A model generated the notes under the pieces. It saw only the letters and a program-made list of their open reading frames with translations. It searched no databases and had not been told where the DNA came from. A stretch of 64,000 bases of DNA, from assembly GCA_027494165.1 (NCBI GenBank), contig JAOSJM010000005.1, forward strand, positions 930,001 through 994,000, given 5' to 3'. Position numbers and translations under genes: made by a program. The DNA is from Acidimicrobiia bacterium (lineage in GTDB: Bacteria; Actinomycetota; Acidimicrobiia; IMCC26256; JAOSJM01). Positions 1 to 64,000 of the stretch are shown one piece after another; the stretch's first letter is position 1, and each line of letters begins with the position of its first letter.

Positions 1-541
1 CCTTCGCCTCCCCCAGGCGACCCAGCAGCCCCTCGTCCACCTCCCGCTCGAAGACCGCCGGGTCGAACAGGATCGGCACCACCGCGGTGTCCCGGTAGCC
101 CAGGGCCCGCAGCTCCGCCTCGTTGAACGCCGAGTCCGCCAGGGCGAACGACGCGCAGCCCGCCAGCTCGGCGAGCTGGTGGCGACCCCAGGCCAGGCCG
201 TGGACGAGGTCCGGCTCCCAGCGGGCGAAGAACTCCGGCGGGGTGATGTTGTGGTGGTCGACGGCCTTGCGCTGCGGCCTCCGACGCACGAAGTCGGCGA
301 CGGGAGACCCGATCGCCATCTGGTACAGGAGCACGTCGTCGGCGCGGGCGGCCACCTTGCGCCCGTAGCGGAGGTAGTCGTGGGCGAGCCCCGCCATCGA
401 CGGGTGGACGTGCTCGGCGAAGATCTCGGATTCGGCACCGAGCTCGTGCAGCGTCCGCCGGATCTCCAGGGTGTGGCCACCGACCGCCCCCGGCTCGAGC
501 GTGGGCACGAACTGGTGCACGACGTGCACGGCCCCAGTCAC
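1..541 (-). CDS. Glycosyltransferase, GT4-like, partial (C-terminus beyond the left edge)
   Basis: The N-terminal half of a GT-B glycosyltransferase is present. The start is a GTG at 541 that overlaps the TGA of the next gene upstream (GTGA, 538-541), which indicates translational coupling. Motifs such as VDHHNITPPEFF, ALADSAFNEAEL and PILFDPAVFE match the paralogue at 538-1626 almost position for position, so the two arose by tandem duplication. By family knowledge it should transfer a sugar from a nucleotide-sugar donor to a cell-surface glycan. The donor-binding half, with the EX7E motif, lies outside the window. Linkage to an ABC polysaccharide exporter supports a role in extracellular or O-antigen-like glycan assembly; the sugar is unknown. 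Confidence 0.85.
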   Translation of the reverse strand, partial: MTGAVHVVHQFVPTLEPGAVGGHTLEIRRTLHELGAESEIFAEHVHPSMAGLAHDYLRYGRKVAARADDVLLYQMAIGSPVADFVRRRPQRKAVDHHNITPPEFFARWEPDLVHGLAWGRHQLAELAGCASFALADSAFNEAELRALGYRDTAVVPILFDPAVFEREVDEGLLGRLGEAK

Positions 542-1626
542 GCCGTCGCTCCGTCGAGGAGCTCCCGGACCGCGACTGCGAAGCGGGACCGGGCGCGGGT
601 GAGGTCGAAGTCGGCCAGGCGGACCGTCCCGGCGTCGGCGAGGGCCTCCCGCAACGCCGGGTCGCCGGACACCCGGGCCACCGCGGCGGCCATCCGGGTC
701 GGCTCCTTCGAACCCAGGAGGACGCCGGCTGGTCCCAGGGTCTCCGGTACGGCCGCCTCGGAGAAGGCCACCACCGGCACCCGGTGGTGCATCGCCTCGA
801 GGAGCGGCACGCAGAACCCCTCGTGCTCGGAAGCCGACACGAACACGTCGGCCGCCTCGTAGTAGGCGGCCAGCTCGGCGTCGGGCACCGAGCCGGCCAG
901 GTTCACCGCGTCGTCGAGGCCGAGCGCGTGGACGTAGGCCCGCAACGTCTCGAGGTACGCGTGGGACGAGGCCGCGCCCACCAGGTGCAGCCGGGCCCGC
1001 GGGTCGTACGCCCTCCGGTACGCGGCCAGCGCCTTCACCAGGTCGTGCTGGGCCTTGTTCGGCGCCAGGCGGCCCACGAACAGCAGGTCCGCGCCGCCCG
1101 CCGCCTTCGCCTCCCTCAGGCGACCCAGCAGCTCCTCGTCCACCTCGTGCTCGAAGACCGCCGGGTCGAAGAGGATCGGGGCCACGGCGGTGCGCCGGTA
1201 GCCCAGCGCCACGACCTCCGCCTCGTTGTAGGCCGAGTCGGCGATCACCAGCTCGGTCCGGCCGGCGAGCTGCGCGAGCTGGCGCCGCCCGAGCCGCAGC
1301 TCGGCCGCCACGGCCGGCTCCCAGCCCGCGAAGAACTCGACCGGCGTGATGTTGTGGTAGTTGACGACGAGTGGCTCGGGCCGCTCCATGAGCCAGTCCG
1401 CGAGGCGGCTGCCCGTCGACGCCTGGTACAGGAGCCACGTCGTCCCCCGCCCGCCCCGGAAGCGGTCGTAGGGATGGGCCCGGCCGCGCATCTCGGGACC
1501 GACGTCGATCGCGTAGATCTCCGACTCGGCGCCCAGGTCACGCAGGAGCTCCTGCACCCGCAGGGCGTGGCCGCCGACCGCGTCGCGCCGGGCCAGCGTG
1601 GGGAGGAACTGGTGGACCGCGGTCAC
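538..1626 (-). CDS. Glycosyltransferase family 4 protein
   Basis: An intact 362-residue GT-B protein. The start is GTG at 1626, overlapping the TGA of the methyltransferase upstream (GTGA). The N-terminal acceptor domain contains VVNYHNITPVEFF; the C-terminal Glycos_transf_1 domain begins near residue 190 (LLFVGRLAPNKAQHDLV) and holds SEHEGFCVPLLEAM, the EX7E donor-binding signature, near residue 280. Cytosolic and probably membrane-peripheral. It sits in a tight operon (ABC permease, ABC ATPase, methyltransferase, two glycosyltransferases) in which adjacent genes overlap or abut, as in ABC-dependent surface-glycan loci. Donor and acceptor sugars cannot be deduced. Confidence 0.9.
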   Translation of the reverse strand: MTAVHQFLPTLARRDAVGGHALRVQELLRDLGAESEIYAIDVGPEMRGRAHPYDRFRGGRGTTWLLYQASTGSRLADWLMERPEPLVVNYHNITPVEFFAGWEPAVAAELRLGRRQLAQLAGRTELVIADSAYNEAEVVALGYRRTAVAPILFDPAVFEHEVDEELLGRLREAKAAGGADLLFVGRLAPNKAQHDLVKALAAYRRAYDPRARLHLVGAASSHAYLETLRAYVHALGLDDAVNLAGSVPDAELAAYYEAADVFVSASEHEGFCVPLLEAMHHRVPVVAFSEAAVPETLGPAGVLLGSKEPTRMAAAVARVSGDPALREALADAGTVRLADFDLTRARSRFAVAVRELLDGATA

Positions 1627-2696
1627 GGAGCGGGGCGCACCCCGGTGACGACGTAGCTCGCCGGCCCGAAGAGGGCCGCGTCGATCCGGGCGAGCCGGTC
1701 GTTGAGGGCCTCGGTCGCGGGGTCGTCGCCCGGCACGGGGTCGAGCCGGCCGGCCGCGGGGCCCGGCCTCGTCTCGAGGTCGGCCAGGCCGCGCTCGGCG
1801 AGCAGCCGCTCCCAGGTGGCGGCGTGCAGGGGGCGGAACGGGGCCAGGTCCGACGCCCAGGGCCCGGCGCCGTCGGCCCGGCCGGCGGGGGTGGCGCTGA
1901 CGAGCACGAGCCGCCCGCCCGGTGCCAGCCGGGAGGCCGCGAGGTCGGCCAGCTCCAGGAGGTCGCCGACCGGCCGGCGCTCCACGACGTCGACGAGCAC
2001 CAGACCGCCGAGCGCGCCCTCGGGTACGGCCCGGAGGTGGGCGAGGGTGTCGTCGGCCCGGACCTCGAGGCCTCCGGCCGCGGCCTCGTCGGCCAGGTCG
2101 ACCCGGGGCTCCACGCCGTAGGCGTCGATGCCGGCGCCGACCAGACCGCGCAGCAGGCGGGCGTCGCCGCAGTCCGCCACCGCGACTCGCCCCGGGGTGC
2201 GGTCGAGCAGCCCGACGACCGTGCGGTCCCAGCCCGAGTGGTCCGGACGGGGGAGCGACGCGGCGACGTCGAGCACCCGCGGGTCGCTCCCCGGCACGGC
2301 CGCCTCGAGGCGGTCGACCCGCCGGCCGAGCAGGCGCACGGCTCGCACGACCGTGGACGCGAAGGCGGTGACCTGGCGGGCCACGTGCTGCACGAACCAG
2401 ACCATGAGCCGGCGCAGGACCTTCTTCACGAGGGTCCCGCCGGGGATCCGGGACGCGACCGGGACGTCGACGTCGACGAACGCGTGCTGGTCGGCCCGCT
2501 CGAGGACCACGTCGAAGTCCTCGGACACGCTGGGCGGGGCGAAGCGGTCGAAGAGCGCGTCGAGCTCCCGCTCGAAGCCCGGCGGGTAGTCGCCCTCCTC
2601 GCGACGGCGCCGGACCTCGGCGTCGATCTCGGCGAGGAGCTGCCGGTGGTCGACCGGAGCGGGGACCGGGCCGGGGACGGTCGGCTCGGCGGTCAT
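1623..2696 (-). CDS. Class I SAM-dependent methyltransferase-like protein
   Basis: A 357-residue protein starting at ATG 2696 (ATGA overlap with the ABC ATPase stop). The N-terminal 140 residues are charged and helical. A Rossmann-like methyltransferase core follows: VAVADCGDARLLRGLVGAG (a degenerate SAM-binding motif I), an acidic strand end (AYGVEPR), then GALGGLVLVDVVERRP and LAPGGRLVLVSATP. Proteins of this shape in ABC-type polysaccharide clusters methylate glycan ends or precursors, sometimes as a chain-length cap (family knowledge). Motif I is less conserved than usual, so catalytic activity is inferred. Its place between Wzt and the glycosyltransferases fits glycan modification. Confidence 0.75.
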   Translation of the reverse strand: MTAEPTVPGPVPAPVDHRQLLAEIDAEVRRRREEGDYPPGFERELDALFDRFAPPSVSEDFDVVLERADQHAFVDVDVPVASRIPGGTLVKKVLRRLMVWFVQHVARQVTAFASTVVRAVRLLGRRVDRLEAAVPGSDPRVLDVAASLPRPDHSGWDRTVVGLLDRTPGRVAVADCGDARLLRGLVGAGIDAYGVEPRVDLADEAAAGGLEVRADDTLAHLRAVPEGALGGLVLVDVVERRPVGDLLELADLAASRLAPGGRLVLVSATPAGRADGAGPWASDLAPFRPLHAATWERLLAERGLADLETRPGPAAGRLDPVPGDDPATEALNDRLARIDAALFGPASYVVTGVRPAP

Positions 2697-3990
2697 CGCG
2701 CCCCCTGCGGGCTCGTGGGAGCCTCGGACCGCACGTCGATCCGCACCGGGAGGCCCACGACACCGGTGGCCTGCCCGGGGTTCATCACGTGGAAGCGGTA
2801 GCGCTGCTCGTGCCAGTCGTAGACCGTGCCCTCGTCGACCGACGTGATCCCGATCGTGACGGGGTAGGACCCGTCGAGCAGCGGGACGCGGTCGAACCGG
2901 AAGCTCACGCTCCCCTGGCCCGCGACCGGGCCGACGGGCTGCTCCATGAGCCGGGTGTTCGAGCCGAACATCAGGCGGCCGTCGAGGTCGTGGACGGCGA
3001 TGCCGAAGTTCACGTCGTCGATCACGTCCTCGGCCCGGAACTCCACGTGCACGGTGAGCGGCTCGTTCGGGAGCAGGTAGGAGCGGTCGGACGCGCCGGG
3101 GTGCTCCATCGTCACCGAGAGGATCCGGATCCGGAAGTTGCGCTTCTCCTCCTGGCTGGGCGGGGCCTGCGGTTCCGGGCCGGCCGGCTCGGTCGTCACC
3201 TCATCGGGTTCCCCGGGAGGCGGCTCGTCGTCCGCCGGCGGCGCCTCCCCGAACGGCGCCTGCTGGAGGAGGTGCTCACGGAAGCTCCGGATGGCCTCAC
3301 CCGGCGGACCCTCGGCGACGAGGCGACCGTGGTCGAGCACGATGGCGCGGTCGCAGACCTGGCGGACCATGTCGGCGGCGTGGCTCACGACGATGATCGT
3401 GCGCCCTTCGCGCTGGAAGAGGCGGACCCTCTCCAGGCACTTCCGCTGGAAGGCCTCGTCACCGACCGCCAGCACCTCGTCGACGAGGAGGACGTCGGGC
3501 TCGACGTTCACGGCCACGGCGAACCCGAGCCTCACGTACATCCCGGAGGAGTAGAAGCGCACCTGGGTGTCGATGAACTGCTCGAGCTCGGAGAAGTCGA
3601 CGATGGCGTCGAACCGCCGCTCGAGCTCCCGCTTCGAGAGCCCGAGGATGGACCCGTTGAGGAAGACGTTCTCCCGGCCGGTCAGCTCGGGCTGGAAGCC
3701 CGCCCCGAGCTCGAGGAGCGCAGCCATCCGGCCCCGGGTCGCGATCTCCCCCTCGGTGGGCTGCAGGATCCCCCGATGCACTTGAGCAGGGTGGACTTGC
3801 CGGAACCGTTGTGGCCGAGGAGCCCGATCGTCGTCCCCTCCTCCACCTCGAGGTCGATGTCGCGCAGGGCCCAGAAGTCCTCGTGGGGGACGCGCCCGAA
3901 GTGGATCACGCGCTCCTTGAGCGACTGGTACCTCTCCTGGTAGAGGCGGAAGCGCTTGGAGACGCCCCGGACGGACACGGTGGTGGCCAC
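2693..3990 (-). CDS. Polysaccharide ABC transporter ATP-binding protein, Wzt type (one-base frameshift)
   Basis: ATPase of an ABC-2 glycan exporter, about 432 residues once one base is restored. It begins at GTG 3990, next to the permease stop. Walker A ([15 protein letters not shown]) lies near residue 55. The frame then breaks at a G5 run (plus-strand C run 3770-3774): adding one G gives [12 protein letters not shown] and continuous homology through [15 protein letters not shown] (signature) and [16 protein letters not shown] (Walker B). After residue about 280 comes an acidic linker and a beta-rich C-terminal domain ([20 protein letters not shown]) typical of Wzt proteins that bind the glycan terminus. 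The break looks like a sequence error rather than decay, because both halves are fully conserved. Confidence 0.85.
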
Positions 3991-4896
3991 TCAGAGCTCC
4001 TCGGCGAAGTTCCCCTCGACCCGGCCGAAGAAGGCCAGCGCCCCGAGGAACGTCACGGCGGCGAGGGCGGCGACGGCACCGAGGTGCCACGCGTACCAGC
4101 CGAACGAGGCGTCGGGCGGGAGGATGCGGGCCACCTCCTGCACCCCGTTGCGCAGCGTCCCCGGGTCCGTCTTGTTGTAGATGGCGCGCTGGAAGATCAG
4201 CACGATCCAGGTGATCGGGTTGAGCTTGAAGATGTGGGTGGCCCAGTGGTCCTTGTCGGCCACGAGGAGGTACGGGTAGACGATCGGGGTCATCCAGAAC
4301 CAGGCCAGGAGGGCCAGCTCCAGGAAGTGCGCGGTGTCGCGGAGGTACACGTTCACCGCCGACAGCAGGATGCCCAGCCCGGCCGTCAGCACGAGCAGCA
4401 CGAGGAGCGCCGCCGGCAGGAGGGGCAGGTACGACCACCCGATGTCGTAGCGGACGATGATCAGCACGACCGCGAGCACGAGCCCCTGGAGGAAGAAGTG
4501 CACCAGCGCGGCGCCGACCGACGCGAGGGGCAGGATCTCGCGGGGGAAGGCGACCTTCTTCACGAGGCCCCCGCCGCCGACGACGGACCCGGTCGCCGCG
4601 CCGAGACCGACCGAGAAGAGGTTCCACACGAGCAGACCCGACAGCAGGAAGATCGAGAACATGGGGATCCCGCTGCCCAGGATGATCTGGAAGGCGATGT
4701 AGAAGACCACCAGGTACAGCAGGGGGTTCACCATCGACCACATGAAGCCGAGGACGCTGTTCTTGTACTTGACCTTCAGCTCGGTCCGGACCAGGCCGAC
4801 GAGCAGCTCCCGGTAGCGCCAGAGGTTGGCGAGTCGGCGCCGCAAGCCCGGACGCGTGGAGATGACCTGGAGGGCGTCGGTGTCGGGGAGGCTCAT
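3991..4896 (-). CDS. ABC-2 type polysaccharide export permease (Wzm-like)
   Basis: A 301-residue inner-membrane permease with an N-terminal amphipathic segment, then six hydrophobic segments, for example SVLGFMWSMVNPLLYLVVFY and LPLLPAALLVLLVLTAGLGI. The motif VGLVRTELKVKYKNSVLGFMW followed by a NPLLY stretch is characteristic of ABC-2 O-antigen/teichoic-acid exporters. With the neighbouring ATPase it should flip an undecaprenyl-linked glycan across the membrane. It is the first gene of the minus-strand operon; the ATG at 4896 is preceded by a divergent promoter region. Substrate not determined. Confidence 0.9.
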   Translation of the reverse strand: MSLPDTDALQVISTRPGLRRRLANLWRYRELLVGLVRTELKVKYKNSVLGFMWSMVNPLLYLVVFYIAFQIILGSGIPMFSIFLLSGLLVWNLFSVGLGAATGSVVGGGGLVKKVAFPREILPLASVGAALVHFFLQGLVLAVVLIIVRYDIGWSYLPLLPAALLVLLVLTAGLGILLSAVNVYLRDTAHFLELALLAWFWMTPIVYPYLLVADKDHWATHIFKLNPITWIVLIFQRAIYNKTDPGTLRNGVQEVARILPPDASFGWYAWHLGAVAALAAVTFLGALAFFGRVEGNFAEEL

Positions 4897-5061
4897 GCCA
4901 GGCGTGCTCCGGGGGCTCGAACGGGCCGTTCGCCCGCGAGCTCGGCCGTCGGAGGTCTCATGGTAGCCGGACGCGGCGCCGGGCGGTCATGACAGCGCTC
5001 GACGACACGAGTCGAAACTACCCTGCCCCCGACGACCATCGACGAACCCGGGGAGGCCGTC
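4897..5061. promoter_or_regulatory. Divergent promoter region of the polysaccharide locus
   Basis: An intergenic gap of 165 bp between the leftward exporter operon and the rightward glycosyltransferase operon. TANNNT -10-like boxes are visible in both directions: TACCAT on the minus strand (plus positions 4960-4965) and TACCCT on the plus strand (5019-5024). A GGGAGG ribosome-binding site at 5051-5056 serves the rightward gene. No clear -35 boxes were found. Confidence 0.45.
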
Positions 5062-6176
5062 CTGCGCGTCGCTCTCGACGTCACACCGCTCGTCGGTGTG
5101 CGCACCGGCATCGGCCAGGCCGTGGCCGAGGTCGTCGACGCGCTCGGGAGGCTCGACGCCGCCCCCGACCTCGTCCCGTACGCCCTGAGCCTGCGGGCCC
5201 GGCGGCATCGTGCCGACCTCCCTCCGGCCACGCGCTTCCTCCCCGTGCCGGCCCGGGTGCTGCTCCGCACGTGGGCGGTCTCGGGGTGGCCGGCGGTCGA
5301 CCGTTGGGTGGGCGATGCGGACGTGGTGCACGCCACCAACTACCTGGCCCCCGTCCCGGCGCCCGACCGTCGTGAGCGTCTACGACTGCTCGTTCGTCCG
5401 CTTCCCGGAGCTCACGAGCGCGGAGCGCAGGCGCTTCGAGCCGGTGATCCGCCGGGCCCTGCGCCGGGGCGCGTGGGTCCACACCGGATCGACCTTCGTG
5501 GCCACCGAGATCCGCGAGGTCTTCGGCGACGACCTCGCGGGCCCCGACCGGGTGGTGGTCGTCCCCCTCGGCGTCCCCCGCCTCGACCCGGACGGCCCGC
5601 TGCCTCCCGCGCTGGCCGCCCGGGTCGGCGACGGCCCGTACGTGCTGGCGCTCGGCGCGTTGGAGCCCCGCAAGAACCTGGACCGGCTGGTCACCGCCTT
5701 CGGCGCCCTCGCCCCCGACCACCCCGATCTGCGCCTCGTCGTCGCCGGCCCGGACGGCCCGGCCCGTCCCGCCGTGGAGCGGGCCCGCGGAGAGCTGTCG
5801 CCGACCGTCGCCGAGCGGGTGGTGCTGCTGGGCCCGGTGTCGGACGGGGCCCGGGCCGCGCTCCTCGCCTCGGCGTCCGTGCTCGCGTACCCGTCGCTCT
5901 ACGAGGGGTTCGGCTTCCCCGTGCTCGAGGCCATGGCCGCGGGGTCCCGGTCGTGGCCGCGGCCGCCGGGTCGATCCCGGAGATCGCGGGGGCGCGGCGG
6001 CGCTCGTGGACGCCCAGGAGGTCGAGGAGCTGGCCGGGGCGCTCGCGGCCGTGCTCGACGACGCCGACCGGCGGTCGGCCCTCGTGGCGGACGGGCGGGC
6101 CCGCGCGGCGACCTTCACGTGGGAGGCGACTGGGCGCGGTCTCGTCGACCTCTACACGCGGGCCGCCTCCGGATGA
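5062..6176 (+). CDS. GT4 glycosyltransferase (three apparent frameshifts; probable CTG start)
   Basis: Read across three frames this is a complete GT4 protein of about 370 residues: LRVALDVTPLVGVRTGIG at the N-terminus, then VVSVYDCSFVRFPELTSAE, YVLALGALEPRKNLDRLVTAFG, YPSLYEGFGFPVLEAMAAG (EX7E) and a C-terminal ATFTWEATGRGLVDLY helix. The breaks are an extra C near 5362, a missing G at 5941-5944 and a missing G at 5988-5992. No ATG or GTG precedes the conserved N-terminus; CTG at 5062, five bases after GGGAGG, is the best start (GTG 5098 would cut conserved residues). It overlaps the next gene by ATGA. Likely extends the exported glycan. Confidence 0.75.
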
Positions 6177-7252
6177 GGGTCGCGCTCCACGTCGGGCAGC
6201 TCCTCGCCCCGGTCCCGGGTGGGATCGGGCGCTACGTCCGTGGCCTGCTCGGCGCCCTGCCTGCCGCGGGCGTCGACGTGGTGCCCTTCGCCGCCGGCTC
6301 GGTGCCCGACGGAGTGGGCAGCCGGGACTACGTGGACCTCGGCTTCCCCCACGGCTCGTGGCGCTACGAGGCCTGGCACCGCCTGCGCCGCCTCGGGCTC
6401 CCGGTCGACGCCCCCGTCGTGCACGGGCCGAGCCTGGCGGTCCCCCCGGCCGGCCGGCGAGCCCTGGTCGTCACCGTGCACGACCTCGTCTTCCGCCGCT
6501 ACCCCGAGACGCTCACCCGCCGCGGCGTCGCCTTCCACCGCCGCGGGCTGGCCCTGGCCCGGCGAGAGGCCGCCGCGATCGTCGTCCCCTCGGCGTTCAC
6601 CCGCGACGAGCTCCTGGGGGAGGGGTTCGACGCCGGGACCGTCCACGTGATCCCCCACGGCGTCTCGGCGCCTCCGCCCCCGCCGGACGCGGACGTCGAC
6701 GAGCGCCTCCACCGGCTCGGGGTCTCCGCGCCGTTCGTGCTGGCCGTGGGCACGGTCGAGCCCCGCAAGGGCCTGCCCACCGTGACCGCCGCGGTGGCCG
6801 CCGTCCGGCGGCACGACCCCGAGCTGACCCTGGTCGTCGCGGGCCGGCGCGGCTGGGGCGACGTCGTGCTCGACGGCGCCCACGTGCGCGAGGTGGGCAG
6901 CGTCGACGAGGCCGCCCTCGACGCCCTCTACCGGCGGGCCCTGCTCCTGGCCGCCGCCTCCCGGTACGAGGGCTTCGGGATGCCGTTGCTCGAGGCCATG
7001 GCGCGCGGCTGCCCGGTCGTGGCATCCGACATCGGGAGCCACGCCGAGGTGGCGGGCGACGCCGGGGTCCTCGTCGCACCCGACGACGCGGAGGCCTGGG
7101 CCGCGACCCTGGCCGCCCTCCTGGGGGACCCCGACCGGCGCGCCGCCCTCGGCGAGCGGGGACGGCGGCGGGCCGCGTCCTTCACGTGGGCTATCGCGGC
7201 CGAGCGCCACGCGGCCGTCTACGCCTCCGTGGGTCCTCACGGCCACCCGTAG
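6173..7252 (+). CDS. GT4 glycosyltransferase
   Basis: An intact 359-residue mannosyltransferase-like GT-B protein starting at ATG 6173, overlapping the preceding stop. It has a GPGGIG-like N-terminal loop (PVPGGIGRYVRGLL), TVHDLVFRRYPETLTRRG, VIPHGV, LAVGTVEPRKGLPTV at the domain junction and AASRYEGFGMPLLEAMARG with the EX7E pair near residue 275. It ends in the FTWAIAAERHAAVY helix common to this subfamily. Soluble or peripheral. It is the middle of three consecutive GT4 genes, which suggests stepwise assembly of an oligosaccharide repeat. Sugar specificity unknown. Confidence 0.92.
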   Translation: MRVALHVGQLLAPVPGGIGRYVRGLLGALPAAGVDVVPFAAGSVPDGVGSRDYVDLGFPHGSWRYEAWHRLRRLGLPVDAPVVHGPSLAVPPAGRRALVVTVHDLVFRRYPETLTRRGVAFHRRGLALARREAAAIVVPSAFTRDELLGEGFDAGTVHVIPHGVSAPPPPPDADVDERLHRLGVSAPFVLAVGTVEPRKGLPTVTAAVAAVRRHDPELTLVVAGRRGWGDVVLDGAHVREVGSVDEAALDALYRRALLLAAASRYEGFGMPLLEAMARGCPVVASDIGSHAEVAGDAGVLVAPDDAEAWAATLAALLGDPDRRAALGERGRRRAASFTWAIAAERHAAVYASVGPHGHP

Positions 7253-7262
7253 ACTCGAAGTC

Positions 7263-8382
7263 GTGCGCCTCCTCCTCGACGTCTCGGCGGTGCCGGCCCG
7301 ACCCGTCGGCGCCGGCGTCTACACGGTCCACCTGGCCCGTGAGCTGGCCCGGCGCGAGGACCTCGATCTGCACCTGCTCACCCGCCGGACCGACGCCCGC
7401 CGCTGGCGCGAGCTGCGCGCCACCGTCCACGCCGAGATCCCCGATCCCCGCCCGGCGCGCCTGGTGTGGGAGCAGGCCCGGGCCGGTCACCTGGCCGCCG
7501 ACCTCGGGCTGGACGTCTGGCACGGCCCCCACTACACGATGCCGCTGCGCATGGCCACCCCGGCCGTGGTCACGATCCACGACCTCACGTTCTTCGACCA
7601 TCCCGAGTGGCACGAGCGCACGAAGGTGCTCCTCTTCCGCCGGATGATCCGGGCCGCGGCCGAGCGGGCGGCCGTGCTCGTCGCCGTCAGCCACTTCACC
7701 GCGACACGGCTCGACACCCTGCTCGCGCCGCGTGTCCCGGTGCTCGTGGTCCCCACGGGGTCGACCACGATCGCTTCGCCCCCACCGCCCCCGGCGACCC
7801 GGCCGACCTCGAGACGCTGCACCGGCTCGGCGTCCGGCCCCCTACATCGCCTTCGCCGGCCTCCTCGAGCCCCGCAAGGACGTCCCGACGCTCGTGCGCG
7901 CCTTCGCCCGGGTGGCCCGGGACCGGCCCGAGCTCCGGCTCGTCCTCGCCGGCCGCGACGGCTGGGGGGCCGCCGCCGTGCGCGACGCCGTCGCGTCGAG
8001 CGGCGTCACGAGCCGCGTGCTCCGGCCGGGCTTCGTCCCCGACGACGCCCTCCCCGCCCTCTACCGGCAGGCCGAGGTCGTCGCCTACCCGTCCCTCGTC
8101 GAGGGCTTCGGGCTCCCCGTCCTCGAGGCGCTGACCTGCGGTACGCCGCTCGTGACCACCCGCGGATCGGCCATGGAGGAGGTGGCCGGCGAGGCCGCCC
8201 TGCTCGTCCCGCCGGGCGACGCCGGCGCGCTCGCCGAGGCCCTGGATCGCGTCCTCACCGATCCCGACCTCGCCGCCCGGCTGCGCCGGGCCGGCCCGGC
8301 CCGGGCCGCCTCCTTCACCTGGGCCGCCTCGGCCGAGGGTCACGTCGACGCCTACCGGGTCGCCGCCGGGGTCGCCGCGTGA
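7263..8382 (+). CDS. GT4 glycosyltransferase (two apparent frameshifts)
   Basis: Starts at GTG 7263, seven bases after a TAGACT box, so it may have its own leaderless promoter inside the cluster. The N-terminal half reads VRLLLDVSAVPARPVGAGVY to VLVVPTG. It then needs one more G (run 7757-7760) and one more C (run 7838-7842) to continue as VDHDRFAPT, YIAFAGLLEPRKDVPTLVRA, YPSLVEGFGLPVLEALTCG (EX7E) and FTWAASAEGHVDAYR, giving about 373 residues. Both breaks are single-base homopolymer losses. Function as for its neighbours: retaining GT-B transferase in surface-glycan synthesis. Stop and next start overlap (GTGA). Confidence 0.8.
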
Positions 8383-9281
8383 GGGCGGTCGTCACGGGGG
8401 CCGGAGGCTTCGTCGGCACCCACCTCGTCGCCCACCTCGAGGCCTGCGGCGACGAGGTCGTGCTCGTCGACCGCTCGGGGCCGCACCCGGTCGACGTCAC
8501 CGACGCCGACGCCGTGCGCCGGGTGATCGACGAGGCTCGGCCCGACGTCGTCTACCACCTGGCCGCCCGTACCCACGTCGGCGAGTCGTGGCGGGCACCG
8601 AACGACGTCTTCCGGGTCAACGTGGAGGGCACCCTCAACGTGGTGCGGGCCTGCGGCGAGCTCGGGGTGGGCCGGGTCCTGGTGGTCGGCAGCGCGGAGG
8701 AGTACGGGCGCGTGGAGCCCGGGGACCTCCCCCTCGGCGAGGACGCGCCGCTGCGGCCGATGACCCCGTACGGGGCGAGCAAGGTGGCGGCGGGGTTCGT
8801 GGCCCTCCAGGCCCACCTGGGCGCGGGCACGCCCACCATCCGGGTCCGGCCCTTCAACCACACGGGCCCCGGCCAGTCCTCCCGGTTCGTGGTCCCGGCC
8901 TTCGCGCACCGGATCACGGCTGCCGAGCGCTCCGGCACCGACGAGATCCCGGTCGGATCGTTGGAGCCGGTGCGCGACCTCACCGACGTGCGTGACGTCG
9001 TGCGCGCCTACCGGCTGCTCGCCCGGCACGGCGAGCCCGGCGGTGTCTACAACGTCTGCTCCGGGCGAGGTGTGGCCGTCCGGGAGGTGGCCGAACGGCT
9101 GCTCACGATGGCCTGCCGGCCCCTGCGCCTGGCGCCCGACCCCGAGCTGCTGCGGCCCGTCGAGGTCCCCGTGCTGGTGGGCGACCCGTCCCGGATCGAG
9201 GCCGCGACGGGCTGGCGGCCGGAGCTCGACCTGGACGTGACGCTCTCCGACCTGCTCGCGGAGGCCCGGGCCGGACGCTGA
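8379..9281 (+). CDS. NAD(P)-dependent epimerase/dehydratase, GDP-4-keto-6-deoxymannose reductase-like
   Basis: A 300-residue extended SDR. GTG at 8379 overlaps the preceding TGA. The Rossmann motif TGAGGFVGTHL lies at residues 5-15, catalytic Ser in VVGSAEEYG near 107 and the YGASK Tyr/Lys pair near 132. The SAEEYG and FNHTGPGQ motifs are typical of the GDP-mannose 4,6-dehydratase/Rmd branch, so it probably makes GDP-D-rhamnose or a related 6-deoxyhexose donor for the adjacent glycosyltransferases (inference). It ends 20 bp before the convergent nucleotidylyltransferase gene. Confidence 0.85.
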   Translation: MRAVVTGAGGFVGTHLVAHLEACGDEVVLVDRSGPHPVDVTDADAVRRVIDEARPDVVYHLAARTHVGESWRAPNDVFRVNVEGTLNVVRACGELGVGRVLVVGSAEEYGRVEPGDLPLGEDAPLRPMTPYGASKVAAGFVALQAHLGAGTPTIRVRPFNHTGPGQSSRFVVPAFAHRITAAERSGTDEIPVGSLEPVRDLTDVRDVVRAYRLLARHGEPGGVYNVCSGRGVAVREVAERLLTMACRPLRLAPDPELLRPVEVPVLVGDPSRIEAATGWRPELDLDVTLSDLLAEARAGR

Positions 9282-9300
9282 GCGGCTCCGGCCCCGGCGG

Positions 9301-10365
9301 TCAGGGCACGGCCACGTCGGAGTGGTCGCCGATCATCAGCCGGTACGACACCGGGCGGGCATCGCTGTGGGCCACGCGCGCACCCCGGCCGATGAGGCTG
9401 TCGGTGATCCGGCGCATCCCCTCGATCCGGGCCCCCTCGAGCAGGACCGAGTGCTCGAGCTCCGAGCCGATGACCTCGCAGTGGGCGGCGATCGACGAGA
9501 ACGGACCGACGTAGGAGTCCTCGACGACCGCGTCGCGCCCGATGGCCGCGGGACCCCGGACGGTGCTGCGCACGACCTTCGCCCCCTCCTCCACGAGGAC
9601 CTTGCCCTCGATCCGGGAGGCGTCGTCGACCGCACCCCGCACGTCGCGCTCCATGGCCTCGAGCACGATGCGGTTGGCCTCGAGGAGGTCCTGCAGCTTG
9701 CCGGTGTCGATCCACGGGGTGGTGAGGAGGTGCGGGCGCACGACACGCCCCTGGTCGACGAGCCACTGGATGGCGTCGGTGATCTCGAGCTCGCCGCGCC
9801 CCGACGGCGTGATCGACCGCACGGCCTCGTGGACGTGGCGGTCGAAGAGGTAGACGCCGACGAGGGCCAGGTCGCTGGGAGGGTTCGCGGGCTTCTCGAC
9901 CAGCCGCACGAGCTCGCCCTCCGGCCCGAGCTCCGCCACCCCGAACTGCTCGGGATGGGCGACCCGGGTGAGGAGGACGAGGGCGTCGGGCCGCTCCGTC
10001 TCGAACTCGCGGACGAAGGCCTCGATCCCGCCCACCACGAGGTTGTCGCCCAGGTACATGACGAAGGGCTCGTCGCCGAGGAAGTCGCGCGCGACGAGCA
10101 CGGCGTGCGCGAGGCCCAGCGGTGCCTCCTGGCGGAGGTAGGTGACGTCGAGCCCGAACCGCGAGCCGTCGCCCACGGCCGCACGGATGGCCTCGTGCGT
10201 GTCCCCGACGACGATGCCGACCTCGCGGATGCCGGTCGCGGCGATGGCCTCGAGCCCGAAGAAGAGGATGGGCTTGTTGGCCAGCGGGACGAGCTGCTTG
10301 GCGCTCGTGTAGGTGATCGGCCGCAGGCGGGTCCCGGACCCCCCGGCCAGGACGAGGGCCTTCAT
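9301..10365 (-). CDS. rfbA: Glucose-1-phosphate thymidylyltransferase, long form
   Basis: A 354-residue nucleotidylyltransferase converting glucose-1-phosphate and dTTP to dTDP-glucose (family role). The N-terminal signature MKALVLAGGSGTRLRPITYT, the QLVPLANKPIL loop, MYLGDN and VEKPANPPSDLA are present. After residue about 250 there is a hexapeptide-like left-handed beta-helix tail (IEGKVLVEEGAKVVRSTV, VVEDSYVGPFSSIA) that marks the long RmlA/StrD-type enzymes. It would feed deoxysugar donors to the glycan locus, although rfbB, rfbC and rfbD are not in view. ATG start with a TACCGT box eight bases upstream. Confidence 0.88.
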   Translation of the reverse strand: MKALVLAGGSGTRLRPITYTSAKQLVPLANKPILFFGLEAIAATGIREVGIVVGDTHEAIRAAVGDGSRFGLDVTYLRQEAPLGLAHAVLVARDFLGDEPFVMYLGDNLVVGGIEAFVREFETERPDALVLLTRVAHPEQFGVAELGPEGELVRLVEKPANPPSDLALVGVYLFDRHVHEAVRSITPSGRGELEITDAIQWLVDQGRVVRPHLLTTPWIDTGKLQDLLEANRIVLEAMERDVRGAVDDASRIEGKVLVEEGAKVVRSTVRGPAAIGRDAVVEDSYVGPFSSIAAHCEVIGSELEHSVLLEGARIEGMRRITDSLIGRGARVAHSDARPVSYRLMIGDHSDVAVP

Positions 10366-10429
10366 GGCCCACGACGGTAGCAGCCACGGACGGTGGGCTC
10401 TCCGGCGGATCGAGGGCGTCCGGACCCGG

Positions 10430-11179
10430 TCAGTACACCTGGCGGTCGAGCCAGCCGAGGAGCGCCGCGACGGCCCGGGGGTCGTGGCGGAGCCGGTGGC
10501 CGGCCGCGTGCACGACCTGCAGGACCGAGCCCGGCGCCGCCCGGGCGAGGCGGCGGGCCTGCTCGACCGGCACGCGGTCGTCGGCGGAGCCGTGGAGGAC
10601 GAGGAACGGGCGGGGCGGGATGCGGGCCGCCGCCGCCACGGGGTCGAGCTCGGCGACGGCCCGGGCCCAGGCGGCCGGATCGGGCGGGAACGCCGGGTCC
10701 CGGATCATGCCGATCCGCCGGACGTGCTCCACGAAGCGTCCCGGGTCACGGCCCCAGTCCCGCAGGGAGGCGTAGGCGCCGAGCGTGGCGACGCCCCGGA
10801 TCGAGGCGCCGCCGGCCGCGACGCAGATCGCCAGGACCCCGCCCATGCCGGCCCCGGCCAGCCAGACGCCGGTCACGCGGCGACGCTCGAGCTCGGCCAC
10901 CGCCGCCCGGAGGTCGGCCATCCAGCCCTCGATCGAGAAGTCACCCTCCGACGACCCGGTTCCCCGGAAGTTGAAGGTCAGGACGGCCCACCCGCAGTGG
11001 CGGACGATCCGGTCGGCGAGCTCGGGGTAGGTCGCCCCCGACGTGGCGGCCCCCCGTGGCCCGCTGGGGAACCCGTGGCACAGCACGAGGCCGCGCACCC
11101 TCGCCTGGTGCGGCGGGCGGGCGAAGTGCGCGGCGAGGCGGAGACCCTCGGAGTCGAACGAGTCGTCCACGCTGCCCAT
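10430..11179 (-). CDS. Alpha/beta hydrolase
   Basis: A 249-residue soluble alpha/beta-hydrolase-fold protein. Early HG motif (GLVLCHGFPSGPRG) and FNFRGTGSSEGDF fit the dienelactone hydrolase/serine aminopeptidase-like group. The nucleophile elbow position reads LAGAGMGGVLA, so the usual GXSXG serine is replaced by Ala; the acid (HGSADDRVPVEQA) and His (HAAGHRL) are present. Loss of the serine makes ordinary esterase activity doubtful. Three starts are possible (ATG 11206, ATG 11179, GTG 11170); GGGAGGG lies just before 11179 and ten bases before 11170. It faces the DUF1802 gene across a short divergent promoter. Confidence 0.7.
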   Translation of the reverse strand: MGSVDDSFDSEGLRLAAHFARPPHQARVRGLVLCHGFPSGPRGAATSGATYPELADRIVRHCGWAVLTFNFRGTGSSEGDFSIEGWMADLRAAVAELERRRVTGVWLAGAGMGGVLAICVAAGGASIRGVATLGAYASLRDWGRDPGRFVEHVRRIGMIRDPAFPPDPAAWARAVAELDPVAAAARIPPRPFLVLHGSADDRVPVEQARRLARAAPGSVLQVVHAAGHRLRHDPRAVAALLGWLDRQVY

Positions 11180-11219
11180 CCCTCCCGGTCGGCGAAGAGC
11201 CTCCATTATCCTGGGCGGC

Positions 11220-11738
11220 GTGGGTACCCCTGCGCTGCGGATCTGGCCGGCCGTCGCCCACGCGCTGCTCCAGGGCGAGCAGGTCGTCGCCCTGCTCCCC
11301 GCCGGTGCCGGTGTCCCGCCCGACCGGCTCTGGCTCCTGCCCACGGCCACGGGCCAGTCCGTCGAGCTCCTCAAGCCCGCGTACCGGCGGTGGGCGGAGA
11401 CCGCCGAACCGTCCGGCACCGCCCCGGGCTGGGCCGAGGTCGTCGACGTCGCCGAGGTCGACGAGCCCTCGGTCCTCGACGCGCTCGACGCCAAGACCGT
11501 CCGCTCGACCGCCGACCCCGCCGCGCTGCTCCCCGCCCGCGTCCTCGTGCTCCGGGTCCACCAGGCCCACGGGCCGCCGAGCGTCGCGGCCGCGCCCGGA
11601 GGGGTGTCGATCGTGGAGGTCGAGGGGCTGGCGGCGCCCGGCTCGACCCCCGGCGAGCCGGTGCTCTCGGACGTCGCCTTCGAGGCCCGCCGCAAGGGCG
11701 TCGAGGACTCGCTGTCGGCGGCACGGGCGTCCGCGTAG
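11220..11738 (+). CDS. DUF1802 family protein
   Basis: A 172-residue protein that resembles DUF1802: LRIWPAVAHALLQGEQVVAL near the N-terminus and LWLLPTATGQSVELLKPAYRRW around residue 40. No function is established for the family. GTG 11220 lies seven bases after a TATCCT box (11205-11210), so the mRNA is probably leaderless. No membrane segment. The last third (SVAAAPGGVSIVEVEGLAAP) is proline/alanine-rich. It is divergent from the hydrolase and convergent with the small gene at 11769. Confidence 0.7.
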   Translation: MGTPALRIWPAVAHALLQGEQVVALLPAGAGVPPDRLWLLPTATGQSVELLKPAYRRWAETAEPSGTAPGWAEVVDVAEVDEPSVLDALDAKTVRSTADPAALLPARVLVLRVHQAHGPPSVAAAPGGVSIVEVEGLAAPGSTPGEPVLSDVAFEARRKGVEDSLSAARASA

Positions 11739-11768
11739 CTCCGCCCGCTGACGTCGGCGACCCGGCCG

Positions 11769-11990
11769 TCAGGACCCGGTGGCCGCTCCGGCGGCGCGGA
11801 TCGAGCGATGGGGCCGGTAGCCCCGGTTGCGGGCCTCGGCGAGGGTGTCGGGACCGAAGCAGGTGAGCTGCTCCACGGCCGCCAGCTCGTCGACGAGCCC
11901 CTCTGGGAGGTCCAGGTCCGTGTCGTAGACGACCTGGCGGCGCTTGTCACCGACGTAGCGGTTGTCCTCGAACCTCGGTAGACGGCCCAC
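11769..11990 (-). CDS. Small conserved protein of unknown function
   Basis: A 73-residue basic/acidic mixed protein (starts MGRLPRFEDNRYVGDKR, then VVYDTDLDLPEGLVDEL) with a single Cys (TCFGPDTLAEARNRGYRP). No signal peptide or membrane segment. It does not match a family I can name. The GAGGAGCCGAGTGGG stretch before ATG 11990 supplies a ribosome-binding site. It is followed by a perfect palindrome at 12056-12086 on its upstream side, which separates it from the next unit. Confidence 0.6.
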   Translation of the reverse strand: MGRLPRFEDNRYVGDKRRQVVYDTDLDLPEGLVDELAAVEQLTCFGPDTLAEARNRGYRPHRSIRAAGAATGS

Positions 11991-12055
11991 TCGGCTCCTC
12001 CTCGCTGCGCGACCGCACGAGGCTACCCGGCCCGCGACCCGGGATCCCCGAGACG

Positions 12056-12086
12056 CGATCGGGGGCGCCCGAGGCGCCCCCGATCG
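12056..12086. terminator. Perfect 14-bp hairpin, bidirectional terminator candidate
   Basis: The arms at 12056-12069 and 12073-12086 are perfect reverse complements (CGATCGGGGGCGCC) around a CGA loop. No T-tract follows on either strand, as is common for actinobacterial terminators. It would end leftward transcripts arriving from 12.2-12.3 kb just before the promoter region of the gene at 11990. Confidence 0.6.
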
Positions 12087-12270
12087 GTCGTCATCGGCTG
12101 ATTCTGCTCGCCGCCGGTGTTCACTGCGGGGGGGACGAGGTCCCGCCCGGTCGGCGAGGGCGCGGCGGTTGGACTCCGCCAGATGGTCCAGCCCGACCGC
12201 CTAGCGGCCGCGCACCTCCAGAGTCCCGCGTTGATCATGCATGCGTGGACCACCTCCTTTCCCTGGTGCC
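12087..12270 (-). other. Candidate structured small RNA or mRNA leader with its own promoter
   Basis: No long gene is convincing in 12087-12200, yet the minus strand shows ordered elements. They are a TTGACG -35-like box (plus 12302-12307), a TGCTAC/TACAAG -10-like stretch (12274-12282), an AAAGGAGGTGGTCC site (12247-12260) nearly identical to the anti-16S consensus, a 13-codon ORF (12201-12242), a stem-loop with GGCGGT/ACCGCC arms (12164-12201), a second GGGAC-type stem with a C7 run (about 12125-12147) and the terminator hairpin at 12056-12086. Together this looks like an independent transcript of about 210 nt. Promoter spacing is not ideal, so this is inference. Confidence 0.4.
12201..12242 (-). 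CDS. Candidate 13-residue peptide ORF with near-perfect Shine-Dalgarno
   Basis: The ATG at 12242 is preceded, ten bases from the GGAGG core, by AAAGGAGGTGGTCC, the strongest ribosome-binding site seen in the window. The peptide reads MHDQRGTLEVRGR and stops at TAG 12201-12203. It shares its frame with the tail of the larger ORF that starts at 12764, so it could also be just the end of that protein. No family recognised. The strength of the site is what makes translation plausible. Confidence 0.35.
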   Translation of the reverse strand: MHDQRGTLEVRGR

Positions 12271-12764
12271 TCACTTGTAGCACGCGGACGGAGGGTCCCG
12301 CCGTCAAGAAGGGGGCTCGTCGGGGTGGTGGGCCGGGTCGGACCCGGTCGGGGGCCCACGGCCCCGATGGCCCGCAGGTAGCCGAGCTGGGTCTCGACCA
12401 CGGCGAAGACCTGCTCGGGAAGGTAGGCCTCCCCCGTCGCCGCGGCCCGCTCCAGGATGTACTCGACCGTCTCCGAACCGCCGACGACCACCGAGCCCGG
12501 CGGGAGGGCGGTCGAACCGTTCACCGAGACCCCTTTGCGGCGGAAGTACTCGAGCTGGAAGCCCAGGATCCGCCGGACGTCGTCGGGGGTCAGGGTGGCG
12601 GCCACGTCGTCGGGGACGTGGGCGACGACCCAGTCGAAGGCCTCGTCCTCGTCGAAGAGGGGCGGGGGCGGAGCGGCCGAGAGCCGCGCCGCCTCGCGCA
12701 GCACGAGCAGCGCGGCGACGCCGAGCACCAACCCCAGCACGAGTATGCCGGCCACCAGGACCAT
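12201..12764 (-). CDS. Membrane-anchored protein of unknown function
   Basis: A 187-residue ORF with an N-terminal hydrophobic anchor (MVLVAGILVLGLVLGVAALLVL), an acidic linker (LFDEDEAFDWVVAHV) and a helical soluble domain (DDVAATLTPDDVRRILGFQLEYFRRKGV ... ILERAAATGEAYLPEQVFAVVETQLGYL). The last 45 residues are low complexity and of doubtful reality: restoring one C to the C5 run around 12349-12353 would end the protein at a TGA at about 12304, just where a TTGACG promoter box begins. Function unknown; the cytoplasmic domain may bind a partner. Start chosen at ATG 12764 because the hydrophobic segment follows immediately. Confidence 0.6.
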   Translation of the reverse strand: MVLVAGILVLGLVLGVAALLVLREAARLSAAPPPPLFDEDEAFDWVVAHVPDDVAATLTPDDVRRILGFQLEYFRRKGVSVNGSTALPPGSVVVGGSETVEYILERAAATGEAYLPEQVFAVVETQLGYLRAIGAVGPRPGPTRPTTPTSPLLDGGTLRPRATSEAPGKGGGPRMHDQRGTLEVRGR

Positions 12765-12811
12765 CGTCGCAGGCTACCGCCGCCCGTTCCCCGGCCTCCT
12801 GCCGGGTCCGA

Positions 12812-14612
12812 CTACGAGGACACCATCCCCACGATCGGCCGGGCCGGCGCCATCGCCCCCGTCGACCCGAAGAACCCCGCGTCCCCGAACGAGAAGATCC
12901 CCCGTCCGAGGCCACCAGCCAATAGCCCCGACCCGTCGGCGTCGAGGCCATCCCCACGATCGGCCGGGCCAGCGCCATCGCCCCCGTCGACCCGAAGAAC
13001 CCCGCGTCCCCGAACGAGAAGATCCCCCGTCCGACGCCACCAGCCAATAGCCCCGACCCGTCGGCGTCGACGCCATCCCCACGATCGGCCGGGCCAGCGC
13101 CATCGCCCCCGTCGACCCGAAGAACCCCGCGTCCCCGAACGAGAAGATCCCCCGTCCGACGCCACCAGCCAATAGCCCCGACCCGTCGGCGTCGACGCCA
13201 TCCCCACGATCGGCCGGGCCAGCGCCATCGCCCCCGTCGACCCGAAGAACCCCGCGTCCCCGAACGAGAAGATCCCCCGTCCGACGCCACCAGCCAATAG
13301 CCCCGACCCGTCGGCGTCGACGCCATCCCCACGATCGGCCGGGCCAGCGCCATCGCCCCCGTCGACCCGAAGAACCCCGCGTCCCCGAACGAGAAGATCC
13401 CCCGTCCGACGCCACCAGCCGGTAGCCCGACCCCGAGATCCCCGGCGAGGCGAGACCCTCGACCCGCCGGACGCGCGGTCGGCTCTGCTCGGCCACGTAG
13501 CCGTTGCCGTGGCGGTCGATCGCCACGGCGGCAGCGAACTTGAGCTGGGCCGCGGTGGCCGGGCCCCCGTCACCGCAGCTGCCGGCGAGATCGTCGCAGG
13601 ACGCCCCGTCGCCGACCACGGTCGTGATCGTCCCGCTCGCGTCGACCCTTCGGACCACCGCCGCGAGCCGGTCGGCGATGAAGACGTTCCCGGCCGGATC
13701 GACGGCGAGCCCGTCTGGCTGCTCGAACGTCGCGTCGGCGGCCGGTCCCTCGTCGCCTGCGCTGCCGAGCGCTCCGGTCCCCGCGAATCGCGAGATCACG
13801 CCCTGCGGATCGACCTTGCGGACCCGGCGGCCGTTGTACTCGGCGACGTAGAGGTTCCCCGCCGCGTCGACGGCCACGCCCGAGGGCGAGTCGAGCCCCG
13901 CCGCGCTCGCCTGACCTCCGTCGCCGCACGGACCGGCCAGGGCGCCACACGTGCCACCGGTTCCGACCACCGTCGTGATGACGCCCGTCGAGGCGTCGAC
14001 CCTGCGAACCCGCTCGCCGTCGAACTCCGCGATGAACAGGTTCCCCGCCGCGTCGACGGCGACGTCCGACGGCAGGTCGAGCCGGGCGTCGGTGGCCGGG
14101 CCCCCGTCTCCGGAGGAGCCCGAGAGGCCGGTCCCCGCCACGGTGGTGATCACGCCGGACGCGGCGTCGACCCTGCGAACCCGGTTGGCCGCGACGTCTG
14201 CGATGAAGAGGTTGCCGGCGGCGTCGACGGCCAGGCCGCCCGGCGACTCGAAGGTCGCCGCCGTGGCGGGGCCTCCGTCTCCGGTGGACCTGAACGCACC
14301 GGTGCCGGCGACGGTCGAGATCGTCCCGCCCGGCGCCACCATGCGGACACGAAGCCCGAACATCCCGTCCGCGACGTACAGGTTGCCCGTCGCGTCCGCG
14401 GCGAGCCCGACCGGGTAGGCGAGCGCCGCCCCGATGGCCGGGCCGCCGTCGCCACACGCCGCGGTGGTGTCGGGCCAGCACAGGGCGGCGCTCCCGGCGA
14501 AGGTGCTGATCTCCCCGTCGGCGGCCCCGGCCGGAGCCGGATCGGATGCCGGGAAAGCCGCGACGAGGAGCGCGAGGACGAAGACGACACGAACACGGCG
14601 AGACGGCATCAT
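12812..14612 (-). CDS. Secreted NHL-repeat protein with C-terminal [10 protein letters not shown] repeats (frame-broken)
   Basis: ATG 14612 follows GGAGGTCCCACG and begins a signal peptide ([22 protein letters not shown]). Residues about 35-390 hold six or seven NHL beta-propeller repeats, each with [14 protein letters not shown]-like and RVRRVD strands and GDGGPAT loops. Then come five copies of a unit reading [42 protein letters not shown] (42 residues), a repeat common in actinobacterial secreted proteins. Each DNA unit is 125 rather than 126 bp because of a G5 run, so the frame rotates at every copy; restoring one G per copy yields a clean end (PIVGMVSS, stop 12812). Extracellular, probably ligand- or protein-binding; exact role unknown. 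Confidence 0.7.
12813..13437 (-). repeat. Five tandem 125-bp coding repeats
   Basis: The landmark GATCCCCC recurs at 12896, 13021, 13146, 13271 and 13396, exactly 125 bp apart, and the copies differ at only a handful of positions. The unit encodes the 42-residue [10 protein letters not shown] module of the overlying gene but lacks one base of the expected 126. Near identity between copies suggests recent amplification or gene conversion, or consensus collapse in assembly. Confidence 0.9.
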
Positions 14613-14689
14613 CGTGGGACCTCCGGACCGGACACTGGTGCGGAGTCTTCCCGACACTCAGCGCGCGAACGCGGACCCCCGGACACGCG

Positions 14690-14716
14690 ACGGGGCCCCG
14701 CTCCCGCGGGGCCCGT
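14690..14716 (-). terminator. GC-rich hairpin downstream of the acyl-CoA dehydrogenase operon
   Basis: The arms ACGGGGCCCCGC (14690-14701) and GCGGGGCCCGT (14706-14716) pair over 11 bp with one bulged G around a four-base loop. The hairpin lies 27 bp past the stop of the leftward gene at 14743 and before the NHL gene, so it is a likely operon terminator; no T-tract is seen. Confidence 0.6.
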
Positions 14717-14742
14717 CTGCGTGCCGCCGTGCGGCGCGTCCG

Positions 14743-15873
14743 TCAGATGCCGATGCGCTGGGCCAGCAGCTCCCGGTGGTACGTGGCGTCGCCCAGGAGG
14801 ATCTCGGAGCTCTTGGCCCGCTTGAAGTAGAGGTGGGCGTCGTGCTCCCAGGTGAAGCCGATACCGCCGTGGATCTGGATGTTCTCGGCCGCCGCGTGGA
14901 AGTAGGCGTCCGAGCAGTAGGCCTTGGCCAGGCTCGCCACGACGGGGAGCTCCTCGTTGTCCTCGGCGGCCGCCCACGAGGCGTAGTACGCCGCCGACTT
15001 GCCCGACTCGACCTCGAGCAGCATGTCCGCGCACTTGTGCTTGATGGCCTGGAACGATCCGATCGGGCGACCGAACTGCACCCGCACCTTGGCGTACTCG
15101 ACCGACATCTCGAGGACCTTCTGGGCCCCGCCGATCATCTCGTTGGCCAGGCACACCGCGGCCTGGTCGAGGGTCTTCGACAGCGCCGCCCACCCGGAGC
15201 CGGGGTCGCCCAGCGCCTGCGCCCGCACCCCGGAGAGCTCGAGGCGGGCCTGCTTGCGGGTCTGGTCCATGGTCGACAGGGCGGTGCGGGAGAGCCCGTC
15301 GGCGTCACCCTCGACGGTGAAGAACCCGATCCCCTCCTCGCCGCTGGTCCCGGGCTGCCGGGCGGCCACCACGACCAGGTCGGCGGTGTGGCCGTCGAGG
15401 ACGAACATCTTGGAGCCGTCGAGCACGTAGGCGTCGCCGTCGGGCCGGGCCTCCATCGTGATCCCCGAGGCGTCCCAGCGGCCGTTGTCCTCGGTGAACG
15501 CCATGGTCGCGACGGTCTCCCCCGAGGCGATGCCGGGCAGGAGCGCGCCCTTCTGCTCGTCGGTCCCGGCGTTCATGATGGCGTTGGCCGCCAGGGCGAC
15601 GGTCGAGAAGTACGGGGCGCAGAGCAGGACCCGGCCCATCTCCTCGAGCACGATCCCCAGCTCGACGAACGTGAACCCCTGGCCGCCGTAGGCCTCGGGG
15701 ATGTGCAGGCTCTGGAGCCCCAGCTCCTGGGCCATCTGCTTCCAGACGGCCTCGTCGTAGCCCTCCGTCGTCTCCATGAGGCGACGGACCTCGGTCGAGG
15801 GCGACTTCGTCTCCATGAACTTGCGGACGGCGTCGCGAAGCTGGTCCTGCTCCTCGGAAAAGGCGAAGTTCAC
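14743..15873 (-). CDS. Acyl-CoA dehydrogenase family protein (second subunit of a pair)
   Basis: A 376-residue flavoenzyme-fold protein oxidising acyl-CoA to enoyl-CoA (family role). Start GTG 15873, six bases after AAAGGAG. Domains in order: helical N-domain (FAFSEEQDQLRDAVRKFMETKS), beta-domain with MAFTEDNGRWDASGI, and a C-terminal helical domain with VQFGRPIGSFQAIKHKCADM and IQIHGGIGFTWEHDAHLYFKRAK. The FAD/acyl-CoA binding signature IHGGIGFTWEHD is intact. It is 11 bp from the first ACAD gene; such adjacent unlike pairs form alpha2-beta2 dehydrogenases in actinobacterial steroid or branched fatty-acid degradation. Substrate not known. Confidence 0.88.
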   Translation of the reverse strand: MNFAFSEEQDQLRDAVRKFMETKSPSTEVRRLMETTEGYDEAVWKQMAQELGLQSLHIPEAYGGQGFTFVELGIVLEEMGRVLLCAPYFSTVALAANAIMNAGTDEQKGALLPGIASGETVATMAFTEDNGRWDASGITMEARPDGDAYVLDGSKMFVLDGHTADLVVVAARQPGTSGEEGIGFFTVEGDADGLSRTALSTMDQTRKQARLELSGVRAQALGDPGSGWAALSKTLDQAAVCLANEMIGGAQKVLEMSVEYAKVRVQFGRPIGSFQAIKHKCADMLLEVESGKSAAYYASWAAAEDNEELPVVASLAKAYCSDAYFHAAAENIQIHGGIGFTWEHDAHLYFKRAKSSEILLGDATYHRELLAQRIGI

Positions 15874-15884
15874 CGATGTCTCCT

Positions 15885-17072
15885 TTACGCCCGTGGCTCG
15901 CGCGGGAGCCCGAGCACCCGCTCTCCGACGATGTTGCGCTGGATCTCGCTGCTGCCGGCGTAGATGGTCTCCGCCCGGCTCGACAGGAACGCCTGCTGGA
16001 GGTCGTCGAGCACGTAGGTGCCCGGAGGCCCGGAGAGCACCTGCGAGGAGGGCCCGAGGACCTCCATCGCCAGCTCGCCCAGGCCCCGGTGCCAGGTGCT
16101 CCAGTAGAGCTTCCCGATGCTGGCCTCGGGTCCGACGACGCCGGTCCGCACGATGTTGGTGAGCATGCGCAGACCGTTGTACCGCATGATCTCGACGCCC
16201 GCGTAGGCCTGGGCCAGCCGCTGCCTGGTCCGCGGGTCGTCGCCGGCGCCGGTGCGGCGGGCCACCTCGAACAGGTCGGCCAGCTCGCGCCGGAAGGCGA
16301 GCTGCTGGGACAGGAAAGCGGTACCCCGCTCGAAGCCGAGCGTGGCCATGGCCACCTTCCAGCCGTCGTCCACGGCACCGACCACGTTCTCGCGGGCCGT
16401 GCGGGCCTCGTCGAAGAAGACCTCGTTGAACTCGGCCGACCCCGTGATCTGGCGCAGCGGGCGGACGCTGACGCCGGGCTGGTCCATGGGGATCAGGAGG
16501 TAGGAGATCCCCTTGTGCGCCGGGGCGTCGGGGTTGGTCCGCACGACCGCGAAGCACCAGTCGGCCCGGTGGGCGAGCGTGGTCCACACCTTCTGGCCGG
16601 TGACCACCCACTCGTCGCCGTCGAGGACGGCCCGGGTCTGGACGTTGGAGAGGTCGCTGCCCGCGTCCGGCTCCGAGTAGCCCTGGCACCACAGCTCCTC
16701 GACCGACTGGATCCTCGGGAGGAAGCGGTGCTTCTGCGCCTCGGTGCCGTGGGCGATGAGCGTGGGGGCGAACAGCCCCTCCCCGAAGAAGCTGACCCGG
16801 GCCGGGGCCCGGGCCTTCACGTACTCCTCGTTGAAGATCACCTGCTCGAGGATCGTCGCCCCGCGACCCCCGTACTCCTTCGGCCAGCTCATGCCGACCC
16901 AGCCGGCGCGACCGAGCTCCCGCTCCCAGGCCAGACGGATGTCGTAGCCCTCCTCGTCGGCCGGGCCTCCACGGGCGCCGACCTCCGCGAACTCGCCGAC
17001 CAGGTGCTCGGCGAGCCACGTGCGCACCTCGTCGCGGAACGCGGCCTCTTCGGGGGTGTCGCGGAAGTCCAA
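15885..17072 (-). CDS. Acyl-CoA dehydrogenase family protein (first subunit of a pair)
   Basis: A 395-residue acyl-CoA dehydrogenase beginning at TTG 17072, six bases after AAGGAG; the ORF continues upstream without homology. It contains WPKEYGGRGATILEQVIFNEE, CQGYSEPDAGSDLSNVQTRA (flavin site), VVTGQKVWTTLAHRADW, and a C-terminal AETIYAGSSEIQRNIVGERVLGLP, the SSEIQRN signature that contacts FAD of the neighbouring subunit. Its TAA overlaps the ribosome-binding site of the second gene. The two proteins share fold but little sequence, as expected for a heteromeric ACAD. Confidence 0.9.
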   Translation of the reverse strand: MDFRDTPEEAAFRDEVRTWLAEHLVGEFAEVGARGGPADEEGYDIRLAWERELGRAGWVGMSWPKEYGGRGATILEQVIFNEEYVKARAPARVSFFGEGLFAPTLIAHGTEAQKHRFLPRIQSVEELWCQGYSEPDAGSDLSNVQTRAVLDGDEWVVTGQKVWTTLAHRADWCFAVVRTNPDAPAHKGISYLLIPMDQPGVSVRPLRQITGSAEFNEVFFDEARTARENVVGAVDDGWKVAMATLGFERGTAFLSQQLAFRRELADLFEVARRTGAGDDPRTRQRLAQAYAGVEIMRYNGLRMLTNIVRTGVVGPEASIGKLYWSTWHRGLGELAMEVLGPSSQVLSGPPGTYVLDDLQQAFLSSRAETIYAGSSEIQRNIVGERVLGLPREPRA

Positions 17073-17207
17073 CCTCTGCTCCTTGGGCGCCCGGCGAGGG
17101 CGCAGGCGAGCGCGCCGCGCAGGGTACTGGACCGGGCGGTCAAGTTTCCAGACAGCGCCCGTCCGAGGCCGCGGGGCGGCACGGTCGGCCACCGGTAGCC
17201 TGGGGCC

Positions 17208-17819
17208 GTGGCCCGCCCGGCGCACCTCGAGACCCCGGCGTTCCGGATCGACAAGCTCGTCGTCGGTCCGTTCGAGAACAACGTCTTCGTCCTGCGCTGC
17301 AAGAGCACCGGGGAAGCCGTGCTCATCGACGCCGCCAACGAGCACGAGCTGCTCGTGGAGGTCAGCCGGGCGACCGGGGTCCGGCGCGTGCTCACGACGC
17401 ACGGCCACTGGGACCACATCCAGGCGGTGGAGGCCGTCCGCGACGCCGGCATCGACGTGGGGATCGCCGCCGAGGACGCGTCCATGCTGCCCTCCTACGA
17501 CTTCGTGATCCCCGACGACGAGGCGGTCCCGGTCGGGGACCTGGTGCTGCGGACGATCCACACCCCCGGCCACACCGCCGGCTCCACGTGCTTCCTGGTC
17601 GAGGGCTCACCCGTGCTCTTCAGCGGCGACACCCTGTTCCCGGGTGGCCCGGGGAACACGAGCTTCCCCGGCGGCGACTTCGACCGGATCATCACCTCGA
17701 TCGAGGAGCGCCTGCTCGTCCTGCCCGCCGGCGTCCTCGTCCTCCCCGGCCACGGGCTCGACACCACGATCGGGACCGAGCGGCCGCACCTCCCGGTGTG
17801 GATCGAGCGGGGTTGGTGA
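17208..17819 (+). CDS. Metallo-beta-lactamase-fold hydrolase, glyoxalase II-like
   Basis: A 203-residue binuclear-metal hydrolase. THGHWDH near residue 62, HTPGHTAGS near 118, FSGDTLF near 140 and the terminal LPGHG near 185 supply the full metal-ligand set. Short members like this hydrolyse thioesters such as hydroxyacylglutathione or mycothiol analogues (family knowledge; substrate here unknown). GTG 17208 lies six bases after TAGCCT, so it is probably leaderless. Divergent from the acyl-CoA dehydrogenase operon. Confidence 0.88.
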   Translation: MARPAHLETPAFRIDKLVVGPFENNVFVLRCKSTGEAVLIDAANEHELLVEVSRATGVRRVLTTHGHWDHIQAVEAVRDAGIDVGIAAEDASMLPSYDFVIPDDEAVPVGDLVLRTIHTPGHTAGSTCFLVEGSPVLFSGDTLFPGGPGNTSFPGGDFDRIITSIEERLLVLPAGVLVLPGHGLDTTIGTERPHLPVWIERGW

Positions 17820-17829
17820 TCCCCGCCTG

Positions 17830-17858
17830 TTGACCGGGCGTGGCACCGGCGGTACGTT
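17830..17858 (+). promoter_or_regulatory. Sigma-70-like promoter
   Basis: TTGACC (17830-17835) and TACGTT (17853-17858) are separated by 17 bp, a near-ideal actinobacterial housekeeping promoter. Transcription would start near 17865, about 115 nt upstream of the zinc-ribbon gene at 17980. The leader is GC-rich with no recognised riboswitch. Confidence 0.55.
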
Positions 17859-17979
17859 CCGCGGCGTCCGGGGGGGTCACCGGCGGCGCGGGACGCCGGC
17901 GGCGTCGGGCGGAGGGTGGTCGGCGTCGGCCGGGGCCCCGAGCCACCTCCGGGGGTGGGAACCGAACCGGGAGGCTCCG

Positions 17980-18314
17980 ATGCCCTTCACGTTCGTCGCC
18001 TCGGCCCCGTCGCCGCCGAGCCGGAGCCGGCGCCGCTTCGACCCGCGGGTCATCGACCACCCGACGCGCCACTGCCCGGCGTGCCGGCTCGAGATGCTCC
18101 CGCAGACCTTCGCCGGATCCGAGGTCGACCGCTGCCCCGACTGCGGGGGATCTGGGTCGAGGGCGGAGCGCTCGACGGGTTCCTCGCCCGACGTGAGCTC
18201 GCCTCCTGGCGCCCCTACCACCACGCCGACGGCCGGGACCCGGCCACGCGCCGTCGCGGGCGGCGGGAGCAGGGGTTCCAGCTCCGGTTGCTCGGCGGCG
18301 GCCACGTGAGCTGA
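17980..18314 (+). CDS. Zinc-ribbon (zf-TFIIB-like) small protein (one-base frameshift)
   Basis: Starts at ATG 17980, five bases after GGGAGG. It has CPACRLEM near residue 29 and CPDCGG near 51, the two CXXC knuckles of a TFIIB-type zinc ribbon. The frame then breaks at a G5 run (18145-18149) followed by ATC; adding one G gives CPDCGGIWVEGGALDGFLARREL, the canonical continuation of this family, and a basic tail ending at 18314 (111 residues). Nucleic-acid or protein binding is possible; no function assigned. Confidence 0.7.
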
Positions 18315-18419
18315 CGGGCCCCGGGCCGGCCGACGCGCGCGACGCCGCCCGGCGCGCGGAATCCTCGGGCCCCCCGCGGGGTTGACGCCTTCATCACCGG
18401 TTCACGAGGGGGGTCTGCC

Positions 18420-18491
18420 ATGCCGGGGCAACAGTGGCTGGCGCCGGTCCGCAACATGCACTGGGTGGCGGCGCGCTTCGGCCACCGCTGA
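18420..18491 (+). CDS. Candidate 23-residue upstream ORF before egtA
   Basis: ATG 18420 to TGA 18489-18491, ending four bases before the egtA start. The stretch GAGGGGGG lies seven bases upstream. The peptide contains two Trp, two His and four Arg (core WLAPVRNMHWVAARFGHR) and no Cys. Its placement suits a regulatory leader peptide or translational coupling to egtA. No family recognised and expression is unproven. Confidence 0.35.
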   Translation: MPGQQWLAPVRNMHWVAARFGHR

Positions 18492-18495
18492 CGCC

Positions 18496-19749
18496 ATGCC
18501 GAGCCCGCATCAGGTCCTGGGCCTCGACGAGGCCCGATGCCTCGCCGAGCGCTCGCTCCCGACCGACGGCCCGGCCGGACGGGTCGGCGTCGAGGTCGAG
18601 TGGCTGCCGGTCGTGCTCACCGACCCGTCGCGCCGTGCGCCGCACGAGGTCGTCGACGCGGCCGTGGCCGCGGCCGGCCCGCTCCCGGGCGGGAGCCGGG
18701 TCACCTTCGAGCCCGGCGGTCAGCTGGAGCTCAGCAGCGCTGCGTTGCACGGCCCGACCGCGGCCGTCCAGGTGGTGGCGAACGACGCAGCCGCCCTCTG
18801 CCACCACCTGGCCGACGCAGGGGTCGGGCTGGTGGCCGTGGGCCTCGACCCGGGACCCCTGCGCCCCCGGGTGCTCGACGCGCCCCGCTACTCCGCCATG
18901 GAGGCGTACTTCGACGGCCTGGGGTCCCACGGCCGGACGATGATGCGGGCGACGGCAGCGGTCCAGGTCAACCTCGACCCGGGGCCCGGTGCCGGCACGG
19001 ATCGCCGGTGGCAGGCGGCCCACAGCGTCGGCCCGGTGCTGGCCGCCGCGTTCGCCAACTCACCGCTGGCCGACGGCCGGCCGAGCGGCTGGCGCTCCAC
19101 CCGGCTCGCCGTCTGGGCGGCGGTGGACCCGTCCCGGACGGCCCCGGCGGGGTGCAAGGGGCTCGACGGCCGGGCCGCCTGGTCCCGCTACGTGCTCGAG
19201 GCCCCGGTCATGCTCGTCCGGGCGACGCCCACACGCTTCACCCCGGTGCTGCGGCCGATGCCGTTCCGCCGGTGGGTGACCGAGGGCCACGAGCTCGGGT
19301 TCCCGACCGTCGACGACCTCGAGTACCACCTCACCACCCTCTTCCCTCCGGTCCGGCCGCGCGGCTGGCTCGAGCTCCGCATGATCGACGCCCTGCCCCA
19401 CCCCTGGTGGCGGGTCGCGACCGCGGTCGCCACCGCGCTGCTCGACGACGAGGAGGCCACCGAGCGCGCCTGGCACGCGACCGACAGCCTCGCGGACCTC
19501 TGGACGGAGGCGGCCCGTCACGGCCTCGACCACCCCGGGCTGGCGCAGGCCGCCCGGGCGTGCTTCGCCGCGGCTCTGGAGGCGCTCCCGCGGCTCGGCG
19601 CCGACCCCGTCACGACAGCCGCCACGACCGACTTCCACGACCGCTACGTCCTCCGCGGGAGGTGCCCCGCCGACGACCGGCTCGCCGAGTGGGCGGAGCG
19701 AGGCGCCCTCGTCCCCGACCTCGAGCGCCTCGAGGGGGTCGGAACGTGA
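18496..19749 (+). CDS. egtA: Glutamate-cysteine ligase of ergothioneine biosynthesis, EgtA
   Basis: A 417-residue GCS2-like ligase joining glutamate and cysteine to give gamma-glutamylcysteine, the sulfur donor used by EgtB. Seen: GVEVEWLPVVL near residue 30, VTFEPGGQLELSS near 75, MMRATAAVQVNLDPG near 155, and LRPMPFRRWVTEGHE. It is first in egtA-egtB-egtC-egtD, with a GTGA overlap to egtB. ATG 18496 is chosen because conserved sequence begins soon after and the upstream segment is taken up by a short ORF. Cytosolic. Confidence 0.93.
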   Translation: MPSPHQVLGLDEARCLAERSLPTDGPAGRVGVEVEWLPVVLTDPSRRAPHEVVDAAVAAAGPLPGGSRVTFEPGGQLELSSAALHGPTAAVQVVANDAAALCHHLADAGVGLVAVGLDPGPLRPRVLDAPRYSAMEAYFDGLGSHGRTMMRATAAVQVNLDPGPGAGTDRRWQAAHSVGPVLAAAFANSPLADGRPSGWRSTRLAVWAAVDPSRTAPAGCKGLDGRAAWSRYVLEAPVMLVRATPTRFTPVLRPMPFRRWVTEGHELGFPTVDDLEYHLTTLFPPVRPRGWLELRMIDALPHPWWRVATAVATALLDDEEATERAWHATDSLADLWTEAARHGLDHPGLAQAARACFAAALEALPRLGADPVTTAATTDFHDRYVLRGRCPADDRLAEWAERGALVPDLERLEGVGT

Positions 19750-21100
19750 CCGGGCGCCTCGACCCCCCGGTGGGCGGCGTCGCCCACGACGAGCGCAAGG
19801 ACGGGCTGAGGGACGCCCTGGCCTCGGCCCGGGAGCGGTCGCTGGCCCTCCTCGGGCCCCTGACGCCCGAGGACCAGGAGCGCCAGCACTCGCCGCTGAT
19901 GTCACCTCTGGTGTGGGACCTGGCCCACGTCGCCCACTACGAGGAGCTCTGGCTGGTGCGCCGGCTCACCGGCGACGGACCGACGTCCCCGCTCCACGAC
20001 GACATCTACGATGCCTTCCGCCACCCGCGCCGGGAGCGTTCCCGGCTGCCCCTCCTGGGGCCGCACGAGGCCCGCGCCTTCGCGGCGGCCGTCCGCGAGC
20101 GGACCTTCGAGGTGCTCGCCCGAGTCGACCTCGACCCGGCGGACCCTCTGCTGCGCGACGGGTTCGTCTACGGGATGGTCGTCCAGCACGAGCACCAGCA
20201 CGACGAGACCATGCTGGCGACGATCCAGATCGCCGACGGCCTCGTGTACCCCCAACCCGAGATGGATCCAGGGACCCCGTTCGCCGGTCCCGAGCCGGGA
20301 GACGAGGTGCTGGTGGACGGAGGCCGCTTCGTCATGGGTACCGACGACGAGCCGTGGGCGTACGACAACGAGCGACCGGCGCACGAGGTCCACCTCCGGC
20401 CCTTCTGGATCGACGCCTCGCCGGTCACGAACCGCCGGTTCGCCGCGTTCGTCGACGACGGCGGCTACCACCGGCCGGAGCTGTGGGAGCCGGAGGGATG
20501 GGCCTTCCGGCTCGAGGCCGGGCTGGAGCATCCCCAGTACTGGCGTCGGGAGGGATCCGGCTCCTGGCTGCGGCGCCGCTTCGGCCACCTGGAGGCCTTG
20601 CCGGCCGACGAGCCGGTGCAGCACGTGTGCTGGTACGAGGCCGACGCCTACGCACGCTGGGCCGGCCGGCGGCTCCCGAGCGAGGCCGAGTGGGAGATGG
20701 CCGCCTCCTGGGACCCGGCCCGGGGAAGCGCCGCTTCCCGTGGGGCGACGAGCCGCCCACGTCCGAGCGCGCCAACCTCGCCGGGGCGGATCCGGCGTGG
20801 CCGGCCCGGTTCGGTCCCCACGCCGCCGGCGCGCATCCGGAGGGGGCCAGCCCGTGGGGGTGCCACCAGATGGTGGGCGACGTGTGGGAGTGGACGGGCA
20901 GCACGTTCACCGGGTATCCGGGCTTCCGGTCCTTCCCCTACCGGGAGTACTCGGAGGTGTTCCTCGGTTCCGGGTACCGGGTCCTGCGGGGAGGCTCCTG
21001 GGCCACCCACCCGAGCGCGGTCCGCACCACGTTCCGGAACTGGGACTTCCCGATCCGCCGCCAGATCTTCGCCGGGTTCCGCTGCGCCCGGGACGCCTGA
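19746..21100 (+). CDS. egtB: Ergothioneine synthase EgtB (one-base frameshift)
   Basis: Iron-dependent sulfoxide synthase coupling gamma-glutamylcysteine to hercynine with O2. About 451 residues after repair. The N-terminal DinB-like domain carries LAHVAHYEELW and VQHEHQHDETML (the metal His triad); the C-terminal FGE-sulfatase domain has FVMGTDDEPWAYDNERPAHEV, FWIDASPVTNRRF and LRGGSWATHPSAVRTTFRNW. The frame breaks at a G4 run (20722-20725) where five G are needed to read ARGKRRFPWGDEP. Everything on both sides is conserved, so the gene is very likely intact in the cell. Start GTG 19746 overlaps the egtA stop. Confidence 0.9.
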
Positions 21101-21101
21101 G

Positions 21102-21839
21102 ATGTGCCGCCACCTCGCGTACCTGGGACCCCCCGTCGCCCTCGCCGACCTCCTGCTCGACGCGCCGCACGCGCTGGCCCGCCAGGCCCGGTACCCGCGC
21201 CACCAGGTCCACGGGCACGACGACCCCGACGGCTACGGCGTCGGCTGGTACGAGGGGGAACGGGTCGAGCCCCTCCGCCACCGGGCGATCCGCCCGATCT
21301 GGGAGGACGACGACCTCCGCCACCTCGCCGGGCGGGTCCGGTCGGGGAGCGTGCTGGCCGCGGCCCGCCTGGCGTCACCCGGCTCCCCGATCGAGATCGG
21401 CGGCAACGCGCCGTTCGCCTCGGGCCCCTGGCTCTTCTCGCTCAACGGCATCGTCGACGGCTTCCACGGGGGAGCCGGCACCGCGCTCCGGGCGAGCCTC
21501 GGGCCGGACCGGGCCGGCGACTTCGAGGGTTCCTCCGACACGGAGGTGGTGTTCGCCCTGGCCCTCGAGCACCTCGACGCCGGCGCCACCCCCGGCGAGG
21601 CGCTCCGGGCGGCCGTGGCCCGGGTCCTCGCCGTGACCTCGGCCCGCCTCAACCTGCTCCTCACCGACGGGAACCGGCTCGCCGCCACCGCGCTCGGGAG
21701 CTCGCTGTTCCGGCGGACCGCCCCCGGGCTCGCGCTCGTCGCCTCGGAGCCGCTCGACGAGGACCCCGGGTGGCGACCGGTCGGCGACGGCAGCCTCCTC
21801 GAGGGCGGCCGCGACGGCGTGTGCGTGTCCGCCCTGTAG
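21102..21839 (+). CDS. egtC: Gamma-glutamyl hercynylcysteine sulfoxide hydrolase EgtC
   Basis: A 245-residue class II glutamine-amidotransferase-fold hydrolase that removes the glutamyl group from the EgtB product. The sequence begins MCRHLAYLG; Cys2 becomes the N-terminal nucleophile after Met removal. [18 protein letters not shown] and [11 protein letters not shown] are conserved family blocks. It starts one base after the egtB stop. Fourth-step lyase EgtE is not encoded next to it. Confidence 0.93.
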
Positions 21840-21859
21840 CCGACGAGAGGACCACCTCG

Positions 21860-22822
21860 ATGACCGTGCGCGTCGACGTCCACCTCGGCCCCGGCGACCT
21901 GCTCGCCGCCCTGGAGGACGACGTCCGGAGGGGCCTGTGCGGCACGCCCAAGGAGCTGCCCCCCAAGTGGTTCTACGACGCCCGCGGCAGCGCGCTGTTC
22001 GAGGAGATCACGCGGCTCCCCGAGTACTACCCCACCCGCACCGAGCGCTCGATCCTGGTGGAGCGGGCCGCCGAGATCGCCACCCTCACGGGCGCCGACA
22101 CGCTCGTCGAGATCGGATCGGGGACGTCGGAGAAGACCCGCCTACTGCTGTCGGCCCTCCGCGGGAGCCTGCGCCGCTTCGTCCCCTTCGACGTGAGCGA
22201 GGCCACCCTCCGGGCGGCCGCCGAGACCGTCGCCACCGACCATCCCGGCGTCGACGTGCACGCGGTCGTCGGCGACTTCGAACGCCACCTCGACCGCCTC
22301 CCTCCCGGCGGGAGCCGCCTGGTGGCCTTCCTCGGCGGGACGGTCGGGAACCTCCCGCCGGTGCAACGAGCCGGCTTCCTGGCGGCCGTGTCGGCCGGGC
22401 TCCGCCCGGGTGACGCCTTCCTCCTCGGGACCGACCTGGTGAAGGACGTGGCCCGGCTCGAGGCCGCTTACGACGACCCCGGCGGGGTGACCGCCGAGTT
22501 CAACCGCAACGTGCTCCACGTGCTGAACCGGCTCCTCGACGCCGACTTCGAGCCGGAGCGGTTCGACCACGTCGCGTGCTTCGTCCCCGAGCACGAGTGG
22601 ATCGAGATGCGGCTCCGCTCGGCGGGTCCCCAGCGAGCCCGGATCCGCCGGCTCGACCTCGCCGTGGGCTTCGCCGACGGCGAGGAGGTCCGGACCGAGA
22701 TCAGCGCGAAGTTCCGTCGCGAGGGCGTGGAGGCCGAGCTGGCCGCCGCCGGGCTCGAGCTCGGCCGCTGGTGGACCGACCCGGCCGGCGACTTCGGGCT
22801 CTCGCTGTCCTTCCGTCGGTGA
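21860..22822 (+). CDS. egtD: L-histidine N-alpha-methyltransferase EgtD
   Basis: A 320-residue SAM-dependent enzyme that trimethylates histidine to hercynine, the first committed step. Blocks: [19 protein letters not shown] near residue 35, [30 protein letters not shown] (SAM site) near 80, [17 protein letters not shown], and [17 protein letters not shown] near 210. ATG 21860 with GAGAGGA upstream. Last gene of the egt operon; the suf promoter begins about 100 bp downstream. Confidence 0.94.
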
Positions 22823-22919
22823 ACGGCCCCGGCCGTCCGTCCCGGAACCGCCGGATCGCCGCAGCTCGCCTCGGTCGCTACGCTCGGTGCCCGCCCGAAG
22901 GGGCCGGCCGCTCGTTTTC

Positions 22920-22936
22920 CACTACGGCTGTAGTGT
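22920..22936 (+). promoter_or_regulatory. Palindromic operator over the -10 box of the sufC-sufS-sufU operon
   Basis: CACTAC-GGCT-GTAGTG (22920-22935) is a perfect 6+6 inverted repeat. It overlaps TAGTGT (22931-22936), a TANNNT -10 box placed seven bases before ATG 22944. The same palindrome with one mismatch lies in the sufB promoter at 34850-34865, so a shared iron-sulfur-responsive repressor (SufR or Rrf2 type, inferred) is likely. The regulator gene is not in this window. Confidence 0.65.
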
Positions 22937-22943
22937 TATTAGA

Positions 22944-23717
<774 letters not shown>

Positions 23718-23720
23718 GCC

Positions 23721-24959
23721 GTGGCGGCTCCGCTCGACGTCGCGAGGATCAAGGCCGACTTCCCGATCCTCGAGCGCACGGTGCACGGGAAGCGCCTCGT
23801 CTACCTCGACTCGGCCGCCACCTCGCAGAAGCCCGTCGCCGTGCTCGACGCCATGGAGCGCTACTACCGCACGAGCAACGCGAACGTGCACCGCGGCGTC
23901 TACACGCTCGCCGAGGAGGCCACCCACGCGTTCGAGGAGGCCCGGAGACGGATGGCCCGGCTCGTCGGCGCGCCGTCCGAGCGTGAGATCGTGTTCACGA
24001 AGAACGCCACCGAGGCCATCAACCTCGTCGCCCACTCCTGGGGCCGGGCCAACCTCGGGCCCGGGGACCCGGTGGTCCTCAGCCACATGGAGCACCACGC
24101 CAACGTGGTGCCATGGCACATGCTGGCCGCCGAGCGGGGGATCGAGCTGCGCTGGATCCCCCTGACGCCCGACGGGCGGCTCGACCTCACCGACCTCCCC
24201 CGCCTCCTCGACGGAGCCCGCCTCCTCGCCGTGACCGCCATGTCGAACGTGCTGGGCACCGTCAACGACGTCCGTCCCCTCGCCGACGCGGCTCGTGCCG
24301 CCGGGGCGCTCGTGCTCGTCGACGCCTGCCAGGCCGTCCCGCACCTCCCCGTCGACGTGCAGGCCCTCGACGCCGACTTCCTGGCCTTCTCCGCGCACAA
24401 GATGCTCGGACCCACCGGCATCGGAGTGCTGTGGGCCCGGGCGGACCTGCTCGAGGACATGCCGCCGTTCCTCGGCGGCGGGGAGATGATCCGCGACGTG
24501 CGGCTCGACGGGTTCACCCCCAACGACGTGCCGTGGAAGTTCGAGGCCGGGACCCCGCCCATCGCCGAGGCCGTCGGCGCCGCGGCCGCGGCCGACTACC
24601 TCGAGGCGCTCGGTCTCGACACGGTCCGGGCCCACGAGATGCGCCTCGCCCGGTACGCGCTCGACGCGCTGGAGGAGCGCTTCCAGGACCGCCTCACGGT
24701 CTTCGGGCCGCGCGACGTCGGCCACCGCGGCGCGGTGCTCTCGCTCGCCTTCCCCGGCATCCACGCCCACGACGTCGCCCAGGTGCTCGACGAGGACGCC
24801 GTCTGCGTCCGGGCCGGCCACCACTGCGCCAAGCCGCTCATGCGGGTCCTCGGGGTCCCGGCCACGACGCGCGCCTCGTTCTACGTGTATAACGACGAGG
24901 CCGACGCCGACGCGCTCGTCGAGGCGCTGGCACGGGCCGAGAAGTTCTTCGCCGTCTAG
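23721..24959 (+). CDS. sufS: Cysteine desulfurase SufS
   Basis: A 412-residue group II PLP-dependent cysteine desulfurase delivering sulfur to SufU. N-terminal YLDSAATSQKPVAVLDAM, TKNATEAINLVAHSWG, HMEHHANVVPWHML, the PLP lysine in FSAHKMLGPTGIGVLW near residue 229 and the persulfide Cys in VRAGHHCAKPLMRVLG near 369. GTG 23721 starts four bases after the sufC stop. Because the ergothioneine operon lacks EgtE, a PLP lyase of the same fold, a secondary role there cannot be excluded (speculation). Confidence 0.94.
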   Translation: MAAPLDVARIKADFPILERTVHGKRLVYLDSAATSQKPVAVLDAMERYYRTSNANVHRGVYTLAEEATHAFEEARRRMARLVGAPSEREIVFTKNATEAINLVAHSWGRANLGPGDPVVLSHMEHHANVVPWHMLAAERGIELRWIPLTPDGRLDLTDLPRLLDGARLLAVTAMSNVLGTVNDVRPLADAARAAGALVLVDACQAVPHLPVDVQALDADFLAFSAHKMLGPTGIGVLWARADLLEDMPPFLGGGEMIRDVRLDGFTPNDVPWKFEAGTPPIAEAVGAAAAADYLEALGLDTVRAHEMRLARYALDALEERFQDRLTVFGPRDVGHRGAVLSLAFPGIHAHDVAQVLDEDAVCVRAGHHCAKPLMRVLGVPATTRASFYVYNDEADADALVEALARAEKFFAV

Positions 24960-24975
24960 GACCCAGGGAGACCGC

Positions 24976-25467
24976 ATGCCCGGGCTCGAGGATCTGTACC
25001 GCGAGATCATCCTCGACCACTACCGAGCGCCCCGGAACCGCGGCGAGCTCCCCGTCCCGCCGGCCCGCAAGGTGGAGGGGTTCAACCCGCTCTGCGGCGA
25101 CGAGGTCGTCCTCTACCTCGACGTCGAGGAGGGCGAGGTCCGCGACGTGCGCATCGCCGGCCAGGGTTGCTCGATCAGCCAGGCGTCGACCTCGATGATG
25201 AGCGCCGCGGTCAAGGGGAAGACCGTCGCCGAGGTGCGCCGCCTCATCCGGGCGTTCAAGGCCCTCATGTCGATCCACGAGTCCAAGCTCGAGGGGGACG
25301 GGGAGGGCGAGGATCTCGGCGCCGAGCTCGAGGGGGTCCGGCTCGGCGACCTCGAGGCCCTCCAGGGCGTCGTGAAGTTCCCCGTGCGCATCAAGTGCGC
25401 GACGCTCGCCTGGAACACCCTCCAGCAGGGCCTCGACGAGGCCGAGGCCGAGGTGGCCGGGACCTGA
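24976..25467 (+). CDS. sufU: SufU, zinc-dependent sulfurtransferase/scaffold
   Basis: A 163-residue IscU-like protein. LYREIILDHYRAPRNRGEL is the family N-terminus. The three cysteines lie in NPLCGDEV, GQGCSISQASTSMMS and RIKCATLAWNTL; the insert (EGDGEGEDLGAELEGVRLG) between the second and third is the SufU hallmark. It accepts persulfide sulfur from SufS and passes it to SufBCD. Start ATG 24976 with GGGAGACCGC upstream. Last gene before the repeat patch. Confidence 0.93.
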   Translation: MPGLEDLYREIILDHYRAPRNRGELPVPPARKVEGFNPLCGDEVVLYLDVEEGEVRDVRIAGQGCSISQASTSMMSAAVKGKTVAEVRRLIRAFKALMSIHESKLEGDGEGEDLGAELEGVRLGDLEALQGVVKFPVRIKCATLAWNTLQQGLDEAEAEVAGT

Positions 25468-25499
25468 TCCCCGGCGCGACCGCCCCACGACCGGCGTCG

Positions 25500-26195
25500 C
25501 TCCACCTTCGTCTCCATCTCCGGGTCGACTCCGGTTCCGGTCCTTCGCGGTCGACTCCGGTTCCGGTTCCTCGCGGTCGACTCCGGTTCCGGTTCCTCGC
25601 GGTCGACTCCGGTTCCGGTTCCTCGCGGTCGACTCCGGTTCCGCTCGCCCTCCGGCTTCGCTCCACCTTCGTCTCCCCGCCCTCCGGCTTCGCTCCACCT
25701 TCGTCTCCCCGCCCTACGGCTTCGCTCCACCTTCGTCTCCCCGCCCTCCGGCTTCGCTCCACCTTCGTCTCCCCCGCCCTCCGGCTTCGCTCCACCTTCG
25801 TCTCCATCTCCGGGTCGACTCCGGGTCCGGTTCCTCGCGGTCGACTCCGGTTCCGCTCGCCCTCCGGCTTCGCTCCACCTTCGTCTCCCGCCCTCCGGCT
25901 TCGCTCCACCTTCGTCTCCCCGCCCTCCGGCTTCGCTCCACCTTCGTCTCCAGCCGTCGCTCGCCTCTGCGCTCCCCGCTCACGTCGCCTCCGGCGACGG
26001 GCCGCTCGGGCCACGGCTCGCTGCTCGGCGGGTTACCCGCTCCATCTCCGGGTCGACTCCGGCTGCGCGCCGCCCTCCGGCGTCGCTCCACCTTCGTCTC
26101 CAGCCGTCGCTCGCCTCTGCGCTCCGCTCACGTCGCCTCCGGCGACGGGCCGCTCGGGCCACGGCTCGCTGCTCGGCGGGTTACCCGCCTCGCCG
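25500..26195. repeat. Patch of short tandem repeats without a convincing gene
   Basis: About 700 bp of mosaic repeats between sufU and the next gene. Four copies of a 26-bp unit containing CGCGGTCGACTCCGG lie at about 25525-25645. About eight copies of a 31-33-bp unit containing CCTCCGGCTTCGCTCCACC lie at 25650-25950. Two near-identical copies of an approximately 90-bp block (25950-26040 and 26100-26190, starting CAGCCGTCGCTCGCCTCTGC) end the patch. Open frames run through it on both strands only because stop codons are rare; their translations are low-complexity repeats with no start signals. Confidence 0.85.
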
Positions 26196-26218
26196 TCGCT
26201 CGCCTCTAGAGTGCCGGC

Positions 26219-27364
26219 GTGCGGAGGGAGCCCGTGTCCGGTGGCGTCCGGGCACCGGACGCCGGGCCCGGGCTGCGCCGGGGCCTGGCGGTGGCGGTGC
26301 CGGCCTGGCTCCTCTCGCGGGCGCTCGTGCTCGTCGCGCTCGGCGCCACCCGCTACGCCCTCGACCGCATCGGCCCCGACCCGGACCGCTCCTTCGCGAG
26401 CCTCACGGCGTGGGACGCGGCCTTCTACGCCGACATCGCGGGCGGTGGCTACGACGCGGTCCCGACGGAGGGGCTGCGGTTCTTCCCCCTGCTCCCCCTC
26501 CTCGCCCGGCTCGTCGACCTGCTGCTCCCCGGCGGAGCGGAGGCTGCGGTCGTGGTCGTCGCCAACGTCGCCGCCCTCGCGTTCCTCGCCCTGCTCCACC
26601 GCCTCGCGCTCCGGGAGACCGGCTCGGCGGCCCTGGCCCGCCGGGCGGTGTGGCTCGGGGCGCTGGCCCCCGCCGCGTTCGTGCTCGTGATGGGCTACTC
26701 GGAACCGCTCTTCGCCGCGCTCGCGGTCGCGACGTTCCTCGCCCTGCGGTCCCGGCGCTTCACCCTGGCCGCGGTGCCCGCGTTCCTCGCCGGGCTGTGC
26801 CGGCCCGTGGCACTGCTCCTCAGCGCGCCCGCGGCGGTGGAGGCGGCCCGCGGCATCCGCTCGCTCCCCGCCCGGGACCTGCCCGGCCGGCTGCTCGCCG
26901 TCCTCGCCGCGCCCCTCGGGAGCCTGGCCTACCTCCTTTGGGCGCGCGACCGGACCGGTGACCTCTTCCGGCCCCTCCGCTTCCAGGAGGCCTCCCACCT
27001 CAGGGGCGAGGCCGTCAGCCCGGTCGAGGGTCTCGTCGAGGCTCTGCGAGACGCGCTCGACGCGCACCGCGTCGGACCCGCCCTGCACGTGGCGTGGGCG
27101 CTCGTGGCCGTCGCGCTCCTCGTGGTCGCCTTCCGGAGGCTCCCTGCCTCCTACGGCCTGTTCGCGACGGCGTCGATCCTCGTCGCCCTCTCGTCACGCA
27201 ACCTCGACTCCTTCGAGCGATACGCGCTCGGCGCGTTCCCGCTCGTCATCGCGGCCGCGAGCCTGACCGGACGTGACGACGTGGAGCGAGGCGTCCTCGT
27301 CCTGCTCGGCGGAGGCATGACCGGCTACGCGATGCTCGCCTTCTTCGGCGTGTACGTTCCGTGA
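26219..27364 (+). CDS. Integral membrane mannosyltransferase-like protein (PIG-V/GT-C type)
   Basis: A 381-residue polytopic protein with about nine hydrophobic segments. After the first segment comes ASLTAWDAAFYADIAGGGYD, the luminal Asp-containing loop typical of PIG-V-like, GT-C-fold mannosyltransferases, then RFFPLLPLLARL. Such enzymes use polyprenyl-phosphate mannose on the outer face of the membrane; substrate not known. GTG 26219 is six bases after TAGAGT (26207-26212), so it is likely leaderless. No operon partner. Confidence 0.75.
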   Translation: MRREPVSGGVRAPDAGPGLRRGLAVAVPAWLLSRALVLVALGATRYALDRIGPDPDRSFASLTAWDAAFYADIAGGGYDAVPTEGLRFFPLLPLLARLVDLLLPGGAEAAVVVVANVAALAFLALLHRLALRETGSAALARRAVWLGALAPAAFVLVMGYSEPLFAALAVATFLALRSRRFTLAAVPAFLAGLCRPVALLLSAPAAVEAARGIRSLPARDLPGRLLAVLAAPLGSLAYLLWARDRTGDLFRPLRFQEASHLRGEAVSPVEGLVEALRDALDAHRVGPALHVAWALVAVALLVVAFRRLPASYGLFATASILVALSSRNLDSFERYALGAFPLVIAAASLTGRDDVERGVLVLLGGGMTGYAMLAFFGVYVP

Positions 27365-27519
27365 GCCTCTCCGAGGCGTGCGGCTGCACGCGCCGCCCAC
27401 GCCTGTGACGTCTGTCGCACCGCCCTGCGTCCCTCGCACACCCTCGTGACCTGCACGTTCGCGAGACCCCGCTCCCACTGCGATGGGCACGCTGCTCGCG
27501 GGCGCTACGTTGGTACAGG

Positions 27520-27735
27520 GTGAGGGAGAGCCCCGCAGTGGAAGGAACGGTCGCCATGGGTCAGGACACCCTGCTCATCGAGCTCATCGACGAAGCCCTC
27601 GAACGCTTCGCGGGTCGCGATCTGGTGACCGGGGCCGAGGTGGTCGACCTGTTGCTCGACCTGCGCCTCGCCGTCCTCGGCCCCGCGCTCGAGGAGCTGC
27701 TGGCCGCGGAGAGCGCCGCGACGACGAGCGGTTGA
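27520..27735 (+). CDS. Small helical protein of unknown function
   Basis: 71 residues from GTG 27520 (eight bases after TACGTT, possibly leaderless) or 59 from ATG 27556 (after GAAGGAA). The conserved-looking core is DTLLIELIDEALERFAGRDLVTGAEVVDLLLDLRLAVLGP, two amphipathic helices around a short strand. This vaguely recalls gas-vesicle-type small proteins, but too weakly to assign. No membrane segment or Cys. The 155 bp upstream hold only the promoter. Confidence 0.5.
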   Translation: MRESPAVEGTVAMGQDTLLIELIDEALERFAGRDLVTGAEVVDLLLDLRLAVLGPALEELLAAESAATTSG

Positions 27736-27836
27736 GCCTCGGGCCGCCGTCCGGTCCACGTCCACGCCCCGGCTCACATCTCGTCCCCGCGGGATGACCG
27801 GGGCCGCCCGCCGGTACCCGCTAGGGTAAGGCGACC

Positions 27837-28954
27837 TTGCGCCCGGGGGCACCCAGACTGCGTCGAATCGTCCACCCTCCAGTCCTCCTCGCGACCGCCG
27901 GAGCGCTCCTGCTCGTCGTCACGGTCGTGACGGCCAGCGGCGTCCTGCGCGAGCCCACCGCCTCCGGGGCCACCCGTGCCATCGTGCCCGGGACCCTTCC
28001 CGCATCGACGTCCACGTCCTCGACCAGCACGTCGAGCACCACGACCACCGCCCCCCCGCCCACGACCACGACCACCGAGCCCCCGCCGAGCACCGGGAAC
28101 CTGCCGCCGACACCCCCGGGCGGCCTGCGGTCCGGTTCCCAGGGGCCCGACGTGCTCGCGTACGAGCAGCGGCTGGCCGAGCTCCGCTTCGACCCCGGGG
28201 CCGTCGACGGGGTCTTCGACCAGGCCACCCAGTACGCCGTGCACGCGCTGCAGAAGCTCGTCGGCGCCGACCGCACGGGCCGGATCGAGGAGGGGGAGCG
28301 CTTCGCCCTGACCTTCTTCACGTGGCCCGACCCGGTGGTCCCCGACGCCGAACCGAACCGAACCGAGGTCGACGTCACCCGCCAGGTGCTGATCCTGTGG
28401 GCCGAGGGCCGCGTCCGCCTCGTGACCACCATCTCCACCGGCTCCGGCGTCCACTACTGCTACACACCCAAGGGACAGCCCGACATCCGGGCCTGCGAGT
28501 ACGCCTACACGCCGTCCGGTCGCTTCGAGTACTACCGGTTCCACCGGGGATGGGAGAAGTCCCCCTCGGCGAGCTCTACAACCCCTTCTACTTCAACAGT
28601 GGCATCGCCGTGCACGGCTACCGGTCCGTCCCCACGTCACCCGCCTCGCACGGCTGTGTGCGGATCCCGATGCACGTGTCGGAGTACTTCCACGACCTCG
28701 TCCGGGAGGGTGACCCCGTCTACGTCGTCGGCGGCTCCGACGGGCCGAGCCCGGTGACCCGCACGGTGATCCCGCCGCCACCTCCCACCGCGCCCCCGGA
28801 CACCACCCCTCCCGACACCGCGCCGCCCGACACCGCGCCGCCCGACACCGCCCCCCGACCACGGTCGCGCCCACCACCACGGTCGCGCCCACCACCACGG
28901 TCGCGCCCCACCACCACGCCCACCACCGCGCCCACCACGACGACGGTTCCCTGA
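27837..28954 (+). CDS. L,D-transpeptidase with peptidoglycan-binding domain (one-base frameshift)
   Basis: Exported cell-wall cross-linking enzyme, about 372 residues after repair. TTG 27837 follows TAGGGT and begins a signal anchor (VLLATAGALLLVVTVVTASG), then a Thr/Pro linker and a PG-binding repeat (QGPDVLAYEQRLAELRFDPG). The YkuD domain (VDVTRQVLILWAEGRVRL) ends with the catalytic HGYRSVPTSPASHGCVRIPM (His, Ser-His-Gly-Cys). The frame breaks at a C5 run (28561-28565); a sixth C restores KSPLGELYNPFYFNSGIAVHG. The C-terminus is a long Pro/Thr tail with possible further slips. Forms 3-3 peptide cross-links. Confidence 0.85.
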
Positions 28955-28961
28955 CGGCCCG

Positions 28962-28977
28962 CGCTCGGGCGCGAGCG
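28962..28977 (+). terminator. Short GC hairpin after the L,D-transpeptidase gene
   Basis: CGCTCG (28962-28967) and CGAGCG (28972-28977) pair around a four-base loop, eight bases after the stop. It is a plausible terminator between two convergent genes; no T-tract. The remainder of 28978-29175 shows nothing further. Confidence 0.45.
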
Positions 28978-29175
28978 ACCGATCTCGACGTCCGGGGGAC
29001 TCGACTTCTTCGCACTCGGAGTGCACGAGCTCCTCGGGTCGCTGCGTGCCGATCGGGCCGGGACGACCCCTCACGACACGGCAAGCCCCCGGGACACCAG
29101 CGTGGCCCGGGTGACGGGCGGAAGACGCGCCACGGGACCGGCCGTCCCCGCCGGCGCGGTGAGCCGCGACCTCGG

Positions 29176-30228
29176 TCAGCTCGAGGGCTGCGTGCGGTGG
29201 CCGGGTCCCAGGAGCGACGCCGCAGCCAGCACGATCCACCCGAAGCCGAGGAGCAGGACGCCGGTCGCGGCGAGCGGCAGCGTCTCGGCGCCCGTCGCGG
29301 GCAGCTCCCCGGTGATCCCGGCGACCTGGACACCGGGATCCCCGCCGCGAGTGGCGACGGCACCGCCGACGTCGAGGCACCCGGCGAACTGGGGCGCGTC
29401 GAGCTGGATGTAGTCGATGAGGTTCAGCGCGTTGATCCCGTTGTTGCCCGAGGCGACGTTGACCACCTGGCCCACGGCGGCGCCGACATCGACCGGGAAG
29501 CCGGCGATGTCGATCCCCGCCTCCGGGGCGAGGAGCTTGGTCACGTCGAGCCCTTCGAGGCGCGACGGGGGGTTGGTGCCCCGGTAGAAGTCGGTCTGGG
29601 TCGCGCAGACCCGTCCGTCGGGTGCGGTCGGCAGGGAGACCGTCCACGTGTAGGTGCCGGCGGCCTGGACCGTCTTCGTGTCGCTGTCATGGAGGGTCTG
29701 GTGACCCAGGAACCACACCTCGGGGTTGCTCTTCACGTAGCTGGCCAGCGTGACGTCGAGCGGCGAGCACAGCGGCTGGTGGACGGTGACGGTGGCGGTG
29801 ACGGTGGCTCCGGTGCGCCGCAGGTAGCGCCCGCCGGCCCCGAAGGCGAGCGGGGTCTCCAGCGGGTGGGGTCCGCACCCGGGCGTCCGGAGCGCGACGA
29901 AGAGGCGTTCGGCGGAAGCGCGCAGCTCGGGCGGCGCGTCGGCGAGGGCCGCGCCGACGACGGCCTGCGCCTCGGTGATCGCCGCGTCGACCTCGGCCTG
30001 GAGCCCGGCACCCAGCGCGTCGACGACCGCCTCGACCTCGGCGGCCTTCTGGGTCAGCTCGGCCTCGAGCTCCTCGAGCGCGCTCTCGAGGGGTCCCGGC
30101 TCTCGCCCGGTCGCCCCCGCCGGGCCGGCGGCGAGGGCCACGCCGGCGAGGGCCACGCCGGCGATCGCGCCCAGGACCGACGCGAGTCGGCGGACCCACC
30201 GTCTCCCTGGCTGCCTGCGTCCCTGCAT
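29176..30228 (-). CDS. Secreted protein with C-terminal LPATG cell-wall sorting signal
   Basis: A 350-residue surface protein. ATG 30228 follows AGGAGG by nine bases. Signal peptide (LASVLGAIAGVALAGVALAAGPAGA), a coiled-coil stretch (PLESALEELEAELTQKAAEVEAVV), a Cys-containing beta-rich domain (ATVTATVTVHQPLCSPLDV, DGRVCATQTDFYRGTN) and at the C-terminus GELPATGAETLPLAATG, a hydrophobic segment and HRTQPSS tail. This is a classical sortase substrate layout. A class E sortase is encoded at 41.3-42.0 kb. Function of the ectodomain unknown; possibly adhesin- or pilus-like. Confidence 0.8.
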   Translation of the reverse strand: MQGRRQPGRRWVRRLASVLGAIAGVALAGVALAAGPAGATGREPGPLESALEELEAELTQKAAEVEAVVDALGAGLQAEVDAAITEAQAVVGAALADAPPELRASAERLFVALRTPGCGPHPLETPLAFGAGGRYLRRTGATVTATVTVHQPLCSPLDVTLASYVKSNPEVWFLGHQTLHDSDTKTVQAAGTYTWTVSLPTAPDGRVCATQTDFYRGTNPPSRLEGLDVTKLLAPEAGIDIAGFPVDVGAAVGQVVNVASGNNGINALNLIDYIQLDAPQFAGCLDVGGAVATRGGDPGVQVAGITGELPATGAETLPLAATGVLLLGFGWIVLAAASLLGPGHRTQPSS

Positions 30229-30463
30229 CTCCCGCTTCCTCCTGCCGTCGGTCTCCGCACACCGTCGGCCCGCCCGGGAAGGGCGGTCGGGACCGGGTTC
30301 GCTCTGGCTCCCCGAGGCGCAGCGACCGATCTCCAGCCCACGGATCGTGGCGTCCCCACGGGGGATCAAACTACGCAAGCAGGACGATGTCAATGAGAAC
30401 CGCGAGCAACTCCGAAAGGGGCCCCAAAAGGGCTCACACGTCGCGTTTAGTCCAACGCGTAAC
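30229..30463. promoter_or_regulatory. Divergent regulatory region with palindrome and long leader
   Basis: A 235-bp gap with visibly lower GC. On the minus strand a perfect TTGACA box (plus 30388-30393) lies about 160 nt upstream of the LPATG gene start, giving a GC-rich leader with inverted repeats (for example CGGTCG and CGACCG arms) that may fold. Near the plus-strand gene, CGCGTT-N6-AACGCG (30442-30459) is a perfect palindrome next to TAACGT (30460-30465), a likely operator and -10 box. No known riboswitch consensus was matched. Confidence 0.45.
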
Positions 30464-30924
30464 GTGGTAATCCGTGGCCGCGATCGCCTCGGGCCGTCGC
30501 GATCCGGACCACACCGACTCTCCGGCCGCGACCCGACCTTCGACGACCCGGGTGGGCGGGCCCGCGACTTCGAGGCGTCGCTCGACCTCGAGCTCGAAGG
30601 CGAGGAGTACCACGGGCGGGGGCCCCTCGAGGGCGACGAGGCCCCCGAGACCGGGACCCGGATCGGCCTGCCCACCGGACCGGGCTCCGCGGCCGCGGGC
30701 AGCGGGCCGGGGCGGCCGGGGTGTTGGCGACCGCCGTCCTGGGCGCGCTCAGCGTGGTGCTGCTCGTCGTCCTCCTGCGCCAGCGCCGCCGGCGGGACGG
30801 AGACCCGCCGGCCGGCACGGATCGCACGCCCGCGCGACGCGGGGCCGGGGTCCGAGCCGACGACGCCGTCGGGGCCGGCGTGTCCGGCACGAACGACGAG
30901 ATCCCGATCCGGGAGCGGGTCTGA
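30464..30924 (+). CDS. Small single-pass membrane protein (one-base frameshift)
   Basis: An acidic N-terminal part (ARDFEASLDLELEGEEYHG, GDEAPETGTRIGLPTG) is followed, after restoring one G to the G4 run at 30718-30721, by a transmembrane helix (VLATAVLGALSVVLLVVLL), RQRRRR and a polar tail ending IPIRERV. Total about 153 residues. Start uncertain: GTG 30464 is in frame with the acidic part, while GTG 30474 sits eight bases after a TAACGT box but in another frame. No family recognised. Ends three bases before the convergent sufC. Confidence 0.5.
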
Positions 30925-30927
30925 GGC

Positions 30928-31728
30928 TCAGAAGCCCGGCTCGGCGAACGGATCGGCCGGCTCCTCCGGTGGGGTCACGGCGAGCGTCTCGATCCCCAGC
31001 TCCGCCGCCAGCCCCTCGTACCCGGTGCGCTCCAGCGTCTCGGCCAGCTCGGGCCCCCCGCTCGCCACGACGCGCCCGGCCATGAGGACGTGCACGCGGT
31101 CCGGCCGCAACTCGGTGAGCAGCCGCGCGTAGTGGGTGATCGCCAGGACCCCGAGCCCGTCCTCGGCGGTCATCGCCTCGATCCGGCGGGACACGTCGCG
31201 CAGCGCGTCCACGTCGAGCCCGGAGTCGATCTCGTCGAGGACCGCGAAGCGAGGCTCGAGGACCGCGAGCTGCAGGGTCTCGTTGCGCTTCTTCTCACCC
31301 CCCGAGAACTCCACGTTGACGCCGCGCTGGAGGAAGCGCTCCCCCATGCCGACGCGCTCGGCCTCGGCGGCGAGCCGCTCGCGCAACCCGTCGGGAGCCT
31401 GGCCCCGGACCCGCAGGGCGGTCCCGACGAGCTCCTCGAGCCGGACGCCCGGGACCTCGACCGGGTACTGCATCGCCACGAACAGTCCGCGGACGGCTCG
31501 CTGCCAGGTCGGGCGGCCGAGCAGCTCCTCGCCGTCGATGGTCACCGAGCCGGACAGGACCTCGTAGTCGTCCCGGCCCATGAGCGTGTGCGCGAGCGTG
31601 GACTTCCCGGAGCCGTTGGGACCCATGAGGGCGTGGACCTCCCCCGACCGGACCTCGAGGTCCACCCCCCGGAGGATCTCGGTCCCCGCCACGGCCGCCC
31701 GCAGGCCCTCGATCCGCAGCACGCTCAC
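30928..31728 (-). CDS. sufC: SufC-type ABC ATPase (second copy)
   Basis: A 266-residue SUF ATPase partner of the neighbouring SufB and SufD. Walker [21 protein letters not shown], signature VEFSGGEKKRNETLQLAVLEP and Walker B FAVLDEIDSGLDVDAL are intact. GTG 31728 overlaps the Rieske gene stop (GTGA). The C-terminus carries an extra acidic/proline tail (TPPEEPADPFAEPGF) absent from the copy at 22.9 kb. As last gene of sufB-sufD-ferredoxin-sufC it is the probable canonical subunit of the SufBCD scaffold. Confidence 0.93.
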   Translation of the reverse strand: MSVLRIEGLRAAVAGTEILRGVDLEVRSGEVHALMGPNGSGKSTLAHTLMGRDDYEVLSGSVTIDGEELLGRPTWQRAVRGLFVAMQYPVEVPGVRLEELVGTALRVRGQAPDGLRERLAAEAERVGMGERFLQRGVNVEFSGGEKKRNETLQLAVLEPRFAVLDEIDSGLDVDALRDVSRRIEAMTAEDGLGVLAITHYARLLTELRPDRVHVLMAGRVVASGGPELAETLERTGYEGLAAELGIETLAVTPPEEPADPFAEPGF

Positions 31729-32060
31729 CGGATCGTCACCAGCACGTCGTCACCGTCCACCCGGACGTCGTACACGGGCACCGGCCGGGTGGCCGGGAGG
31801 CTGCAGGGCTCCCCGCTGAGCAGCGAGAAGGTCGAGCCGTGCTTCGGGCACTCGATCTCCCGCTCCTCCTCCCAGACGTCGCCCTCCGACAGCGAGTAGT
31901 CCTGGTGGGAGCACCGGTCGCCGACGACGTACCAGTCGTCGTCGATCCGCACGACGGCCAGGCGGTGGCCGGCGACGTCGAACCGGCGGGCCGAGCCCGG
32001 CGCCACGTCGCCCACGCCGCACACGCGGACCTCGCTCGTGACCTGCTCAGCGCTCGCCAT
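31725..32060 (-). CDS. Rieske-type non-heme iron ferredoxin of the suf operon
   Basis: A 111-residue [2Fe-2S] Rieske protein. Ligands in DRCSHQDYSLSEGD (Cys-X-His) near residue 48 and ECPKHGSTFSLLSGEP (Cys-X2-His) near 69. Small Rieske ferredoxins recur between sufD and sufC/S in actinobacterial and deinococcal suf operons, where an electron-transfer role is supposed. ATG 32060 overlaps the end of sufD by 14 bp; GTGA overlap with sufC. Confidence 0.88.
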   Translation of the reverse strand: MASAEQVTSEVRVCGVGDVAPGSARRFDVAGHRLAVVRIDDDWYVVGDRCSHQDYSLSEGDVWEEEREIECPKHGSTFSLLSGEPCSLPATRPVPVYDVRVDGDDVLVTIR

Positions 32061-33344
32061 GCAGATGCCCCACCTTCTCGGCCACGGTCCGGCGCAGCGC
32101 ACCGACGAGCGACGGCACCGGGAGCCGCTCGAAGACGTCCTCGAAGAACCCCATCACGATGAGACGGTCGGCTTCCTCGGGCGGCACGCCCCGGCTCTCG
32201 AGGTAGTAGCGCTGGTCGTCGTCGATCGGGCCGACCGCGCTGGCGTGCGAGCAGCGCACGTCGTTGGCCTCGATCTCGAGGTTGGGGATCGACTCGGCCC
32301 CGGCCCCGTGGGTCAGCACGAGGTTGCGGTTGGTCTGGGACGCGATCGAGCGCTGGGCCTCGCGGCGGAGCCGGACCAGGCCCGAGTAGACGGAGTGGGC
32401 CTCGTCCTCGACCGCTCCCTTGAAGAGCAGGTCGCTGCGCGTCCGGGGCGCCGCGTGGTCCTGGAGCGTCCGGAAGTCCAGCATCTGGTCGCGGTCGCCG
32501 AAGTAGACGGCCAGCAGGTCGCTCTCCGCGCCCTCCCCGGCGAGGTACGACTCGCTGCGCAGGCGGGCGTAGTCGCCGCCCAGGGCCACCGCGGAGGAGC
32601 GCAGCGAGGCGTCGCGCCCCAGGTGGGATCGCTGGAGCGCGACCTGCCACGTCCGGGGACCGTGCTCCTGCACGGAGAGGTAGCGGACATGGGCGTTGTC
32701 GGCGACGAGCAGCTCGACGACGGCGTCGACGAGGTGGTCGACGTCGGGCGACGCGAACCGGTCGAGGACCGTCACCTCGGACTCCTCGCCGGCCACGACG
32801 AGGGTGTGGGGGAAGCTGGCCAGTCCCTCACCCTCCGACCAGTGGAGCACGACGACGGGCTTCTCGACCACGACTCCGGGCGGGACCCGGACGAGGGCTC
32901 CCCCGGCGAGGAACGCGTCGTGGAGGGCCGTGAAGGCGTCGGGTGAGGCATCCGAGCAGGCACCGAGGACGCCCCGGACCGATGCCTCCTCGCACGCGTC
33001 GATCCCGCACACCTCGAGTCCCTTGGCGGCGAGGCCCTCGTCGACCTCGTGGTGCACGACCCGGCCGTTGCGCACGACCACCAGCCCGGCCCGGTCACCG
33101 GCCTCCGCCGCGAAGGGTCCGCCCCCGGGGGCGGGCTCGACCCCCGCCGGCCCGAGCATCTCGCGCGGCACCGGCCGGTAGCGCCCCAGATCGAGGTCGT
33201 CGATCCGCGAGTAGCGCCAGATCTCCTCGGACGAGGACGGCCACGAGAGGCCGTCGAGGCGGCCCACGGCGGCGGACCGGCGCTCGGCGAGCCAGGGCGA
33301 GCCCCCGAGGCGCGCGACGCCTCCGGGGTGAACTCCGCGATCAC
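32047..33344 (-). CDS. sufD: SufD (one-base frameshift near the N-terminus)
   Basis: Fe-S scaffold subunit, about 432 residues after repair. GTG 33344 begins VIAEFTPEASRASG; a sixth G in the run at plus 33302-33306 then gives SPWLAERRSAAVGRLDGLSWPSSSEEIWRYSR, the typical SufD N-terminus. Without repair the ORF would have to begin internally at about 33267. The core beta-helix holds EVTVLDRFASPDVD, HLGRDASLRSSAVALGGDYARLRSE and HSVYSGLVRLRREAQRSIASQTNRNL. The conserved C-terminal region DVRCSHASAVGPIDDDQRYYLESRG includes the Cys/His pair. Pairs with SufB and SufC. Confidence 0.92.
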
Positions 33345-33390
33345 GACGCGCGCCGACCCTTCCGTTCCACCTCGTCCCTCCTGGCGGCGC

Positions 33391-34791
<1,401 letters not shown>

Positions 34792-34848
34792 GAGGCGCGG
34801 CCTCCAGGGAGGTGGTCGCCGGTCCCGGACGGGGGTGGCCCGGGATTT

Positions 34849-34866
34849 ACACTACGGCCATAGTAA
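34849..34866 (-). promoter_or_regulatory. Palindromic operator over the -10 box of the sufB operon
   Basis: On the plus strand CACTAC-GGCC-ATAGTA; on the coding strand ACTATGGCCGTAGTGT, where TAGTGT (plus 34849-34854) fits the TANNNT -10 consensus. It matches the operator at 22920-22936 in 13 of the 14 central symmetric positions allowing for the centre. The predicted transcript has a leader of about 50 nt. Coordinated control of both suf operons is inferred. Confidence 0.65.
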
Positions 34867-34923
34867 CAATCCTCGGGGCCTCCCGCAATCCCGCCGGGGG
34901 TGGACCCGCGGGGCTCCCGCCGG

Positions 34924-37863
34924 TCAGCGGACCGCGGCGCCCGAGGCCTCCTCGGTGGGCGCGGTCGTCTCGGGCGGGGCGGTGGTCGCCGTCTCGGGCG
35001 GCGGCGCCGTCGTCGTCGTGGTCGTCGCCCCACCCGCGAGCTCGTCGGCCCGGGCGAGGAGCTCGCCCACCTCCTCGATGAGCTCCGCGTACCGGCCGAG
35101 GTCGCCCTGCCGCAGGGCCTCCTCGGCCCGGGCGTAGGTCTCGTTCGCCTCCCCCAGCAGCGCCAGGACGTCGTCGTCGATCGGCGTGCCGTCGGGCACC
35201 TCGCCGCCCGAGACCGGCGGAGGCGGGGCCTCGCCGAAGATCTGCTGCAGGGCCCGTTCGAGCGAGGTGTCGATGACGGCCTGGCCCGCGTAGAAGACCG
35301 TGACGAAGCGGAACGACGGCAGGCGCGACCCGCTCTGGGCCTGCACGTAGACGGGCCGGATGTAGAGGATCGACTCCTCGACGGGGATGAGCTGCATGCT
35401 CCCCTGGATCACCCGGGACCCCTGGCGACCCAGGAGGGTGAACTGCTCCGAGATTTCCGTGGTCGTGTTGATGGCGTTGTTGGCCTGCTCCGGACCGATC
35501 ACCGTGCGGTCGGCCGGCATCACGAACGCCTCGATCTCGCCGTAGTCCTCGAAGTCCGACTTGGCCACCATGAAGGAGACCAGGTTCGTGAGCTGGTTCT
35601 CCGCCGAGACCGGGACGAAGGGCCGCAGGATGAGGAACTCCTCGGCCTCCTGGTCGGGGAGGCGGATCAGCAGGTAGAGCGGGTCGATCCGGGGGCCGGT
35701 GGAGCGCGCCTCCTGGGGCTCGTCGGTCGTGGTGGTGACGCCGTCGACAGCCTGGGTGACGTCGACCTCACCGGAGCCGGGGTCCGGCGAGACCGCCCAC
35801 AGGTCGGTGCGGTTGTAGAAGGTCGTCGAGTCGGTGACGTGGTAGCTGGCGAACACCTCGGTCTGCAGCGAGAAGAGGTCCTCCGGGTACCGCAGGTGGT
35901 CCTCCAACCCGTCGGGCAGCTCGTCCCGTTCGCTGAAGAGCTCGGGGAACGCCTTGCGGTAGGCGCGCAGCAGCGGGTCCTCGGGGTCCATCACGTAGAA
36001 GCGGATGGTGCCGTCGTAGGCGTCGACCGTCGCCTTGACCGAGTTGCGCACGTAGTTGTGGCTACCGTCCAGCCCTCCCTCGGCCCGGAACGACTGCGAG
36101 TAGGGGTAGCGGTCGGTGGTCGTGTACGCGTCGAGGACCCAGAGCACCCTCCCGTCGAGGATGACCGGGTAGGGGTCGTCGTCGTAACGGAGGAACGGCG
36201 CGGCCTTCTCGACCCGGTCCCGGATGTCGCGCAGGTACAGGATCCGGGTGCCCCCCTGCACCTGGCTGGAGATGAGCGGGTTGATGTCGGCGAATCGGAG
36301 GGCGAACGCCGCCCGCCGCAACCAACCCGACATCCCGACGCCCCCCTCGCCGTCGTACCGGGTGAACGCCGAGGTCTTGTCCTCCCGGGGGAAGTCGAAC
36401 TCGTCCTGCCCCGCCCCCACGAGGGCGTAGCCGCCCAGCTCCTCGCCGAAGTAGACCTGGGGCCGCTCGAGCGAGAGCTCGCCCTGGGGCGGGATGTCGC
36501 TGAGCAGGTACTCGGGGAACCCGTCGCGGTCGGCGGCGTTGGCCGGCGAGACCACGGCGCCGAACCCGTGCGTGTAGACGAGGTGGCGGTTGACCCAGCT
36601 CTGGCTGGGCAGGTCGTCGCGGTTGAGCTCGCGAGCCGCGAGGAGCACCTGGCGGACCTCCCCGTCGACCTCGTACCGGTCGATGTCGGCCTCCGCGAAG
36701 CGGTAGAACGTGCCGAGCTGCTGGAGCGACCGGTAGTTGCGGAGGATCTCGCCGGGGTCCCAGAGGCGGGCGTTGTCGATGGTGGCCGCGTTGGCCACGA
36801 CGTCCTCGGGGGTGAGGTCCTCGGCGTAGTCGAACCGCTTCACCTCGACGTCGGCCAGGTCGAAGGCGTCGCGCGTGGCGGCCACGTTCCGCTCGATGAA
36901 CCGGCGCTCGCTCTCGAGCTCGTTGGGGTCGACCCGGAAGCGCTGGTAGAGCGCCGGGTAGATGGTCCCCACGACGAGCGACACGAAGGCCCACAGCCCC
37001 ACCGCGATGACCGGGAGGACCCAGCCCCGCCGCCGGATGTTCACGAGGAAGAGCACCGCGGCGGCGATGGAGATGAAGATGAGGAGCCGCAGGGCGGGGA
37101 GCTGGGCGTTCACGTCGGTGGCGCCGGCCCCGTCGACCACGCCCCGGCTCGACAGGGCGAGGTTGTACTGCCCCAGGTAGTACTGCGCGGTCTTCGCCAG
37201 GGCCATCGCCCCCAGGATCACCGAGAGGTGCGCCTTGACCTGGGGCGTGACCCGCTGGAACGGGCTCTGGAACCGGATCCCCCCGTTGAGGTAGTGGGCC
37301 ACGGCGGTGACGAGCAACACGATGAGCAGCGAGAAGAACGCCCAGTCGGCGACGAAGCGAAGGAAGGGCAGCTCGAAGACGTAGAAGCCCACGTCCTTGC
37401 CGAACTGCGGATCCTCCACGCCGAAGTCGACCCGGTTGCGGAACAGGATCCACTCCCGCCACTGGGACGAGACGCCCGTACCGGCCACGAGCGCGAAGAA
37501 GGCGGCCACCCCGACGCGGATGCGGCCCTGGTAGGGACCGGCGAACTGCTGGTACCGCTCGAGGAGCTCGTCTTCGGGACCCATCGAGCGGAACTTGGGG
37601 GCCAACCGGTCGGCGATGACGAGGTTGGCGTACAGGACGGCGAAGAAGGCGACGGTGAACACCACGGCCGGGACGGCGCGGGCGCTCAGGAGGCCCCGCC
37701 AGGTGTCACCGAAGCCCACCGAGTCGAACCACAGGTAGTCGGTGTAGAAGGTGGCGAGCTGCCGGAGGCTCAGGACGAGCACGAGCAGCGCGACGGCGAC
37801 GGCGATCAGCCACGCGCGGCCGCGCAGCGAGGGACGGCGACGCTCGGTGTCAGGAAGGCGCAT
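34924..37863 (-). CDS. UPF0182 family membrane protein
   Basis: A 979-residue protein of the UPF0182 family, which is widespread in actinobacteria and has no settled function. The first 330 residues hold about seven transmembrane helices (AWLIAVAVALLVLVLSLRQL, FTVAFFAVLYANLVIADRL and so on) with the conserved TDYLWFDSVGF loop. The large extracytoplasmic part (residues 330-900) contains LVYTHGFGAVVSPANAADRDG and RDIRDRVEKAAPFLRYDDDPYPV. A Thr/Ala/Pro tail ends the protein. ATG 37863 is eight bases from TAGCAT. The PDZ/Lon-like protease gene two genes away is a conserved companion in actinobacteria. Confidence 0.92.
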   Translation of the reverse strand: MRLPDTERRRPSLRGRAWLIAVAVALLVLVLSLRQLATFYTDYLWFDSVGFGDTWRGLLSARAVPAVVFTVAFFAVLYANLVIADRLAPKFRSMGPEDELLERYQQFAGPYQGRIRVGVAAFFALVAGTGVSSQWREWILFRNRVDFGVEDPQFGKDVGFYVFELPFLRFVADWAFFSLLIVLLVTAVAHYLNGGIRFQSPFQRVTPQVKAHLSVILGAMALAKTAQYYLGQYNLALSSRGVVDGAGATDVNAQLPALRLLIFISIAAAVLFLVNIRRRGWVLPVIAVGLWAFVSLVVGTIYPALYQRFRVDPNELESERRFIERNVAATRDAFDLADVEVKRFDYAEDLTPEDVVANAATIDNARLWDPGEILRNYRSLQQLGTFYRFAEADIDRYEVDGEVRQVLLAARELNRDDLPSQSWVNRHLVYTHGFGAVVSPANAADRDGFPEYLLSDIPPQGELSLERPQVYFGEELGGYALVGAGQDEFDFPREDKTSAFTRYDGEGGVGMSGWLRRAAFALRFADINPLISSQVQGGTRILYLRDIRDRVEKAAPFLRYDDDPYPVILDGRVLWVLDAYTTTDRYPYSQSFRAEGGLDGSHNYVRNSVKATVDAYDGTIRFYVMDPEDPLLRAYRKAFPELFSERDELPDGLEDHLRYPEDLFSLQTEVFASYHVTDSTTFYNRTDLWAVSPDPGSGEVDVTQAVDGVTTTTDEPQEARSTGPRIDPLYLLIRLPDQEAEEFLILRPFVPVSAENQLTNLVSFMVAKSDFEDYGEIEAFVMPADRTVIGPEQANNAINTTTEISEQFTLLGRQGSRVIQGSMQLIPVEESILYIRPVYVQAQSGSRLPSFRFVTVFYAGQAVIDTSLERALQQIFGEAPPPPVSGGEVPDGTPIDDDVLALLGEANETYARAEEALRQGDLGRYAELIEEVGELLARADELAGGATTTTTTAPPPETATTAPPETTAPTEEASGAAVR

Positions 37864-37918
37864 CGCCCAGCATGCTAGAAGGCCGCGCCCGGGCGGCGGG
37901 TACGGGACCGGGGCCCGC

Positions 37919-39970
37919 TCACGGGCGCGTGGCGGAGACTCCGGCCCCCACCGCCGCCGCGGCGGCGAGGAGGCACCGGCAGCCCGGGTGGGCCGGGGGG
38001 TGCGTCTGGCCCGTCGGGAAGGCCTCGCCCTTCATCGTCGGCTCGAGCGCGTTGTCGTCGCAATCCGGGCACCGCCCGACCTCGGACGGGACCCAGCGGA
38101 GGACCGAACCCTCGGGGGCGGCGTCGAAGACGCCCCGGGCGAACGCCACCGCGAGCAGGTCGCCGACCGCCGGCTCGAGGGACTCGCTGCGCCACTCCCG
38201 GTACCGGGCCCCGATCCGCTCGGCCGAGTCGGCGTCGGCCGGCTCACCCTCGCCCCGGTCCCCGGTCGGCTCGCCCGACTCGTCGAGCGCGGAGCCGACC
38301 CGTTCCCGCATCGGCGTCACGAACCCCTCGGTGAGGGCCCGGGCCAGGTCCTCGGGAGGCTCGGCCGCGTCGGGCCGGGCGCCGCGGTAGGCCTCGGCGA
38401 CGGCGGGACCGAGCACCTCGCTCCACGCCGCCAGTTGCAAGTCGAGCGGGGGGAGGATCCGATCGGCCGTCGGACGGCCCCTGAGGGTCCGGAGCGCGTC
38501 GAGGAGCGCGTTCTGCTCGTCCTGCAGCATCCGCTTGGCCCGGCGCAGGAGTGCCCGCTCGACCGGGCGCAGGATCTCCGCGCGCGTCGCCAGCGCGGCC
38601 GCGTCGTCCTCGCCCCGGGCCTCGTCGTCGCCGTGCTCCGGGGTGGCGGTGTCGGCCTCGGCACCTTCCTCGACCTCGGACGCCAGGACCTCGCGCGCGC
38701 CGGCCACGGCCTCCTCCCGACTCGCCCGGAGCCTGGCGAAGATCTCCTGGACGTCCTTGCGCGGCTCCCCGGAGTCCGGCTCGGCCGGTCGCTCCTGGTC
38801 GGGCGGCAGCTCCTCGGCCGCGACACCCTCCCCGGCCGTCCCCTCGCCGAGCCCCAACGCGCTCCGCACGTAGGCCCGCAGGCCCGTCGGCCCGCCTTCC
38901 TCGGCGGGGGTCGCGCCCTCGACCTCGACCGGCCCGGTCCCGCTCTCCGTCCCACCGGCCCCGCCCTCCTCGGCGGGGGTCGCGCCCTCGACCTCGACCG
39001 GCCCGGTCCCGCTCTCCGTCCCACCGGCCCCGCCCTCCTCGGGGCGGCCGTGCTCGACGACGATCTCGACCTCCCGGGGCGCCTCGGCCGGCCCGGCGGG
39101 GGGGACCTCGGGCTCCGCCCCCGGCGCGACCCCCGGTCGCTCCTCCATCGACGCGACGCTTCGCTCCAGCTCGTCCTCGAGCGCCGGCAGGGCCACCGGA
39201 CCGGCGGCCTCGGGCCGCCGGTCGGCGTGGCTCAGCGCCTCGGTGGCCTCGGCGAGCGTGCGCTTCACGAGCCGGTAGGCCTCGAGCAGCCGGTCCCGTC
39301 CGCCGCGAAGCTCCTCGATCTGGGCCTGGAGGAGCGATCGGCGCCTGGCGAGGTCGGCGAGCACGCGCTCGCGCACCGCTCGGGCCTCGCTCACCATCTC
39401 GCGCCCGCTCGCCCGGGCCGCCTCGATCTCGGCCTCGGCGTCGCGGGCCGAGCGCTCGCGCTGCTCCTCCACGGTGCGCTCGGTCTCGGCCCGGAGCTCC
39501 GCCGCCCGGGTCTCGGCCGCCCGCTGGAGCGCCGTGGACGCCTCGTTGGCCTCGCGGAGGCGATCGGCGAGGAGGGTCTCGGCCTCCTCGCGCATGCGCC
39601 GGGCGTCGTCCTGGGCCTCCCGGACGATGAGCGTCGCCCGCTCCTCGGCCTTGGTCCGGATGTCCTGGGCGGCCTCCTGGGCCGAGCGCAGCACCCGGGC
39701 CGTCTCCTCCCCGAGCGCATCGAGGAGCTGGCGCTCGGTGATCGCCGGGGGATCGCTGAGCTGCCGTTCGAGCTCCTCGACCCGGTCGGTGAGCTCCCGC
39801 TCCCGCTCCCTCGAGTGGGCGACGTCGTCGGCGACCCGGCGCAGGAAGCTGCGGACCTCCGCCTCCGAGATCCCCCGGAACGCGCTCGGGAAGCCCCGGC
39901 TCACGATCTCGTCGGGCGAGAGCCGGGCCGCGCCCGGGATGCTTCGCCGGTGCCGATCACCGTCAGCCAT
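37919..39970 (-). CDS. DivIVA-domain coiled-coil protein with phage-head-protein-like zinc-binding tail
   Basis: 683 residues. N-terminus: LSPDEIVSRGFPSAFRGISEAEVRSFLRRVADDV, a DivIVA lipid-binding/polarity domain (residues 15-55). Residues 55-250 form a long Glu/Arg coiled coil (VEELERQLSDPPAITERQLL onward). Then an acidic Pro/Glu/Gly linker with a perfect repeat (GGAGGTESGTGPVEVEGATP twice), a helical domain (HRD-like ALLRRAKRMLQDEQNALLDAL) and a C-terminal RCPDCDDNALEPTMKGEAFPTGQTHPPAHPGCRCLL. That last block, with CXXC, GXXFPTG and HPGCRC, resembles the tail of phage minor head proteins (SPP1 gp7/Mu F type). Probably a cell-pole or septum organiser; the tail function is unknown. Confidence 0.8.
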   Translation of the reverse strand: MADGDRHRRSIPGAARLSPDEIVSRGFPSAFRGISEAEVRSFLRRVADDVAHSRERERELTDRVEELERQLSDPPAITERQLLDALGEETARVLRSAQEAAQDIRTKAEERATLIVREAQDDARRMREEAETLLADRLREANEASTALQRAAETRAAELRAETERTVEEQRERSARDAEAEIEAARASGREMVSEARAVRERVLADLARRRSLLQAQIEELRGGRDRLLEAYRLVKRTLAEATEALSHADRRPEAAGPVALPALEDELERSVASMEERPGVAPGAEPEVPPAGPAEAPREVEIVVEHGRPEEGGAGGTESGTGPVEVEGATPAEEGGAGGTESGTGPVEVEGATPAEEGGPTGLRAYVRSALGLGEGTAGEGVAAEELPPDQERPAEPDSGEPRKDVQEIFARLRASREEAVAGAREVLASEVEEGAEADTATPEHGDDEARGEDDAAALATRAEILRPVERALLRRAKRMLQDEQNALLDALRTLRGRPTADRILPPLDLQLAAWSEVLGPAVAEAYRGARPDAAEPPEDLARALTEGFVTPMRERVGSALDESGEPTGDRGEGEPADADSAERIGARYREWRSESLEPAVGDLLAVAFARGVFDAAPEGSVLRWVPSEVGRCPDCDDNALEPTMKGEAFPTGQTHPPAHPGCRCLLAAAAAVGAGVSATRP

Positions 39971-40133
39971 GCGGCCCCCAGGAGTTGATCCGACGCCTGC
40001 CTCGTGGGAGGTCCGCGGCGCGGACAGAGCCCCCGGCGAGGTCGTTCCATGGTATTGGCGGACGGGACGCTCGCGCCGGACCGGTTTCCCCCCGCGCGGG
40101 CGACCGACCCGCGTGCCACGGGGCGTGGCGCGG

Positions 40134-41288
40134 CTACGCGGCGCGGGTCGTCGGGGTGGTCTCCACCAGTGGGTCACCCCCGGCCGCCTCGAGCGCGGCC
40201 AGGGCCTCGTCGAGGTCGCGCACCGCCACGACCTCCATGTCCCCCGCCTCCGACCGGGCGTCCTCGACATTGCCGGGCGGGACGAGCATGAGGGTGGCCC
40301 CGGCCCGCCGCGCGGCGACGGCCTTCTGGGCCGCTCCGTCGATCTCCCCCACGGTCCCGTCGGGCGAGATCTCGCCGGTGACCCCGATCTTCCTGCCCCC
40401 GGCGAGGTCGCCGGGAGTCAGCTCGTCGACGATCTCCAGCGTGAAGGCCAGGCCGGCCGACGGACCGCTGACCGAGCCGGTGTCGATCTCCACGTCCACC
40501 GGGAAGTCGAGCTCGAGGTCACGGGTCACGACCGAGACCCCGATGAGCGCCCGCCCCTCGTCGTTCGCCGTGGTCGTGAGCGTGACCTCGCGGCTGCGCC
40601 CCTCGCGGTCGACGGTGAGGATCACCGGGTCGCCCGGAGCGCGGGTCCGGATCGCCGGGGCGAGGTCGTCGGCGAGCCGGACCGGCTCACCGTCGACCCC
40701 GACGATGGTGTCGCCGGGCTCCAGCTCGCCGTCGGCCGGGCTCCCCTCGACGACCGAGGCCACGAGCGCGCCCGTCCCCTCCATCGTCACCTCGTAGCCC
40801 AGTCGCTCCAGCGCCACCTTCGTGGCGACGAGCTGCGACTCGTCCATGAGCTCGATGTTGATGCGACGGTTCTCCTCTCGCGTGTGGGGACCGAGCACGT
40901 CCTCCTCGTCGCGGATCTCGTGGTCGTCCCGGAGCCAGGCGTAGCCCAGCCGGTAGACGTTGGGTCTCCGGTTGGACACCGACACGGTGAGGTAGAGGAA
41001 CGACCCCTCGTCCTCGTAGGTGGGCGCTCCCTCGATGGTCACAGCGCCACCGACCGGCGTGGCGTCTCCCGGGGAGACGATGACGTAGGGAAGGCGGACG
41101 AAGAACGCGGCGAGGGCGAGGACGGCCCCGACCGCCCCCACGACGACCGGGAGGACGCCGCCCCGCCGGGACCGGCGGGCGCGTGCGGGCGCCGACGGCC
41201 ACGGCGAGGGCGCGGATCGCTCGGGTGCGTCGTCCCCGTCGGTCGGCACGGCGGGCCCCTCCTCGGTCGGGAGCGACCAGCGTGCCAC
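40134..41288 (-). CDS. PDZ-domain membrane protease with Lon-like (S16) catalytic domain
   Basis: 384 residues, YlbL-like. One transmembrane helix (GVLPVVVGAVGAVLALAAFFV, residues 45-65), a PDZ domain (GALVASVVEGSPADGELEPGDTIVGVDG) around 185-245, and an S16 Lon-type domain with catalytic Ser in SVSGPSAGLAFTLEIVD near 290 and Lys in GAAQKAVAARRAGA near 340. Both catalytic residues are present. GTG 41288. It faces the cell exterior and probably processes membrane or secreted proteins. Family context: beside UPF0182 in many actinobacteria. Confidence 0.92.
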   Translation of the reverse strand: MARWSLPTEEGPAVPTDGDDAPERSAPSPWPSAPARARRSRRGGVLPVVVGAVGAVLALAAFFVRLPYVIVSPGDATPVGGAVTIEGAPTYEDEGSFLYLTVSVSNRRPNVYRLGYAWLRDDHEIRDEEDVLGPHTREENRRINIELMDESQLVATKVALERLGYEVTMEGTGALVASVVEGSPADGELEPGDTIVGVDGEPVRLADDLAPAIRTRAPGDPVILTVDREGRSREVTLTTTANDEGRALIGVSVVTRDLELDFPVDVEIDTGSVSGPSAGLAFTLEIVDELTPGDLAGGRKIGVTGEISPDGTVGEIDGAAQKAVAARRAGATLMLVPPGNVEDARSEAGDMEVVAVRDLDEALAALEAAGGDPLVETTPTTRAA

Positions 41289-41321
41289 GCCTCCACGCGC
41301 CCCGACGACGCGAGGTCGCTC

Positions 41322-41994
41322 CTAGGCCGGCGGGACCAGCTCGGCGTAGACCACGTAGCGGTACGCCGCGCTCCCGGGTGGGTGGCAGGCGAAGAGCGTC
41401 AGGGTGTACCCGGGGGCCTGGTCGACGATCCGGACCGCGTCGGGGGTCACGACCTCGTACCCGGTCACCCGGTAGGTGAAGAGGCCCTCGTCGGTCCGGA
41501 GGAGGATCTCGTCGCCCTCCACGAGCTCGTCGATGCGCCGGAAGGGGTGCGAGTGGGTCACGCGGTGGCCCGCCAGGACGACGTTGCCGTATCCGCCCGG
41601 CAGGGGCGTGCCGGGCCAGTGGCCCGGCCCCTCGTCGATGACCGTCAGCCACACCCCCTCGTAGATCGTGTGGACCAGCCCGATCCTGGGGATCTCGACC
41701 TCGCCGATCGGGACGACGGGCACGTCGGCCCGCGGGTCGACAGGGGGTCCTGGGGCCGGGAGAGTGCCGGGAGGGTCGTCGTGGTGCCCGGCGCCGCGAC
41801 GGTCGAGGTCGTCGTGGTCGGGGCCCGGGTGACGATGGTGGGGTCGTCGGCCGGGGGTCGCTCGCCCGGTCCTCCCCCGCGAGGCCGGCCGAGCCGGCGA
41901 CGATCGCCGCCAGGGCGACCAGCCCGGAGACGGCGAAGAGCCTCGGGCGGCTCCAGCGGCTCGACGCTGCGCGGCGTGCACCCTCCTGAGGCAC
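41322..41994 (-). CDS. Class E sortase (two apparent frameshifts)
   Basis: Transpeptidase attaching sorting-signal proteins to peptidoglycan. About 224 residues: GTG 41994 (four bases after AGGAGG), a signal anchor (RLFAVSGLVALAAIVAGSAG), a Thr/Pro linker, then VVPIGEVEIPRIGLVHTIYEG, GNVVLAGHRVTHSHPFRRID (catalytic His) and YTLTLFACHPPGSAAYRYVV (catalytic Cys and Arg). Two runs are one base short: C5 at plus 41874-41878 and G5 at 41743-41747. The catalytic domain itself is continuous. ATG 42036 is an alternative start. Probable partner of the LPATG protein at 29.2 kb. Confidence 0.85.
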
Positions 41995-42071
41995 GGATCC
42001 TCCTGCGCGCCCTCCGCACGGCGCTCGCCTCGGCATCGGCCGTCTCCGGGTGACACTGTAGGTTCGGTCGC

Positions 42072-42776
42072 GTGACGCCTCCACGTCGCCACCCGACCGC
42101 GACCGGGGCCCCGGACCTCGAGGGACTCGCCGGACCGTCGGGCCTCGAGCGGGCCGCGCGGGCCGCGGCCCTCGGGATGCTCCCGACGCTCCCCCGCGGC
42201 GCCCCGGGCACGCTCGAGCGGATGGCGGGGACGGACCCCGATCCGCGCGCCCGCTCGGCGGCCCTCGGGGCGCTGGCCCGATCGGCCGGCCGCCGGCGGG
42301 CCTCCAGGGCCTGGCGGCGAGCGCTGGCCGATCCCGACGCCGCGGTCCGCCGGAGGGCCGCCGAGCTGGCCCCGGCCGTCGGGGGAACGGTCCGGCCGCT
42401 CCTCGGCCTGCTCCACGACCTCGACGTGACGGTGGTCGAGGCGGCCGCCTGGGCCCTCGGCGAGCTGGGCGACGCGACCCGGCGGACCCGGGCCGTCGCC
42501 GCCCTCGCCTCGGTGGCCGTCGGACACGACGACCCGCTGGCCCGTGAGGCGGCGGTGGCGGCCCTCGGGGCCCTGGGCGATCCCGCAGGCCTTCCGGCGG
42601 TGCTGGTCGCGTGCCGGGACCGACCGGCGGTGCGCCGGCGGGCCGTGCTCGCCCTCTCGCCCTTCGCCGGCCCCGAGGTCGACGCCGCGCTCGACCGCGC
42701 GGCACGCGACGTCGACTGGCAGGTGCGGCAGGCCGCCGACGAGCTCCGTGGCGGCCCGGCGCGCCCCGGCTGCTAG
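42072..42776 (+). CDS. HEAT-repeat protein
   Basis: A 234-residue alpha-solenoid made of six to seven HEAT/PBS-lyase-type repeats (RSAALGALARSAGRRRASRAW, AAAWALGELGDATRRTRAVAAL, REAAVAALGALGDPAGLPAVL). Soluble, a likely protein-interaction scaffold; partner unknown. GTG 42072 lies seven bases after TAGGTT (42059-42064), so it is leaderless. It shares a divergent promoter with the sortase and ends directly before the convergent mreB stop. Confidence 0.85.
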   Translation: MTPPRRHPTATGAPDLEGLAGPSGLERAARAAALGMLPTLPRGAPGTLERMAGTDPDPRARSAALGALARSAGRRRASRAWRRALADPDAAVRRRAAELAPAVGGTVRPLLGLLHDLDVTVVEAAAWALGELGDATRRTRAVAALASVAVGHDDPLAREAAVAALGALGDPAGLPAVLVACRDRPAVRRRAVLALSPFAGPEVDAALDRAARDVDWQVRQAADELRGGPARPGC

Positions 42777-43784
42777 CTACGCGCGAGGGCGGCCCATGAA
42801 CATGTCTCGCAGGGTGTCGAAGGACTCGAGGCACCGCCCGGCACCCAGCACGACGCACTCCAGGGGAGCGTCCACGAGGCGCACGGGAAGGGCCGTCTCG
42901 CGTGCGATGCGCTCGTCGAGCCCCCGGAGCATCCCCCCGCCGCCGGTGAGGTGGATCCCCTGCACGATGAGGTCCTGGGCCAGCTCCGGCGGGGTCTGGG
43001 CCAGGGCGCTCACGACCGCGTCGCAGACCGCCCGGACCTGCTCCTCGATGGCGTCGCGCACCTCCTCGGGGGAGAGCACGATCGTCTTGGGGAGCCCGCT
43101 CATGAGGTCACGGCCGCGCACCTCGGCCTTGTACTCCTCCGGGGTCGGGTAGGCCGAGCCGATGGCCAGCTTGATCTCCTCGGCCGTCCGCTCCCCGATG
43201 GCGATGCCGTACTCCCGGCGCACGTAGGCCTGGATGGCGGCGTCGATGTCGAAGGAGCCGACCCGGACCGCCTCGAGCGCGACCACGCCGCCCAGCGAGA
43301 TGACGGCCACCTCGGTGGTCCCACCGCCGACGTCGACGACCATGTTGCCGAGCGGCTCGTGGATCGGCAGGCCCGCCCCGATGGCCGCGGCCATCGGCTG
43401 CTCGATGAGGTAGGTCGTGGCCGCCCCGGCGCGCCGGGCCGCCTCCAGCACGGCCCGCTGCTCGACGTGGGTGATCGCCGACGGGACGCAGATGAGCACC
43501 CGGGCGCGGTAGAGCCGGGACACGCCGGCCCGCTGGAACAGCAGGCGAATCATCCGCTGGGTGATCTCGAAGTCGGTGATGGCTCCCCCGCGGAGGGGCC
43601 GGACCGCCACGATGTAGCCGGGCGTGCGCCCGATCATCTGCCACGCCTCGTGGCCCATGGCGAGCACGTCCTGGGTCCGGCTGTTGAGCGCGATCACCGT
43701 CGGCTCGTTGAGGATGATCCCCTGCCCGCGCGAGTAGACGAGCGTGTTGGCGGTGCCCAGGTCGATCGCGAGGTCCCTAGCCAG
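42777..43784 (-). CDS. mreB: MreB/Mbl-type rod-shape actin homologue, probable CTG start
   Basis: About 335 residues of actin-fold ATPase. The usual N-terminus ARDLAIDLGTANTLVYSRGQGIILNEPTVIAL is encoded upstream of any ATG, GTG or TTG; the codon in place of the start is CTG (43784), with GGAG and GAGGAG upstream and a TACGGT box near 43811-43816. Starting at GTG 43697 would delete phosphate-loop 1. Other motifs: VVDVGGGTTEVAVISLGGV (phosphate 2), GERTAEEIKLAIGSAYP and LTGGGGMLRGLDERI (adenosine). Directs cell-wall synthesis along the cytoplasmic membrane. Confidence 0.88.
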   Translation of the reverse strand: MARDLAIDLGTANTLVYSRGQGIILNEPTVIALNSRTQDVLAMGHEAWQMIGRTPGYIVAVRPLRGGAITDFEITQRMIRLLFQRAGVSRLYRARVLICVPSAITHVEQRAVLEAARRAGAATTYLIEQPMAAAIGAGLPIHEPLGNMVVDVGGGTTEVAVISLGGVVALEAVRVGSFDIDAAIQAYVRREYGIAIGERTAEEIKLAIGSAYPTPEEYKAEVRGRDLMSGLPKTIVLSPEEVRDAIEEQVRAVCDAVVSALAQTPPELAQDLIVQGIHLTGGGGMLRGLDERIARETALPVRLVDAPLECVVLGAGRCLESFDTLRDMFMGRPRA

Positions 43785-43965
43785 GGCTCCGCGCTCCTCG
43801 GTCGGTCGTACCGTAGGGAGGGTCCGGAGGGGTCGGGGCGATGGCCCGCAGACCGCGCTCGAACTCGTCGATGCTGGCGTGCATCGAGGTCGGGTTCCGG
43901 TGGCGGAGGACGACCAGGGTCACGCCCGCGATGCTGAGCCCGATCGCCAGCAGGAGGAACGCCAT
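43777..43965 (-). CDS. Small single-pass membrane protein
   Basis: 62 residues from ATG 43965 (ATGA overlap with the moaE stop). MAFLLLAIGLSIAGVTLVVLR is a membrane helix, followed by HRNPTSMHASIDEFERGLRAIAP and a polar tail. The end overlaps the mreB start by eight bases, so it is probably translationally linked to mreB. No family recognised. Confidence 0.65.
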   Translation of the reverse strand: MAFLLLAIGLSIAGVTLVVLRHRNPTSMHASIDEFERGLRAIAPTPPDPPYGTTDRGARSPG

Positions 43966-44441
43966 CAGCCGCTTCCGCCGTCGGTGACCGTTCGCACCGG
44001 GTGGTCGACGACGGACCAGTCGGAACCGCCCTCCCAGTGCTCCCGCTTCCAGATCGGCACCGTCTCCTTCAGCGTGTCGATGCAGAAGCGGGCCGCGTCG
44101 AAGGCCTCCGGCCGGTGCGGCGTCGACACGACGACGACGACCGAGGGCTCCGTCAGCGCGACGTCGCCGGTCCGGTGCAGGAGGGCGAGCCGCTCGATGG
44201 CCGGCCAGCGGCGCCGGGCCTCGGCGCCCACCCCGGCGAGGGCCCGGTGCGCCGCGTCCTCGTACGCCTCGTACGAGAGCGCCCGCACGCCCGGCCGGCC
44301 CTCGGAGCGGTCGCGGACGACCCCGAGGAACGTCACGACGGCCCCGCTCCCCGGGGTGGTCGCCCACGCGACCGCCTGCTCGACGGGGAGCGGCTCGACG
44401 GTGAGCCCCACCCAGTCCGACCCGCTCGGCTCCACCAGCAC
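43965..44441 (-). CDS. moaE: Molybdopterin synthase catalytic subunit MoaE
   Basis: A 158-residue MoaE, the large subunit that adds dithiolene sulfur to precursor Z in molybdenum-cofactor synthesis. GAVVTFLGVVRDRSEGRPGVRALSYEAYEDAA, RLALLHRTGDVALTEPSVVVVVSTPHRPEAFDA and catalytic-lysine region DTLKETVPIWKREHW are intact. GTG 44441 is six bases from TAGAAT, so it is leaderless. No moaD is beside it. Confidence 0.92.
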   Translation of the reverse strand: MLVEPSGSDWVGLTVEPLPVEQAVAWATTPGSGAVVTFLGVVRDRSEGRPGVRALSYEAYEDAAHRALAGVGAEARRRWPAIERLALLHRTGDVALTEPSVVVVVSTPHRPEAFDAARFCIDTLKETVPIWKREHWEGGSDWSVVDHPVRTVTDGGSG

Positions 44442-44501
44442 AGCGACATTCTAGGGAACCGGCTCGTCGTGGCCTCCGAGGGGACACGGAGCGCGGTCGG
44501 C

Positions 44502-46280
44502 CTACCACAGGCTCGGGGACCGGTCGGGCGCGTCGGGCTCGGCCCGACCGGCGCCTCGACCCACCGCCGCCGGAGGCGCGGACGCGAGCTCGACGTGGAA
44601 GCGGGATCCCGTCCCGGGCTCGCTCTCGACTCCGACCTCACCGCCCATGGCCTCGACGAGGCCCTTCACGATGAAGAGGCCGAGCCCGCTGCCTCCCTCG
44701 GGGCCGAGCCTCACGAACTTCTGGAACAGGCGCTCGCGGTCCTCGGAGCCGATCCCCGGACCGCGGTCCCGGACCTCCACCGCCACCCGGTCGTCACGAC
44801 GCCCCACCACGACGTCCACCGCGTCGTCCGAGTACCGGACGGCGTTCGAGAGCAGGTTCACGAGCACCCGGTGGAGGAACGAGCGGTCGGCGAGCGCCCG
44901 GCAGTCCGCCCCGTCCCCCTGCAGCCGCAGCTCCCGGTCCGGGACGGCGGCGGCGACCTCGGTCATGGCGTCGCGCGCGACGGAGGCGACGTCGACGCCC
45001 TCGAGCGTCGGGGCGCTCCGCCCGCTCTCGATGAGCGAGGCGGCGAGGAGGTCCTCCACGAGCGTGGCGAGCCGCTCGACCTGCCGGTCGATGGCGTCGA
45101 TGGCCCGCTGCTCCTGCTCCGGGGTGAGCTCGGATCGCCGCTCGGCCAGGGCCCCGGCGAAGCCGCGCAACGCGGTGAGGGGCGTCCGCAGCTCGTGGCT
45201 CGTCGTGGCCACGAAGTCGTCCTTGGCGGCCGCGAGCCGCTGGAGGTCCTCGATCGTCTCCGTCTGCATCCGACCGAGGCGGGCGTGCTCGAGGAGCTGG
45301 GCCAGCTCACCCGCCAGGGTCTCGAGCAGCCGGGCCTCGTCGTCGTCGAAGGCGTCCGGCCGGCGCGAGGTGACCACGAGGACGCCGATCCGGCGGGCGC
45401 CGGCCCGCAGCGGGACCGCCAGCGTGGAGTGGGCCGAGGCCCCGTGGCCGACCGTCCGGACGTGGGGCCGGCCGGCGCGCAGGCACGCGTTCGCGAGGTC
45501 GACGACGTCCGGCTCGCCCAGCCGCCGGGTCGCGTCCTCCCCGGCCGCCGCGGCGAGGCCCAGGCGGTCGGGGCCGTGCAGCAGGATCCCGACCTCCTCG
45601 AAGCCCAGCTCCTGGTGGAGCATCTCGACGAGGAGCGCGGTGGCCTCCTCCTCGGCAACGGAGGGGACCCGCAACGCGAAGCGGTGCACGACCTCGGACT
45701 CGGCCAGGCGTCGCCGGAAGCTGGCCCGGGCCTGGTTGAGGGCCCTGACGAGGACGCCGACGGCCAGGCCGGTGGCCAGGAAGACCGCGGACCGGAACAC
45801 CAGGGCGTCCCACCGGAAGGGGATGCCGTGACGCGCCTCCCGGTAGGCCATCCAGGCTCCCAGCAGCAGGCTCATGGCCCCGGCGAGCCCCAGCCCGCCG
45901 GCGACCGCCCAGCGCACCGCGGCCTCGAAGACGAGGAGCACGCCGACCAGGTAGACGCTGCTCTCGAACCTCCCGGTGTCGCTGAACATCGCCAGCCCGA
46001 CCACGGCGGTGTCCGCCAGGACCGTGACCCCGGCGACGACCTGGATCCGGTGCACGGTGAGCGGACGGCGCAGGACCACGAAGCTGAACGCGGCCGAGAG
46101 GAAGAGGAGCACGGCGGCCGCCCAGCGCAGCGCCGGCTCCGGACCGGGCTCGAGGATCGTGAACGCGGTGGCGAAGACCGCGAGGAGCACGCGGAAGCGC
46201 GCCACGACGGCCTCGACCTCGCGCCGCCTCGCCTCCTCCGTCTCGGGGAGGGCCGCGGCCGGGGTGAGGAACCTCAACAT
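44502..46280 (-). CDS. Membrane sensor histidine kinase with GAF domain
   Basis: 592 residues. ATG 46280 follows GGAAGGGTC. Five or six transmembrane helices (residues 30-225), a GAF domain (ALLVEMLHQELGFEEVGILL ... RRIGVLVVTSRRPDAFDD), a HisKA helix with the phosphorylated His in DDFVATTSHELRTPLTAL near 375, and HATPase_c with NLLSNAVRYS, RDRGPGIGSED and GGSGLGLFIVKGLVE. No response regulator is adjacent, so it is an orphan kinase here. Signal unknown. Confidence 0.9.
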   Translation of the reverse strand: MLRFLTPAAALPETEEARRREVEAVVARFRVLLAVFATAFTILEPGPEPALRWAAAVLLFLSAAFSFVVLRRPLTVHRIQVVAGVTVLADTAVVGLAMFSDTGRFESSVYLVGVLLVFEAAVRWAVAGGLGLAGAMSLLLGAWMAYREARHGIPFRWDALVFRSAVFLATGLAVGVLVRALNQARASFRRRLAESEVVHRFALRVPSVAEEEATALLVEMLHQELGFEEVGILLHGPDRLGLAAAAGEDATRRLGEPDVVDLANACLRAGRPHVRTVGHGASAHSTLAVPLRAGARRIGVLVVTSRRPDAFDDDEARLLETLAGELAQLLEHARLGRMQTETIEDLQRLAAAKDDFVATTSHELRTPLTALRGFAGALAERRSELTPEQEQRAIDAIDRQVERLATLVEDLLAASLIESGRSAPTLEGVDVASVARDAMTEVAAAVPDRELRLQGDGADCRALADRSFLHRVLVNLLSNAVRYSDDAVDVVVGRRDDRVAVEVRDRGPGIGSEDRERLFQKFVRLGPEGGSGLGLFIVKGLVEAMGGEVGVESEPGTGSRFHVELASAPPAAVGRGAGRAEPDAPDRSPSLW

Positions 46281-46377
46281 GACCCTTCCATGATCCCACG
46301 TGGATCCCGCACCCACGGACGGACTCCGACGGGCGGGGCGACGTCGCGCCGCCGGATCGCGGCGGTACCCTCCCCCG

Positions 46378-47523
46378 GTGCACCACGACGCCGAAGGCGG
46401 GGACGTCGGCGGCTACCTGCCCGACCGCCTCGACCGCCCGTGGCTCCACCCCTCCGAGCTGTCCCCGGGACCGGTCCGGCAGTCCTCGCCGCCCGGGTCG
46501 GGTCTCCCGGGAGCCGGCACGGCCGCGCCGCCTCTCGGGCGGCGCGCCCGCAGCCGGCCCGGGCCCGTCCTGGGGACGGCGCTCGTCGCCGCCCTGGCCG
46601 CGGCGCTCGTCGTCCTGTCCGAGGGCCTCCCCGCCGGCGACCCGGCCGCCACAGCGGTCACGCCCAGCGTCGTCGCCGTGCGGGTCACCGGACCGGGCGG
46701 GTCCGGCGAGATGTCAGGGGTCTGCGTGGCCCCCGGGTACGTGCTGACCAGCGACGGCTTCGTCGACGACGACGTGTCGGTGCTCGTGTCCACCGAATCG
46801 CGGGAGGATCCCGCGGCCCTCGTCGGGCGGGATCCGCGCACCGGCCTCGCGCTCCTCGAGGTCGGGACGGACGCTCCGGCCGCCCGGTTCGGGACGAGCC
46901 GGGCGCTGAGGGTCGGCCACCCCGTCGTGGTCGTCCTCGCCCCGGCGCGGCCGTCCTCGACCCGCCCGGGCTACGTCGCCGGCCTCGGGGAGCTGGTCCG
47001 GTCGAGCCGGGGCGCGACCCTGGCCGGGCTCATCGAGGCCCGGGTGCGGGGCGGCGCCCCGGCGGGGTCGCCGGTCGTCGACGAGGCCGGGAACGTCGTC
47101 GGGATCCTGGCCGCCGTCCCCGGACCCGACGGGGACCACGTCATGGCCGTACCCGCCGAGATCGCTCGGGACGTCGCCGACCAGCTCCGGACGACGGGGA
47201 GCGTCGCCCACGGCTGGCTCGGTATCCGCGCCACCGACGCCGCCGGCGGGGACGGAGCCGAGGTGCGGTCCGTCGCCCGCGGCGGGCCGGCCGCCGCCGC
47301 GGGGCTCGCGCCCGGTGACGTCGTGCTGCGCGTCGGCGGTGACGCGGTCACCTCGACCGCGGACCTGCTCGTCGCCGTGCGGGCCCGCCGACCCGGGGAC
47401 GTGGTGCCCGTCACCTTCCGCCGCGACGGGACCGAGGCCGTGACGACCGCGGTCCTGGACGACGCACCGGACGGGGCCGACGGATCGGCCACGCGCGAAC
47501 CGGCATCGCCGGGCGCATCCTGA
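46378..47523 (+). CDS. HtrA-like membrane protein with PDZ domain, catalytic triad apparently lost
   Basis: 381 residues: cytosolic Pro-rich N-terminus (DRPWLHPSELSPG), one transmembrane helix (VLGTALVAALAAALVVLSEG), a trypsin-like fold and a C-terminal PDZ (HGWLGIRATDAAGG, GGPAAAAGLAPGDVVLRVGGDAV). Each catalytic position is altered: the TNXHV histidine region reads VLTSDGFVDDD, the TDLAVL aspartate region reads DPRTGLALLEV, and the GNSGGP serine region reads GGAPAGSPVVDEAG. It is therefore likely a pseudoprotease that binds rather than cuts. GTG 46378 is six bases from TACCCT (leaderless). Confidence 0.8.
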   Translation: MHHDAEGGDVGGYLPDRLDRPWLHPSELSPGPVRQSSPPGSGLPGAGTAAPPLGRRARSRPGPVLGTALVAALAAALVVLSEGLPAGDPAATAVTPSVVAVRVTGPGGSGEMSGVCVAPGYVLTSDGFVDDDVSVLVSTESREDPAALVGRDPRTGLALLEVGTDAPAARFGTSRALRVGHPVVVVLAPARPSSTRPGYVAGLGELVRSSRGATLAGLIEARVRGGAPAGSPVVDEAGNVVGILAAVPGPDGDHVMAVPAEIARDVADQLRTTGSVAHGWLGIRATDAAGGDGAEVRSVARGGPAAAAGLAPGDVVLRVGGDAVTSTADLLVAVRARRPGDVVPVTFRRDGTEAVTTAVLDDAPDGADGSATREPASPGAS

Positions 47524-47536
47524 ACCGGCCGCTCGG

Positions 47537-48559
47537 TCAGCCCCGCCGGTGCCGGCGGTGCCGTCGCCAGCCCAGCACCGCCGCGCCGACGAGCGCCGCG
47601 CCGCCCGCGGCCAGGAGCGCGCGCGCGGCGGACGGGGAGGTGGGCATCGACGCCAGCCCGGCCACGACCGCCTCCTCGTTGGTGTGGACCGGAGCCCACC
47701 CGGCGCTGCGGAGACGGTCGTTGGCCACGACCCAGGGATGGATCAGGTAGGGCAGGACGGTGGGCGGGACGTCGCCCAGGCCCGACGCCCACAGCGCGCG
47801 CAGCAGGCGCTCGGCGAGCTCCGGGGGCAGGGGCAGGGCGAGGTGCCTGGGGACCAGCGCCCGGACCTCCTCGGTGCCCAGCCATCCGTCGGCCGCGAGG
47901 TTGTAGGCACCCGGGAGGTCCTCGCGGACGGCGAGGACGAGCGCGGCGACGACGTCGTCGACGTGCACGAACTGCAGCGGAGGTGCCGCGCCCCGGATCC
48001 GCAGGGGCGGGCGACCCGCGAGCATCCTCACGGCCAGGTGCTCGGCGCCCGGTCCGAGCACCGGCGCGGTCCGGAGGACCGTCGCGACGGCTCCGGGCCG
48101 GGCCCCGGCCCACTCGACCAGGAGCCGCTCGGCCTCGGCTGCCTGCACCGCGGGGGCGAAGCCCTCGTTCGGGCGGACGACGGCGTCCTCGGTGAGCGGC
48201 ACCGGGTTGTTGGGCCAGGCGCCGTAGACGGCGGCGCTCGACACGCGCACGACCTTGCGGATCCCGACCGCCGACGCGGCGTCGAGCAGGTGACGGGTGC
48301 CCTCGACGTTGACGTGGGCCATGAGCCGCTCGTCGGGGATCGGGTCGCCCACGGCAGCCAGGTGGACGAGGACGTCGACCCCTTCGAGCAACGGCTTCAG
48401 CTCGGTCCCGGCGACGTCGAGCCGGTGGAACTCCAGGTGGTGCGAACGCCGGGCGGGATCCCGCACGTCGAAGGCCACCACGCGGTCGGCCACTGCGTCG
48501 AGCTGCGGCAGCAGGTGCTGGCCGACGAAGCCCGACGCCCCCGTGAGCGCGACGTTCAC
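47537..48559 (-). CDS. NAD-dependent epimerase/dehydratase-like protein with C-terminal membrane helix
   Basis: 340 residues. Rossmann motif ALTGASGFVGQHL at residues 4-16, RVSSAAVYGAWP near 108, but the YXXXK position reads EGFAPAVQAAEAERL, without the Tyr/Lys pair, so redox chemistry is doubtful. Later FVHVDDVVAALVLAV and PWVVANDRLRSAGW match atypical SDRs. The C-terminus has a hydrophobic segment (ARALLAAGGAALVGAAVLGW) and RRHRRHRRG. GTG 48559 with GGTGAG upstream. Role unknown. Confidence 0.78.
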   Translation of the reverse strand: MNVALTGASGFVGQHLLPQLDAVADRVVAFDVRDPARRSHHLEFHRLDVAGTELKPLLEGVDVLVHLAAVGDPIPDERLMAHVNVEGTRHLLDAASAVGIRKVVRVSSAAVYGAWPNNPVPLTEDAVVRPNEGFAPAVQAAEAERLLVEWAGARPGAVATVLRTAPVLGPGAEHLAVRMLAGRPPLRIRGAAPPLQFVHVDDVVAALVLAVREDLPGAYNLAADGWLGTEEVRALVPRHLALPLPPELAERLLRALWASGLGDVPPTVLPYLIHPWVVANDRLRSAGWAPVHTNEEAVVAGLASMPTSPSAARALLAAGGAALVGAAVLGWRRHRRHRRG

Positions 48560-48662
48560 CGGCTCACCACCCCGCGCCGACCGGCCCGTCCCACATCGCT
48601 CCTCGCCGGTCCCGCTCCTGGTCTGCGCTCTGCCCCCAGGACCACCTTCATAGACTGACCGC

Positions 48663-49919
48663 GTGGGCGACGTTCCTCAACCCGGCGAACCCGACCCGAC
48701 GGGTCCGGGCGCCCGCGGGCCCGGATGGCCGTTCTCCCTGGAGGGGTTCGACCTGGGCCAGATGCTCCAGGCCCTCCGCTCCGAGGGTCCCCTCAACTGG
48801 GAGGTGGCCCGGCAGGTCGCCGGGTGGGTGGCGCTCGGCGACCGCCCGGAGCCCACGATCGACCCCACCGACCGCGACCACCTGGTCGAGCTCGCGCACG
48901 CCGCCCAGACGCTCGTCGTCGCCGAGACCGGCCTCGCCGCCACCTTCGCGGCGCAGGTCGAGACGGTCACCCCCCTGGGCTGGACCCGCCTCCACCTCGA
49001 GGCGCTCCGCCCTGTCCTGGAGGCCCTCGCGTCGACCCTGCACCGCTCGATGGTCGAGCTCGAGGACCAGGTCCCCGGGGCCGAGGAACCCGACCTCGGC
49101 GAGCACCCGCTCCTCGCCGGCCTCGGGCTCGGCGGGGCCTCGCTCGCGGGCCTGCTCGGCACCATGGCCCCACTGCTGCTCGGGGTCCAGGCCGGCTCGA
49201 TGGTCGGCTACCTCGCCCAGCACGCCCTCGGTCGCTACGACCTCCCCCTGCCGGCCGCCGACGAACCGAGCCTCTGCTTCGTCGTGCCGAACCTGGACGA
49301 CTTCGAGCAGGCCTGGTCCCTCCCCCGCGCCGACCTCCGCTTCTACGTGGCGGTGCACGAGGTCGTCCACGCCGCCGAGCGCTCGGTGCCGTGGCTGAGG
49401 GAGCGGCTCGTCGGGCTGGCCACGCGCTACGTCGCCGGCTACGAGATCGACCCCGGGGCGTTCGAGGCCGAGCTCGGCGACCTCGACCCGGCGGACCCGT
49501 CCTCGTTCGCGGCGGTCACCGAGCACCCCGAACGGCTCCTCGGGGCCATGCAGTCCCCGGGCCAGCGGGAGGTCCTGGCGGAGCTCCAGGTCCTCATGGC
49601 CGTGATCGAGGGCTACGCCGACTCGGTCCTGGCCCGGATCGGCGACCGCATGATCCCCTCGTTCGCCCGCATCCACGAGGCGATGACCCGTCACCGGCTC
49701 GAGCGGGGCGAGGCCGAGCGCTTCATCGAGGGCCTCCTCGGGCTCCGCCTCGAGCGCGAGCACTACGAGCAGGGGGAGGCGTTCTGCCGGGGGGTCGCGG
49801 AGCGGGCGGGGCCCGAGGCCCTCAACCGGCTGTGGGAGCGGGAGGAGATGCTCCCCACCCCCTCGGAGCTCGAGGCACCCGGGTTGTGGCTCGCCCGCAT
49901 CGAGCTCCCGGACCCCTGA
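48663..49919 (+). CDS. Zincin-like metallopeptidase, DUF2342 family
   Basis: 418 residues of the actinobacterial DUF2342/putative zinc-protease family, often annotated as F420-biosynthesis-associated without proof. FSLEGFDLGQMLQALRSEGPLNWEVARQ near the N-terminus, FVVPNLDDFEQAWSLPRADLRFYVAVHEVVHAAER with the HEXXH zinc site near residue 235, and ELQVLMAVIEGYADSVLARIG with a downstream Glu. GTG 48663 lies six bases after TAGACT (leaderless). Confidence 0.88.
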   Translation: MGDVPQPGEPDPTGPGARGPGWPFSLEGFDLGQMLQALRSEGPLNWEVARQVAGWVALGDRPEPTIDPTDRDHLVELAHAAQTLVVAETGLAATFAAQVETVTPLGWTRLHLEALRPVLEALASTLHRSMVELEDQVPGAEEPDLGEHPLLAGLGLGGASLAGLLGTMAPLLLGVQAGSMVGYLAQHALGRYDLPLPAADEPSLCFVVPNLDDFEQAWSLPRADLRFYVAVHEVVHAAERSVPWLRERLVGLATRYVAGYEIDPGAFEAELGDLDPADPSSFAAVTEHPERLLGAMQSPGQREVLAELQVLMAVIEGYADSVLARIGDRMIPSFARIHEAMTRHRLERGEAERFIEGLLGLRLEREHYEQGEAFCRGVAERAGPEALNRLWEREEMLPTPSELEAPGLWLARIELPDP

Positions 49920-49962
49920 CGGCCGCGCCACGCCGGAGCCGCGTCACGACTCCCGGCCCGGG

Positions 49963-51273
49963 TCACGGTGCCGCCGTCGACGGCCCCGGAGGCTCGCCGG
50001 GGTCCCGGGGCGGCTGCACCTCCGACCGGCGCGACCGTTCGAGCCGGGACCGGTGACTCCGGAGGCGGGCGAGGCCCGACGGCCGCTCCGGCACCGGCTC
50101 CTGGTCACGCGAGGCCCGGAGCGCTCCGATGTAGGAGAGCCCCCCGAAGCCCAGCACCAGCGACAGGACGAAGAGCCCGAGGCGGCCACCGAGCGGGATC
50201 GCCACGGGGATCAGCGCGCCGGCGACCCACACGAGCTGGAACCGGGTCTCGAAGCGGGCGAAGGCCCGCCCGTGGAGGTCGTCGGGCCCGTCTCGCTGCA
50301 CGAGGGAGTCGAAGCCCACGCGCCCCGACGCTGCGCCGAGGGCCACCGTGAAGCCGGCGGCCATGAGGGAGAGGCGCCCGGGCGACCGGGCCGAGAACAG
50401 CGTCACGATCCCCGGGAGCAGCAGCGCTCCCGCGAGGATCACCTCCTCGCGCACGCGGCGGCGCAGGGGTGGGGCGACCACGACGCCGAGGAACCCCCGA
50501 TGGCGCTGGTCGCGAGCACCGCGCCGTAGACCCAGGCGGCCTCGCCCGCGTCCTTGAGCAGGAACGCGGCGAGGAAGGTGAGGAACCCCACCCCACCCCG
50601 CAGCAGCGCCATGGCGGTGCCCGCGAGCACGATGCTCGCCGTCTGCATCTCCTCGCGCTCGGCGGGCGTCTCCCCCCGCCCGACGCGCGCCGCCCGGGGG
50701 ATCTGGAGGGCGAGGAACGCCGCGGCGAGGAACACCATCGTCCCGAGCAGCAGCGACCACCGGGCCCCGAACAGCTTCAGGATCGCCGCCGCCGGGAGCC
50801 CTCCCACGAAGCCGGCGACCACGCTGATGAGCGCGAGGTTCGAGTTGGCCCGCACGAGCTCGTCGTCGTGCTCGACGACTGCCGGGACCAGGGAGCTCTT
50901 GGCGATGGAGTGCGACTTGGCCAGGACGAGGACCCCGAAGGCCTCCGGGTACAGGAGCAGCCCGTCGACGTGGCGGGCCATCAGCCAGCACAGCACCGCC
51001 CGGCCCAGCGCCGCGGAGAAGACGACGAGCCGGCGCCCACCGCGGGTGCGGTCGAGCACCGGCCCCAGGAGCGGCGCGATCACCGCGAAGGGAGCCATCG
51101 TCAGGGCGAGGTACGCGAGCACCCTGGGCCGGGCGTCCCCCGAGGGGACGGTGAAGAACAACGACCCGGCGAGCGAGACGGTCACGCAGACGTCGCCGCA
51201 CATGCTCGCTGCGTGCGCGACGGCCAGGCGGGCGAAGGGGCGTCGGGCCCGAGAAGCGCGGGGTGGTGGCCAT
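49963..51273 (-). CDS. MFS transporter (two compensating apparent frameshifts)
   Basis: About 436 residues with twelve hydrophobic segments. The central part (MCGDVCVTVSLAGSLFFTVP to AWVYGAVLATSAIG) is in one frame; the C-terminal part (GFLGVVVAPPLRRRVREEVILAG to a charged tail) is in another. A sixth G at plus 50494-50498 joins them (SAIGGFLG). ATG 51273 is in the C-terminal frame, which implies an extra base near 51240 before ARLAVAHAASMCGD; ATG 51203 is a shorter alternative. Motif DRTRGGRRLVVF follows helix 2-3. Substrate unknown. Confidence 0.75.
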   Translation of the reverse strand: MATTPRFSGPTPLRPPGRRARSEHVRRRLRDRLARRVVVLHRPLGGRPAQGARVPRPDDGSLRGDRAAPGAGARPHPRWAPARRLLRGAGPGGAVLADGPPRRRAAPVPGGLRGPRPGQVALHRQELPGPGSRRARRRARAGQLEPRAHQRGRRLRGRAPGGGDPEAVRGPVVAAARDDGVPRRGVPRPPDPPGGARRAGGDARRARGDADGEHRARGHRHGAAAGWGGVPHLPRRVPAQGRGRGRLGLRRGARDQRHRGFLGVVVAPPLRRRVREEVILAGALLLPGIVTLFSARSPGRLSLMAAGFTVALGAASGRVGFDSLVQRDGPDDLHGRAFARFETRFQLVWVAGALIPVAIPLGGRLGLFVLSLVLGFGGLSYIGALRASRDQEPVPERPSGLARLRSHRSRLERSRRSEVQPPRDPGEPPGPSTAAP

Positions 51274-51641
51274 CGACGACCGCAGGTTACCCCCGGCCTC
51301 GCGAGCCCCTGGTCGGGAGCCCGCCGCCGTCGGGGCGCACGACGTTCACGCGAGGGCCTCCCGTTCGTCACCCGGAGGTCACCGGGACGACACGGACCCT
51401 CGGTACCGTGGGGTTCGCCGGTCGCGGGACCACGACCACCGGGCCGGCCGGACACCGGGGATCCGGTGGCCGGATGCACCCCACCACGGTGAGCGGGGAC
51501 CACCCCCTCCGCTCCCACGCCGCCCCCGGACACCCCGCCGGGGGCGGCCGGACGGCCCGTCCGTGCCGGCCCTCCGAGGGACCGGCAGGGGCGGGCCGTC
51601 GACGCGGATCGCCGTCCTCGACGGAGGAGGCGACCGCTACG
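51274..51641 (+). promoter_or_regulatory. Intergenic region upstream of ppk with a large hairpin
   Basis: A gap of 368 bp without a supported gene. At 51551-51600 an inverted repeat has outer arms GACGGCCCG and CGGGCCGTC (9 bp), inner arms TGCCGG (51564-51569) and CCGGCA (51582-51587) and a further CCCT/AGGG stem at the tip. It ends 38 bp before TACGAT (51638-51643), the likely ppk -10 box. It may be a terminator of an upstream transcript, a cruciform, or an operator. The rest is GC-rich and featureless. Confidence 0.45.
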
Positions 51642-53783
51642 ATGACCGCCATGGACGGTGCGAAGAGCCCGGTGAGCGACCGCGCCCCCGTCCCCGGCCC
51701 GCCCACACCCGGGGCGGCGGCCGCCGGCCCCGACTCCGCCTACCTCAACCGCGAGCTGTCCTGGCTCGACTTCAACGCCAGAGTGCTCGCCCTCGCCGAG
51801 GACCCGGCGCGGCCCCTGCTCGAACGGGCCAAGTTCCTGGCCATCTTCAACCAGAACCTCGACGAGTTCTTCCAGGTCCGGGTGTCCGCCATCCGCCAGC
51901 AGGTCGAGGCCGGGCTCCGGGCCCCCTCGCCCGACGGCCTCGACGCCGCCGAGGTGCTCGCCGCCGTCCGGGCCCAGGCCGCCGAGCTCGTGGAACGCCA
52001 GACCCGGGTCTTCACGAAGGAGGTCGCCCCCGCCCTCGAGGACGTGGGCATCCGGTTCTCGAACTGGCACGACCTCGACGACGACGACCGGGCCCACCTC
52101 GTGCGCGTCTTCGAGGAGCAGGTCTTCCCGGTCCTCACCCCGCTCGCCGTCGACCCCGCCCACCCCTTCCCCTACATCTCGAGCCTCTCCCTGAGCCTCG
52201 CGGTGCTGGTCCACGATCCGGACACGGGCGAGCAGCGCTTCGCCCGGGTGAAGGTGCCTCCGCTGCTCCCCCGCTTCGTCGTCATGCCCGACGGCGAGCG
52301 CTTCGTCCCTCTCGAACAGGTGATCGCCGCCCACCTCGACGCCCTGTTCCCCGGGATGCAGGTCCTCGACCACCACCCCTTCCGGGTCACCCGGGACGCG
52401 GACTACGAGCTGGAGGACGAGGCCGAGGACCTGCTCGAGGCCATGGAGGACGTCGTCCGCCGCCGGACGAAGTTCGGCCCGGTCGTGCGCCTCGAGGTCG
52501 ACACCACGATGAGCGAGGAGGTGCTCGACCTCCTCTGCCGTGAGCTCGAGCTGTCCCGGCGCGACGTCTACGTGGTCGACGGGCCCCTCGACCTCTCCGG
52601 CCTCTGGGCCCTCTACGCGCTCCCCCGCCCCGAGCTCAAGGACGACCCCTGGGTGCCCCAGACACCCCCCGCCCTGGCCGGCGTCGAGCGCGGCGGGGAG
52701 ATCTTCCGGGTCCTCGAGGCCGGGGACGTGCTCGTCCACCACCCCTACGACTCGTTCGCCACCACCGTCGAGACGTTCATCGACCGGGCGGCGCGCGACC
52801 CGCAGGTGCTGGCCATCAAGCAGACCCTCTACCGGACCGCGGGGCCCGAGAGCAAGATCGTCGGCTCGCTCATCCGCGCCGCGGAGGCCGGCAAGCAGGT
52901 GGTGGTGCTCGTCGAGCTCAAGGCCCGCTTCGACGAGCAGGCCAACATCGAGCGGGCCCGGCGCCTGGAGGAGGCCGGCGTCCACGTCGTGTACGGGTTC
53001 GTGGGGCTCAAGACCCACACGAAGGTCGTACTCGTCGTGCGCCAGGAGCCGGGCGGCGTCCGTCGTTACTGCCACGTCGGCACGGGGAACTACAACCCGA
53101 GGACGGCCGACATCTACGAGGACCTCGGGATCCTCTCGGCCGACCCCGAGCTGGGTGCCGACATCGCGGAGCTGTTCAACCACCTCACGGGGTACAGCCA
53201 CCAGACCCGTTACCGGAAGCTGCTCGTGGCCCCCGCGGGCGTCCGGCGCGGGATCCTGGCCCGGATCGGGGCCCAGGCCCGCCCGGGCGGGCGGATCGTG
53301 ATGAAGATGAACGCGCTGGTCGACCCGCCGATCATCGACGCCCTCTACGAGGCCTCGCAGGCCGGGGCCGAGATCGACCTGGTCGTCCGGGGCATCTGCT
53401 GCCTGCGACCGGGCGTGCCCGGACTGTCCGAGCGCATCCGGGTCCGGTCCATCGTCGGCCGCTTCCTCGAGCACTCTCGCATCTTCCGCTTCGGCGACGA
53501 CCCCGCGACGGCCGAGTACCTGGTCGGATCGGCCGATCTCATGCCCCGGAACCTCGACCGACGGGTCGAGGCCCTCGCGCCGGTCGAGGACCCCCGGCTG
53601 CGAGCCCGCCTCGACGAGATCCTCGCGGTCAACCTGGCCGACGACGTCCTGGCCTGGGAGCTGGCCGCCGACGGGGTCTGGCACAAGGTCCCGACGGTCG
53701 AGGGCGTCGACACCCACCGCCGCCTCCAGGCGCTGGCGCTGCAACGCACCCAGGCGGGGCGGGCCCAGGATGCCCGGACCTGA
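51642..53783 (+). CDS. ppk: Polyphosphate kinase 1
   Basis: 713 residues; reversibly polymerises ATP gamma-phosphate into polyphosphate. Order: N-domain (YLNRELSWLDFNARVLALAED, KFLAIFNQNLDEFFQVRVSA), head domain (HPFPYISSLSLSLAV), then two PLD-like catalytic domains with AIKQTLYRTAGPESKIVGSLI, LVELKARFDEQANIERARRLEEAG, the autophosphorylated His in GFVGLKTHTKVVLVVRQE near 462 and RYCHVGTGNYNPRTADIYEDLG. Start ATG 51642 after GGAGGAGG, or ATG 51651 leaderless after TACGAT. First of a run of phosphate genes. Confidence 0.95.
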   Translation: MTAMDGAKSPVSDRAPVPGPPTPGAAAAGPDSAYLNRELSWLDFNARVLALAEDPARPLLERAKFLAIFNQNLDEFFQVRVSAIRQQVEAGLRAPSPDGLDAAEVLAAVRAQAAELVERQTRVFTKEVAPALEDVGIRFSNWHDLDDDDRAHLVRVFEEQVFPVLTPLAVDPAHPFPYISSLSLSLAVLVHDPDTGEQRFARVKVPPLLPRFVVMPDGERFVPLEQVIAAHLDALFPGMQVLDHHPFRVTRDADYELEDEAEDLLEAMEDVVRRRTKFGPVVRLEVDTTMSEEVLDLLCRELELSRRDVYVVDGPLDLSGLWALYALPRPELKDDPWVPQTPPALAGVERGGEIFRVLEAGDVLVHHPYDSFATTVETFIDRAARDPQVLAIKQTLYRTAGPESKIVGSLIRAAEAGKQVVVLVELKARFDEQANIERARRLEEAGVHVVYGFVGLKTHTKVVLVVRQEPGGVRRYCHVGTGNYNPRTADIYEDLGILSADPELGADIAELFNHLTGYSHQTRYRKLLVAPAGVRRGILARIGAQARPGGRIVMKMNALVDPPIIDALYEASQAGAEIDLVVRGICCLRPGVPGLSERIRVRSIVGRFLEHSRIFRFGDDPATAEYLVGSADLMPRNLDRRVEALAPVEDPRLRARLDEILAVNLADDVLAWELAADGVWHKVPTVEGVDTHRRLQALALQRTQAGRAQDART

Positions 53784-53813
53784 GCCTCGCCGGCACCTCG
53801 GGACCGGACCCCC

Positions 53814-54788
53814 GTGATCCCGGCCGGCGAGCTGGACCCGGCCCCGAAGAAGCCGGTCGAGGACGAGAGCCTGGCCGCTCACCCGGTCCGCCGCTCCGCC
53901 GGGCTCGTCGTCCCCGACGCCGGCCGGAAGAGCGCGGCGGGCGACGTCGTCCGGCACGCCATCGCCCTCTCCGTGCTGCGACTCCTCGACAACGACCCGG
54001 GGGTCCGGCTGGGTGCCGACCCCGAGGAGCTGCACGAGGCCCGGGTCGCGACGCGCCGGCTCCGCTCCGACCTGCGCACCTTCGCGCCACTGCTGGACCC
54101 GGGGTGGACCACCGAGCTGCGGGAGGAGCTGCGATGGCTCGGCGGGTCACTCGGCCGGGTTCGCGACGCGGAGGTCCTCGCCGACCGGATCCGGCGCGCC
54201 GCGACCGGGCTCCCCGGACCCGACCGCGCCGAGGCCGAGGGTCTCGTGGCCACGCTCGAGGCCGAGCGCGAGCGGGCACGTGAGGCCCTGCTCGAGGCGA
54301 TGCGCAGCGGCCGCTACCTGGCCCTCCTCGACTGCCTCGTCGCGGCCTCGCGGGAGCCCGCCCTCGGCCCTGTCGCGACCGAGCCCGCCCGCAGCGTCCT
54401 GCCCGGCCTCGTCGCCCGCCCCTGGAAGCGGCTCCGCCGCGACGTCCGTCGCCTCCCGCCCGAGCCCCCGGACGACGCGCTCCACCGGGTCCGCATCCGG
54501 GCCAAGCGGGCCCGGTACGCGACCGAGGCGGTGGCGCCCGTGCTCGGCAAGCCGGCCCGAGCCCTCGGACGCGCCCTGGCCGCGCTCCAGGACGTGCTGG
54601 GAGGGCACCAGGACGCCGTGGTGGCCGAGCGCTGGCTCCGGGCCGAGGCCGCGAGGACGGAGCCGGGCCGGGCCTTCGTGGCCGGCCTGCTGGCCGCCGG
54701 TGAGCGCCGGGCCGCCGCCGACTCGCGAGCACGATGGAACGGAGTCTGGGAGTCCGCCGTCCGGGTCCACCGCAAGGGCCCGTGGTGA
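53814..54788 (+). CDS. CHAD-domain protein (polyphosphate-associated)
   Basis: 324 residues. The CHAD alpha-helical domain is marked by EELHEARVATRRLRSDLRTFAPLLD near residue 70 and DALHRVRIRAKRARYATEAVAPVLG near 220, with conserved His and many Arg forming a basic channel. CHAD proteins bind polyphosphate, and the gene follows ppk by 30 bp, which supports a granule-binding role. GTG 53814. Overlaps the Nudix gene (GTGA). Confidence 0.9.
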   Translation: MIPAGELDPAPKKPVEDESLAAHPVRRSAGLVVPDAGRKSAAGDVVRHAIALSVLRLLDNDPGVRLGADPEELHEARVATRRLRSDLRTFAPLLDPGWTTELREELRWLGGSLGRVRDAEVLADRIRRAATGLPGPDRAEAEGLVATLEAERERAREALLEAMRSGRYLALLDCLVAASREPALGPVATEPARSVLPGLVARPWKRLRRDVRRLPPEPPDDALHRVRIRAKRARYATEAVAPVLGKPARALGRALAALQDVLGGHQDAVVAERWLRAEAARTEPGRAFVAGLLAAGERRAAADSRARWNGVWESAVRVHRKGPW

Positions 54789-55195
54789 GCGAGCCCGCAA
54801 CGGTCCGGGCCGCCGGGGGCCTCGTGACGCGCCGGCGTCCCGACGGCGTCACCGAGGTGCTCCTCGTCCACCGGCCCGCCTACGACGACTGGAGCTTCCC
54901 GAAGGGCAAGGCGCGGCCCGGGGAGCGCGACGAGGAGGCCGCCCGGCGGGAGGTCGAGGAGGAGACGGGCTACCGCTGCCGGCTCGGCGACGAGCTGGGC
55001 GAGGTGCGCTACCACGACTCTGCCGGACGTCCGAAGGTGGTCCGCTACTGGCGCATGGAACCGCTCGTGGACACCGGGCGCGGGCCGGACCACGAGGTCG
55101 ACGAGGTGGGCTGGTTTCCGGCCGACGACGCGGCCAGGATGTTGACGTACCGTCACGACCGCGCGCTGCTCGGGACCATCGAGGACGACCGTTGA
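54785..55195 (+). CDS. Nudix hydrolase, MutT1-like
   Basis: 136 residues. The Nudix box is complete: GKARPGERDEEAARREVEEETG, preceded by LLVHRPAYDDWSFPKGK. This is the MutT1/diadenosine-polyphosphate subgroup, cleaving nucleotide diphosphate linkages such as 8-oxo-dGTP or ApnA. The stop overlaps the next start as TTGA, so both proteins should be made together. In mycobacterial MutT1 the two domains are fused in one chain; here they are separate. Confidence 0.92.
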   Translation: MSEPATVRAAGGLVTRRRPDGVTEVLLVHRPAYDDWSFPKGKARPGERDEEAARREVEEETGYRCRLGDELGEVRYHDSAGRPKVVRYWRMEPLVDTGRGPDHEVDEVGWFPADDAARMLTYRHDRALLGTIEDDR

Positions 55196-55653
55196 CGATC
55201 TACGTGGTCCGCCACGCCAAGGCGGGCGACCGGTCTCGCTGGGAGGGCCCCGACGCCCTCCGCCCCCTCAGCGGGAAGGGACGCCGGCAGGCCGACCGGC
55301 TCGCGACCCTCCTCTCGGGAGAGGGGGTGCGGCGCGTCCTGTCGAGCCCGGCCCTCCGCTGCCGCCAGACGGTCGAGCCGCTGGCGACGCGGCTGGCCCT
55401 GGACGTCGAGGTGTTCGAGGGGCTCGCCGAGGGTGGGGCCCTCGTCGACACCCTGCGCCTCCTCGAGAAGGTCTCCGACGCGCCGTCCGTGCTCTGCAGC
55501 CACGGCGACGTGATCGGTGCGCTCGTCGAGCACCTCGCCGACTCCGCCGTGCCGCTCGACGGCGAGGTGCGTTACCCGAAGGGCTCGGTCTGGAGGCTCG
55601 ACGTGCGGGACGGCTCGATCGTCGGCGCTACGTACCTCGCTCCACCGGCCTGA
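55192..55653 (+). CDS. Histidine phosphatase, SixA-like
   Basis: 153 residues from TTG 55192, overlapping the Nudix stop. IYVVRHAKAGDRSRWEG carries the catalytic RHA motif at residues 7-9; SSPALRCRQTVEPLA and LCSHGDVIGALVEHL (second His) complete the phosphoglycerate-mutase-like site. It corresponds to the C-terminal half of mycobacterial MutT1 and probably removes phosphate from the Nudix product (inference). Confidence 0.9.
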   Translation: MTIYVVRHAKAGDRSRWEGPDALRPLSGKGRRQADRLATLLSGEGVRRVLSSPALRCRQTVEPLATRLALDVEVFEGLAEGGALVDTLRLLEKVSDAPSVLCSHGDVIGALVEHLADSAVPLDGEVRYPKGSVWRLDVRDGSIVGATYLAPPA

Positions 55654-55785
55654 ACGACGTCCACTCCCGGGCGACCGAGGTCGCCGATCGCCGACACTCG
55701 GTCCCGGCCCTACGGGCGCCCGGTACCCTGCCGGGTGCCCCGGGTGTCGACGTGGCCCGGAGCCGGATGTCCTCGGAGGCACACC

Positions 55786-56577
55786 GTGCGGATCCTCGTC
55801 ACCAACGACGACGGCGTCGACGCCCCGGGCCTGGCGGCCCTCGCCGGCGCGCTCTCCCGTGCCGGCCACGAGATCCTCGTGGTGGCCCCCGCCGACGACC
55901 GCAGCGGGAGCAGCGCCGCCATCGGGCCCCTCCACCGCCTGGGCCCCGTCCCCATGGTCGAGCACCGCTGGCCCGACCAGCCCGACGTCCCGGTCTTCTC
56001 CCTCGACGTCCCGCCCGCAGTGGCCGTGTACGCCGCCTGCCTCGGCGGCTTCGGCCCCGTCCCCGACCTCGTGGCCTCCGGCATCAACCCGGGGCCCAAC
56101 ACCGGCCACCTCGTGCTCCACTCGGGCACGGTCGGCGCCGCGCTCACCGCGGCCGGCCTCGGCGTCTCGGGGCTGGCGGTCAGCCTCATGATCGGCGACG
56201 AGCTCCACTGGGACACGGCCGCGGCCTTCGCCGCGGCATCCGTTCCCTGGTTCACCGGCGACGGCGCCGCTCCCCGGGTCCTCAACGTGAACGTCCCGAA
56301 CGTCCCCCTCGCCGAGGTCCGCGGGGTCCGGGACGCCGAGCTCGCGCCGTACGGGACGGTGTGGACGGCCACGGCCGGCTCCGACGGGCGCCATCTCCAG
56401 CTCGAGTTCACGGGCGACGCGCCGCCCGCCGAGCCCGGCACCGACCTGGCCCTGCTGCTCGACGGCTTCGTGGCGGTGACTCCGCTGGCCCCGATCGGGC
56501 GTGCGCCCGGCCCGGACGCCGCTTCGTCGATCCGGCGGGCGTCCGAGCGCTTCCGCGGCTCCCACGCCCGGCCCTAG
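55786..56577 (+). CDS. surE: 5'/3'-nucleotidase SurE
   Basis: A 263-residue metal-dependent nucleotidase/exopolyphosphatase. RILVTNDDGVDAPGLAALA at the N-terminus (Asp pair binds metal), APADDRSGSSAAI (Ser) and ASGINPGPNTGHLVLHSGTVGAA (Asn). GTG 55786 is six bases after GGAGG; a TACCCT box at 55724-55729 gives a leader of about 50 nt. Cytosolic stationary-phase survival enzyme by family knowledge; its exopolyphosphatase activity suits the ppk neighbourhood. Confidence 0.93.
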   Translation: MRILVTNDDGVDAPGLAALAGALSRAGHEILVVAPADDRSGSSAAIGPLHRLGPVPMVEHRWPDQPDVPVFSLDVPPAVAVYAACLGGFGPVPDLVASGINPGPNTGHLVLHSGTVGAALTAAGLGVSGLAVSLMIGDELHWDTAAAFAAASVPWFTGDGAAPRVLNVNVPNVPLAEVRGVRDAELAPYGTVWTATAGSDGRHLQLEFTGDAPPAEPGTDLALLLDGFVAVTPLAPIGRAPGPDAASSIRRASERFRGSHARP

Positions 56578-56703
56578 CAGACCCGGACGACAGCCACCGG
56601 GTTCGCCCCGGCGCCGGCCACGGCTGGACCCCGGGCTCAAGGCGCGCCTCTGGGGCGCCGATGAGGACGGAGCCACCGGTGCCGACCCGCGAAGGAGGAG
56701 CGC

Positions 56704-57015
56704 GTGCGGATCTCCGACTTCCTCGGCCCAGCCGAGGGCGACGCCCCGCCGGCCCCGTCGTCTGCCACCGAGCCGGACGCGCCGCCTCCCGAGACGGACC
56801 GGGGAACCGGCGAGGCCCCGGCGCTCGCCTTCCACCAGCTCCTCGACGAGGCCGACCTGCCGGCGTCCCCCGCGGTCCCGCCCTCCGGGTCCCGGGAGCC
56901 GGCCGACGAGCCCGGACCGGGACCGGGCGAGCCCGAGGGAACGTCGGCGCCTCCCCTCACCCTCCCCCGACCCGACGACGACCTGCTGCCGTCCCGCCGC
57001 CGGCGGCGTCGCTGA
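56704..57015 (+). CDS. Proline-rich small protein of unknown function
   Basis: 103 residues, GTG start shortly after GGAGGAG. Begins VRISDFLGPAEGD, then a low-complexity Pro/Glu/Ala region around a short conserved-looking segment (ALAFHQLLDEADLPA), ending LLPSRRRRRR. No known domain; it may be a regulatory or scaffold peptide. Convergent with the response regulator gene, 22 bp away. Confidence 0.5.
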   Translation: MRISDFLGPAEGDAPPAPSSATEPDAPPPETDRGTGEAPALAFHQLLDEADLPASPAVPPSGSREPADEPGPGPGEPEGTSAPPLTLPRPDDDLLPSRRRRRR

Positions 57016-57037
57016 GCCCGGCCCCGACTCCGGTGGC

Positions 57038-57760
57038 TCAGGTGGCGGCGAGAGCCCGGTCCGGGCGCTCGTAGCGGTAGCCCACCCCGCGCACCGTGAC
57101 GATCCGGGTGGGGTGCGAGGGGTCCTCCTCGACCTTCGCCCGCAGGCGCTTGACGTGGACGTCGAGGGTCTTCGTGTCGCCGAAGTAGTTCGGGCCCCAG
57201 ATGCGGTCGAGGATGACGTCGCGGGTCAGGACGCGCCCGGCGTTGGCCAGGAGCAGCTCGAGCAGCTCGAACTCCTTGAGGGGCAGCGCGACGAGCTCGC
57301 CGCGCACGAAGACCTCGTGGCGCGACGCGTCGAGGCGGACGTCCCCGACCTCGAGGAGCTCCGCCCGCTCGGCCCTCGACTCCCCGTCCGGGGGTACCCG
57401 GCGCAGCGCGGCCCGGACCCGGGCCACCAGCTCGCGGAGCCGGAACGGCTTGGTGACGTAGTCGTCGGCCCCCACCTCGAGGCCCACGACCGCGTCGATC
57501 TCGGCGTCCCGGGCCGTCACCATGATGACGGGGACCCGGGAGCGGGCCCGGAGCTCGCGGCAGACGTCGATCCCCGACATCTTCGGGAGCATCACGTCGA
57601 GCAGCACGAGCGCCGGGCGCGACGCCTCGAAGCGCTCGATGGCCTCGGCCCCGTCCGCGGCGAGGTCGACCGCGAACCCCTCGCGCCGGAGGGCGACGGC
57701 CAGGGCGTCGCGGTAGGACTGCTCGTCGTCCACGACGAGGATGGTCAGTGGTTCGGACAC
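57038..57760 (-). CDS. OmpR/PhoB-family response regulator (RegX3/PhoP-like)
   Basis: 240 residues. Receiver domain: ILVVDDEQSYRDAL, phosphorylation Asp in ALVLLDVMLPKMSGID near residue 54, VIMVTARD and DDYVTKPFRLREL with the conserved Lys. C-terminal winged helix: VALPLKEFELLELLLANAGRVLTRDVILDRIWG and VDVHVKRLRAKVE-type recognition helix, ending RGVGYRYE. GTG 57760. The kinase gene lies immediately upstream and pstB/phoU next to it, so it is the probable phosphate-starvation regulator binding the GTTCAC repeats. Confidence 0.92.
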   Translation of the reverse strand: MSEPLTILVVDDEQSYRDALAVALRREGFAVDLAADGAEAIERFEASRPALVLLDVMLPKMSGIDVCRELRARSRVPVIMVTARDAEIDAVVGLEVGADDYVTKPFRLRELVARVRAALRRVPPDGESRAERAELLEVGDVRLDASRHEVFVRGELVALPLKEFELLELLLANAGRVLTRDVILDRIWGPNYFGDTKTLDVHVKRLRAKVEEDPSHPTRIVTVRGVGYRYERPDRALAAT

Positions 57761-57770
57761 GCTTCGCCTC

Positions 57771-59036
57771 TCAGGATGCGGATGCCTCTCGGACCGGGGA
57801 CGCTCGTGGCGTCCGGCCGGCTCCGCCCGCCCGGGGCAACCGGAGCCGGAACGTGGAGCCCTCGCCCTCGGCCGACTCCACGAGCACCTCGCCGCCGTGA
57901 GCCTGGGCCACGTGGCGCACGATGGACAGACCGAGCCCGGTGCCGCCGGTGGCCCGGCTGCGGGCCCGGTCGACCCGGTAGAACCGCTCGAAGATGCGCT
58001 CGAGGTCCCGGGTCGGGATGCCGATGCCACGGTCGCGCACGGCGAGCTCGACCCGGTCGGCGTCCCGCTCGACGCGCAGCTCGACGGCGCTCCCCGGCTC
58101 CGAGTACTTCACGGCGTTGTCGAGGAGGTTGGCGACGGCGCTCACGACCTGGCGCCGGTCACACGTCACGACGAGATCGTCGGCCGGCGTCCCCACGTCC
58201 AGCGTGATGCCCGCCGCGTCCGCGGCCGACCGCACGCGGTCGACGGCATCGGCGACGATCATCCACACGGGGACCGGCTCCCGGCTCGGTGCCTCCTGGG
58301 CCTCGATGAGGCTCAGGTCGAGCAGGTCGTCGACGATCCGGCCGAGCCGGTCGGCCTCCTCGAGCACCCGCCCGGCGAGCCGCCGCGTGACCTCCGGGTC
58401 CCCTCCGACCGCCAGCGTCTCGGCCAGCAGGGCCAGGGCTCCGATCGGGGTCTTGAGCTCGTGGCTGACGTTCGCCACGAAGTCGCGCCGGACGCTCTCG
58501 ATCCGGCGGGCCTCCGAGACGTCCCGGACGAACGCCACCGCCCCGAGCAGCTCCTCTTCCCTCACCAGCGGGACGGCGCGCACCTGGAGCACCCGACGGG
58601 GAGGCCCGAAGAGCTGCAGCTCACGCTCCCCGACCTGGCCCCCGAGGGCCCGCTGGACCAGCTCGCCGATCGCCCCCTCAGCGAGCGCGTCGGCGTGGCG
58701 GGCGCCGCTGAAGCGGCCGGCGGCCCCGTTGCGCAGGACGAGACGCCCTCCCCCGTCGACCACGACGACGCCGAGATCGGCGACCTCGAATGCCCGGGCG
58801 AGGCGTTCGCGCTCGGCGGCAGCCGCGCTCCCCTCGCGCCGGACCCGGGCCAGGAGAGCGTCGAGGCGCTCGATGAGCTCCTCCGGGCTCCGGACCGGAC
58901 CGGGGTCCAGGCCGGTCCCGGCGGCCAGGTGGTCCACGACACGGCCGAGCTCGCGGCGGGCATCGCGCCGGGCTCGCCAGACGAGGACCCCGCCGAGGAG
59001 CGCCACCACCCCGAGCGTCACGACGACGACCAGCAC
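57771..59036 (-). CDS. Sensor histidine kinase (SenX3/PhoR-like)
   Basis: 421 residues. One N-terminal membrane helix (VLVVVVTLGVVALLGGVLVW), a coiled segment, a PAS domain (AFEVADLGVVVVDGGGRLVLRN) around 85-190, HisKA with the phospho-acceptor in DFVANVSHELKTPIGAL near 205, and HATPase_c with NLLDNAVKYSEPGS, RDRGIGIPTRDLERIFERFYR and GGTGLGLSIVRH. GTG 59036. It would sense phosphate through PhoU/Pst rather than a ligand, as SenX3 and PhoR do (family knowledge). Confidence 0.92.
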   Translation of the reverse strand: MLVVVVTLGVVALLGGVLVWRARRDARRELGRVVDHLAAGTGLDPGPVRSPEELIERLDALLARVRREGSAAAAERERLARAFEVADLGVVVVDGGGRLVLRNGAAGRFSGARHADALAEGAIGELVQRALGGQVGERELQLFGPPRRVLQVRAVPLVREEELLGAVAFVRDVSEARRIESVRRDFVANVSHELKTPIGALALLAETLAVGGDPEVTRRLAGRVLEEADRLGRIVDDLLDLSLIEAQEAPSREPVPVWMIVADAVDRVRSAADAAGITLDVGTPADDLVVTCDRRQVVSAVANLLDNAVKYSEPGSAVELRVERDADRVELAVRDRGIGIPTRDLERIFERFYRVDRARSRATGGTGLGLSIVRHVAQAHGGEVLVESAEGEGSTFRLRLPRAGGAGRTPRASPVREASAS

Positions 59037-59069
59037 CGACCCTCCCCCAGGGCGCCGACCCCACGGCGA

Positions 59070-59915
<846 letters not shown>

Positions 59916-60225
59916 GGCAACGCTCCCCCTGTGCCCCTCCACGGTCCTCCTGGTGTCCCTCGTGTCGCCCCGTCGGGCGCGGTCCTCCTCGGCCTCGCGG
60001 GGACGGCGGACCGGTACGCAGGACACCCGGGACCCGCCCCCCGGACACAGGGTACGGCCTCGGAGCGACCAGAGGCCCGGTCGCCAGTGGACCGCGAGTG
60101 AACACGTGGTGAACACTTCGTCCCGAGGCGGGGGTGCCGCCCACCGCCGCCTGGCGGCACCGCGACAATGCGACGGTCCGGTCGACCGGACGTCCGCGAA
60201 GCAGGAACAAGTCCGGGAGGGTCCG
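59916..60225. promoter_or_regulatory. Divergent pstB / phoU control region with PHO-box-like repeats
   Basis: A 310-bp intergenic region. GTGAAC occurs at 60098-60103 and 60109-60114, an 11-bp period direct repeat equal to GTTCAC on the other strand, the form of PhoP/RegX3 boxes in actinobacteria. A TACCCT -10 box for pstB lies at about plus 60050-60055 (minus strand). On the plus strand GACAAT near 60163 may serve phoU. GGGAGG precedes GTG 60226. Confidence 0.6.
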
Positions 60226-60936
60226 GTGCCCGAGGCCCGCAAGACGTTCGACGAGCAGCTCCAGGAGCTTCGCAACGACGTGATCCGTGCCGCGGCCGTG
60301 GTGGGCGAGGCGATCACCGCCGCGACGCAGGCCCTGCTCGGCGACCTCGGGGTCGTCGACCAGGTCATCGCCGACGACGCCATCGTCGACGACCTCAACC
60401 ACTCGATGGAGATGCGGGCCTTCGAGATCATGGCCCTGCAACAGCCGACCGCGGTCGACCTGCGCACCCTCCTGTCGATCCTCCGCATCGTCCACGAGCT
60501 GGAGCTGAGCGGGGACCTCATGGTCACGACGGCCAAGGCGGCCCGACGTCTCTACCCGAAGGAGCTCCCCCCAAGGGTGCGCGGCCTCATCGACCGCATG
60601 GGCGCCCAGGCCACCGTCCAGCTCCGGGTGGCGGTCGACGCCTTCGCCGACGCCGACACCACGAAGGCCGTCGCCCTCCCGGACATGGACGACGTGATGG
60701 ACGACCTGCAGAAGGAGATGTTCCGGGCCATCTTCAGCCAGGGCGCCCCCGACGAGGACGCGCTCCAGCTCGCCGTGCAGCTCGCCCTCATCGGCCGGTA
60801 CTACGAGCGCCTCGCCGACCACGCGGTCCAGATCGGGGCGTGGGTTCACTTCATGGTGACCGGCGAGCTGCCCGGACCGGAGTCCCCCTCGGCGCTCGAG
60901 ATGGCCACCTCCGACGAGCCCCGCCCGACGGCCTGA
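60226..60936 (+). CDS. phoU: Phosphate-signalling regulator PhoU
   Basis: 236 residues, two three-helix PhoU bundles. [23 protein letters not shown] opens the first; [29 protein letters not shown] is the acidic metal-binding motif; the second repeat ends in [24 protein letters not shown]. It couples Pst transport to the sensor kinase and represses the Pho regulon when phosphate is plentiful. GTG 60226, five bases after GGGAGG. First gene of phoU-pstS-pstC-pstA. Confidence 0.94.
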
Positions 60937-61002
60937 GCCGCCAGGTCACCGAGCCGGAACCATCAGGTGGGGACGGACCGCTCCCGAAGATGTTGCCGCG
61001 AC

Positions 61003-61020
61003 GTTCACCTCGCGTTCACC
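61003..61020 (+). promoter_or_regulatory. PHO-box-like direct repeat upstream of pstS
   Basis: GTTCACC at 61003-61009 and again at 61014-61020, an 11-bp period matching the actinobacterial PhoP/RegX3 operator form. It lies about 32 bp before TAGCCT (61052-61057), a -10 box that would start a pstS transcript near 61064. Position fits an activator site. Confidence 0.7.
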
Positions 61021-61118
61021 CCCTCGCTGCGCCCGGGCAACCCCGGTCCCCTAGCCTGCGCGCCGACCGGGTGGCCACGTCCGGTACAGATCCCCCAACA
61101 GGAGACCGACCGGCTCCG

Positions 61119-62165
61119 ATGCTCCGACCCCTGCGCGTGCTCTCGTTCCTGGGCGTGCTCGCGGCCACGGCCTGTGGAGGCGGGGGGGCCGGGGACGGCG
61201 AGATCTCGGGCGAGGTCGTGGTCTCCGGCTCGTCGACGGTCGAGCCGATCACGGCGCTCAACGGCGAGAAGTTCGTCGAGGAGAACCCGGGCGTGGCGTT
61301 CCGCGTGGACGGACCCGGGACCGGCGACGGGTTCCAGCTGTTCTGCGACGGCGAGACCGACATCTCCGACGCCTCCCGGCCCATCAAGGACCAGGAGATC
61401 CAGAAGTGCGCCGACAACGACGTCGAGTACGTCGAGCTGAAGGTGGGCATCGACGGCCTCTCGGTCATCACGTCTCCCGAGAACGACGCCGTCGAGTGCC
61501 TCGCCTTCGGCGACCTCTACGCGCTGCTCGGGCCCGAGTCCGAGGGCTTCGACCGCTGGAGCGACGGGAACGAGCTGGCCACCGAGGTGGGCGGGAACGA
61601 CGACTTCCCCGACGCTCCCCTCGTGATCACGGCACCGGGTGAGGAGTCCGGAACGTACGACAGCTTCGTGGAACTGGCCCTCGAGGACATCGCCGAGGAG
61701 CGTGGCCAGGATCCTCTGGCCCGGAAGGACTACGAGTCCTCACCGAACGACAACGTGGTCGTCGAGGGCATCGCCGGCAACGACACCTCCCTGGGGTGGG
61801 CCGGCTACGCCTTCGTGGTCGAGAACCTCGACCAGGTGAAGCCGCTCCCCGTCGACGGCGGCGACGGCTGCGTCGAGCCCTCCGCGGAGACCATCGCCGG
61901 CGGCACGTATCCTCTGGCCCGTCCGCTGTTCATCTACGTGAACACGGCGGCCGCCGCGGAGAGCGAGGCCGTGGCGGCGTTCGTCGACTTCTACCTGAGC
62001 GAGGAGGGCCGAGCCTCGGTGAGCGAGGTCGGCTACGTCGAGCTCACCGACGCCGAGTGGGACGCCACGGCCTCCGCGTGGGCGGCCGGGCGTCCGGCCG
62101 GCCCGGACCCCGGCGGGGACCGGGCCGCTCGAGCCCGCCCGCGTCGCGGCACGGACGGCGGATGA
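61119..62165 (+). CDS. pstS: Phosphate-binding lipoprotein PstS
   Basis: 348 residues. Signal peptide with lipobox LAATAC, Cys19 being the lipidated residue, so it is membrane-anchored outside the cell. SGSSTVEPIT near residue 40, RVDGPGTGDGFQLFCDGETDISDASRPI and APGEESGTYDSFVELAL form the phosphate pocket of the PstS family. The last 30 residues are Arg/Gly-rich and unusual. ATG 61119 after AGGAGA. Delivers phosphate to PstC-PstA. Confidence 0.93.
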   Translation: MLRPLRVLSFLGVLAATACGGGGAGDGEISGEVVVSGSSTVEPITALNGEKFVEENPGVAFRVDGPGTGDGFQLFCDGETDISDASRPIKDQEIQKCADNDVEYVELKVGIDGLSVITSPENDAVECLAFGDLYALLGPESEGFDRWSDGNELATEVGGNDDFPDAPLVITAPGEESGTYDSFVELALEDIAEERGQDPLARKDYESSPNDNVVVEGIAGNDTSLGWAGYAFVVENLDQVKPLPVDGGDGCVEPSAETIAGGTYPLARPLFIYVNTAAAAESEAVAAFVDFYLSEEGRASVSEVGYVELTDAEWDATASAWAAGRPAGPDPGGDRAARARPRRGTDGG

Positions 62166-62172
62166 GCCCCGG

Positions 62173-63110
62173 ATGACCCAGCGCGCGAACGTCGTCGACC
62201 TCGCCGGGAACCCACGCCGGCGCCGCCGCGAGCAGGCGATCCGCTGGGGGTTCCTCGCCGCCGGACTGTCCTCGATCCTCGTGAGCCTGGGGATCGTGGT
62301 CACCCTCACCGGCGAGGCCGTCCGCTTCCTCTCCCACATCGACCTGCACCTGCTCTGGGAGGACGGCTGGTTCCCCCGGCGGGGCGAGTTCGACATCAGG
62401 ACCCTCGTCGTGGGGACCCTGCTCACGACGGCGGTGGCCATGGCCGTCGCCACGCCCCTCGGCCTCGGCGCGGCCGTCTACCTCGCCGAGTACGCCCGCC
62501 CCGGGGTCCGCAAGGTCCTCAAGCCCACGCTCGAGGTCCTGGCCGGGATCCCCAGCGTCGTCCTCGGGTTCTTCGCCCTCACCTGGATCAGCCCGGAGAT
62601 CGTCAAGCGGATCTGGTCCGACGCCGAGGGGTTCAACCTCGCCGCGGCCGGGATCGGCATCGGGATCCTCGTCACGCCGCTCGTGGCCTCGATCGCCGAG
62701 GACGCCATGCGGGCGGTCCCCCGGTCGCTGCGCGAGGCCTCCTACGGCCTGGGGGCGCGCAAGGTGACCACCAGCGTCCGGGTGGTGTTCCCGGCCGCGA
62801 TCTCGGGGATCGTGGCCGCCCTGGTCATCGCCGTCTCGCGGGCGATCGGAGAGACGATGGTCGTCGCCATCGCCGCGGGGGATCGGGCGGCGCGCTGCTG
62901 ACCTGGGACGTCACCGAGGCCGGCCAGACCATGACCGCGGCCATCGCGTCGCTCGCCACCGGGACCGACCAGGTGGCCGCCGGTGGCGGCCGCAACGCCG
63001 GGCAGGCGTTCAACAGCCTGTTCTTCGTGGGGCTGCTGCTCTTCTTCATGACCCTGGCGCTCAACGTGATCGGGAACCGCTTCGTGCGACGGGTCCGGGA
63101 GCGGTACTGA
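62173..63110 (+). CDS. pstC: Phosphate ABC transporter permease PstC (one-base frameshift)
   Basis: About 312 residues after repair, six transmembrane helices. IRWGFLAAGLSSILVSLGIVVTL, TLLTTAVAMAVATPLGLGAAVYLAEYA, and the EAA-like loop VPRSLREASYGLGARKVTTSVRVVFPAAISGI that contacts PstB. The frame breaks at a G5 run (62877-62881) followed by ATC; one more G gives VVAIAAGGSGGALLTWDVTEAG and the final helix FNSLFFVGLLLFFMTLALNVIG to the stop at 63110, which overlaps pstA (ATGA). Because the whole transporter is otherwise perfect, the break is probably a sequence error. Confidence 0.9.
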
Positions 63111-64000
63111 TGACGGGCGACCCGACCGTCCTCACGCCCACGCAGAAGGCGATCCGGAGCTCCGTCGCCCACCGTCGACCCGACGTCCGCGGCGCCGTGT
63201 TCCAGGGCGCCCTCCTCCTCAGCCTGCTCGTGGTCATGGCCCTCCTCGTCACCCTCCTCATGGAGGTCGCCCGGGACGGGTTCGACGTGTTCGCCGAGCG
63301 CGGAGGCGACTTCCTCACGAGCAACCTCTCCTCCCGACCGGAGCGGGCCGGCGTCTGGCAGGGCATCAAGGGCAGCCTGCTCATCGCCGCGTTCGTGGTC
63401 CTGCTCGCCTTCCCCCTCGGCATCGCGACGGCCGTCTACCTGGAGGAGTACGCCCCCGACAACCGGCTCACCCGCTTCGTCGACCTCAACATCCGGAACC
63501 TCGCGGGCGTCCCCTCGGTCGTCTACGGCATCCTCGGCCTCGTCGTCTTCGTGAAGTGGCTCGGCGGGTCCACGGGCGGGCGCAGCGTCATCTCGGGCGG
63601 GATCACGATGTCGATCCTCGTCCTGCCCATCGTGATCATCACCTCGGCCGAGGCCGTTCGGTCGGTCCCACGGGCGCTGCGGGAGGGCGGTTACGGCATC
63701 GGCGCCACCCCGTCGGACGTGGTGCGCCGCCTGGTGCTGCCGAGCGCGGCTCCGGGGATCCTCACCGGCACCGTCCTGTCGCTCTCGCGCGCCCTGGGCG
63801 AGACGGCGCCGCTCATCCTCGTCGGAGCCGTGGGCAGCGGCTTCTACTCCACCGGCGACCAGGGCTTCTTCGAGCAACTCCAGGGGGGCTTCTCGGCCCT
63901 GCCGATGATCGTCTACGGGTGGGCCCGCCAACCCCGGGCCGAGTTCCGGGCCCTCACGTCGGCCACGATCATCGTCCTGCTCGCGATCACGCTGCTCGCC
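63110..64000 (+). CDS. pstA: Phosphate ABC transporter permease PstA, partial at the right edge
   Basis: The open frame from ATG 63110 to the end of the window gives 297 residues without a stop. Transmembrane helices include FQGALLLSLLVVMALLVTLL and GSLLIAAFVVLLAFPLGIATA; the EAA loop reads VPRALREGGYGIGATPSDVVRRLVLPSAAPGI, followed by SRALGETAPLILVGAVG. All are PstA features. The final helix is just being completed at the edge. pstB is not expected downstream since it lies at 59.1 kb on the other strand. Confidence 0.92.
   Translation, partial: MTGDPTVLTPTQKAIRSSVAHRRPDVRGAVFQGALLLSLLVVMALLVTLLMEVARDGFDVFAERGGDFLTSNLSSRPERAGVWQGIKGSLLIAAFVVLLAFPLGIATAVYLEEYAPDNRLTRFVDLNIRNLAGVPSVVYGILGLVVFVKWLGGSTGGRSVISGGITMSILVLPIVIITSAEAVRSVPRALREGGYGIGATPSDVVRRLVLPSAAPGILTGTVLSLSRALGETAPLILVGAVGSGFYSTGDQGFFEQLQGGFSALPMIVYGWARQPRAEFRALTSATIIVLLAITLLA

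Follow-up and report, generated by a model that had tools for sequence, protein, structure and literature searches.

The 64,000-nucleotide stretch of Acidimicrobiia DNA analysed here (the window) carries, at positions 34924-43697, an envelope-type gene cluster encoding MreB, a sortase, a PDZ-Lon protease, a DivIVA-MuF fusion protein and a UPF0182 protein, followed by SufB/SufD. MreB and the sortase lie further upstream of the fusion gene and SufB/SufD lie downstream of it. The fusion gene occupies exactly the limits assigned to it in a first-pass annotation and is encoded on the minus strand, its reading frame running from an ATG at 39970 to a stop codon at 37919 (683 codons). The gene, its parts and its two immediate neighbours are listed below.

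34924..37863, minus strand: gene for a UPF0182 membrane protein, directly downstream of the fusion gene across a 55 bp gap (PF03699, E = 3.8e-271)
37919..39970, minus strand: DivIVA-MuF fusion gene, 683 aa (homologues found)
37964..38104, minus strand: MuF-like C-terminal Cys/His tail, residues 623-669, with W626, C634, C637, H661, C664 and C666, a putative Zn knuckle (hhalign, ligand counts)
38105..38587, minus strand: MuF-like domain, helical bundle, residues 462-622, with KR.LQDEQN..LD.LR, PLR.RL and YREWK helices (alignments A1/A3, AlphaFold model, phrog_2662)
38606..39190, minus strand: acidic low-complexity linker, residues 261-455, net charge -35
38705..38761, minus strand: short linear motif RKDVQEIFARLRASREEAV within the linker, residues 404-422, conserved in relatives
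39191..39745, minus strand: conserved coiled-coil segment, residues 76-260, consensus LGEETARVLRSAxEAA..IR..AEE (alignment A4)
39548..39922, minus strand: DivIVA N-terminal membrane-binding/coiled-coil domain, residues 17-141, with an F31-R32-G33 loop (PF05103, TIGR03544)
40134..41288, minus strand: gene for a PDZ-Lon (S16) protease with a YlbL-like domain layout, directly upstream of the fusion gene (PDZ_2, 3.3e-14; Lon_C, 2.4e-9)

The tail blocks quoted in the annotation were all present: RCPDCDDNALEP (CPDCDDN, residues 634-640), GEAFPTGQ (648-655) and HPPAHPGCRC (657-666). The linker carries a perfect tandem 23-aa duplication, EEGGAGGTESGTGPVEVEGATPA (residues 311-333 and 334-356; window positions 38903-39040, minus strand).

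The assignment of a DivIVA domain to the N-terminus is unambiguous. PF05103 matched residues 17-141 with an E-value of 2.4e-15 and a score of 57.1 bits, above the curated Pfam threshold of 28, and TIGR03544 matched the DivIVA part at 1e-6 (28.2 bits, cut-off 22). Among 47 relatives, F27, G33, V39 and L43 of this domain are invariant; within the F31-R32-G33 loop, position 31 is F in 21 of the 47 and position 32 is R or K in every one. DivIVA proteins are membrane bound via the N-terminal domain and oligomerise via their coiled coils (PMC8872289). The window protein shares with the DivIVA/Wag31 family (PF05103) the N-terminal domain with its F-R-G loop and the coiled coil, whereas its long acidic linker, its MuF module, its location outside the sepF cluster and its weak Wag31 score set it apart. 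Since the score against the Wag31 equivalog NF050102 was 22.5 bits for a cut-off of 260, the protein is best described as a DivIVA-domain protein and not as a Wag31 orthologue. Another, canonical DivIVA adjoins YggS and SepF on contig C1 of the same genome, in the usual sepF cluster, which makes the fusion protein a further, specialised scaffold. With two DivIVA genes in the genome, this protein is probably not the main pole organiser of the cell.

The first-pass annotation had also noted that the C-terminal tail resembles SPP1 gp7/Mu F minor head proteins. With the window protein as a single query, PHROG matches had E-values of 0.016-0.53, including phrog_1657 (head morphogenesis, E = 0.53, residues 624-670); TIGR01641 matched the last 18 motif residues at E = 4, and a Pfam scan of the protein gave no match to PF04233. 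The resemblance was real but a single-sequence search could not settle homology, and family alignments were therefore built. The C-terminal domains of 53 sequences (alignment A1) served as a search profile, and the members were also scanned singly. Among these 53 relatives, 40 matched phrog_2662 (portal protein, the C-terminal part of which is MuF; best E = 1e-14), 33 matched TIGR01641 SPP1_gp7 (best 2e-4) and 11 matched PF04233 (best 5.6e-6), with matches to further head-morphogenesis PHROGs as well. In several relatives the phrog_2662 match spans the full domain, as in L058 (residues 6-202 against profile positions 492-707, E = 2e-10), and the full-length L171 protein matched this profile at E = 2.2e-17. 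No full-length protein scanned reached the PF04233 gathering cut-off of 29.6 (best score, 20.0 bits), which would explain why annotation pipelines, and a survey based on Pfam cut-offs, would overlook the domain.

Profile-profile comparison by hhalign of A1 with 38 phage MuF domains gave a probability of 99.5 and E = 2e-23, with 159 columns aligned collinearly. For the Cys/His tail by itself (the last 47 residues), E was 4e-20. The helical part alone aligned with 39% probability (E = 3e-4) in an unchanged register and, by itself, is only moderate evidence for MuF homology. As controls, reversed alignments gave about 5% probability and the window protein's own coiled coil gave an E-value of 0.87. 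Because the 38-protein phage set had been chosen partly via the tail motif, and the PHROG and BFVD results had not, the PHROG and fold results form the unbiased part of the evidence. When the window domain was compared by tblastn with 50,697 phage records, a collection used without SPP1's own record, only weak matches were obtained. Most of the matched phage genes are annotated as minor head protein, MuF-like, capsid maturation protease or portal-MuF fusion, and among the records fetched most of them adjoin portal genes. Within the tail, C664 and C666 are invariant across the 53 relatives, C634 and H661 occur in 51 and C637 in 45, a ligand pattern suggesting that the tail likely binds metal.

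We next turn to the fold. An AlphaFold2 model of the window domain, computed with 80 bacterial relatives and zero phage sequences, consists of a helical bundle followed by a small beta/Cys-His tail (mean pLDDT 92, pTM 0.87). In a Foldseek search of BFVD, the model matched phage proteins over its full length with a probability of about 1.0 and a query TM of up to 0.66; the top matches that carry names are portal, head-morphogenesis and minor capsid proteins, a capsid maturation protease and a MuF-like minor capsid protein. The predicted model thus has a MuF fold. A fold search of the PDB with the same model found no similar solved structure. Sequence matches to PDB entries (ZorA, E 0.006) were set aside as chance helical matches, or coiled-coil noise. 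Altogether, the profile search of the C-terminal region against phage head families, the hhalign comparison and the structural matches agree that the domain is homologous to phage MuF proteins. The likeness stands at the C-terminal signature, where it was originally placed, but the homologous part is the whole domain of about 200 residues, helical bundle plus tail.

The bacterial domain shares with the MuF superfamily (PF04233 Phage_Mu_F, TIGR01641 SPP1_gp7, PF06152; PHROG 2662/115/1657) a helical bundle followed by a terminal W...CxxC...G...F..G..PPxHPxCRC, with profile and fold matches over the full domain. In contrast to phage MuF proteins, it is found outside phage, with no adjoining portal gene, and is fused C-terminally to DivIVA. 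The best-matching phage family is that of the actinophage portal-MuF fusions (Arthrobacter phage Sonali, Streptomyces phage Chymera; phrog_2662). There, as in DivIVA-MuF, a larger oligomeric protein carries MuF as its C-terminal module, but the N-terminal partner is the portal protein, whereas in the bacterial protein it is DivIVA. A survey by Jamet et al. treats MuF proteins as phage-encoded parts of the virion (PMC5576092), and the MuF fusions described are with the portal or with C-terminal toxins (PMC5576092; L197) and not with DivIVA. Our literature search found no report combining DivIVA with MuF, a minor head protein or Acidimicrobiia, nor did the texts consulted that mention both 'head morphogenesis' and DivIVA describe such a fusion. 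In agreement with the first-pass annotation, the DivIVA-MuF architecture and its domestication appear to be new, both parts coming from known families.

A search of 120 related genomes recovered full-length homologues across the order and the class. The domain occurs in 165 of 197 class genomes (84%) and in 108 of 119 genera, with one match apiece in nearly all. The named records among the matches belong to the Acidimicrobiia; one of them is the complete genome of Actinobacteria bacterium IMCC26256 (CP011489.1). Outside the class, the domain was found in 16 genomes from six families of the same phylum, and most of those examined have an N-terminal DivIVA domain. Nearly every close homologue has the tail; the domain match ends before the Cys/His tail in at least 15 class genomes. 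One genome (G068) has two copies of the fusion gene (L188 and L189), both without the Cys/His tail, and another locus (L050, G012:C98) has an unusually long open frame of 1476 codons with a divergent MuF tail. In a maximum-likelihood tree, 43 DivIVA-MuF domains and 36 phage MuF domains fall on opposite sides of a single branch with support of 100/99, and the members from outside the class sit inside the DivIVA-MuF group. The tree is consistent with one capture of the MuF domain. DivIVA-less L068 is nested within the DivIVA-MuF group, indicating that DivIVA was lost secondarily. No phage genes were seen around the locus and no portal gene lies near it. With housekeeping neighbours only, and neither a portal gene nor a virion module adjoining it, the protein appears to be a domesticated homologue and not a virion protein. 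The earlier description of the tail as a domesticated phage module is borne out by class-wide conservation, a single clade and these housekeeping neighbours. We regard both the homology of the module at about residues 462-669 to phage MuF/SPP1-gp7 minor head proteins and its domestication as shown with high confidence.

The gene neighbourhood is highly constant. All 126 non-redundant loci with room for it have UPF0182 downstream on the same strand, at a gap of 700 bp or less in 109, the other 17 having been seen separately. Of 106 loci with sufficient room, 76 have the PDZ-Lon protease gene directly upstream. UPF0182 is a large conserved family of membrane proteins that is widespread in Actinomycetota, Mycobacterium included. 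The PDZ-Lon gene product has PDZ and Lon_C domains in common with B. subtilis YlbL, a likeness that concerns only this neighbour of the fusion gene. YlbL is a PDZ-Lon membrane protease that acts in DNA-damage checkpoint recovery (PMC6051672).

Elsewhere in the phylum, PDZ-Lon often abuts UPF0182 directly with nothing in between, so that the slot between them can be described by four states: empty, DivIVA without MuF, DivIVA-MuF, and MuF without DivIVA. Most of the class is in the DivIVA-MuF state. DivIVA without MuF occupies the slot upstream of UPF0182 in L318, L313-L315 and L304, and family f12 (L068, L115, L127 and L030) has a near-solitary MuF, having lost DivIVA, directly after the PDZ-Lon gene; L026 and L027 retain a coiled-coil remnant only. 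The occurrence of either module on its own indicates that the two are not obligately coupled. Degradation or loss of the MuF part is apparent in family f90. In fusion-less genomes with a readable upstream gene, the slot is mostly empty or holds a MuF-less DivIVA. UPF0182 was kept in 16 of 20 genomes lacking the fusion, and co-loss of the two was not seen among them. Since UPF0182 is found without the fusion, including in most fusion-less genomes of the class, it does not depend on it.

The linker contains a conserved peptide, with the consensus V(D/E)xLFAR(L/I)RAxR, between the coiled coil and MuF (residues 404-422 in the window protein). A strict form of the pattern was found in 95 of 138 relatives and in none of the shuffled linkers; a relaxed form was found in 116 of the 138, compared with 0.6% of shuffled linkers. 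The LFARLR motif is kept in DivIVA-MuF, MuF-less and DivIVA-less forms alike, at or near the C-terminus of the MuF-less forms and near the N-terminus of the DivIVA-less ones. Because it survives the loss of either domain, and at those ends, the motif probably binds a third component. The LFAR(L/I)R peptide is thus a candidate partner-binding element.

On balance, we favor a reading in which the fusion protein is a second, specialised DivIVA scaffold bearing a phage MuF (SPP1 gp7-like) partner-binding module that was captured once and then inherited by vertical descent. The DivIVA head and coiled coil would self-assemble where the membrane is curved, at the septum or the poles, and the long disordered acidic linker, with its LFARLR-type helical peptide, would display the MuF domain. 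In phage, a domain of this type docks to an oligomeric ring, the portal, and this capacity is probably re-used here for a polar or septal membrane complex. SPP1 gp7 binds strongly to the portal and enters the procapsid in few copies (PMC6316719); the function of the MuF domain itself has been described as unknown (PMC5576092). Because of the constant neighbourhood, the UPF0182 protein from the next gene would be the most probable docking partner of the MuF module, and docking perhaps coordinates UPF0182 with PDZ-Lon. The Cys/His tail is probably a structural clamp that binds zinc. The steps that concern partner and localisation are tentative. We put forward with still more reserve a wider hypothesis, that a MuF portal-docking domain captured once in an actinobacterial lineage became the cargo module of a dedicated DivIVA scaffold, which might form with UPF0182 and PDZ-Lon a novel polar or septal envelope complex, its parts separately lost and the LFARLR peptide joining them.

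Other explanations were weighed against this one. The MuF module could instead bind DNA and tie the chromosome to the DivIVA-coated membrane, as a one-protein counterpart of DivIVA-ParB tethering. Actinobacterial DivIVA does tether ParB and the origin (PMC8872289), the title of a reference cited by PMC6316719 calls gp7 a DNA-binding protein targeted by the portal, and the first MuF helix has an invariant K479 and mostly R480 and R494. However, the domain is acidic (mean net charge -6.5 in 53 relatives, against -3.7 for phage MuF), which weakens the DNA-binding alternative, and the operon neighbours are membrane and protease genes, not segregation genes; we regard the tether as unlikely. It is less likely again that the protein is an anti-phage decoy, in which captured MuF at the membrane would bind the portal or scaffold proteins of an infecting phage, poisoning head assembly. 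Host and prophage proteins that block virion assembly are known (PMC10884400) and the homology to a virion component is clear, but a single match in nearly all class genomes and vertical descent weaken this idea, as do the fixed housekeeping neighbours and the lack of a defence-gene context. PADLOC gave no match to the MuF domain; its matches elsewhere in the protein were to the coiled coil only and were discarded as noise.

The two remaining explanations concern the origin of the module. If the MuF likeness were a convergence limited to the short Cys/His tail, the helical bundle would be an unrelated extension of DivIVA. The bulk of the sequence signal does lie in the last 47 residues, as the separate hhalign values for tail and helices indicate, and some relatives lack the tail. 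Yet several relatives give PHROG matches along all 200 aa, the helices hold the same register in alignment, unlike the reversed controls, and a model made from phage-free input matches phage proteins from end to end, so that we consider convergence highly improbable. A decaying, functionless prophage remnant joined to divIVA by chance would account for the phage origin of the domain, but is already refuted by the conservation of the domain across the class and beyond, with invariant residues, open frames in most of the 165 genomes and housekeeping neighbours.

Taken as a specialised DivIVA scaffold with a phage-derived module, DivIVA-MuF clearly exemplifies the recruitment of a virion protein by a bacterial scaffold. 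Here MuF is inherited vertically throughout the class and likely serves in housekeeping, which makes it possible to learn in a phage-free setting what this fold binds. The fusion is also a first functional lead on the UPF0182 family, which is of unknown function. In nearly all members of one actinobacterial class, a part of a phage has seemingly become a housekeeping element of the cell envelope.
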